DNA from: Thermodesulfovibrio sp.
GTDB taxonomy: Bacteria > Nitrospirota > Thermodesulfovibrionia > UBA6902
Assembly (NCBI GenBank): GCA_026982355.1
Contig: JALSHG010000009.1
Span: 1 to 32,200, forward strand
DNA: 32,200 bases
Direction: 5' to 3'
How positions within the stretch are numbered: the stretch's first letter is position 1; the number at the start of each line of letters is the position of its first letter. Made by a program: the position numbers and the translations under genes. Shown in pieces: positions 1 to 32,200 of the stretch. A model generated the notes under the pieces. It saw nothing but the letters and a program-made list of their open reading frames with translations. It did no database searches and had not been told where the DNA came from.

Positions 1-2
1 TA

Positions 3-80
3 GGTTATGAATCCTTTCACAACTGGTATTGTGCCCTTGCCTCATGCCTTAGAGGTGAGGAGGCTTGTAAACAAAAATGA
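3..80 (+). CDS. C-terminal end of an upstream gene (partial)
   Basis: This open frame enters from the left window edge and ends with TGA at 78-80. That stop overlaps the ATG of the next gene (ATGA, 77-80), the usual arrangement for translationally coupled genes. The last 16 or so residues (NWYCALASCLRGEEAC) recur almost unchanged in the repeat copy at 869-915, where two of the four base differences are silent in this frame. That argues for real coding sequence rather than a leader. Too little is in the window to name the protein. Confidence 0.35.
   Translation, partial: GYESFHNWYCALASCLRGEEACKQK
21..67 (+). repeat. 47-bp direct repeat, copy 1
   Basis: It matches 869-915 at 43 of 47 positions by hand alignment. 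It lies just before the nucleotidyltransferase start, so the two copies bracket the MNT/HEPN pair. It also holds the AGGAGG at 58-63, upstream of the ATG at 77. Confidence 0.85.
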
Positions 81-457
81 ACAAGATAGAACAGATATTA
101 TCAAAGAACAAAAATATCGAAAAGCTCTCAATGTTGACAACTGAAGAGAGGGAAGCTGTTTTGGAATTTACAGGACTTTTGAGAGAGAGATTCGGCTCAA
201 TGATTCGGGGAATTGTTTTGTTTGGCTCTAAAATCAGCGGGAAAAGCGGCGAGGAGTCGGACATAGATATATTAATAGTGCTTAAGGAGCTTTCATGGGA
301 AATAAAAAAGACAATTTCAGGGTTGGCAGCCGAAGAGAACTTAAAACATAATGTGATTATCTCTACTATAAGATACGATGAAGCTACATGGGAGAATCCT
401 GTAGTAAAAGCCTCGCCTTTCGGCAGGGCTGTAAGGGAAGATGGTATATGGGTCTAA
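77..457 (+). CDS. MNT-type nucleotidyltransferase (antitoxin of an MNT/HEPN pair)
   Basis: A 126-residue minimal nucleotidyltransferase. The polymerase-beta-type signature is visible: G50-S51, ten residues, then D62-x-D64, the metal-binding pair, with a hydrophobic strand (ILIVL) after it. Length and fold fit the stand-alone MNT proteins paired with HEPN proteins. In characterised pairs the MNT partner AMPylates or otherwise silences the HEPN RNase; here that is inference from family and position. The start at 77 overlaps the upstream stop (ATGA) and has AGGAGG at 58-63, a rather long spacing. The 3' end overlaps the HEPN start by 10 bases, so the two are co-translated. The composition is AT-rich, unlike the genes right of 5 kb. 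Confidence 0.88.
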   Translation: MNKIEQILSKNKNIEKLSMLTTEEREAVLEFTGLLRERFGSMIRGIVLFGSKISGKSGEESDIDILIVLKELSWEIKKTISGLAAEENLKHNVIISTIRYDEATWENPVVKASPFGRAVREDGIWV

Positions 458-855
458 CCTCTGAACAGAAAGCACTTGCAAGGCATAGATTTGATAGAGC
501 TGAGACAACCCTCAACGAGGCAGCAGATGAGTTGTCTCGCAAAAATTTCAGATTGGCAGTAAACAGAGCGTATTATTCAGTCTTTTATGCAATGAGGGCA
601 TTTCTTGCAACAGCAAATAAGGATTCTTCAAAACACGCTGGTGTTATCTCCCTTTTCAATCAATATTTTATAAAAACAGGTATTGTCTCTGAAATCAGCT
701 TTAAGTCAATTCAGTCTCTTATGGATTTAAGGCATGAAGGTGATTATCAGGACTTTGCCGAAATAACCGAGGAAGAGGCTAAAGGGGCTGTTGAGACGGC
801 AAAGATTATAATCAATATGCTGAAAGAGCCGTTAGAAAAACTTTTTGAAGATTGA
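448..855 (+). CDS. HEPN-domain protein (putative toxin of an MNT/HEPN pair)
   Basis: A 135-residue all-helical HEPN protein. Visible family features are the NRAYYSVFYAMRAFL helix (about residues 39-53) and the DLRHEGDY motif near 93-100, whose Arg-His pair lies where HEPN RNases keep catalytic or structural residues. I take ATG 448 because AAGGGAAG lies seven bases upstream; a longer reading from 388 would run deep inside the MNT gene and add a non-HEPN N-terminus. It overlaps the MNT gene by 10 bases. HEPN proteins of this class are commonly RNA-cutting toxins neutralised by the MNT partner. The exact R-X4-6-H motif of HepT is not obvious, so RNase activity is an inference. Confidence 0.85.
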   Translation: MGLTSEQKALARHRFDRAETTLNEAADELSRKNFRLAVNRAYYSVFYAMRAFLATANKDSSKHAGVISLFNQYFIKTGIVSEISFKSIQSLMDLRHEGDYQDFAEITEEEAKGAVETAKIIINMLKEPLEKLFED

Positions 856-868
856 ACATAAATATTTT

Positions 869-915
869 AACTGGTATTGCGCCCTTGCGGAATGCCTTAG
901 AGGTGAGGAGGCTTG
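869..915 (+). repeat. 47-bp direct repeat, copy 2
   Basis: Second copy of the element at 21-67, starting 13 bases after the HEPN stop codon. Read in the same phase as copy 1 it encodes NWYCALAECLRGEEAC and then meets a stop, but it has no start or upstream gene in that frame. It therefore looks like a remnant of the 3' end of a related gene. Confidence 0.85.
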
Positions 916-1065
916 CAGGGAAAATTAACGGGGATATGAAGTAATGAGCTTTACATTGCAGCCGGCAACAAAGGATTGGCGCAGGGTTCTTAACGACATG
1001 GCTGAAGAAGAAATTATCTCCTACATTTTTGTAGGCGATATTTTTGTAGGGATAATATTTTAATA

Positions 1066-2901
1066 ATGAAAAGACCCCTCTTATATGTTTTTTCAAAAAC
1101 CGAAGAAATGAAAAACAGCATCTCTCGTTTTGTGAGATTTGTTGGTATTGAATCTAAAGGTCTTAAACACGAATTCGATCCTCAAAAGCATGCACACACT
1201 TTTTCCTTCATTGAAGAAATAACATCTGTTCTCGAACAAGCACCGCCGGAAAAACTGCTCCATACCGCTGTAATTCTGGACATCTCCGGAGCAGAAGACT
1301 ACAAATCATGGGATCCGATCAGGATAACCCCTGCTGCTTCCGATATCGCCGCGATGCTGACGCTTATGTATCCCGAGGTCTACTGGATATTTATTACAAT
1401 GGACGATAATATCCCATCGACAGATTTGCTATGGCTCAGTGATCACATTGTAAATCCCCTTAATACGGAGGGAATGGAAAAATGCATGTATTTGCTCAAT
1501 CAACATTATTATGGGTACTCTCCTCTATTTGATCCATCAGGTCTTAGAGCATGGCTTAAAAAGAAGATGAAAAAGGATACGACAGAGTCTGCCATTTCGT
1601 CAGACAAAGCAGAAGATTTGCCCTTTGCAGCAGCCATTGATGAAGAGACGTCTTATGCCTTTATGAATGCGTATCTGGCACATAAAATGGGTTATAAAAG
1701 TTATGCCGTTACCACTTTAGATATGATGAAACGACTTTTCAAAAATGGTGAAGATAAAAAAAATAAAAACACAAAAAATATTAATTTGGTCTTTGAAGAC
1801 CTGTTTGCAAGTTTTCCCGATAAAGACTCTTATTCTCATCTATCTGACATAAAGAAAAAGGACGCAGAATTCGAAGGCTTCGCCAAAGTCAAGAAGAGGA
1901 TATTCGTTACGGTAGGGCATAAACACATAGCTTGGTATAAGAGCAACAAAGAGCATATCCGCATGTTAAAACAAGAATGCAAACATATAAAGATGATTTA
2001 TAAACCGAGCGGAGGGATGTATAACCTTCTGGAAAAGGCGGGGCTGATTAAGGATTATTGGGCAGAGGCAAAAAGACAGTGGCGGGATGCAGTGCCGGGA
2101 GATGAAAAAAAAGAGGGGCACAGCGCCAGCGGGAAGCTGCTCCTCATCTCGGAAAAGCTGATTGATCGGGCTGAAAAGATATATCATAAGGCAATAACAG
2201 TTAAGGATTGTATTCATGGCGCTTTACTGGCGCTCGAAGCCAGGAATCTGCTGATGTATAAAACACCTACAACATGTCTTGAAGCTATCGCATTAAGACA
2301 CAAATTTGAGGTGAAGGCTGAGTGTATGTTCTACGGAGTTGAATACAACATCGATGTTCAGAGCAGGTTTAAGGAACTTGAGGGAGAGATACACACGATT
2401 TCAAAGTGGTTCCATCCGAAAGTGAAGAAAGCCTCGTCTCTCAATGCCAGGATGAGTATAGTAACCGAAATAATGCGGATTTTCAGAGAAGTTGGGCAGT
2501 TTGACGAAGAACAGGCTTGCCTTAAGTATTTCAGAAAACTAAACCGTAAATGGTTTTTTACGAGAAATCCTTGGATAATTCCGATTTATCCTATCCGGTT
2601 GTATGTGGAAACATTGGTCGGATCGTTCAGGTATTTTGTAATAGCGCTCTTATTCTGGCCCATACTTTTCGGGTTTATCAGCTCAATGGTTGGGGCGGAA
2701 TTTGGCAAAAATAATGATTCAATAGCAGGATTTTCAAAGCAGATGATCAACTCGTTCAGCATTTTTTTCGGGATACAACCCGTACAATTTCCGGAAAATC
2801 CCAGCGCTATGGCGATTACCATGTTTTTAATGATTGGAGGCTTTCTCCATCTCGGTATTTTTGTATCACACCTTTATACACTGATAACAAGGAGTAAATA
2901 A
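1066..2901 (+). CDS. Unrecognised 611-aa protein: receiver-like N-terminus, helical middle, 2-TM pore-like C-terminus
   Basis: I cannot assign a named family. Residues 1 to about 150 read like a degenerate receiver domain: strand LLYVFS, a strand AVILDIS where the phospho-Asp strand would be, then VYWIFIT. The acidic pair of a true receiver is missing from the first strand. Residues 190 to about 510 are charged and mostly helical, with no recognised catalytic motif. The C-terminus has TM1 at about 518-541, a re-entrant-looking stretch at 556-576 (MINSFSIFFGIQP) and TM2 at about 581-607. This resembles the TM1, pore loop and TM2 order of 2-TM ion channels, but without the TVGYGD filter. It heads a tight cassette (16-base gap to the next gene). 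Inference: a sensor domain gating a membrane pore. ATG 1066 lacks a strong Shine-Dalgarno sequence. Confidence 0.75.
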   Translation: MKRPLLYVFSKTEEMKNSISRFVRFVGIESKGLKHEFDPQKHAHTFSFIEEITSVLEQAPPEKLLHTAVILDISGAEDYKSWDPIRITPAASDIAAMLTLMYPEVYWIFITMDDNIPSTDLLWLSDHIVNPLNTEGMEKCMYLLNQHYYGYSPLFDPSGLRAWLKKKMKKDTTESAISSDKAEDLPFAAAIDEETSYAFMNAYLAHKMGYKSYAVTTLDMMKRLFKNGEDKKNKNTKNINLVFEDLFASFPDKDSYSHLSDIKKKDAEFEGFAKVKKRIFVTVGHKHIAWYKSNKEHIRMLKQECKHIKMIYKPSGGMYNLLEKAGLIKDYWAEAKRQWRDAVPGDEKKEGHSASGKLLLISEKLIDRAEKIYHKAITVKDCIHGALLALEARNLLMYKTPTTCLEAIALRHKFEVKAECMFYGVEYNIDVQSRFKELEGEIHTISKWFHPKVKKASSLNARMSIVTEIMRIFREVGQFDEEQACLKYFRKLNRKWFFTRNPWIIPIYPIRLYVETLVGSFRYFVIALLFWPILFGFISSMVGAEFGKNNDSIAGFSKQMINSFSIFFGIQPVQFPENPSAMAITMFLMIGGFLHLGIFVSHLYTLITRSK

Positions 2902-2917
2902 ATGAGGGAGATGTAAT

Positions 2918-3370
2918 ATGGATTCGAACGTTCCCATTTCGTTATTAGTAATATCAGCTTTTGTTGCACTGGATTTATGGGTAAATTACTTCCGTGCTTA
3001 TTCAAATAAGAAAGAAACAACGTCATCTTCGTCCAAAGATAAAGATTCGCCAGAATCATCTGAAAAAAAAGATGCTCCACAAACACCCAAAGAGCAAGAG
3101 ACTGAAAATAAAAGATATTCTCCTAATTTCAAAATCTGGGGGTTTGGAGCAATCCTTGGCGCAGCTTATCTCTTTATGCATTATTTGATCATTATTCTAA
3201 AAACACTCATCCCCTTCGGGAAAACAGTTAAATGGCATGAGATTGTTTTGCTTGCAGATAAGCCGACCGACTGGATGCTCGTTGTTTTGCCCTTGGGAAT
3301 ACTCACATTCATAATTATAACAATCGGTCTTTTTCTTTATTCTATTGTGAAAATATCAACAGAGGATTAA
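2918..3370 (+). CDS. Small three-TM membrane protein of the receiver/pore cassette
   Basis: A 150-residue protein with hydrophobic segments at about 7-25, 72-97 and 120-146. Between the first two lies a Ser/Glu/Lys-rich, probably disordered linker (about residues 30-68). It has no recognisable catalytic motif and I do not know the family. ATG 2918 is preceded by GAGGGAG with seven bases spacing. It lies 16 bases after the 611-aa pore-like protein and 14 bases before the next gene, so it is almost certainly co-transcribed and may be a membrane partner of the pore-like segment. Confidence 0.75.
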   Translation: MDSNVPISLLVISAFVALDLWVNYFRAYSNKKETTSSSSKDKDSPESSEKKDAPQTPKEQETENKRYSPNFKIWGFGAILGAAYLFMHYLIIILKTLIPFGKTVKWHEIVLLADKPTDWMLVVLPLGILTFIIITIGLFLYSIVKISTED

Positions 3371-3384
3371 GAATACAAAAACCC

Positions 3385-4011
3385 ATGGCATCAAAGGCAA
3401 CTTTAATTTCAGATAATAAAGAGCTGTACACTTCTTTCAAAAGGGCACTTAAAGCGGTGGGGCATATTGAACTTTCAAAAAATGTAATTAAGCATAACAT
3501 CGTAATCTTTGTTTTGGAGAACAACAAGGATTTCGATAGTTGGCTCTGGAGTGAATTCAGGACAAAAAAGAAAGCGCTGAACCCATTACTTGTTATTGGC
3601 ATAGAAAACAAGCATTCGTTTATAAATAGACATCCAATATTTATAAATTATTCCGATGAACATGCCTACATTCAGATACCTTTTGATTTGCCAGAACTCT
3701 TAAACACCATAAACAATTTGAAGCCTATTTATGACCATGTTACCAGGAAACTGATTGTAGCAGACTATTCTAAAGGATATGAGCATAAACTTATAACTCA
3801 CGATTTGAAAATAGTAGAGGGGGACAAAAAGGCAACGATTGGCAGTTTGAAAAATGCAAGAGATTTTTATGATTCCACAGGAGAAAAGGAAATAGTAAAA
3901 TTAATTGATGAAAAAATAAAAATCATGGAAAACATGGATGAATGGGAACAAGTTGCAGTTGAGGTTAAGGAATACCTTGAAAGCAGATTCAAGGCGAAGA
4001 GGAACAAATAA
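3385..4011 (+). CDS. Receiver-like (degenerate) protein, 208 aa
   Basis: The N-terminal 120 or so residues follow the receiver pattern: strand ATLISDN, helix ELYTSFKRALKAVG, strand IVIFVLENN, strand LLVIGIE, then YIQIPFDLPELLNTINNL, which matches the KPF-DLEELL end of receivers. The phospho-acceptor Asp and the conserved Lys are replaced, so it should not be phosphorylated normally. Residues 125-208 form a charged helical tail with no DNA-binding motif I can see. Its stop abuts the start of the next gene (TAAATG), so the two are tightly coupled. Likely role: a protein-interaction partner of the true receiver downstream. Confidence 0.7.
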   Translation: MASKATLISDNKELYTSFKRALKAVGHIELSKNVIKHNIVIFVLENNKDFDSWLWSEFRTKKKALNPLLVIGIENKHSFINRHPIFINYSDEHAYIQIPFDLPELLNTINNLKPIYDHVTRKLIVADYSKGYEHKLITHDLKIVEGDKKATIGSLKNARDFYDSTGEKEIVKLIDEKIKIMENMDEWEQVAVEVKEYLESRFKAKRNK

Positions 4012-4875
4012 ATGGCAAAAATTCTTTGCATAGATGATACACCTGAAGAAATATTAGAATCAGGGAAATCATTGAAAAACATTGTTAACAGTATTTTCAG
4101 TGGTACAGATTATGAAGTAATTTTCAAAAAGACCGGCAATGAAGGTATCAGGATTGCATCAGAGGATACGGAAATAAAATTAGTTTTGCTGGATGTTGAA
4201 TTTAACGGGAAAATAGAAGGCCCTCGAATTGCCGATGAGCTACAGGAAAAGGCGCCACTTGTTAAAGTCATAGTGTTAACAAGGATTGACGATAAAGGCA
4301 ATAAAATCAGCTTCGGATGGAAACCAAATGTTGTGCATTATGTTTTAAAGAGAGACATTTCAATGTCAAATTTACAAAATAAATTGAAAAGCTTGTGTAA
4401 GGCTATCATTGAAGATTATGCCAATAAAAATTGGGAAGTCAAATACAATCATGGTTCTGATGCCATAATATTGACAAATACAAAGACCGGACAATGTTAT
4501 GGTATTGATATACCTCTTACATCAAAACCGGCCCTCCTTAAGTGTATGCAAGAACCTAATTGTCCCGTAGATTTACCAACAGAGGAATTCGGTAAAAATC
4601 TAAATAAAGTGCATAACTCTATAAATGAAAAGGTTCTTGAAGGAACAAATTGGAACATATGGGGTATTTTAAGCAGAGAGATGTGCGCAAAAGGACAGTT
4701 AAAGTTAGTTGTCGGCTCAGTAACGGATGATTCCCCACCAATTGATAAAAAAGACTCTTATGCTCTTCAATCTGAATTTGAAAGCTTTAAAAAAGATATA
4801 GAATCAAGGTTAGAAAAAATAGAGCAGGCTTTAAATTTCAAAAAACCTAAGAAAAAGGCAACTGCCCAGGTATAA
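4012..4875 (+). CDS. Response-regulator receiver protein with novel C-terminal region
   Basis: A 287-residue protein with a complete receiver domain: acidic pair D8-D9, phospho-acceptor D61 in LVLLDVEF, T90 in VIVLTR and K113 in YVLKRD. Residues 140-235 might be a diverged winged-helix domain (the run from IPLTSKPALL to KLVVGSV has that rhythm), but this is weak. Residues 250-280 look like a coiled coil (ESFKKDIESRLEKIEQAL) with a Lys-rich tail. The start follows the previous stop directly, with GAGGAAC as ribosome site. No histidine kinase lies in the window. A receiver sharing a cassette with two receiver-like proteins and a pore-like protein is unusual. Confidence 0.8.
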   Translation: MAKILCIDDTPEEILESGKSLKNIVNSIFSGTDYEVIFKKTGNEGIRIASEDTEIKLVLLDVEFNGKIEGPRIADELQEKAPLVKVIVLTRIDDKGNKISFGWKPNVVHYVLKRDISMSNLQNKLKSLCKAIIEDYANKNWEVKYNHGSDAIILTNTKTGQCYGIDIPLTSKPALLKCMQEPNCPVDLPTEEFGKNLNKVHNSINEKVLEGTNWNIWGILSREMCAKGQLKLVVGSVTDDSPPIDKKDSYALQSEFESFKKDIESRLEKIEQALNFKKPKKKATAQV

Positions 4876-5184
4876 TTCGACCCTGATTTACTCTTCTATC
4901 ATTTTTTGCCGGACTAACCCTCACCTGTTATGGCGTACTCTTCTGCATGGAAGATACAATCAAAGCCATCTTCTACAGTTAGAAAAAAATAATTGAGTAA
5001 TAACAGATAGTTATGAAAGCACAAAAGGGGCGTGGCACTGTGTATGTCGTCAATGTGCTTATGGAATTATAAGTTTTTTTAATGTATGCGCCTGCCCGGG
5101 CGGCGGTGTTTTTATGCAACCGTAAGGGTCAGAAAACCACTCTGCAGGCTCTTCGGACCGGTTTGTGCAGTATCAAGAACAACC
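4876..5184. other. Gene-free junction between AT-rich and GC-rich regions
   Basis: No gene is supportable here. The first 200 bases keep the AT-rich character of the left part. From about 5091 the sequence becomes GC-rich and begins with a right-half copy of the interspersed repeat. I see no tRNA, integrase or clear attachment site, and no strong intrinsic terminator after 4875. The Fe-S gene on the other strand stops at 5185. Confidence 0.5.
5091..5127 (+). repeat. Interspersed palindromic repeat, right half
   Basis: It contains GGTGTTTTTATGCAACC followed by GTAAGG, the right-end consensus of the family. It is the leftmost member in the window and sits exactly at the composition change. Confidence 0.75.
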
Positions 5185-6300
5185 TCAGGACATAAGCTGC
5201 AGCCTGTTCTTCAGGTACCAGCGGTTCAGCCAGTTTTTCCAGCTCTTGTTGTACTTCCTGTTGTGCAGCTTTTCGGGGTCCCTGAACACGAGGTCCAGGA
5301 CATGCAGGGAAGAGGCATAGGAGGAGATACGCTCCCTGCAATGCGCGCAATATGTGACCACGCGGCCCTTTGCCTGGGCCACCCGCTTTTGTGAATGCCT
5401 GTCGGAAAGTCCGGCATTGCCGCAGGGCGCGCAGCCGCCCGCGCCGCAGCAGTTTGTGACCTCGTTCCTGAAAGGCATCTCCGCTATCTTGTAATCCAGG
5501 CGTGTGACTATTTCCCTGACCGCGCTGCGTATCCCGGGCGTGTACCTCGCAGGGCATACATCGTGTATGCTGACCTTCCGCCCCTGCCCGGAAACGGACA
5601 CGGGGAAGCCCTTTGCCGTCATCAGCTCGTATATCGTCCGTATCTTCATGCTGCTGTTTTCAACAAAGACCTTATGGCAGTTGATGCAGGCCACGACCAC
5701 TTCCTCAACGCCCAGGCGGGAGAACACCTCCATGGTGTTTCTGAATATCGCTTGAAACCTTTCCTCATCGCCCATGTCCCTGCTCGGTTTGCCGCAGCAG
5801 TTAAGGACAATGCCGGTCCCCGGGATCTTTTCACGGAGATACCTGTAGGAGTCCACCACCAGGCCCGGGGAATAGGCCGGAAAGGCGCAGCCCGGGAAGA
5901 AGACTGTCTTCGGTGCGGCGCCGTTTCCCGCTGCAGGACCTTTGCTCAGTGTGAATACGCGCGATGTACTGAAGGTCTGATGGCTGCCGACGGCCTTGAG
6001 TTTAGGCAGTACGGCCCTGTAACCGGAATCCCCGGGCAGCGCCTTTGCCTGCACGGCCATGAATATTTTCCTGCGGGCCTCGAGATACATATCCCCGGGA
6101 TAGAGATTTAAATGACATACCCGCCTGCACAGTCCGCACAGTGTGCAGGAATACGCCATCTCTATGTCCTGCAGGGGGTTTTGCCTGAATTTCCCGGCGA
6201 GGTCCCTCGGCGTCTTGCAGTAATGGCCCAGGAAAATGCAGTTTTTGATGCATGCTCCGCAGTCATCGCATGCCTCTATTATTTTTTCGGTTTCACCCAT
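5185..6300 (-). CDS. HdrD-like Fe-S protein with two 4Fe-4S motifs and two CCG domains
   Basis: A 371-residue cytoplasmic electron-transfer protein. Near the N-terminus it has two CxxCxxCxxxC ferredoxin motifs (starting CDDCGACIKNC and CTLCGLCRRVC). Two cysteine-rich CCG domains follow, with NCCGKP near the middle and NCCGAGGCAPCG near residue 290. This is the layout of HdrD/GlpC-type proteins, which pass electrons to or from disulfides or quinone-linked partners. ATG 6300 has GGAGG eight bases upstream. It is the last gene of the leftward cluster, 27 bases after the selenocysteine rhodanese. Inference: it links the periplasmic sulfur chemistry of this cluster to a cytoplasmic thiol or quinone carrier. 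No TM helix or flavin site is seen. Confidence 0.85.
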   Translation of the reverse strand: MGETEKIIEACDDCGACIKNCIFLGHYCKTPRDLAGKFRQNPLQDIEMAYSCTLCGLCRRVCHLNLYPGDMYLEARRKIFMAVQAKALPGDSGYRAVLPKLKAVGSHQTFSTSRVFTLSKGPAAGNGAAPKTVFFPGCAFPAYSPGLVVDSYRYLREKIPGTGIVLNCCGKPSRDMGDEERFQAIFRNTMEVFSRLGVEEVVVACINCHKVFVENSSMKIRTIYELMTAKGFPVSVSGQGRKVSIHDVCPARYTPGIRSAVREIVTRLDYKIAEMPFRNEVTNCCGAGGCAPCGNAGLSDRHSQKRVAQAKGRVVTYCAHCRERISSYASSLHVLDLVFRDPEKLHNRKYNKSWKNWLNRWYLKNRLQLMS

Positions 6301-6327
6301 TTATAAAACCTCCGTATGAGCGCCTTC

Positions 6328-6783
6328 TCAGAAGGAAAACCAGCCGCCCCCGGACTTCACGGGGTAACCGGCCTTTTTCCAGACGCTGAGTCCGTCTTCC
6401 ATATACACGGCGTTTCTGTAGCCAAGCTCATTCAATCTCCTGGCCGCCAACGGCGACCTCCGGTCGAATATTCAGTAGACGATTATGCGGGCATTCTTGT
6501 CGGGTATTTTATTTTGCACGAGAAACTCCAGGGTCCCGCGCGAGATATTTATTGCGCCCTTGATGTGTTCCTTCTCAAACTCCTCCTTGTCCCGCACGTC
6601 AAGGATAATGATGTCCTCGCCCCTGTCCATCATGCTTTTAAGTTCATGTACCGAGACCTTTTCCGTTTTTGCCTTCGCATCCGCTACAAGCTGCTCCGGC
6701 GTCAGGTCGCCGGCATGGGCGGCAAAGGCGGAAACCATGACGAATACAGCGGCCAGCAAGAGTATGCCGTGTTTTTTTAACAT
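6328..6783 (-). CDS. Exported single-domain rhodanese, selenocysteine at the active site (UGA read-through)
   Basis: An exported 151-residue rhodanese (sulfurtransferase). Signal peptide: residues 1-24 (MLKKHG then a hydrophobic run, AAHA cleavage site). Rhodanese features: IIILDVRDKEEFEKEHIKGAINI, then ARIIVY followed by an in-frame UGA at codon 104 (6474-6472), then IFDRRSPLAARRLNELGY, a GGL-type MEDGLSVW and a normal C-terminus ending at 6328. The UGA falls exactly where the catalytic Cys of the family sits (VYC-x-x-G-x-R-S), and 47 codons of good rhodanese sequence follow in the same frame. A SECIS-like hairpin lies at 6442-6458. ATG 6783 is chosen over an upstream ATG at 6816 because GGAGGG precedes it and the signal peptide starts there; the upstream ATG lies inside a repeat. 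Alternative: a pseudogene by point mutation. Confidence 0.82.
6442..6458 (-). promoter_or_regulatory. Predicted bacterial SECIS hairpin of the rhodanese
   Basis: In transcript sense, 13 bases after the UGA begins a seven-base-pair stem (GGUCGCC with GGCGGCC, one U-G wobble) closed by the loop GUU. The loop G is 21 bases after UGA. A stem of this size with G among the first two loop bases, 16-37 bases downstream of UGA, is the standard bacterial SECIS description. Confidence 0.72.
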
Positions 6784-6810
6784 ATATCCCTCCTTTACAA
6801 CATTAACTGG

Positions 6811-6872
6811 TTGCATAAAAATACCGCCGGCAGGAGAGCCTGCCGGAAAAGCTTTATCCGCAATCCCTTTCA
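6811..6872 (-). repeat. Interspersed repeat, diverged, upstream of the rhodanese
   Basis: It contains GTTGCATAAA and CCGGCAGGAGAGCC, followed by GGAAAAGCTTTATCCGC. The last piece is shared in reverse with the interior of the 213-bp copy at 31280-31492. It fills the gap between the TVP38-type gene and the rhodanese. Confidence 0.65.
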
Positions 6873-6918
6873 GGGGGGCGGGATTTCGTTCTGCCCCCCC
6901 GCAACCGCACCCTTCATG

Positions 6919-7620
6919 CTATGTCACAACCGTCGCCCTTTTCGATTTGTACAGGGCTATGAGCTTCTTTGCCGTAATGGGAAACAGCCCGAGCAGGACA
7001 AAGGACAGGATCAGCCCAGGTGAAAGGATGCCGGAGACGGATTCTATCTTTCCCAGTTCCTTGCCCGCATTAATAAATACGATGGTGCCGGGCAGCATGC
7101 CGACCTGCGAGACCCAGTAAAAGGTCCTGAGGGGCATCTTTGTAAGGCCCATCACGAGGTTTATGAGCCAGAACGGAAACACCGGGATCAGCCGCAGGGT
7201 GAACAGGTAGAATGCCCCTTCTTTTTCCATCCCTTCGTTGACTGTTTTCAGCTTGTCTCCGAACTTGTTCTGTATCCAGTCTCTCAGGATGAACCTCGAT
7301 ACGGCACAGGCCAGCGTCGCGCCTATCGAACTGGCGAACGATACAATAATGGTGCCGGTCGCCAGGCCGAACAGGGCGCCTGCCGCAAGACCCAGCACCA
7401 CTGCGCCGGGCAGCGAGAGCGTAGTCACGAGGATGTACACGGCCATGTATCCCGCGATCACCGCAGTGCGGTGCTCTGCATACAGGGCCGCAAAGCCGTC
7501 ACGCGATTCTTTTATGTATGAAAGCGCCAGGTAATCCCCGAGATTGAATATCCTGAAGGCCGCTATCAGGGCCGCGATGATAAGTACGATGATTATTTTC
7601 TTTGTATGCCTGTTTTTCAT
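6919..7620 (-). CDS. TVP38/TMEM64 (DedA-like) family membrane protein
   Basis: A 233-residue inner-membrane protein. Hydrophobic segments are seen near 9-22, 50-75, 80-105 (with the family's glycine-rich LAAGALFGLATGTIIVSFASSIGATLACAVSRF stretch, residues about 77-110), 140-165 and 195-222. The motif FLFTLRLIPVFPFWLINLVMG-type region (about 138-160) is typical of the SNARE-associated/TVP38 family. Function is unsettled; relatives are implicated in lipid scrambling and membrane homeostasis, and they often accompany metal, selenium or sulfur genes. ATG 7620 is preceded by GGAGGGG. It lies 19 bases after the cytochrome c-gamma fusion, in the same leftward operon. Confidence 0.88.
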   Translation of the reverse strand: MKNRHTKKIIIVLIIAALIAAFRIFNLGDYLALSYIKESRDGFAALYAEHRTAVIAGYMAVYILVTTLSLPGAVVLGLAAGALFGLATGTIIVSFASSIGATLACAVSRFILRDWIQNKFGDKLKTVNEGMEKEGAFYLFTLRLIPVFPFWLINLVMGLTKMPLRTFYWVSQVGMLPGTIVFINAGKELGKIESVSGILSPGLILSFVLLGLFPITAKKLIALYKSKRATVVT

Positions 7621-7639
7621 TTCTCCCCTCCTTCCGCCG

Positions 7640-9421
7640 TTATTTTTCAGGTACTATATAATACCATGCGGAGACGGCCTTTCTGCCGTCGACGTCCTCC
7701 CCGGCGCCGTCCCACACGGCAAAACTCACCGGAGTGACTCCGCCCGCTGAAAACACTGCATCGCCTTCCCGTCCGCTGAGGGCCCTCCTGAAGACCACCT
7801 GCCATCTGCCGTTGCGCCACTGACCCCTGCCGCGGACGGGTACTGAGGGGCCATCTTTCAGCCTGAGGGTGCCGAAGCCCGTTGCCGTAAGGTTTTCAAC
7901 GGGGCCGCGGCCGTCCGTCTTCCCGCCCGTGTCAATGGATTCCTGAACATCCGCCTTCCAGAACCATATGTTCACCATTCCCCTGCCGTCCCTTCCCGTC
8001 CCCTGTCCCATCCTGAAGGACGGCTCCGCGGTGTTCCGCACGGGAAACTGCAGCGCCGCGCCGTCCCTGAATTTATTGACACCCAGTGACACGTTCCTGG
8101 TGACATCCTCCCACTCCACTGAAAAGGCGATGTCCCTGTCATTATAAAGCGCCCTTACCCTGACCAGCCTGTCCATGGGGTCGGGGGACCGCCCCACGAG
8201 CATGAGAGGGACGGTGAACGCCCGTGCACGCTTCCAGAGTGCGTCCTCCGGCCGGAGAGGGATGTCGGCGGAGATCTTGCTTGCCGTTATAATGCCCCCG
8301 GCCGCCTGTCCGGCGGATGGGGGCCTGTTCCTTGTCATATACGAGATAATCCTGTCTATCTCCTCATCCGTGAGTCCGGCGCCCCCGGCCTTCCATGCGG
8401 TCATCGGTGTGCCTGTGCGGCCCTCCTTTACAACCCTTGTCAGAAACAGGTCATTGGCGGTCCTCAGGAAGGCAGGGTCCATAATCGCAGGAATGGTGCG
8501 TTTGAAAATCCTGTCGTAAACGCTCTTTTTGCCTGTGCCATGGCAGGCAATACAGTACATCCTGTATAATGTCCCCCCGTCAGGGGGCTCCTCTGCCTCG
8601 GCATGCCTTGTGCGCCTGTACTTTGCCGGCATCTCTTCGGACCTGAGGGAGAGCATGTACGTGGTCAGGAGGTCCGCTTCCCTGTCCGTGAGGTCGACCT
8701 TCATCAGGCTCCCGGGAACAATGCTCCGCGGGTCCCCGAAGTGCTGCCTGAGCCACGAGTAAACCGTCTTTTCCCCCCTGACATACTTCATCGGGAAGTA
8801 GGCGGCGGGTTGTGAGCCCACGCCGTCAAGGTGCTTGCCGAGGACACCGCCGGTCCCGTTGAGCTTATGGCAGCCCTTGCACCCCTTTTCCCTGAAAAGT
8901 CCCGCACCCTCCGCAACCCTGTCTGCGCCGCTGCGTTCCAGCATGTCAAGGTCATGGCACACGGCGCAGGAACTCTGGATATACTTCAGGGGGATAATGG
9001 GGTAATCCCAGTGTGTATCGCGCCCCTCGCCGTGCGCCTCTTTTTTGTTGGTGGCGCGGCCCTGGCCCTGGTGGCAGACAGTGCAGCCGAACCTGTCTAC
9101 GGGATGATTCCGCAGGTAATCACCGCTGTGCAGCCTGTAGGGCATCTCCGCGTCCGCCATCAGGGGATTGTCAACACCCGCATGGCAGTTTGTACAGCGG
9201 TCGACCCTTCCCAGTTCCGGCAGGTATATCTGCTGAATCCCCATGTCCGGCAACACGGCCTCTTTCCCGGCGGCCCTCGCCTTTTCAATAAAGAGTCTCC
9301 TGTATTCAGAGCGGTGGGTCTTCCACCCGGGCGTTGCCTCCCTGTAAGCGGCAAGCAGGGTAAAGGCCAGCACAACCAGCGCTGATATCAGTGTCAATGT
9401 CAGATAGAATTTCCTGTACAT
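7640..9421 (-). CDS. Pentaheme cytochrome c fused to a heme-b gamma-subunit (EB_dh) domain
   Basis: A 593-residue periplasm-facing protein anchored by an N-terminal helix (about 7-26). Five CxxCH heme c sites are at residues 76-80, 113-117, 152-156, 181-185 and 290-294. Residues about 385-593 resemble the ethylbenzene-dehydrogenase gamma domain, the heme-b subunit of type II DMSO-reductase-family enzymes (RVRALYNDRDIAFSVEWED, later FRDGAALQFPV and VNIWFWKAD). The fusion physically joins the bc complex's c-type cytochrome to the gamma subunit of the molybdoenzyme encoded by the cluster, so electrons can pass between cytochrome b/Rieske and the Mo enzyme without a soluble carrier. The start overlaps nothing; the cytochrome b stop is three bases upstream. 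Which Met residues ligate heme b cannot be told by eye. Confidence 0.87.
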   Translation of the reverse strand: MYRKFYLTLTLISALVVLAFTLLAAYREATPGWKTHRSEYRRLFIEKARAAGKEAVLPDMGIQQIYLPELGRVDRCTNCHAGVDNPLMADAEMPYRLHSGDYLRNHPVDRFGCTVCHQGQGRATNKKEAHGEGRDTHWDYPIIPLKYIQSSCAVCHDLDMLERSGADRVAEGAGLFREKGCKGCHKLNGTGGVLGKHLDGVGSQPAAYFPMKYVRGEKTVYSWLRQHFGDPRSIVPGSLMKVDLTDREADLLTTYMLSLRSEEMPAKYRRTRHAEAEEPPDGGTLYRMYCIACHGTGKKSVYDRIFKRTIPAIMDPAFLRTANDLFLTRVVKEGRTGTPMTAWKAGGAGLTDEEIDRIISYMTRNRPPSAGQAAGGIITASKISADIPLRPEDALWKRARAFTVPLMLVGRSPDPMDRLVRVRALYNDRDIAFSVEWEDVTRNVSLGVNKFRDGAALQFPVRNTAEPSFRMGQGTGRDGRGMVNIWFWKADVQESIDTGGKTDGRGPVENLTATGFGTLRLKDGPSVPVRGRGQWRNGRWQVVFRRALSGREGDAVFSAGGVTPVSFAVWDGAGEDVDGRKAVSAWYYIVPEK

Positions 9422-9424
9422 AAG

Positions 9425-10846
9425 CTAATGCACGGGCCACCGGCTCTTCATCCAGTAAAACTCCCAGTTCGGCCCCCTCAGTTCCGTTCCCACATAAGTA
9501 AACATCACGTAACTGACCAGGAACATCGTGAACAGGGCTATGGCCCCCATCCGTGTTGAACCGGTCTTTTTGATCACGCGCAGCGACCACAGAGCCACAA
9601 AGGCAACCCATATGCCCGCAGGGTTTACCATGATGATCAGTATCTGGGGCACATCCGGCCACCAGTTCCTGAACCACCCGAACCTGATCACGAATGCAAG
9701 CAGCCCGGCAAGCACCACGGCTCCTGCAAGTAACGACTGCAGGGCTGTAATCATGCCTTGCCTGCCTGAAAACCATACGCCCGCATGCCCCTCCTCCCTG
9801 TCAAGGTACGGTATCAGTGCAAGCCCGAGTATCGCAAGCGCCGGGGCCGCTATGCCGCCCGTGAAGGCTGAATAGGAGACCATCTCCTGAAGACCCAGGA
9901 AATACCACGGGGCCTTTGCAGGGTTCTCCGGGATAAGGGGATTTGCCATCTCCCGCAGGGGCGCATCCACGTAAAATGAATATACAAGCACCCCTGCAAG
10001 GCAAAGCATGAACACCGCGGCCTCGGCCCGCAGGAGGTCGGGCCAGGAAAACACGCTTTTCTCAACGGCTCCGGCGGGCCTCGATAGTCCGCCGTCTTTT
10101 CTTATCCTCCAGAAATGCACGCCGAGGAATATAAACAGAAGTATGGGCAGTAGCATGATGTGCAGGAAATAGACCCTTATGAGCGTTGCCTTTCCCGGCA
10201 CCGTGCCCCCGAGGAAAAATTCCTTTGCCATGCCTCCGATGTCGAAATACGGCGTTATGCCCAGGGCGTCGGTAAGCTCTTTCGACGACTGGATGATGTT
10301 CGAGACAATGACCAGCGCCCAGTACGAAAGCTGGTCCCACGGGAGCATGTATCCTGAAAGGTTCAGCACAAAGGTGAGTGTCAGGAGCATTATCCCGACA
10401 AGCCAGTTGAACTCCCTCGGCCTGCTGTACGAGCCTGTATAAAAGACCCTTGCCATGTGAAGCATGACGAAGATTATCATGCCTTCGCCGGCCCATTTGT
10501 GCATGTTTCTCATGAGTCTGCCGGCAAAGACGACATACGTTATGTCCTTTACGGAGTTGTACGCGTCCCCGGTCGACGGGTTGTAGTATATCATCAGGAG
10601 GATGCCGGATACTGTGGTGAAAAAGAGCAGGAACAGCGAGACGAGCCCCAGGCCGAAAGTGTATGCGGGCCTGAGGGTGTTTACGTTTGTCCTGACTCCC
10701 TGTATATGCAGGAAGAAGTTGTTCAGCATCACGGCAGCCCGCGACCTGCCGGATATGGGCCTCTTTGTTCTCAGAAGCGAAGCGGCAAAAGAGCCTTTGA
10801 TATTCCTGAGGTTTTCCCTGAATTTATCCATTCCCGGCTGATTCAT
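9425..10846 (-). CDS. Cytochrome b of a bc complex (cyt b6 and subunit IV-like parts fused)
   Basis: A 473-residue polytopic protein. Two heme b pairs are visible: NMHKWAGEGM to MLHMARVF with 13 residues between the histidines, and YFLHIMLLP to GVHFW with 14 between, the b6-type spacing. The C-terminal half carries a quinol-site motif APWYFLGLQE where b6f/bc1 proteins have PEWY; the Glu is missing, as in several menaquinone-linked complexes. It oxidises quinol (or reduces quinone if run in reverse) with the Rieske protein encoded just upstream, 9 bases away. ATG 10846 has GGAGGAA. The next gene, three bases on, supplies the cytochrome c, so Rieske, b and c form one complex in the cytoplasmic membrane. 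Confidence 0.93.
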   Translation of the reverse strand: MNQPGMDKFRENLRNIKGSFAASLLRTKRPISGRSRAAVMLNNFFLHIQGVRTNVNTLRPAYTFGLGLVSLFLLFFTTVSGILLMIYYNPSTGDAYNSVKDITYVVFAGRLMRNMHKWAGEGMIIFVMLHMARVFYTGSYSRPREFNWLVGIMLLTLTFVLNLSGYMLPWDQLSYWALVIVSNIIQSSKELTDALGITPYFDIGGMAKEFFLGGTVPGKATLIRVYFLHIMLLPILLFIFLGVHFWRIRKDGGLSRPAGAVEKSVFSWPDLLRAEAAVFMLCLAGVLVYSFYVDAPLREMANPLIPENPAKAPWYFLGLQEMVSYSAFTGGIAAPALAILGLALIPYLDREEGHAGVWFSGRQGMITALQSLLAGAVVLAGLLAFVIRFGWFRNWWPDVPQILIIMVNPAGIWVAFVALWSLRVIKKTGSTRMGAIALFTMFLVSYVMFTYVGTELRGPNWEFYWMKSRWPVH

Positions 10847-10855
10847 TTCCTCCGG

Positions 10856-11326
10856 CTAAACCTTGAACTTCGTTCCTGTCTTTATCTCCCTGCCGGCATC
10901 CACCACGAGATTGCCGTCAATATGCCTGGTTATCCTGAACCAGGGCAGGTTCCTCGGGGCCGGGCCTGAGATGACCCTGCCGTCCCTGTTGAATTTCGAG
11001 CCGTGGCAGGGGCACATGAATCCCCAGTCAACGGCATTAACAATACACCCCAGGTGCGTGCACACACTGGATACGGCGTAAAGCCCGTCATTATCCGAAA
11101 ATATGAAAACCCGCTTGTCATCGAGTTTTTTCACGGTGCCCACGGGAAAATTCTCCGGCCTGCCGATCTTGAACCTCCGCGACTTTTCATAATAAACATC
11201 GGCCTTTGACATCCTGAATATCCCGGCAAGCAGTGTCAGTGACGACAGTACAACGGCCCATAGAGAGGCCGTGCCGAGAAAGCCCCGTCTTGTTATTCCA
11301 TCCTTGTCGCCGGTCTTGTCATCCAT
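10856..11326 (-). CDS. Rieske 2Fe-2S protein
   Basis: A 156-residue Rieske subunit. The cluster motifs are C89-T-H91-L-G-C94 and C105-P-C107-H108-G-S. The N-terminus has a twin-arginine sequence (TRRGFLGTA) and one hydrophobic helix (about 16-36) that doubles as membrane anchor. It takes electrons from quinol at the cytochrome b site and passes them to the c-type cytochrome. ATG 11326 is preceded by AGGAGG. It stands between the molybdoenzyme beta subunit and cytochrome b in the same direction. Confidence 0.95.
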
Positions 11327-11371
11327 TTGCCCGTACCTCCTTCCCGGCTGAATCTATGAACCCAAAAACCA

Positions 11372-11414
11372 CCGCCGGCAGTCTCCCCTGCTCGTTTATG
11401 CCGCATTAAGGTTA
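11372..11414 (-). repeat. Interspersed palindromic repeat, left half (reverse)
   Basis: On the minus strand it reads CCTTAATGCGGCATAAACG followed by GCAGGGGAGACTGCCGG, a close match to the left-end consensus. It lies in the 85-base gap between the beta subunit and Rieske genes and overlaps the beta-subunit stop region by three bases. Confidence 0.75.
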
Positions 11415-12395
11415 ATAGCTGAACATGTCTTTATGCACATAGGCAATGAGCATATCGATAAGTCCCGACTTACCGCCAGCGGCCCGCTTCTGCATCTCCG
11501 CCACGAGGGTTTTCATCGCATCATCCAGGCCCGGACCGAAGAGCCTCCTCAGGTACTCCGCCGGTATCCTCGGCGCCCCGGCAACCCTTCCCTCTTCATC
11601 GAATCCGGGGGGGCTCAGCGGGGGTATGTAGAATACATTCGGCTGTGTCCCGAAGTCGGGCCTCAACGGAAGCGCGACCTTCCACTGCCTGACGAGCCTG
11701 TAGACACGGCTTTCCCGGTCATCCATATAACCAGTGTGCCTTATCCTGCCCACGCACTGTACGGCACAGGCCTGCGGCCTTCCGCTTTCCAGCCGGGGGA
11801 AACAGAATATGCACTTCTCCGACTGGTTTACAGCGGGATTGAAATAGACCTTCTTGTAAGGGCATGCCCTTACGCAGTAACGGTAGCCCCTGCATTTTTT
11901 CCGGTCAACGAGGACGATGCCGTCCTCTTCCCTCTTGACTATGGCCTTCCTCGGACACGCGGCGAGACATGCGGGCCTGCTGCAGTGGTTGCATATCCGG
12001 GGCAGGTAGAAGTAGTAGGCATTGGGGAATATGCCGCCGCCCTCGTCCTCGTCCCAGTTGGGCCCGCCCGCGGGCCGCGCCTCCTTACCGTTGTAATGCG
12101 GAGTCACATGCCCCCCGCCGCCCCTGAAGAGGACGTCTTTCAGGTTGTATTCCCATGGAACGCCGTAATCCTCCAGTGAGGGCACGGCCCCGTCGGTCCG
12201 CACGTTGCCGTCCCTGAACCCGCCGCCGCGTCTTTCCCAGTCGGCGGGATAGCCCCTGCCCGGCCTGGTCTCGACATTGTTCCAGTACATGTACTCCCTG
12301 CCGTTCCTGTTGGTCCACTGGGTCTTGCAGGCCGCTGTGCAGGTCTGGCATCCCAGGCACTTGTTCAAATCAATGACCATTGCAAGCTGTCTCAA
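11412..12395 (-). CDS. Type II DMSO-reductase-family beta subunit (4 Fe-S clusters)
   Basis: A 327-residue electron-transfer subunit of the NarH/SerB/DdhB type. Cluster motifs in order: C13-xx-C16-xx-C19-xxx-C23; CNHCSRPACLAACP; CRGYRYCVRACP, where Tyr replaces one Cys and so suggests a 3Fe-4S cluster; and CIFCF with a later CAVQC. The NQSEKCIFCFPRLESG to CVGRIRHTGY region is diagnostic of this family. There is no signal peptide, consistent with export bound to the Tat-carrying alpha subunit. I choose TTG 12395 because GGAGG lies eight bases upstream, overlapping the alpha-subunit stop; the first in-frame ATG (12380) would lack a ribosome site. It carries electrons between the alpha and gamma subunits. 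Confidence 0.93.
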   Translation of the reverse strand: MRQLAMVIDLNKCLGCQTCTAACKTQWTNRNGREYMYWNNVETRPGRGYPADWERRGGGFRDGNVRTDGAVPSLEDYGVPWEYNLKDVLFRGGGGHVTPHYNGKEARPAGGPNWDEDEGGGIFPNAYYFYLPRICNHCSRPACLAACPRKAIVKREEDGIVLVDRKKCRGYRYCVRACPYKKVYFNPAVNQSEKCIFCFPRLESGRPQACAVQCVGRIRHTGYMDDRESRVYRLVRQWKVALPLRPDFGTQPNVFYIPPLSPPGFDEEGRVAGAPRIPAEYLRRLFGPGLDDAMKTLVAEMQKRAAGGKSGLIDMLIAYVHKDMFSY

Positions 12396-12407
12396 TTCAT
12401 GCCCCTC

Positions 12408-15176
12408 CTAAACCCTTTCAACATCCACGGATGCCTCGCTCATGATCTGGTTGCCGTCCCAGAAGGGATTGAAGCTCATGTGCCCGTAATTGCCCGCCAG
12501 CTCCAGTGGGGTTATAATGCCTGCAACGACATTGTTGAACCCCTTGCTGTCCCTGAACTGGAAGTTCTCCCACGCATGCTCCGTCCAGACCACATCCGGC
12601 GGCGTGCCGGGATGGAGCTTTGCCGTGAGATACATCTCGCCGACATCATTGAAAATCCTTATATCGTCGCCGTCCCTTATTCCCCTCTTCCGTGCGGTTT
12701 CCGGGTTTATGTACGCACAGGGCCCCCCCCTCTGGAGCCTGAGATGGTATTTGCCGGTCCTCCATGTGGTGTGGATGCCGTAGCGGGTATGGGGATTGTA
12801 ATAAGCGAGGGGGTACCTGCCCGGCCTGACCGGCCTTCTCGCTGTCGGCACGGCGCATCCCAGCCTCAGGTATATCCCGTGATCCACGTAGAACTGCTGC
12901 CTTCCCGAGAGTGTGAAATACGGGCGTTTCAGATAAACCTGGGGCTCGAAGGGATAAAACGGCCTGTCCGGATACAGCGGGCTTGTCTGGCCTGCCGATG
13001 TCTTCAGTTGCACAAAGCCGCTTCCCTTCAGCGACTCTATATCCGCATCGCCGGTGTTGGCCTTGGACGCCTCCAGCACCCACTCGAGCAGATCTTTCCC
13101 GTTGTTTATTATCTTGTCCCCTACGGTGATAAAGTCCTCGTGTATTGTGTCCAGGTCCCTTGTGACGTTGTATTCCGGGTCGGGGACCTTTGATATCCCT
13201 TTTTTTCTTGCGATCTCCTGTATTTTCCCGGTGATGAGCAGGGCGATCTCCCACTCTGATTTGGCCTCTCCGGGGGGCTTCAGGCCGTCAGGTGGTATCA
13301 TTGCATTTGCAAATCTTGCATATCCCGGATCCGCACGCAGCTCCCATGCCTCGTAGTTGGTCAGGGACGGCAGCACAATGTCCGCAAGAACAGCGGATGA
13401 GTCCATGCGGTAATTCACATTAACGTACAGCTCCACTGAATCCAGCACGGCCTTCTGCGTCTGTTTCTGGGCGTTGTTCCGCTCGAACTTGTTGTCGTGA
13501 AACAGTATCAGGAGCCTGGGCCTGTCGAAATAAGGGAATCCCTCCTTTTTCATGCCCGCGTCAATGAGGGCCATAAGCTCTTTCTTATCCAGTCCCGTCC
13601 TGTCCCTGAGTTCCCCGTCGTCGTAGTGAGAGAGGAAGCTCCTCCACATCCGGCCGTCCATCCACTCGCCAAGGAATCCCGAGCCGAAGCGTGCCGGCTT
13701 GGGCGAGGACAGGGCGCTGAAGTCGCCGAGTTCCCATTCATTGTCTATGTCCAGGCCCCCGCGCCTGCCTGCATGTCCGGTAAGGGCGAGCATCAGTGTG
13801 GCGGTACGGCACGTCAGGGTCCCCCAGAAGTATTTGTGGATGCGGTAGCCCAGCATGATTATCGCGGTCCCGGCCCCGGCGAATCTCCTTGCCTCGGTGT
13901 AGACGATGTCCGGGTGGATTCCCGTGTACTTCCGTGTATATTCCGGGGGGAACTTCGCGCTTTCCTTCTTGATCATCTCAAAGACCGTGGTCACCTCGAT
14001 TTCCTCTCCGGCGCTGTTCCTGACCCTGAACACCCCCTCAAGTGCGGGGCTTGTGTCTCCGAGCCGGAGCGTCGGCTCCCTGCTGCCCATACTCCCACGC
14101 GCCTCCACCGGCCGGGAGGTCTTTTCGTCAAAGAAATAGAATATCCGCTCGTCCCCGCCCCGTATCATGTCCGACTTGCGGAGCAGTTTCCCGTCGCTGA
14201 GCTTCACGAGAAACGGCAGGTCCGTCTGCTCGCGGACGAACCCGGCGTCGTAGAGCCTCTCGCGGATAATGACATTGATCACGGACATGCCGAAAAATGA
14301 GTCCGTGCCTGGTTTGACCGGTATCCAGAGGCTGCTCTGCCTTGCGGTGGGGTTATAGTCGGGCGACAGGGTGACCACCCTCGAGCCACGGTATTTGCCT
14401 TCCCATATATAATGGGCGTCAGGAATCCTCGTAACCGTGGGGTTCGTGCCCCAGACAAGGAGGTAATCCGCCTCGTACCATGCCTCGGACGAGCAGCCCA
14501 CGGTGGAGATGCCGTAGGTGATCGTCGCGCCGGGGAACATGTCCCCCACGGCGCTGGCCACATTGAAGCGGGTTGCCCCGAGCAGTGAACCCAGGCGGAG
14601 GGCGGCGGCCCTCCTTGCAGGCGAGAGTATGCCTGTGCCGGCATATACCATGAGATTGTCAAACTCCCCCCTGCTCACCATATCGACTATCTTTTCAGCT
14701 ATCTCCCGGGTCGCCTCGTCCCAGGATATCCTCTTCCATTTTCCCTCCCCGCGCGCGCCTGTTCTCTTCATCGGGTAAAGCAGCCTGTCTTCATCATAAA
14801 GCGCCTGCGAGTGCAGCGCGCCCTTGTTGCAGCCCCTCGGATTGGCGTCCGGGATACCGGGGCTGATCTGCGGGTAGCCGGCCACCTGCTCTTCCCTTAC
14901 AATACGCCCCGATTTCTCAAAGGTCTGCCACGCGCAGTTGCCCTTGCAGTTTACGCAGTGAAGCGAATACCCGCTGGAGTCACCCCTCGTGAAGCTGAAT
15001 TCGGAACGGTACAGGGAGAGTGTTTCATTGCTGACCCGCTCCACCGGCCCTGTCTTGTCTTCCTCCGGGCGGAAACATCCGGGCACAAAGGCGGCGGCAA
15101 TGCCGGCGGCGCCCATGTTCTTGAGAAACGTCCGCCTGTCCATCCTCCAGAAACCGTGTTGTTTCTTATCAGACAT
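12408..15176 (-). CDS. Type II DMSO-reductase-family molybdoenzyme, catalytic alpha subunit
   Basis: A 922-residue Mo-bis-MGD oxidoreductase. It has a twin-arginine signal (DRRTFLKNMG, residues 13-22), so it acts in the periplasm. A VPGC near residue 34 could also be a lipid-attachment box. The first Fe-S motif is H73-xxx-C77-xxx-C81 with C116, and His in the first position marks the type II clade. D212 in AVGDMFPG is the likely Mo ligand. About 920 residues matches SerA, PcrA, ClrA and DdhA better than NarG or NXR (over 1100). Substrate is not readable from sequence: selenate, chlorate, a sulfur compound and an organic substrate are all possible. It lies between the selenocysteine permease and its beta subunit. 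Confidence 0.92.
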   Translation of the reverse strand: MSDKKQHGFWRMDRRTFLKNMGAAGIAAAFVPGCFRPEEDKTGPVERVSNETLSLYRSEFSFTRGDSSGYSLHCVNCKGNCAWQTFEKSGRIVREEQVAGYPQISPGIPDANPRGCNKGALHSQALYDEDRLLYPMKRTGARGEGKWKRISWDEATREIAEKIVDMVSRGEFDNLMVYAGTGILSPARRAAALRLGSLLGATRFNVASAVGDMFPGATITYGISTVGCSSEAWYEADYLLVWGTNPTVTRIPDAHYIWEGKYRGSRVVTLSPDYNPTARQSSLWIPVKPGTDSFFGMSVINVIIRERLYDAGFVREQTDLPFLVKLSDGKLLRKSDMIRGGDERIFYFFDEKTSRPVEARGSMGSREPTLRLGDTSPALEGVFRVRNSAGEEIEVTTVFEMIKKESAKFPPEYTRKYTGIHPDIVYTEARRFAGAGTAIIMLGYRIHKYFWGTLTCRTATLMLALTGHAGRRGGLDIDNEWELGDFSALSSPKPARFGSGFLGEWMDGRMWRSFLSHYDDGELRDRTGLDKKELMALIDAGMKKEGFPYFDRPRLLILFHDNKFERNNAQKQTQKAVLDSVELYVNVNYRMDSSAVLADIVLPSLTNYEAWELRADPGYARFANAMIPPDGLKPPGEAKSEWEIALLITGKIQEIARKKGISKVPDPEYNVTRDLDTIHEDFITVGDKIINNGKDLLEWVLEASKANTGDADIESLKGSGFVQLKTSAGQTSPLYPDRPFYPFEPQVYLKRPYFTLSGRQQFYVDHGIYLRLGCAVPTARRPVRPGRYPLAYYNPHTRYGIHTTWRTGKYHLRLQRGGPCAYINPETARKRGIRDGDDIRIFNDVGEMYLTAKLHPGTPPDVVWTEHAWENFQFRDSKGFNNVVAGIITPLELAGNYGHMSFNPFWDGNQIMSEASVDVERV

Positions 15177-15193
15177 TGTTTATGACACCCCGC

Positions 15194-16285
15194 TTAATCA
15201 TTTGCCAGGTTCAGTTTTTCCTTTTCCTTCACCTCGAGCACCAGCCTGTATCTCCGGAAATACAGGATATGGGCCGTCAACATGGCTGAGCCGAAAAAGG
15301 TCATGCCCATGGCAAAGCTCCCTATGGACAGCGTGGGCCAGCCGGACATGAACGCCCCCGTGGTGCACCCCCCGCCTGTAAGCGCCCCCACGATCATAAG
15401 CACCGAGCCGATAAAGATGGTGGCAAGACGCAGGATGAGCCTCTCTCCGAACGCCGCCCTGAACAGGGGGGTGACCTTCTCCTGTTTTATCGTACTTGCA
15501 AGCAGGCTGCTTACAAACGCCCCGGGGAAGACGCCCAGTATGAGCATGGCGCGCCACGCGGTGTTGTCGCTCACGCCCGGCACGCTCTGCATCGTCCAGT
15601 CGAAAAACGAGGCAATGTGAGCGCCCAGGGCCAGGAAGCTTCCGGAGAACGAAAGGTACTGTCCCTGTGCCGTTGTTACGAATATCATCAGCCCCGCTAT
15701 AATGCCTGTCGGAAGCCAGCCCCATTCCCTCTTCAGCACGGGCAGTTTTTCCCGCCCGCCGTCGAACTTTCTGGCAGGGTCTATCCGGTGGAGAAAAAAA
15801 CTCAGGCCGAGGAACATTACGCCCAGCGCGATGGCGAGATAACCGTACCTGACCTTCAGCACCATAGGCAGGGTGATAAACCGCTGTTCCCCGCCGAGTC
15901 CGCTGAGCACGGGGAAGAACACATCGTACACATAGACGCCTGCGAGAAGCCCGAGCACCGCCGCGAGTATTAAAAGCTTTCCGCTGCCTGACCTGGCAGC
16001 GCATGTCCCGGGTCAGAGCCCGGCCAGGGCCATGCCCACGCCGAAGGTCACGCCGCCCGCGAGATGCCCGATTCCGAAGTACCCGTTGATCTTCGGCACC
16101 ACGCCGAACTCAGCCAGGTCGCTGATACCATAGAGCAGGGCCGCCACGGCAAGCCCTGAAAACATAAAATTCATGGGCTTCAGGTCCCTCAGCAGAAGGG
16201 TCCCCATCACCCTCGAGTACCTGACCAGTCCGCCCCTGTGCAGGGCGAATCCGAATGCCGCACCTATTAAAAAACCAATCCACAT
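15194..16285 (-). CDS. YeeE/YedE-family permease with selenocysteine at the conserved pore cysteine (UGA read-through)
   Basis: A 363-residue polytopic membrane protein of the YeeE/YedE family, relatives of which take up thiosulfate (TsuA) or are linked to selenium metabolism. The N-terminal half has ALHRGGLVRYSR (the usual GFC cysteine is missing) and TFGVGMALAGL, then an in-frame UGA at codon 91 (16015-16013), then PGTCAARSGSGK. The family motif is GMxLAGxCPGT, so UGA replaces the invariant Cys. The second half has the matching GALTGGGCTTGAFMSG with Cys307. Reading through UGA joins two halves that are each incomplete alone, with no frame change, and a SECIS-like hairpin follows at 15982-16001. 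GGGAGGGG precedes ATG 16285. It lies directly upstream of the molybdoenzyme gene. Confidence 0.87.
15982..16001 (-). promoter_or_regulatory. Predicted bacterial SECIS hairpin of the YeeE/YedE permease
   Basis: In transcript sense, 12 bases after UGA starts a perfect seven-base-pair stem (CGCUGCC with GGCAGCG) with the six-base loop AGGUCA. The loop differs by one base from the AGGUCU loop of the E. coli fdhF SECIS bound by SelB, and its G is the second loop base, 20 bases downstream of UGA. Confidence 0.85.
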
Positions 16286-16316
16286 ATCCCCTCCCTTTTT
16301 TATCCGTGAATATTTA

Positions 16317-16370
16317 CCTTACAGTTGCATAAAACACCGGCGGCGGGCAGAGGAGTCTGCCGGTTTATGC
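16317..16370 (-). repeat. Interspersed palindromic repeat, short complete form
   Basis: It has CCTTACAGTTGCATAAAACACCG at one end and a diverged GGCAGAGGAGTCTGCCGGTTTATGC at the other. It fills the 95-base gap between the two-domain rhodanese and the permease. Confidence 0.7.
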
Positions 16371-16380
16371 TCTCCCGCCC

Positions 16381-17373
16381 CTATTCTTCAACCTCCCAGT
16401 CCTCAACCGACCCTTTCTTCGTGGTCTCCACTGCAAGGCCGGTATCCGCGGACCAGTCTTCAAATGACCCGCCGTAGACACGGACGTTATCATACCCGAG
16501 CATCCTGAGCACCATGAATCCATATGTTGACCGCCCTATGCCTATGTTGCAGTAGGTCACTATCTCCTTGTCCGGGGTGACGCCGGCCTCCCTGAGTATC
16601 CCGCGCATCTCCCCCGGGTCCTTCACTGTGTCGTCACCGGCCAGCGAACTCCACTGAAGGCTGATTGCGCCGGGAATATGCCCCCCTCTCGGATTGCCGG
16701 CCGGGTTTATGCCCAGGTACTCCTCAAAACTCCTCATGTCAAGGAGTACCAGTTTTTCCCTGTTGTCAAACAGCCACTTGCGTGTCGCCACCATTTCGGG
16801 CCTGGGAGAGGCGCGGAAGGTCTTTTTACGCACCGGGGGCGGCTTGGCGGTCAGCGGCCTTCCCTCTGCCGCCCACCTCTCGAATCCTCCCTTCAGGACC
16901 TGTACATTGTCATGCCCGAAGTATTTCAGCATGGCCCATATGATGCTGGCGTGCGGAAACTTGATGCTGTCATAGACAATCACCCTCGTGTCCGGGCCGA
17001 TGCCGGCCCCGCCGAATATCCTCCCCGCGGTTTCCGGGGGGACGGCAAACCCGTGCTTCCTCTTGTAATCGAGTATCTCCTGCAGGTCATCCGGATTACG
17101 GACCATGTCCCTGGATATATTCACGGCGCCCGGAATGTGCAGCTTCCCGTAGTCTTCCGCGGGCCGGGCGTCGACTATGACCACATCCGGCCGCTTTAAG
17201 AGAGCCGCAAGTTCCTCTGTCGAGACCAGGAAACCCCGTGTTGTTTCAGCAGCGGTTGAGGATTTCTTTTCCTCTTTCCTGCTCTTGCATCCCTGGAGAG
17301 CAGGGACGGAGACAGCGAGAATGATGATAAGAACCGCTGTGACGACCCTTTTTTTCAATAAACCCGTCTTCAC
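16381..17373 (-). CDS. Two-domain rhodanese (thiosulfate sulfurtransferase type) lipoprotein
   Basis: A 330-residue exported sulfurtransferase. Residues 1-29 form a lipoprotein signal ending in LQGC (C29). The first rhodanese domain (about 46-175) has Asp135 (VYDS) in place of the active Cys and is non-catalytic, as usual for tandem rhodaneses. The second (about 195-316) has TYCNIGIGRS with catalytic C275, an ordinary Cys unlike the single-domain selenocysteine rhodanese of the same cluster. It should move sulfane sulfur between thiosulfate-like donors and an acceptor at the periplasmic face. The start is GTG 17373, with a G-rich ribosome site. It is followed after a repeat by the selenocysteine permease, which suggests donor-to-transporter cooperation. 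Confidence 0.92.
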   Translation of the reverse strand: MKTGLLKKRVVTAVLIIILAVSVPALQGCKSRKEEKKSSTAAETTRGFLVSTEELAALLKRPDVVIVDARPAEDYGKLHIPGAVNISRDMVRNPDDLQEILDYKRKHGFAVPPETAGRIFGGAGIGPDTRVIVYDSIKFPHASIIWAMLKYFGHDNVQVLKGGFERWAAEGRPLTAKPPPVRKKTFRASPRPEMVATRKWLFDNREKLVLLDMRSFEEYLGINPAGNPRGGHIPGAISLQWSSLAGDDTVKDPGEMRGILREAGVTPDKEIVTYCNIGIGRSTYGFMVLRMLGYDNVRVYGGSFEDWSADTGLAVETTKKGSVEDWEVEE

Positions 17374-17385
17374 AATCCTGCACCC

Positions 17386-17751
17386 CTATAAACACGACTT
17401 GGACATCTTCTTTGCTCCCTCCAGCGCCGCCGCATCATTGACCAGTATCTTGTTCCCCTTGAGAATCCCCTTGACCACGACCTGTTTGCCGAATCCGCTG
17501 TCCAGCTTCCACTGCGGCGCCCTCCTGAGCTCCACCTTGTAGAGCTTTTTGTCGGCGGTGAAGATAACCCACGGGCTGTCGCCGGAGTCTTCGAGTGTGC
17601 AGTCCGTAAGCCTGCCGTCGGCCATGCATTTCTCACTGACCAGTTGCCCCCTTATGAGCACCTCTTTGCCGGCCGCCCATGCCGCTGCACTTAGCGACAG
17701 GAGGAAAAGCATCATCACCACGGCTGTGAGTGCAGGGATATGTCTCTTCAT
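17386..17751 (-). CDS. Small exported cysteine-containing protein of unknown function
   Basis: A 121-residue protein with a clear signal peptide (residues 1-26, ending AAWA). The mature part has KCMADGRLTDCTL, an inner beta-rich stretch (VEL, VVVKGIL, KILVND) suggesting a small beta-barrel or OB-like fold, and a C-terminal SCL. The three cysteines could bind metal or form disulfides. I do not recognise the family. It lies 12 bases upstream of the two-domain rhodanese and is first in the leftward operon after the ArsR gene. An AT-rich stretch at 17771-17790 has a TATAAT-like hexamer on this strand but no convincing -35 partner. Confidence 0.75.
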   Translation of the reverse strand: MKRHIPALTAVVMMLFLLSLSAAAWAAGKEVLIRGQLVSEKCMADGRLTDCTLEDSGDSPWVIFTADKKLYKVELRRAPQWKLDSGFGKQVVVKGILKGNKILVNDAAALEGAKKMSKSCL

Positions 17752-17904
17752 GATTTTCAGAAATATGTCAGTTTATAATTTTATTATATGCGAAACCTTG
17801 CAACTCTGAGGGAAAAAATTTACCCTGCCCGGACAAAACCCGTGTCGTCCATATGATTTAAACGCACTGCTTCACGACACAGCCGCCCCGGCGGGGTTTA
17901 TTGT

Positions 17905-18234
17905 TTATCCCGCCTTCTCCATCCTCTTTACTATCCTCTGGCCCTCCTGGAGCTGTTCGATAAGCACCTCTTTCATGAGGTTGCACGCCTGGGTCACCTT
18001 GGAGTTTGACACCCTGTAGTAGATGTTGACCCCCTCTCTCCTTTTTGCCAGTATGCCTTTCTGCCTCATGACCGCAAGGTGCTGCGAGACATTCGCGGCG
18101 GATATGCCCAGTATCCCGACAAGCTCGCCGACCGTCAGCTCACGGTCCTTCAGTGCATGCAGTATCTCAAGCCTTTTTGCATTCCCCAGGGTTTTGCATA
18201 TCTCCGCCTGGATCTCATATATCTTCTTATTCAT
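17905..18234 (-). CDS. ArsR/SmtB-family transcriptional regulator
   Basis: A 109-residue winged-helix repressor. The helix-turn-helix is at about 35-57 (VGELVGILGISAANVSQHLAVMRQKG), followed by the wing (LAKRREGVNIYYRVS). The ELCVCDL arsenic/zinc motif of classic ArsR is replaced by ELTVGEL; the only cysteines are C13 and C84. That excludes the textbook ArsR metal site and leaves a dithiol- or persulfide-type sensor as a possibility, by analogy with BigR/SqrR, although the cysteine positions differ. A perfect 16-bp palindrome lies 10 bases upstream of the ATG, which suggests autoregulation. It is divergent from the RNA/ArsS operon and 153 bases before the sulfur/molybdoenzyme operon it probably controls. 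Confidence 0.92.
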   Translation of the reverse strand: MNKKIYEIQAEICKTLGNAKRLEILHALKDRELTVGELVGILGISAANVSQHLAVMRQKGILAKRREGVNIYYRVSNSKVTQACNLMKEVLIEQLQEGQRIVKRMEKAG

Positions 18235-18243
18235 AGTTTATGA

Positions 18244-18259
18244 TTTTAGAATATTCTAA
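18244..18259. promoter_or_regulatory. Perfect 16-bp palindrome, probable operator of the ArsR-type regulator
   Basis: The sequence TTTAGAATATTCTAAA is its own reverse complement. It sits just upstream of the regulator's start codon in the divergent intergenic region. Size and AT-rich form fit ArsR-family operators; that it binds this regulator is inference. Confidence 0.7.
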
Positions 18260-18301
18260 ACTGCTGCGAATGTCAAGAATTCCCGGCCCCCCCGGCTCCT
18301 G

Positions 18302-18331
18302 TTGCCGGTTTATGCAACGTTACGGTATAAT
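18302..18331 (+). promoter_or_regulatory. Promoter of structured RNA copy 1
   Basis: A perfect TATAAT at 18326-18331 with a TTGCCG at 18302-18307, 18 bases apart. The RNA block begins seven bases after the -10 box, exactly as in the second copy. The -35 region overlaps a degenerate copy of the interspersed repeat. Confidence 0.65.
18306..18327 (+). repeat. Interspersed repeat, degenerate right end
   Basis: CGGTTTATGCAAC followed by GTTACGG resembles the right-end consensus. It is short and diverged. Confidence 0.4.
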
Positions 18332-18338
18332 ATAAAAC

Positions 18339-18461
18339 GGTTACTTTAACCCTGGCAAGTTTTCCAGCCGGAACAAGCTTCGGTTCCGGACGGGTTGATA
18401 TCAGGTCATTAGGGCCCGATTGATTGGCAAATACTGTCAATCAATCGGGCCTTTTTGTTTT
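18339..18461 (+). ncRNA. Structured RNA with intrinsic terminator, copy 1
   Basis: A 123-nt element of a two-copy family (other copy 22663-22803). It opens with GGTTACTTTAACCCTG, which can form a 5' hairpin (GGUUA-CUU-UAACC) or, alternatively, pair UUAACCC with GGGUUGA at 18392-18398. Inside that long-range stem is CCGGAAC (18368-18374) pairing with GUUCCGG (18383-18389). The block GGGTTGATATCAGGTCATTA is identical in both copies. It ends in the terminator at 18413-18461. Two mutually exclusive pairings plus a terminator look like a leader or riboswitch, but it may also be a stand-alone small RNA. The ArsS-like gene starts 72 bases downstream. I cannot match it to a known class. Confidence 0.75.
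18413..18461 (+). terminator. Intrinsic terminator of RNA copy 1
   Basis: A perfect 14-bp stem (GGCCCGATTGATTG with CAATCAATCGGGCC), an 11-base loop, and then TTTTTGTTTT. Confidence 0.9.
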
Positions 18462-18532
18462 GAATCGCCCTGTCCGGGAGAGAGGGTTCAGGGTTTAACG
18501 ACGGGATTTGTAAATATGTCAAGGAGGATGGT

Positions 18533-19495
18533 ATGAACAGTTTTGACCGCAAGCTGAAGGAATATGGGCATTATCCGCTGAGGGCCGGAGATATGACAGC
18601 CCTTATAGTGATAATGGGTCATAAGTGCAATATGCGGTGCACGCACTGCTATGTGGATGCATCGCCGGACAGCACGGAGGAGATGCCTTTAAGCACCCTC
18701 GAGAAGATCCTGGATATATTGAGCCGTCACCGGCAAATCACCACAGTGGACGTATCCGGGGGCGCGCCGGAGTTGCACCCGCACTTCAGGTATTTTGTGA
18801 AATCGGCGGCGGGCATGGGCAGGAATGTGCTGCTCCCTTCAAACCTCACCCTGTATGATGAGCCCGGCATGGAGGATTTGCCGGAGTTCCTTGCTGAAAA
18901 CAGGGTCACGATTATCGCATCCCTTCCCCATTACACAGAGGAGGTTGCGGACAGGCAGAGGGGAAAAGGGACATATAAAAAGGTCATTTCGGCATTGAAG
19001 AGGCTCAACAGTCTCGGCTACGGCAGGGAGGGCACATCCCTTGAGCTGAACATAGCGTTCAACCCTGCCGGCACATCCATATTGTCCGACGGCGCATCGC
19101 TTGACCGCGCGTACAGGGACAACCTGAAGGAAATGCACGGGATAACCTTCAACCGTTTGTTCACGCTGAACAATATGCCCATAGGCAGGATGCGGAAATC
19201 CATGTCTGATGAAGAGTTCGACAAGTACATGAAAGAGCTTGAGGAGAGATTCAATCCGGACACCGTGGACACCCTTATGTGCAGGACCAGTGTCTCTTAC
19301 GGGTTTGACGGCGGGAAGGTGTATGACTGTGATTTCTGGCGTGTGCTTGACATGCCGATCAGGAACGGCGGGGCGGGCATAGATGATTTTGATTACGGGG
19401 CCCTCAGCAGCAGGGAGATTGTTACGCATCCCCTGTGCTTTATGTGCACGGCGGGCTCGGGATGCACGTGTACTGATCTGCTGGTCAATGATTAG
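18533..19495 (+). CDS. ArsS-like radical SAM protein (radical SAM/Cys-rich family)
   Basis: A 320-residue radical SAM enzyme with the cluster motif C32-xxx-C36-xx-C39 (HKCNMRCTHCY) and a C-terminal cysteine-rich tail (C302, C305, C311, C313 in CFMCTAGSGCTC). This layout is that of the ArsS/DUF3641 family, whose characterised members put an adenosyl group on dimethylarsenite in arsenosugar synthesis. The tail lacks the usual SSCGG end, so it is a diverged member and the substrate may differ. AAGGAGG precedes ATG 18533. It follows RNA copy 1 and stands upstream of the first LivJ. An ArsM-like methyltransferase, the usual ArsS partner, is encoded 7 kb downstream on the same strand. Confidence 0.82.
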   Translation: MNSFDRKLKEYGHYPLRAGDMTALIVIMGHKCNMRCTHCYVDASPDSTEEMPLSTLEKILDILSRHRQITTVDVSGGAPELHPHFRYFVKSAAGMGRNVLLPSNLTLYDEPGMEDLPEFLAENRVTIIASLPHYTEEVADRQRGKGTYKKVISALKRLNSLGYGREGTSLELNIAFNPAGTSILSDGASLDRAYRDNLKEMHGITFNRLFTLNNMPIGRMRKSMSDEEFDKYMKELEERFNPDTVDTLMCRTSVSYGFDGGKVYDCDFWRVLDMPIRNGGAGIDDFDYGALSSREIVTHPLCFMCTAGSGCTCTDLLVND

Positions 19496-19500
19496 GGGGA

Positions 19501-19567
19501 ATCGCGGACAAAGCTTTTCCGCCGGATTTCCCTGCCCGCAGACGGTGTTTTTATGCCACTGTAAGGG
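19501..19567 (+). repeat. Interspersed repeat, right half with interior
   Basis: It shares ATCGCGGA-AAAGCTTTTCCGCCGGA with the interior of the 213-bp copy, and ends GGTGTTTTTATGCCACTGTAAGG. It lies between the ArsS-like gene and the first LivJ. Confidence 0.8.
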
Positions 19568-19603
19568 TATTACGGTACCAACACTGAAAAAAAGGAGGAA
19601 GAA

Positions 19604-20689
19604 ATGAGACAGGCGGTGAGGATTTTTGCCGGCATGGTTGCGGCGGCGGTGATTATGTCGGGGGGGCATGTATTCTCCATGAGCGGCAAACCGGACGTAA
19701 AACAGACCATAAGGATAGGTTTCAGCATCCCGCTTACCGGGGATATCGGTTTCATCGGCGAGGGCATGAGGGATGCGGCGATCCTGGCTAAAGAGGAGAT
19801 GGGGGAGACGAAATACAACTACGAGCTCCTGTTTGAGGACGACAAGCTCGATCCCAAGATAGACGCAACAGTGGGCAACAAGTTTGTCAGCATCGACAGG
19901 GTTGATGTCATCGTATCCGCAGGCGGCGGCTCGGGCGGGGTCCTGTCCAGGCTTGCGGACCGGAACGGGATCATCCACTTTGCCGTCACGACAGAGCCGT
20001 CTGTTACAGAAGGTGAGAACAACTTCGCCCACTGGACCTCCCTGCCCGAACAGAACAGGGTCATGGCCGAACAGATCAGGAAGAGGGGTTATACAAGGCC
20101 GGCGGCGTTTGTAAACGTTTCCCTGAACGACTATGTGTCGATTTACAATGACCTGAAGACGCGGGTGGATTTCGTGGGCACCCAGGAGGTGCAGAGCGGG
20201 CAGAAGGACTTCAGGACGGAGATTGCCAGGATGAAACAGGCCCGGCCGGATATCATCGTGCTTATTCTCAGGACGCCGGAACTGGAGATACTGGCCAGGC
20301 AGATAAAGGAACTCGGGCTCGATGTCCCTCTGACCGCCATCGAGTCCTTTGCCGTGTCAAAGGAACCGGAGCTCTTCGAGGGGGAGTTCTTCGTGGGCGG
20401 GGCGGAGCCCTCGCACGGCTTTACCGGGGCGTTCAGGAAGAGATTCGGAAAAGACCAGACCATAGGCGCGGCCAATGCGTATGACATTGTCAAGCTTGTC
20501 ATAACCGCCGCGGAAAACGTGAAGTCATCATCGAAACCCGCGCCGGCCGAGATATCCGCTGAACTGAAAAAGATAAGGAACTTCAAAGGCGCCCTCGGCA
20601 CACTGTATGTAAAGCCCAACGGAAGGGTCTATTCAAGTCCCACGGTGCAGATGATAAAGAACGGCAAGGTCGTTCACATAGAACCGTAA
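19604..20689 (+). CDS. LivJ-type periplasmic substrate-binding protein 1
   Basis: A 361-residue exported solute-binding protein with a signal peptide in the first 27 or so residues. The mature start (QTIRIGFSIPLTGDIGFIGEGMRDAAILAKEE) is typical of the branched-chain amino acid/amide (HAAT) family, peripla_BP_6 type. It delivers a ligand to the LivH/LivM permease. The ligand cannot be read from sequence; relatives bind branched-chain amino acids, urea, short amides or aromatic acids. AGGAGGAAG precedes ATG 19604. The gene ends one base before LivH1. The protein is a clear paralogue of the one at 22914, with the same Ile-Gly-Phe/Met opening, DDKLDPK/DDQLDPK and a matching C-terminus. Confidence 0.92.
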   Translation: MRQAVRIFAGMVAAAVIMSGGHVFSMSGKPDVKQTIRIGFSIPLTGDIGFIGEGMRDAAILAKEEMGETKYNYELLFEDDKLDPKIDATVGNKFVSIDRVDVIVSAGGGSGGVLSRLADRNGIIHFAVTTEPSVTEGENNFAHWTSLPEQNRVMAEQIRKRGYTRPAAFVNVSLNDYVSIYNDLKTRVDFVGTQEVQSGQKDFRTEIARMKQARPDIIVLILRTPELEILARQIKELGLDVPLTAIESFAVSKEPELFEGEFFVGGAEPSHGFTGAFRKRFGKDQTIGAANAYDIVKLVITAAENVKSSSKPAPAEISAELKKIRNFKGALGTLYVKPNGRVYSSPTVQMIKNGKVVHIEP

Positions 20690-20690
20690 G

Positions 20691-21557
20691 GTGGATATTT
20701 TACCCCAGGTTGTAATGGATACAATTATCGCCGGGGCGATCTATACACTGATCGCGATAGGCTTTAACCTGATCTACCGGGTGACGAAGTTTTTCAACAT
20801 CGCCCACGGCGTTTTTATCGTGCTCGGAGGATATACGGTGCTCCTCCTGCACAACACGCTGGGGCTCGGCCTGCTGCCCGGCGTGACGGCCGGGGTGCTC
20901 CTTGTCGGTGTTGCGGGCATGCTTGCGGACAAGGCCGTATTCGGCGTCCTGAGGAGGAAGAGGGCCCCGGGCGTGATCATGCTCGTTGCCTCCCTCGGTA
21001 TTCTCTGGGCGCTTCAGGCGCTTATCGCCCTGGTCTTCGGCACGGGGTTCCGGAGATTGTCGGGCATGGGTGAAATACCGGAGACCTATGAAATATTCGG
21101 GGCCGTGGTCACCGAGATACAGGTTGCGATCATGGCGGCGGGCATATCCGTGACCGCGCTGCTGGCGCTGATTATCAATAAAACAAGGTTCGGCATGGCG
21201 GTGAAGGCCATAGGCGATGACGAGGAAGTGGCCAGGATCATCGGGATTGATACCGATAAAATCATCGGCTGGGTGTTCTTCATCGGTTCCGCCATCGCGG
21301 GGCTCGGCGGGATCCTGATCGGGTTTGATGTGGGCCTCCTGCCGGCAATGGGCATGATGCTCCTTTTGAAGGGCATAACCGCTTCCATCATCGGGGGAGC
21401 GGGAAATATTTACGGCGGAGCGCTCGGCGCTTACCTGCTCGGGCTTGTGGAGAACACCGGCGCGGTTGCCTTTTCAGGGGGATGGAGGGATGCCTCGGCG
21501 TTCGGGCTGCTTATAATATTCCTGCTGTTCAGGCCGCGGGGCATCCTCGGGACGTAA
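20691..21557 (+). CDS. LivH-type ABC permease 1
   Basis: A 288-residue inner-membrane permease with about eight hydrophobic segments. It carries the family's AGAIYTLIAIGFNLIY near the start, KFFNIAHG, and the EAA-like cytoplasmic loop KTRFGMAVKAIGDDEEVARIIGID (residues about 163-186). The start is GTG (MDILPQVV), one base after the LivJ1 stop, so translation is probably coupled. It has the same length as the second LivH (24019-24885) and aligns with it throughout, showing a local duplication. It forms the membrane channel with LivM. Confidence 0.93.
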   Translation: MDILPQVVMDTIIAGAIYTLIAIGFNLIYRVTKFFNIAHGVFIVLGGYTVLLLHNTLGLGLLPGVTAGVLLVGVAGMLADKAVFGVLRRKRAPGVIMLVASLGILWALQALIALVFGTGFRRLSGMGEIPETYEIFGAVVTEIQVAIMAAGISVTALLALIINKTRFGMAVKAIGDDEEVARIIGIDTDKIIGWVFFIGSAIAGLGGILIGFDVGLLPAMGMMLLLKGITASIIGGAGNIYGGALGAYLLGLVENTGAVAFSGGWRDASAFGLLIIFLLFRPRGILGT

Positions 21558-21558
21558 G

Positions 21559-21615
21559 CCTTAATGCGGCATAAACGTGCAGAGGGGTCCGCCGGTGTTT
21601 TATGCAACTGTAAGG
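21559..21615 (+). repeat. Interspersed palindromic repeat, 57-bp complete form
   Basis: Both ends are present: CCTTAATGCGGCATAAACG on the left and GGTGTTTTATGCAACTGTAAGG on the right, with GCAGAGGGGTCCGCC between. It is inserted between LivH1 and LivM within one transcription unit. Confidence 0.85.
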
Positions 21616-21647
21616 TAAAGAAATCAGCCGGGGGGCCCGGTCGAATC

Positions 21648-22514
21648 ATGGACTATCTGATTCATATCGCAATTTACTTTACGATATTCTCGATCACCGG
21701 GATGAGCCTGAACCTCATTGTCGGTTATACCGGGCTTTTCTCCATTACACACGCCTCCTTCTACGGGATAGGCGCCTATACCACGGCCCTGCTCCTGACA
21801 AGGCTCGGGGCCGGTTTCCTGATGTCCGTGGCCCTTGGTGTGCTGGCAACGTTCGTTGCCGCGCTGCTCGCCGGCGCGATTCTGAGCAGGTTCAGCGGTG
21901 ATTATTTCGCGATCGTTTCCCTCGGGTTCAGTACGATCGTCTTCGCCGTGCTGCTGAACTGGCAGGACCTCACGCGTGGCGGCCAGGGGATATTCGGGGT
22001 GCCGAGGCCGTCTCTTTTCGGCTGCCGGCCGGCGTCCAACCCGGATTTTCTCATGCTTTCCACGGCCTTTTTCGGGGCGGTTTTTCTGATATGCAGGTTT
22101 ATCGTGAATTCATCCTTCGGCAGGGTCTTAAAGGCGATCCGCGAGGACGAGGAGGCTGTACGGATATTCGGGTACAACACCGCTTATTATAAACTGGCGG
22201 TTTTTGTAACCGGCTCCATGATGGCCGCTGTTGCCGGCTCGCTCTACGCCTCCTACATAGGATATATCGACCCCTCGGTGTCCGGCGTCAATGAGTCGGT
22301 CTTCATGTTCGTGATCATCATCCTGGGGGGCCTCGGCAGTCTCTGCGGCCCGCTTCTGGGAGCACTGTTCCTGATACTGCTGCCCGAGGGGCTCCGGTAC
22401 CTGGGGCTGCCAGTCATCGTATCGGCCAAGATACAGGAGTTCATTTACGGCACGGCGCTTACGGCGCTGATGCTCTGCAGGCCGCAGGGACTGGCAGGGA
22501 AGTATAAACCGTGA
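21648..22514 (+). CDS. LivM-type ABC permease
   Basis: A 288-residue permease with hydrophobic segments throughout and the LivM hallmark NLIVGYTGLFSITHASFYGIGAY (residues about 18-40) plus SSFGRVLKAIREDEEAVRIFGYN (the EAA-type loop, about 155-177). I start it at ATG 21648 (MDYLIHI). A 28-codon extension to 21564 is open but lies entirely in the repeat at 21559-21615 and does not resemble the family. It pairs with LivH1 and/or LivH2; only one LivM is present for two LivH genes. Confidence 0.92.
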   Translation: MDYLIHIAIYFTIFSITGMSLNLIVGYTGLFSITHASFYGIGAYTTALLLTRLGAGFLMSVALGVLATFVAALLAGAILSRFSGDYFAIVSLGFSTIVFAVLLNWQDLTRGGQGIFGVPRPSLFGCRPASNPDFLMLSTAFFGAVFLICRFIVNSSFGRVLKAIREDEEAVRIFGYNTAYYKLAVFVTGSMMAAVAGSLYASYIGYIDPSVSGVNESVFMFVIIILGGLGSLCGPLLGALFLILLPEGLRYLGLPVIVSAKIQEFIYGTALTALMLCRPQGLAGKYKP

Positions 22515-22519
22515 GCAAT

Positions 22520-22557
22520 CCTTAATGTTGCACAGGCCGGCAGGGGAGTCCGCCGGA
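22520..22557 (+). repeat. Interspersed palindromic repeat, left half
   Basis: CCTTAATGTTGCACAGGCC followed by GGCAGGGGAGTCCGCCGG, six bases after the LivM stop. Confidence 0.75.
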
Positions 22558-22649
22558 GAACCGGGGTCAAAGTTCGGATGGCAGGGGCTACAGCGGGTTG
22601 GGTTGAGGGGGTGAGAAAAAAGATGTGGAAATAGCCGGATGTTTTTGAG

Positions 22650-22655
22650 TATAAT
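22650..22655 (+). promoter_or_regulatory. -10 box of structured RNA copy 2
   Basis: A perfect TATAAT, seven bases before GGTTACTTTAACCCTG, the same spacing as in copy 1. No good -35 hexamer is visible, so an activator or a weak promoter is likely. Confidence 0.55.
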
Positions 22656-22662
22656 GTGGAGA

Positions 22663-22803
22663 GGTTACTTTAACCCTGTTACATCCCCCCGCCGGATAAA
22701 TCATATGCTTTAATGCGGGTGTTCCGGCAGGGTTGATATCAGGTCATTAAGGCCCGATTGATTGACAAATTATTTGTTAATCGGTCGGGCCTTTTCTGTT
22801 TTT
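22663..22803 (+). ncRNA. Structured RNA with intrinsic terminator, copy 2
   Basis: The 5' block GGTTACTTTAACCCTG is identical to copy 1, as is GGGTTGATATCAGGTCATTA. UUAACCCUG (22670-22678) can pair with CAGGGUUGA (22728-22736), and GCCGGA (22691-22696) with UCCGGC (22723-22728). The loop sequences between the stems differ from copy 1 and are longer, so the stems are conserved while the loops drift. It ends in the terminator at 22751-22803. LivJ2 begins 110 bases downstream. Confidence 0.75.
22751..22803 (+). terminator. Intrinsic terminator of RNA copy 2
   Basis: GGCCCGATTGATTGACA pairs with TGTTAATCGGTCGGGCC, wobble pairs replacing Watson-Crick pairs seen in copy 1, followed by TTTTCTGTTTTT. 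The base changes keep the stem paired. Confidence 0.88.
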
Positions 22804-22824
22804 ATGCCGACAACGTTCTAATTA

Positions 22825-22881
22825 CCTTAATGTTGCACAAGCCGGCAGGGGAGTCCGGCTGGATGTTATGCCGCTGTAAGG
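22825..22881 (+). repeat. Interspersed palindromic repeat, 57-bp complete form
   Basis: Left end CCTTAATGTTGCACAAGCC, core GGCAGGGGAGTCCGGC, right end ATGTTATGCCGCTGTAAGG. It has the same length as the copy at 21559-21615. Confidence 0.8.
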
Positions 22882-22913
22882 ATAAATCAAAAAAACATCG
22901 GAAGGAGAAAGAC

Positions 22914-24017
22914 ATGAAGAAAACAGCAAAGATTATCATCGGAGTTGTTGCCGCCGTAATGGTGGTCTCGGCAGCATACGTACATTCCATGAGCAAAAAG
23001 CCGGTTGTAAAGGATACGTTCAAAATAGGAATGATCGCCCCTCTCACCGGCGATGCTGGATTTGTGGGCGTGGGAATGAAGAATGCACTGTTGATGGCAA
23101 GGGAGCAGTGGGGGGACGGCAGGTACAATTACGAGTTTGTCTTTGAGGATGACCAGCTTGACCCGAAACTGAGCGCAAGTGCGGCCCAGAAACTCCTGAA
23201 CGTCGACAAGGTGGACGCCATTGTAACCGTGGGGCATGCCCCGCGCATCACCGTGCCCCTTGCGAGGCAGCATGATATAATCCATTTTGCAATCGCGGTT
23301 CAGAAGGACATTCCGGACGGGGTCAACAATTTCACTCACTGGGCGCCGTCGGTAAAACTCAACGGCCTTCTCATCAAAGAGATGCAGAAGAGGGGTATAA
23401 AAAAGGTCGGCGTGTTCAGGACCACGTCCCTGGAGGCCTGGGTGGCATACTATAACGATTTCCTCGACGGAATCAAAAATACGGACATCCGGGTCGTCAC
23501 GGACCAGACCTTCAAGAAGGGCGAGAAAGACTTCCGCAGCCTCATCGCCCGCGCAAAGCCCACCAATCCCGATATCTACCTGATATTCGTGGAGACGCCC
23601 GAGCTGGAGATAGTGGCCAAGCAGATAAGGGAGGCGGGAATCAACACGCCCTTTACAACGCTTGAGGGCTTTGAGGTCACCGAGCAGCCGGAGCTGTTTG
23701 AGGGATACTGGTATGTAAGCCCTGTTGAACCGAGCGAAGAATTCAGCAAGGCGTACGAGGCCAGGTTCGGCAAGAGGCCCCCTGTGTGCTCACCGAATGC
23801 GTACGATATTTTCAACCTTCTTGCCACAGCCGTGGAAAGGGCGGGGTCTTCGCCGTCCAAAAAACCGGCCACCGAACAGATTGTAAGGGAACTGAAGAAG
23901 ATAAAGAGCTTCCCGGGCGCGCTCGGCGACCTGCTGGTCAGTGACAACGGCATGGTGATGTCCGGCGTGCAGTTGAAAATGATCAAAAACGGCAAACCGG
24001 TTGCACTGGAGCATTAA
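22914..24017 (+). CDS. LivJ-type periplasmic substrate-binding protein 2
   Basis: A 367-residue exported binding protein. Signal peptide residues 1-25 or so (MKKTAKIIIGVVAAVMVVSAAYVHS), then VKDTFKIGMIAPLTGDAGFVGVGMKNALLMAREQ, the HAAT-family opening. It is paralogous to LivJ1, with differences in the middle (VDAIVTVGHAPRITVPLARQ against VDVIVSAGGGSGGVLSRLAD) that would line the ligand site, so the two may bind different ligands. I start at ATG 22914 because GGAAGGAGAAA precedes it and the signal peptide begins there; a longer frame to 22758 crosses a terminator. LivH2 begins one base after the stop. Confidence 0.92.
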   Translation: MKKTAKIIIGVVAAVMVVSAAYVHSMSKKPVVKDTFKIGMIAPLTGDAGFVGVGMKNALLMAREQWGDGRYNYEFVFEDDQLDPKLSASAAQKLLNVDKVDAIVTVGHAPRITVPLARQHDIIHFAIAVQKDIPDGVNNFTHWAPSVKLNGLLIKEMQKRGIKKVGVFRTTSLEAWVAYYNDFLDGIKNTDIRVVTDQTFKKGEKDFRSLIARAKPTNPDIYLIFVETPELEIVAKQIREAGINTPFTTLEGFEVTEQPELFEGYWYVSPVEPSEEFSKAYEARFGKRPPVCSPNAYDIFNLLATAVERAGSSPSKKPATEQIVRELKKIKSFPGALGDLLVSDNGMVMSGVQLKMIKNGKPVALEH

Positions 24018-24018
24018 G

Positions 24019-24885
24019 TTGGACATACTCACGCAGCTTGTAATAAACGGGATTATAGCCGGGGCGATCTATACCCTGATCGCCCTCGGCTTCAACCTGA
24101 TATACGGGGCCACGAAGTTTTTCAACATCGCCCACGGCGTGTTTGCGGCCATCGGGGGGTATACGGTGTTCTTTTTCTTCAAGCTCTCGGGGGCGGCCCT
24201 TGTGCCGAGCATCCTGGCCGGCGTCCTGCTTGCAGGCATTGCAGGCATGCTTTCGGACAAGCTCGTCTTCCTGCCGCTCAGGAGAAAACGCGGATCCAGC
24301 GTCATAATGCTCGTCGCATCCCTGGGTCTTTTCACCGCACTGCAGGCGGTTATCGCCATCATGTTCAGCAACCGGTTCCAGACCCTTACGGATATCTTCA
24401 ACATCCAGAAGACGTACCAGATATTCAGCGGCGTTATCACCCGGATACATATCGTGATCATTATTACGGTCGTCTCCCTGACCATCGGCCTCTTCCTGAT
24501 GCTGAACAGGACGAAATTCGGCAAGGCGGTAAAGGCGATAAGCGATGACGACGAAGTAGCCAGGATCATAGGGATTGACACCGACAGGGTAATCGGCTAC
24601 GTATTCTTCATCGGCTCCGCCATCGCGGGCCTCGGCGGTATCCTGATCGGATTTGACACGGGCATCATGCCGACAATGGGAATGGGACTGCTGCTGAAAG
24701 GGGTGATCGCGTCCATTGTGGGCGGGGTAGGAAATATTTACGGAAGCGTCTGCGGCGGGTTGCTGCTCGGTTTTGTGGAGAATTTCGGGGTCTGGAAGAT
24801 CTCGGGGGAATGGAAGGATGCCATAGCATTCGGCCTGCTTATCATATTCCTGCTGTTCAGGCCCCAGGGGGTGCTGGGGAAATAG
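24019..24885 (+). CDS. LivH-type ABC permease 2
   Basis: A 288-residue permease, a paralogue of LivH1 at identical length: IIAGAIYTLIALGFNLIYGATKFFNIAHGVF near the start and KTKFGKAVKAISDDDEVARIIGID in the cytoplasmic loop. I choose TTG 24019 (MDILTQLV) because it aligns with the GTG start of LivH1 (MDILPQVV) and GGAG lies eight bases upstream; the ATG at 24001 lies inside LivJ2. No second LivM follows; LivG comes next after a repeat. Confidence 0.92.
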   Translation: MDILTQLVINGIIAGAIYTLIALGFNLIYGATKFFNIAHGVFAAIGGYTVFFFFKLSGAALVPSILAGVLLAGIAGMLSDKLVFLPLRRKRGSSVIMLVASLGLFTALQAVIAIMFSNRFQTLTDIFNIQKTYQIFSGVITRIHIVIIITVVSLTIGLFLMLNRTKFGKAVKAISDDDEVARIIGIDTDRVIGYVFFIGSAIAGLGGILIGFDTGIMPTMGMGLLLKGVIASIVGGVGNIYGSVCGGLLLGFVENFGVWKISGEWKDAIAFGLLIIFLLFRPQGVLGK

Positions 24886-24886
24886 G

Positions 24887-24922
24887 CCCGCCCCGCGGGC
24901 GGTGTTTTATGCAACTGTAAGG
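24887..24922 (+). repeat. Interspersed palindromic repeat, right half
   Basis: CCGCGGGCGGTGTTTTATG followed by CAACTGTAAGG, between LivH2 and LivG. Its terminal TAAGG may serve as the weak ribosome site of LivG. Confidence 0.75.
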
Positions 24923-24933
24923 TTAAATCAGCC

Positions 24934-25665
24934 ATGAAGATAGAAATCAGGAATCTGACAAAGAGATTCGACGGGGTGACCGCCGTTAATAATCTTTCCC
25001 TTACACTGGAAGGTGGAAAGATAACCGGCATTGTCGGTCCCAACGGCTCCGGCAAGACCACCCTTGTCAACCTGCTGAGCGGTTTCCTGCCGATTGACGG
25101 CGGCACCGTAATCCTCGATGACGCGATCGCCGTTAAAAAGATACGGCCGCATAAAATAAAGTCCTACGGCATAACGAGGACATTTCAGGACATACGGCTT
25201 TTCGAGCAGATGAGCGTGATGGACAATATCCTCGTGGTCCTGACCGAAAGGAATCTCTGGTGCGCCCTGTTTGAATGCCACAACCCCGGACACCTGCAGA
25301 AAGCGGAGGAGGTGCTCAGAATGATCGATTTGTGGGACAAGAGGGATGAGCCTGCCTCCAGTCTCTCATACGGACAGCGCAAGCTCCTCGAGATAGGCAG
25401 GGCCGTTTCAATGGAGGCCAGGGTCTATCTCTTTGACGAGCCGTTTGCAGGGCTTTTCCCGGGTATGGCCGGGATAGTGGAGTCCATACTGAAACAACTG
25501 AGGAACCAGGGGTGCGCCGTGGTCCTTATCGAGCACGACATGGACCTCATCCGCGGCCTTACCGACTATGTATTCGTCCTTGACAGCGGGGTGCTCCTGG
25601 CAGAGGGCCGGCCGCACGAGGTCCTGAGGGACAGAAAGGTTGTGGAGGCGTATATAGGGAACTGA
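24934..25665 (+). CDS. LivG-type ABC ATPase
   Basis: A 243-residue ATPase. Walker A is GPNGSGKT (residues 35-42), the signature is SLSYGQRKLLEI (SYGQ in place of SGGQ, common in LivG), and Walker B is VYLFDEPF followed by AGLFPGM. The late switch histidine is in LIEHDMDLI. It powers uptake by the LivH/LivM permeases from the cytoplasmic face. The start at ATG 24934 has only the TAAGG of the upstream repeat as a possible ribosome site, 13 bases away. It ends two bases before LivF. Confidence 0.94.
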   Translation: MKIEIRNLTKRFDGVTAVNNLSLTLEGGKITGIVGPNGSGKTTLVNLLSGFLPIDGGTVILDDAIAVKKIRPHKIKSYGITRTFQDIRLFEQMSVMDNILVVLTERNLWCALFECHNPGHLQKAEEVLRMIDLWDKRDEPASSLSYGQRKLLEIGRAVSMEARVYLFDEPFAGLFPGMAGIVESILKQLRNQGCAVVLIEHDMDLIRGLTDYVFVLDSGVLLAEGRPHEVLRDRKVVEAYIGN

Positions 25666-25667
25666 TC

Positions 25668-26399
25668 ATGCATGATGAAACAGTGCTGCAGGTGAAAAAC
25701 ATCTCTGTCCACTACAACGGCGTCAGGGCACTGAAGGGCGTGTCCGTGAGGCTGGACAGGGGAGAGATCGTGGCCCTTATGGGGCCGAACGGGGCGGGCA
25801 AGTCGAGCATACTCAAATCGATCTTCGGCCTGGCGCCGGTCAGCGGGGGGGAGATTATATTCCGCGGCAGGCCGGTTCCCCCGGCCACCCATCAGATTGC
25901 GGCGCTCGGCATAGCCTTCATCCCGCAGGGCAGGCGCGTATTCAGACATTTAAATGTTGAAGAGAACCTCGAGATGGGCGGTTTCATGATTCACGACAAA
26001 AAAACTCTCAAGAGGCGGATCGAAGAGGCCATGGACTTTTTCCCCGTACTCCGCCGCAGGAGAAGGGCCAAATCAGGGACATTGAGCGGCGGTGAACAGC
26101 AGATGCTTGCAATAGCCCGGGGAATGGTGACCGGCCCCGAGGTCCTGCTGCTTGACGAGCCCTCCCTCGGCCTTGCCCCCAAGGTGGTGAAAGATGTTTT
26201 TCAGAAGATCGGGGAGATCAACGCAAAGCTGAAGACGACCGTTATGGTCGTGGAGCACAACATAAAGAGCGTACTTGACATTGCGGACAGGGCCTATGTC
26301 CTGGACAAGGGCAGGATAGTGGCCCACGGTGAATCATCCGCCTTTCTGGAGAGCGACATACTGGAGAGGGTCTTTTTAGGCGGACTGGCGGTAAAGTAA
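25668..26399 (+). CDS. LivF-type ABC ATPase
   Basis: A 243-residue ATPase with Walker A GPNGAGKSS (39-47), signature LSGGEQQMLAI, Walker B VLLLDEPSLGL and switch histidine in VVEHNIKS. With LivG it forms the ATPase pair of the branched-chain/amide uptake transporter. ATG 25668 follows the LivG stop by two bases. It is the last transporter gene; the methyltransferase comes after an 89-base gap with a repeat. Confidence 0.94.
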   Translation: MHDETVLQVKNISVHYNGVRALKGVSVRLDRGEIVALMGPNGAGKSSILKSIFGLAPVSGGEIIFRGRPVPPATHQIAALGIAFIPQGRRVFRHLNVEENLEMGGFMIHDKKTLKRRIEEAMDFFPVLRRRRRAKSGTLSGGEQQMLAIARGMVTGPEVLLLDEPSLGLAPKVVKDVFQKIGEINAKLKTTVMVVEHNIKSVLDIADRAYVLDKGRIVAHGESSAFLESDILERVFLGGLAVK

Positions 26400-26400
26400 A

Positions 26401-26446
26401 TCTTAATATTGCATAAACGTGCAGGGGACACTTTATACAACTGCAG
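26401..26446 (+). repeat. Interspersed palindromic repeat, short diverged form
   Basis: CTTAATATTGCATAAACG, GCAGGGGACAC, then TTTATACAACTGCAGG: both ends are recognisable but the right end is mutated. It lies directly after LivF. Confidence 0.6.
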
Positions 26447-26488
26447 GAGCCTCGTAAGGCGAACTTTTGTAAGGGAGGGACGGCGGCA

Positions 26489-27292
26489 ATGGAAAAAGAC
26501 GGAATAAGAAGAATCGTAAGAGACGGATATGCCAGGAGAGCTGCGCAGGGGGGGGCGTGCGACCCGTGCGGCGGCCGGAGCATAAGCGAAATCGTCGGAT
26601 ATTCAGCAGAAGAACTCGGGTCTGTTCCCGGAGGCGCGGACATGGGCCTGGGATGCGGGAATCCGGTGGCCATAGCCTCAGTTAAAGAAGGCGAGACCGT
26701 TATAGACCTCGGATGCGGCGGGGGGCTCGACTGCTTCCTTGCGGCCAACAAAACCGGAAAGACAGGCCGGGTAATCGGCATAGACATGACCCCGGAGATG
26801 ATAGAAAAGGCGAGGGAGAATGCGACAAAGGGAAATTACACAAACGTGGAGTTCAGGCTGGGAGAGATCGAGAACCTGCCTGTTGCAGACAACAGCGGGG
26901 ACCTGGTCATCTCGAACTGCGTCATCAACCTGTCGCCTGACAAGCCGAGGGTGTTCCGCGAGGTGTTCAGGATTCTGAAGCCCGGGGGCCGGATAATGAT
27001 CTCGGACCTTGTGCTGACGCGTGACCTCCCGGAATTCCTGAAAGACTCGGTGGATGCATACATAAGCTGCCTTGCCGGTGCGGTCAAGAAAGACGAATAC
27101 ACCGGGGTCATCCGGCGGGCCGGATTCCGTGAGGTTGAGATAATCGATGAGAGGGCGTTTACGCTTGACTGCCACACCGATGACCCCATAGCAAAGGCGC
27201 TCATTGAGAACACCGGCATATCACCGCGACAACTGGAGGAAGTTGCCGGTGCGATTGCAAGCATAAAGGTCAGGGGAGTTAAAGCGGCGTAG
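26489..27292 (+). CDS. arsM: ArsM-like arsenite S-adenosylmethionine methyltransferase
   Basis: A 267-residue class I methyltransferase with the ArsM-specific pattern: GYSAEELGSVPGGADMGLGCGNP (about 38-58), SAM motif DLGCGGGLDC (73-82), ISNCVINLSPDK (142-152), and SCLAGA (193-198). C56, C144 and C194 match cysteines conserved in ArsM, the latter two being the As(III)-binding pair in characterised enzymes. It should methylate trivalent arsenicals with SAM and thiols in the cytoplasm. GGGAGGG precedes ATG 26489. With the ArsS-like protein upstream it could make an adenosylated methyl-arsenical. No arsenite efflux or arsenate reductase gene is in the window. Confidence 0.9.
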   Translation: MEKDGIRRIVRDGYARRAAQGGACDPCGGRSISEIVGYSAEELGSVPGGADMGLGCGNPVAIASVKEGETVIDLGCGGGLDCFLAANKTGKTGRVIGIDMTPEMIEKARENATKGNYTNVEFRLGEIENLPVADNSGDLVISNCVINLSPDKPRVFREVFRILKPGGRIMISDLVLTRDLPEFLKDSVDAYISCLAGAVKKDEYTGVIRRAGFREVEIIDERAFTLDCHTDDPIAKALIENTGISPRQLEEVAGAIASIKVRGVKAA

Positions 27293-27345
27293 GAAACCCG
27301 CCGCCTCCCCGGCCCAGCGGGAAAGCATGCGCAAGGGGGAGAAGG

Positions 27346-27444
27346 TTATGATATGCTTTCGAGAATAACGCCTTCCTTTGAAGCAGTCTCCCTGAGCCTC
27401 TTCGTGAAACCGTTTCTGCTGATTGCAAAGTAGTCTTTCCTTTT
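27346..27444 (-). pseudogene. C-terminal fragment resembling an AAA/DUF234-type ATPase
   Basis: Thirty or so codons read KDYFAISRNGFTKRLRE then TASKEGVILESIS and a stop. The YFxxSRxGFTxxL pattern is typical of the C-terminal nuclease-like domain of DUF234-type ATPases. An in-frame stop lies just upstream and no N-terminal part exists, so it is a remnant. The call rests on pattern memory only. Confidence 0.35.
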
Positions 27445-27457
27445 TTAAACCACATGA

Positions 27458-27494
27458 CCCTGCCCGCCGCCGGTGTTTTTTGCCACTGTTAAGG
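27458..27494 (+). repeat. Interspersed palindromic repeat, right half
   Basis: CCTGCCCGCCGCCGGTG followed by TTTTTTGCCACTGTTAAGG, about 100 bases before the hydantoinase start. Confidence 0.65.
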
Positions 27495-27594
27495 CAAAGA
27501 AAAACACAACAGCGGGCGGCACGGTCAGGATTCTGCATTTACGTGACACGGGCATGCTGGTATTATAGATGTGAATCAGGCAAAAAGGAAGAAC

Positions 27595-30500
27595 ATGACG
27601 GAAAAGACATCAAAATGGAGGTTTGCAGTCGACAGGGGCGGGACGTTTACCGACGTCGTGGCCCTTGATCCCGGCGGTGTTTTTCATACCCTGAAGCTTC
27701 TTTCCGCCTCATCCGCATATGAGGATGCATCCATAGAAGGCATCAGGAGGATACTCGGACTTGCCCCCGGTGAGCCCCTCCCTGAGGACAGGATAGAAAG
27801 CATCAGGTTCGGAACCACTGCAGCCACAAACGCCCTGCTCGAGAGAAAGGGCGGCAGGGTCGCGCTCCTGATCACGAGGGGATTTCCGGACCTGCTGGAA
27901 ATCGGCTACCAGGACAGGCCCGAGATTTTCCGGCTATGCATAAAGAAGTGCCGGCCGCTGTATTCAAGCGTGCTGGAGGCGGACGAACGGATGGGCCCCG
28001 ACGGCAGGGTGATCCGGCGTTTTAATCCCGGCCCCCTGAGGGATGAAGTCGGAAAACTCAGGGAGCAGGGTGTGGACACGGCGGCGGTTGTCTTCATGCA
28101 TTCATGGATAAACCCGGAGCACGAGCTGCTCTGCGCGGAACTGTTGAAGGAACACGGATTCCCCGGCATATTCCTCTCGCACAGGACCGTGAATCTCATA
28201 AAGATGGTAAGCCGCGGGCAGAGCACTCTGGTGGATGCGTATCTGAGCAGCGTGCTTGCGATTTACCTTGAAGGCATCAGGAAAGAGACTGGCAGCATCC
28301 CCCTTGAATTCATGCAGAGCAGCGGGGTCCTGAGCCCTCCGGATTCGTTTACAGGGAAAAACGCCGTTCTTTCAGGCCCTGCCGGGGGGGTGGTGGCAGT
28401 GGCTGAAACAGCCCTCCGGAAGGAGCTGACAGGCGCCATAGGGTTTGACATGGGAGGCACATCCACGGATGTATCGAGGTTCGACGGCGGGTTCAGGAAG
28501 GTATATGAGAAGGTCATCGCAGGCATCCCGCTTCAGACGGAAATGCTGGACATCATAACCGTTGCCGCAGGCGGCGGCTCCATCCTGGGATTCGACGGGC
28601 AGAAAATGACCGCGGGTCCCGAGTCCGCAGGCTCTTATCCCGGGCCTGCGTGTTACGGATTCGGCGGTCCCCTGACAGTCACCGATGCAAACCTTCTCAC
28701 GGGGCGGCTGATCCCCGCATATTTCCCGGAGACATTCGGACCTGACCGCAGGTCGCCGATAAACAGCGACATAACGAGGGAGAAATTCCTGGACCTCACC
28801 AGGGAGATAAACAGCACGATGGGCACACGGTTCAGCGCGCAGGAGATTGCCGCAGGGTTTCTCAGGATCGCCGATGAAAAGATGGCAATGGCCGTCAGGG
28901 AGATATCCGTCTCAAGGGGTTTTGACGTCAGGAGGTACGCCCTTGTATGTTTCGGCGGCGCCGGCGGACAGCATGCCTGCCCCATAGCATCCATTCTTGA
29001 TATCGACACGGTCGTCATTCATCCTTTAAGCGGGGTCATGTCGGCTTACGGCATAGGGCTTTCAAGGCCCGCCCGCAAGGCCGCGCGGACAGTGCTCAAA
29101 CCTTACACGCCGGAGACGCACAGGGAGGCCGGCAATATATTCAGGGCGCTGGAGGCCGGGCTTCCCGCCGGGAGGAAAACCGGCGAGGAATCCTTTGTTG
29201 CGAGATATGAGATGGACCTCCGTCCGCTGGGGGCCGAGACCTATCTCACGGTTGAATACGGGAGCTTCGGCGAAACACTTAATACCTTCAGACAACAGTA
29301 CCACGGGCTTTTCGGCTTCAGCCTTCAGGATACCCCCCTCGAGATTGTAAACTTGAGAGTGGAAGTGCAGGAGCCGGCCGGTTTTTTTATGCCCTATTCC
29401 CCCGGAGAAAAGAGGCATCCGGGCCCGGCGCCTGTCCCTGATTCATACCACGGGATATTTTATCCGGACGGCCCGGCCATGGCACCGGTATATCTGAGGG
29501 ATGCGCTGCCCCCTCTGACGAAGATCACCGGCCCTGCATTCATAATAGACGATAATTTCACCGTGATCGTCGACCCCGGGTTCAAGGCGGAGACGGATGA
29601 AACCGGTGTGATTGTCATGAAGAGGGTTGCCGCTGATGCTGATAATGTAAAGTTCCGGCGTCGTTCCGCGGGGCCGGATCCCGTGCTCCTTGAGGTCTTC
29701 AACAACCTGTTCATGGGCACGGCCGCGGAGATGGGAATCACTCTCAGGAACACCGCACACTCCGTGAACATGAAAGAGCGGCTCGACTTCTCCTGTGCCG
29801 TTTTCGATTCAAGGGGCAATCTTGTTGCGAACGCCCCGCATATCCCCGTGCATCTCGGATCAATGGCCGATACCGTCAGGGCGCTGCTTCAGGACAGGGG
29901 CGGCACCATGAGGCCGGGGGACGTTTATCTTACCAACAATCCCTATCGCGGCGGCTCGCATTTGCCGGACATGACCGTCGTGTGCCCGGTCTTCTCTGAA
30001 AAGGGGGAAATCATATTTTTTACCGCTGCACGGGGCCACCATTCGGATGTGGGGGGCACCACGCCCGGCTCCATGCCGCCTTCCGCAACGCACATCATCG
30101 AGGAAGGGGTGCTGGCGGACGCTTTCCTCCTCGTGCGGGACAACAGGTTCAGGGAGGATGCTCTCAAGGACCTCCTGCTGAACCACAGGTATCCGGCGAG
30201 GAACGTCCCGGAACGCCTCCTTGACCTGAGGGCCCAGACGGCCGCCTGCCGCAAGGGTGTGAGGGAACTCCGGCATATTACGGGGCAGTACGGCCTGAGC
30301 ACGGTCCTTGAGTACATGCAGTATATTCAGGAGAATTCCGAATACTCGGTGAAAAAGGCCCTGCATGAATACCTGGGAGAGAGAGGCTCGTTCAGGTCCG
30401 CCTTTGAAGATTACCTTGATGACGGCACGCCGCTGAAGGTCTCCGTCACCATCGAGGGCGGGGACAATCCCCCGGGGACACTGAAGGCCGTGATAGATTT

Positions 30501-31245
30501 TACGGGTACGGGCGGCCAGCACATGAAAGACAACCTGAACGCCCCGCTGTCGGTCACCCGCTCCGCGGTCATGTATGTGCTGAGGCTGCTGATAGACAGG
30601 GATATCCCCCTGAACAGCGGGTGCCTTAATCCGGTTGAGATCCTCATTCCGGAGGGCACGGTTCTCAGCCCGGTCCATCCGGCCCCGGTTGCATCAGGCA
30701 ATGTCGAGACCTCACAGCGGGTGGTTGACCTGCTTCTGGGCGCATTCGGCATTGCCGCCGCTTCGCAGGGGACCATGAACAACCTGCTTTTTGAAGTCCG
30801 GGGGGAGCCGCCTTATTACGAGACCATTGCCGGCGGGGCAGGGGCCGCCGCCGGTTGCCCGGGCGCATCAGGGGTGCAGGTGCACATGACAAACACGAGG
30901 ATTACGGACCCTGAAATCCTCGAGTTCAGGCATCCGGGCATCAGGCTTGAGCAGTTCAGGCTCCGGAAGGGCTCGGGCGGGAGGGGGAGATTCCGGGGGG
31001 GCGACGGCGTGATAAGAGAGATAAAGTTTCTGGGACCTGCGGCTGTGTCCATAATATCCGAACGGAGGGTGTATGCCCCATACGGCATAAAAGGCGGCGG
31101 ACCGGGCATGACAGGGGAGAACCTTCTTAAGAGTAAAGAGGGGAAAACTACCCTGCTGGGACACAGGGAGGCCTTAAGGGTTGACGCCGGTGACTCCATT
31201 GTCATCAGGACCCCCGGCGGGGGAGGGTACGGAAGTGAGGCATGA
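27595..31245 (+). CDS. Fused HyuA-HyuB hydantoinase / 5-oxoprolinase
   Basis: A 1216-residue ATP-dependent amidohydrolase of the hydantoinase/5-oxoprolinase family. The HyuA half opens with AVDRGGTFTDVV (residues 11-22, phosphate binding) and has a second nucleotide motif GFDMGGTSTDVS near 283. The HyuB half begins near residue 685 (DPVLLEVFNNLFMGTAAEMG). The full fusion is the eukaryotic OPLAH-like arrangement; many bacteria encode the halves separately. It would open a cyclic amide such as 5-oxoproline or a hydantoin with ATP hydrolysis. I start at ATG 27595, preceded by AAGGAAG; a GTG at 27571 is less likely. Its place after an amide-type uptake transporter suggests the transporter supplies its substrate. 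Confidence 0.92.
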   Translation: MTEKTSKWRFAVDRGGTFTDVVALDPGGVFHTLKLLSASSAYEDASIEGIRRILGLAPGEPLPEDRIESIRFGTTAATNALLERKGGRVALLITRGFPDLLEIGYQDRPEIFRLCIKKCRPLYSSVLEADERMGPDGRVIRRFNPGPLRDEVGKLREQGVDTAAVVFMHSWINPEHELLCAELLKEHGFPGIFLSHRTVNLIKMVSRGQSTLVDAYLSSVLAIYLEGIRKETGSIPLEFMQSSGVLSPPDSFTGKNAVLSGPAGGVVAVAETALRKELTGAIGFDMGGTSTDVSRFDGGFRKVYEKVIAGIPLQTEMLDIITVAAGGGSILGFDGQKMTAGPESAGSYPGPACYGFGGPLTVTDANLLTGRLIPAYFPETFGPDRRSPINSDITREKFLDLTREINSTMGTRFSAQEIAAGFLRIADEKMAMAVREISVSRGFDVRRYALVCFGGAGGQHACPIASILDIDTVVIHPLSGVMSAYGIGLSRPARKAARTVLKPYTPETHREAGNIFRALEAGLPAGRKTGEESFVARYEMDLRPLGAETYLTVEYGSFGETLNTFRQQYHGLFGFSLQDTPLEIVNLRVEVQEPAGFFMPYSPGEKRHPGPAPVPDSYHGIFYPDGPAMAPVYLRDALPPLTKITGPAFIIDDNFTVIVDPGFKAETDETGVIVMKRVAADADNVKFRRRSAGPDPVLLEVFNNLFMGTAAEMGITLRNTAHSVNMKERLDFSCAVFDSRGNLVANAPHIPVHLGSMADTVRALLQDRGGTMRPGDVYLTNNPYRGGSHLPDMTVVCPVFSEKGEIIFFTAARGHHSDVGGTTPGSMPPSATHIIEEGVLADAFLLVRDNRFREDALKDLLLNHRYPARNVPERLLDLRAQTAACRKGVRELRHITGQYGLSTVLEYMQYIQENSEYSVKKALHEYLGERGSFRSAFEDYLDDGTPLKVSVTIEGGDNPPGTLKAVIDFTGTGGQHMKDNLNAPLSVTRSAVMYVLRLLIDRDIPLNSGCLNPVEILIPEGTVLSPVHPAPVASGNVETSQRVVDLLLGAFGIAAASQGTMNNLLFEVRGEPPYYETIAGGAGAAAGCPGASGVQVHMTNTRITDPEILEFRHPGIRLEQFRLRKGSGGRGRFRGGDGVIREIKFLGPAAVSIISERRVYAPYGIKGGGPGMTGENLLKSKEGKTTLLGHREALRVDAGDSIVIRTPGGGGYGSEA

Positions 31246-31279
31246 GAATTCCCGCTATCATATTGAGGCGGTTTTTTTA

Positions 31280-31492
31280 CCTTAATGTTGCATAAACGGG
31301 CAGGAGAGTCCGCCGTAAAACCTTTATAAAGCGATAAGACATTGGAGTTACATCTTTATTGCCGGAATTAACGGAAAGTGAAGTCCGGAAAGACGTCGAA
31401 ATGCCGTGCGGGATATGTCCTGAAGGTATCGCGGATAAAGCTTTTCCGCCGGACTCTCCTGCCGCGGGCGACGTTTTTATGCAACTGTAAGG
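31280..31492 (+). mobile_element. Complete 213-bp MITE-like element
   Basis: The longest complete copy of the interspersed family. The ends are imperfect inverted repeats: CCTTAATGTTGCATAAACG at 31280 and its near-complement ending TTTTTATGCAACTGTAAGG at 31492. Inside, GGCAGGAGAGTCCGCCG pairs with a second inner inverted copy (CGCCGGACTCTCCTGCC) near 31447-31463. The interior carries no transposase. A 29-codon open frame (31401-31490) is too short and is not conserved in the other copies. The 57-bp copies look like deletion products that kept only the ends. Confidence 0.8.
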
Positions 31493-31500
31493 TATAATTA

Positions 31501-31531
31501 CCATTAATGTTGCATAAGGAGGCAGTGGAGC
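31501..31531 (+). repeat. Interspersed repeat left end, directly upstream of the PsiE-like gene
   Basis: CATTAATGTTGCATAAGG followed by AGGCAGTGGAG. Its GTGGAG (31525-31530) serves as the ribosome site of the next gene. Confidence 0.65.
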
Positions 31532-31537
31532 TTTATC

Positions 31538-31981
31538 ATGATGAAGCAGAAAAAGACATTTTCCGGTGCCGAGTTTTTCAGGAAATTCCTGCTGAAGGCG
31601 GATATACTGTTTCATGTAATCGCCGCCATCCTGCTTCTTGTTGCTTGCGCCTTCATGCTGTTTTACGCTTTTCTGAACATACTGGAGCCTTCACGTTATT
31701 CCGCAATCGCGCTGGTGAATGATGTACTGCTTGCCCTGATAATCCTCGAGCTGCTGTGGACGGTCATCAGGTTTTTGAAGAGACAAAAGTTTTCACTGAG
31801 CCCGTTTCTGGCTATCGGGATAATAGCGGCTGTAAGGAGGATACTGCTGATAGAGGCACAGACCTCGCTCATGGAACACGTTGCCGTGGAGAAACTTTAC
31901 GAGATGGGCCTCAGCGCCGTGGTGGTCATAATTCTCATGATCGCATATTATCTGTCCGTAAAGGCGCACAGGCTTGAATAG
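31538..31981 (+). CDS. PsiE-like membrane protein
   Basis: A 147-residue protein with four hydrophobic segments (about 25-48, 57-77, 87-100 and 120-141) in the order of the PsiE family (phosphate-starvation-inducible, function unknown). The stretch FSLSPFLAIGIIAAVRRILL (about 85-104) is typical of the family. There are two adjacent ATGs (31538 and 31541); the ribosome site GTGGAG fits either. It stands alone between two MITE-like copies, with no visible link to the hydantoinase gene upstream. Confidence 0.8.
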   Translation: MMKQKKTFSGAEFFRKFLLKADILFHVIAAILLLVACAFMLFYAFLNILEPSRYSAIALVNDVLLALIILELLWTVIRFLKRQKFSLSPFLAIGIIAAVRRILLIEAQTSLMEHVAVEKLYEMGLSAVVVIILMIAYYLSVKAHRLE

Positions 31982-32058
31982 GCCCTGATGTTGAATGAAC
32001 AGCAAGGAGAGACCGCGCAATACCTTCGGCCCCCACGCGAGCCCGCCGGCAATGTTTT

Positions 32059-32200
32059 CCTTAATGTTGCATAAGCCGGCTGTGGAGTCCGGCGTAAAAC
32101 CTTTATAAAGCGATGGGATACAGGAAAATGTCTTTGTTGCAGGACTTAACGGAGAGTGAAATGCCCAAAGACGGCAATATGCCGTGCGGGATATGTCCTG
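32059..32200 (+). mobile_element. MITE-like element, partial at the window end
   Basis: It begins CCTTAATGTTGCATAAGCC and follows the interior of the 31280-31492 copy (TAAAACCTTTATAAAGCGAT, later ATGCCGTGCGGGATATGTCC) with scattered substitutions until the window ends. The shared interior shows that the long form is an ancestral unit and not a chance junction. Confidence 0.8.

Follow-up and report, generated by a model that had tools for sequence, protein, structure and literature searches.

Among the transporters of the YeeE/YedE superfamily, TsuA/YeeE of Spirochaeta thermophila (PDB 6LEO/6LEP/8K1R) has three pore cysteines at positions 22, 91 and 293. Of these, Cys91 and Cys293 are described as essential to TsuA, and SoxT1B likewise depends on its conserved cysteines (PMC11582611); the title of PDB 6LEP describes the C91A mutant of TsuA as 'inactive'. 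SoxT1A and SoxT1B belong to the same family, carry three cysteines and no selenocysteine (Sec), are accompanied by an ArsR-type regulator and rhodanese-type partners, and are linked to sox/shdr genes (PMC11582611). YedE/FdhT (NF033796), of the same superfamily, has a link to selenium, and YedE was proposed as a selenium-related transporter (PMC9312934). A Sec-containing YeeE/YedE family has already been listed, with the motif GUxSG and the example WP_012471001.1 (PMC13188914, PMC9312934). Sec-YeeE is thus a known kind of protein; the gene analyzed here, yeeE-U, carries its predicted Sec at [LF]UPGTC, which differs from the listed motif.

The gene lies in a 32,200-nucleotide stretch of Thermodesulfovibrio sp. 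DNA, referred to below as the window, and is defined by three features:

15194..16285, minus strand: yeeE-U, encoding a complete 363-aa membrane protein of the YeeE/YedE (Sulf_transp) family with Sec as residue 91
16013..16015, minus strand: in-frame UGA decoded as selenocysteine (Sec91), the counterpart of TsuA Cys91 in the alignment
15982..16001, minus strand: SECIS hairpin CGCUGCC AGGUCA GGCAGCG, 7 bp, GG in the loop, 11 nt after the UGA

The sequence-only reading had proposed that two open segments in one frame, split only by UGA, form a single full-length YeeE/YedE gene, and the frame bears this out: from 16285 to 15194 on the minus strand it runs from ATG to TAA with TGA at 16015-16013 as its single internal stop, and readthrough yields 363 aa. 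The product matches Pfam Sulf_transp/YeeE-YedE over residues 31-334 (E 3e-25), and its PF04143 profile score of 89.8 passes the gathering score of 27 bits. The UGA indeed replaces the cysteine of the family motif, as had been suggested, occupying its place in GMALAG-L-[C]-PGTC, and homologues have Cys at the same residue. Across three species of the window's genus, 335 of the 363 codons are identical at the amino acid level, and 97 of these differ synonymously, which indicates selection on both sides of the UGA. Decoding of UGA as Trp, or an altered genetic code, was rejected because the homologues carry Cys and selB of the same genome itself ends in TGA.

A GTDB genome scan yielded 41 yeeE loci, 39 of them intact (40 including the window). 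At residue 91 the 40 intact homologues carry TGA in 17 cases and TGT or TGC in 23, so that relatives show both Cys and UGA at this one residue. The 17 UGA proteins share 43-96% identity with that of the window, and their genes occur in Nitrospirota, Nitrospinota and alpha-, beta- and gammaproteobacteria; the Cys genes occur in Aquificota, Nitrospinota, one further bin and one bin labelled Thermaerobacter (Bacillota). A maximum-likelihood tree implies at least three changes between UGA and Cys. In this tree three Nitrospinota Cys genes are nested within a UGA clade, beside the UGA gene L083. A full selA is missing from their genomes, and these genes look like Sec-to-Cys replacements that followed loss of the Sec trait. 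Frameshifts or additional stops, which would have spoken for decay, were absent from the relatives except for the broken copies L116 and L117 (truncated or frameshifted) and the 5'-truncated L026, which belongs to a neighbouring genus where tRNA-Sec was not found either. No yeeE homologue was found in the plasmid and phage collections searched, and PADLOC returned no match.

The predicted 7-bp hairpin with loop AGGUCA proved real; when the peptide it encodes was recoded synonymously, its stem length was matched with P = 0.008 and its stability with P = 0.005. The longest stretch of yeeE free of differences across three congeneric species measures 44 nt and coincides exactly with the UGA plus the hairpin. 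In every UGA gene a stem of 6-8 bp with a GG-containing loop begins 11-12 nt past the UGA, and a comparable stem was detected in only 1 of the 22 Cys genes tested (L109, a chance exception with a different loop). In the 14 UGA sequences from outside the window's genus, 94.9% of stem cells pair, versus 28-58% with a slid partner, and the covariation score of the hairpin in this set exceeds all 500 shuffles, with compensatory changes being few (2 pairs). An Rfam search of the SECIS region and the sel locus gave sub-threshold matches to vertebrate lncRNA families only.

The genome of the window encodes adjacent selA and selB as well as a selD whose own reading frame contains a UGA at the customary position; SelA, SelB and SelD all score above their cut-offs. 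Across the collection, selA is present in 13 of the 17 UGA genomes versus 2 of the 23 Cys genomes (Fisher p 3e-5); when only phylogenetically independent transitions are counted, of which there are only 3 pairs, the sign test for this association is not significant. Within 10 kb of yeeE, sel genes were found at seven UGA loci and at no Cys locus:

L087: selA-selB near yeeE
L089: selA-selB-selD near yeeE, with tRNA-Sec on the same contig
L091: selB near yeeE
L092: selB-selC near yeeE
L094, L095, L114: selD near yeeE

This arrangement suggests that genes of the Sec machinery are inherited together with the UGA-containing yeeE operon at these loci. ARAGORN identified tRNA-Sec in the genomes of L079, L082, L083, L087, L089, L091, L093 and L094 and inside locus L092. 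The search for sel genes that the sequence-only reading had called for thus recovered selA, selB and selD in the window's genome, but not selC: tRNA-Sec was not found in three genomes of the genus (G000, G022, G023) in non-exhaustive searches with two covariance models (Rfam and our own) and patterns, and ARAGORN, covering 68% of the window's genome, gave no convincing candidate, the two relaxed hits being unlike real tRNAs. Both the window's genome and that of L077, from the same genus, nevertheless carry selA; the missing tRNA-Sec is probably due to a gap in the assembly or to divergence of the tRNA. Taken together, UGA almost certainly encodes Sec in this yeeE family, and we infer selenium incorporation in the window's organism itself.

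A motif shared upstream of yeeE, selA and selD was considered as the mark of a selenium regulon and rejected, as it belongs to an interspersed repeat, TTTTATGCAACTGTAAGG, with inverted flanking segments and 388 hits in 1.79 Mb, often located just upstream of genes. Seven copies lie in the window, at 16334 on the minus strand and at 5110, 19549, 21598, 22864, 24905 and 31475 on the plus strand.

AlphaFold2 modeling of yeeE-U, based on 35 homologues, gave a pLDDT of 89.5, and the model superimposes on the TsuA structures with Z 33.6-35.8. In the alignment to TsuA, U91 corresponds to Cys91 and C307 to Cys293, and V21 takes the position of Cys22. Cys95, four residues past Sec91, is invariant together with Sec/Cys91 in the 35 aligned sequences; since a helix begins at residue 92 in the model, residues 91 and 95 are probably close to each other. 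The placement of Sec at a pore cysteine, as initially proposed, therefore agrees with the UGA/Cys alternation, the hairpin, the sel genes and the TsuA alignment and fold, and the pore itself departs from that of TsuA in lacking a Cys22 equivalent and having an extra cysteine at position 95. Given these two differences, yeeE-U is not merely a TsuA in which selenium replaces sulfur.

Identity to TsuA is about 24%, and the NCBIfam TsuA equivalog model scores 50.8 bits versus its cut-off of 400; no TsuB/YeeD was seen beside yeeE-U. The YedE/FdhT model (NF033796) likewise yields 30, its cut-off being 350. With the listed Sec-YeeE family, yeeE-U shares PF04143 and a predicted Sec, while its motif, [LF]UPGTC (LUPGT in the window), is distinct from GUxSG when compared by published motif. 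In a related genome, a two-gene YeeE form (L036) contains an in-frame UGA at GUPSG within a short PmpA-like protein corresponding to the C-terminal half, where relatives have GGCPSG. This UGA represents a second Sec position in the superfamily and fits the published GUxSG; judged by motif, it suggests that in the listed family Sec occupies the other pore-cysteine position, although in canonical TsuA-type proteins the motif of the N-terminal half would also be compatible with GUxSG.

The genomic context of yeeE-U comprises the following genes, all on the same strand:

17905..18234, minus strand: ArsR/SmtB-type regulator, kept in part of the operons
17386..17751, minus strand: small secreted Cys-containing protein, no Pfam/NCBIfam match, kept in part of the operons
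16381..17373, minus strand: two-domain rhodanese with lipoprotein-type signal LQGC and catalytic-loop sequence YCNIGIGRS, conserved next to yeeE
12408..15176, minus strand: catalytic (alpha) molybdopterin subunit of the type II DMSO-reductase family, carrying a Tat-like signal, conserved
11412..12395, minus strand: iron-sulfur beta subunit, TIGR03478 above cut-off
10856..11326, minus strand: Rieske protein
9425..10846, minus strand: cytochrome b, ExtP/ExtQ-like
7640..9421, minus strand: cytochrome c fused to a heme-b gamma domain, TIGR03477/EB_dh-like

The recurring order is ArsR, small secreted protein, rhodanese, yeeE and molybdoenzyme alpha and beta subunits, with rhodanese-yeeE-alpha-beta as the core, and the rhodanese and molybdoenzyme operon is common to four phyla. 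The alpha subunit, whose nearest solved structure is perchlorate reductase PcrA, aligns with TIGR03479 over its full length but falls just below the cut-off (926.8 versus 984.75 bits), whereas the beta subunit passes its model. The linkage to a type II molybdoenzyme distinguishes the operon from that of SoxT1A/SoxT1B, and a literature search for an operon joining DMSO reductase, rhodanese and YeeE in Nitrospirota returned nothing. The same operon, with the Cys form of yeeE, is present in 18 Aquificota genomes without selA, and its role is therefore not Sec synthesis. Two loci display additional genes. In the Aquificota locus L101 (17781-21080), a second molybdoenzyme-like set, composed of a TtrB/DsrO-like iron-sulfur protein, a membrane protein and a further ORF, lies downstream of the operon and is consistent with sulfur metabolism. 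In the betaproteobacterial locus L092 (11103-12090), a second small rhodanese-like ORF and a thioredoxin-like ORF are situated between yeeE and the molybdoenzyme.

The combination of a rhodanese with a TsuA-fold protein points to sulfane sulfur. In the mechanism whose substrate, transport direction and relay chemistry we infer, SelB and the hairpin would recode the UGA, making Sec residue 91 of a membrane protein with the TsuA fold, at what would be the second of the cysteine positions lining the TsuA pore. Sec91, Cys95 and Cys307 would then most likely pass a sulfane-sulfur species, be it thiosulfate, polysulfide or the sulfur of a persulfide, across the membrane in a relay, and sulfur could be exchanged with the lipoprotein rhodanese and the periplasmic molybdoenzyme of the operon; the ArsR-type repressor may respond to the relayed sulfur species. 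That yeeE-U moves or relays a sulfur compound appears probable, and as a whole explanation a selenoprotein with Sec91 in a TsuA-fold pore relaying sulfane sulfur is the reading we favor with moderate confidence. The effect attributed to selenium by the sequence-only reading remains conditional: a selenol in the path would change how sulfane or selenium compounds are passed.

Transport of selenium compounds themselves (selenite, selenide or selenosulfur species) by the same selenoprotein, with the molybdoenzyme acting as a selenate-type reductase, seems unlikely. The role proposed for YedE (PMC9312934), the presence, at three Nitrospirota loci, of selD immediately upstream of yeeE, and the resemblance, below cut-off, of the rhodanese and cytochrome b to ExtH/ExtP of the Geobacter selenite/tellurite operon would accord with it; yet the linkage to sel genes is also explained by the Sec requirement of yeeE itself, and in the 18 Aquificota genomes, which lack selA and have the Cys form, the operon has some role other than Sec synthesis. 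Slightly less likely still is that Sec91 and Cys95 form a site of redox chemistry or sulfur transfer coupled to the molybdoenzyme, which would make the protein a membrane sulfurtransferase or sensor and not a bulk transporter. The invariance of Cys95 together with Sec/Cys91, the ArsR gene in the operon and the involvement of SoxT1B of H. denitrificans in signalling to ArsR-type repressors (PMC11582611) are compatible with such a site, but the protein has the transporter fold of TsuA and conserved pore residues. That the UGA is a plain stop (in a pseudogene, through misassembly, or with decay or truncation of the product in a genus in which no tRNA-Sec was found) is very improbable: the truncated L026 in the neighbouring genus and the broken L116 and L117 could be cited for it, and against it stand the codon conservation among the three congeners with its synonymous differences, the lack of further stops, the conserved hairpin and intact selA, selB and UGA-containing selD.

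Returning to the sulfane-sulfur relay, its most far-reaching form is offered only tentatively, as somewhat short of an even chance: a self-contained Sec-dependent relay, in which a selenol-centred pore connects the periplasmic rhodanese and molybdoenzyme with the cytoplasm and which, in Pseudomonadota, is co-inherited with a selA-selB-selC/selD cassette. Known Sec residues serve mainly redox catalysis in enzymes. If the proposed reading is true, a selenol in a transport pore would, given its naturally occurring Cys counterparts in the same operon, allow a test of the contribution of selenium to the movement of sulfur across membranes. It would also bear on whether transport by TsuA and SoxT proceeds by hydrogen bonding or by covalent relay. 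The gene further marks a conserved yeeE-rhodanese-molybdoenzyme operon that occurs in sulfur-related lineages.
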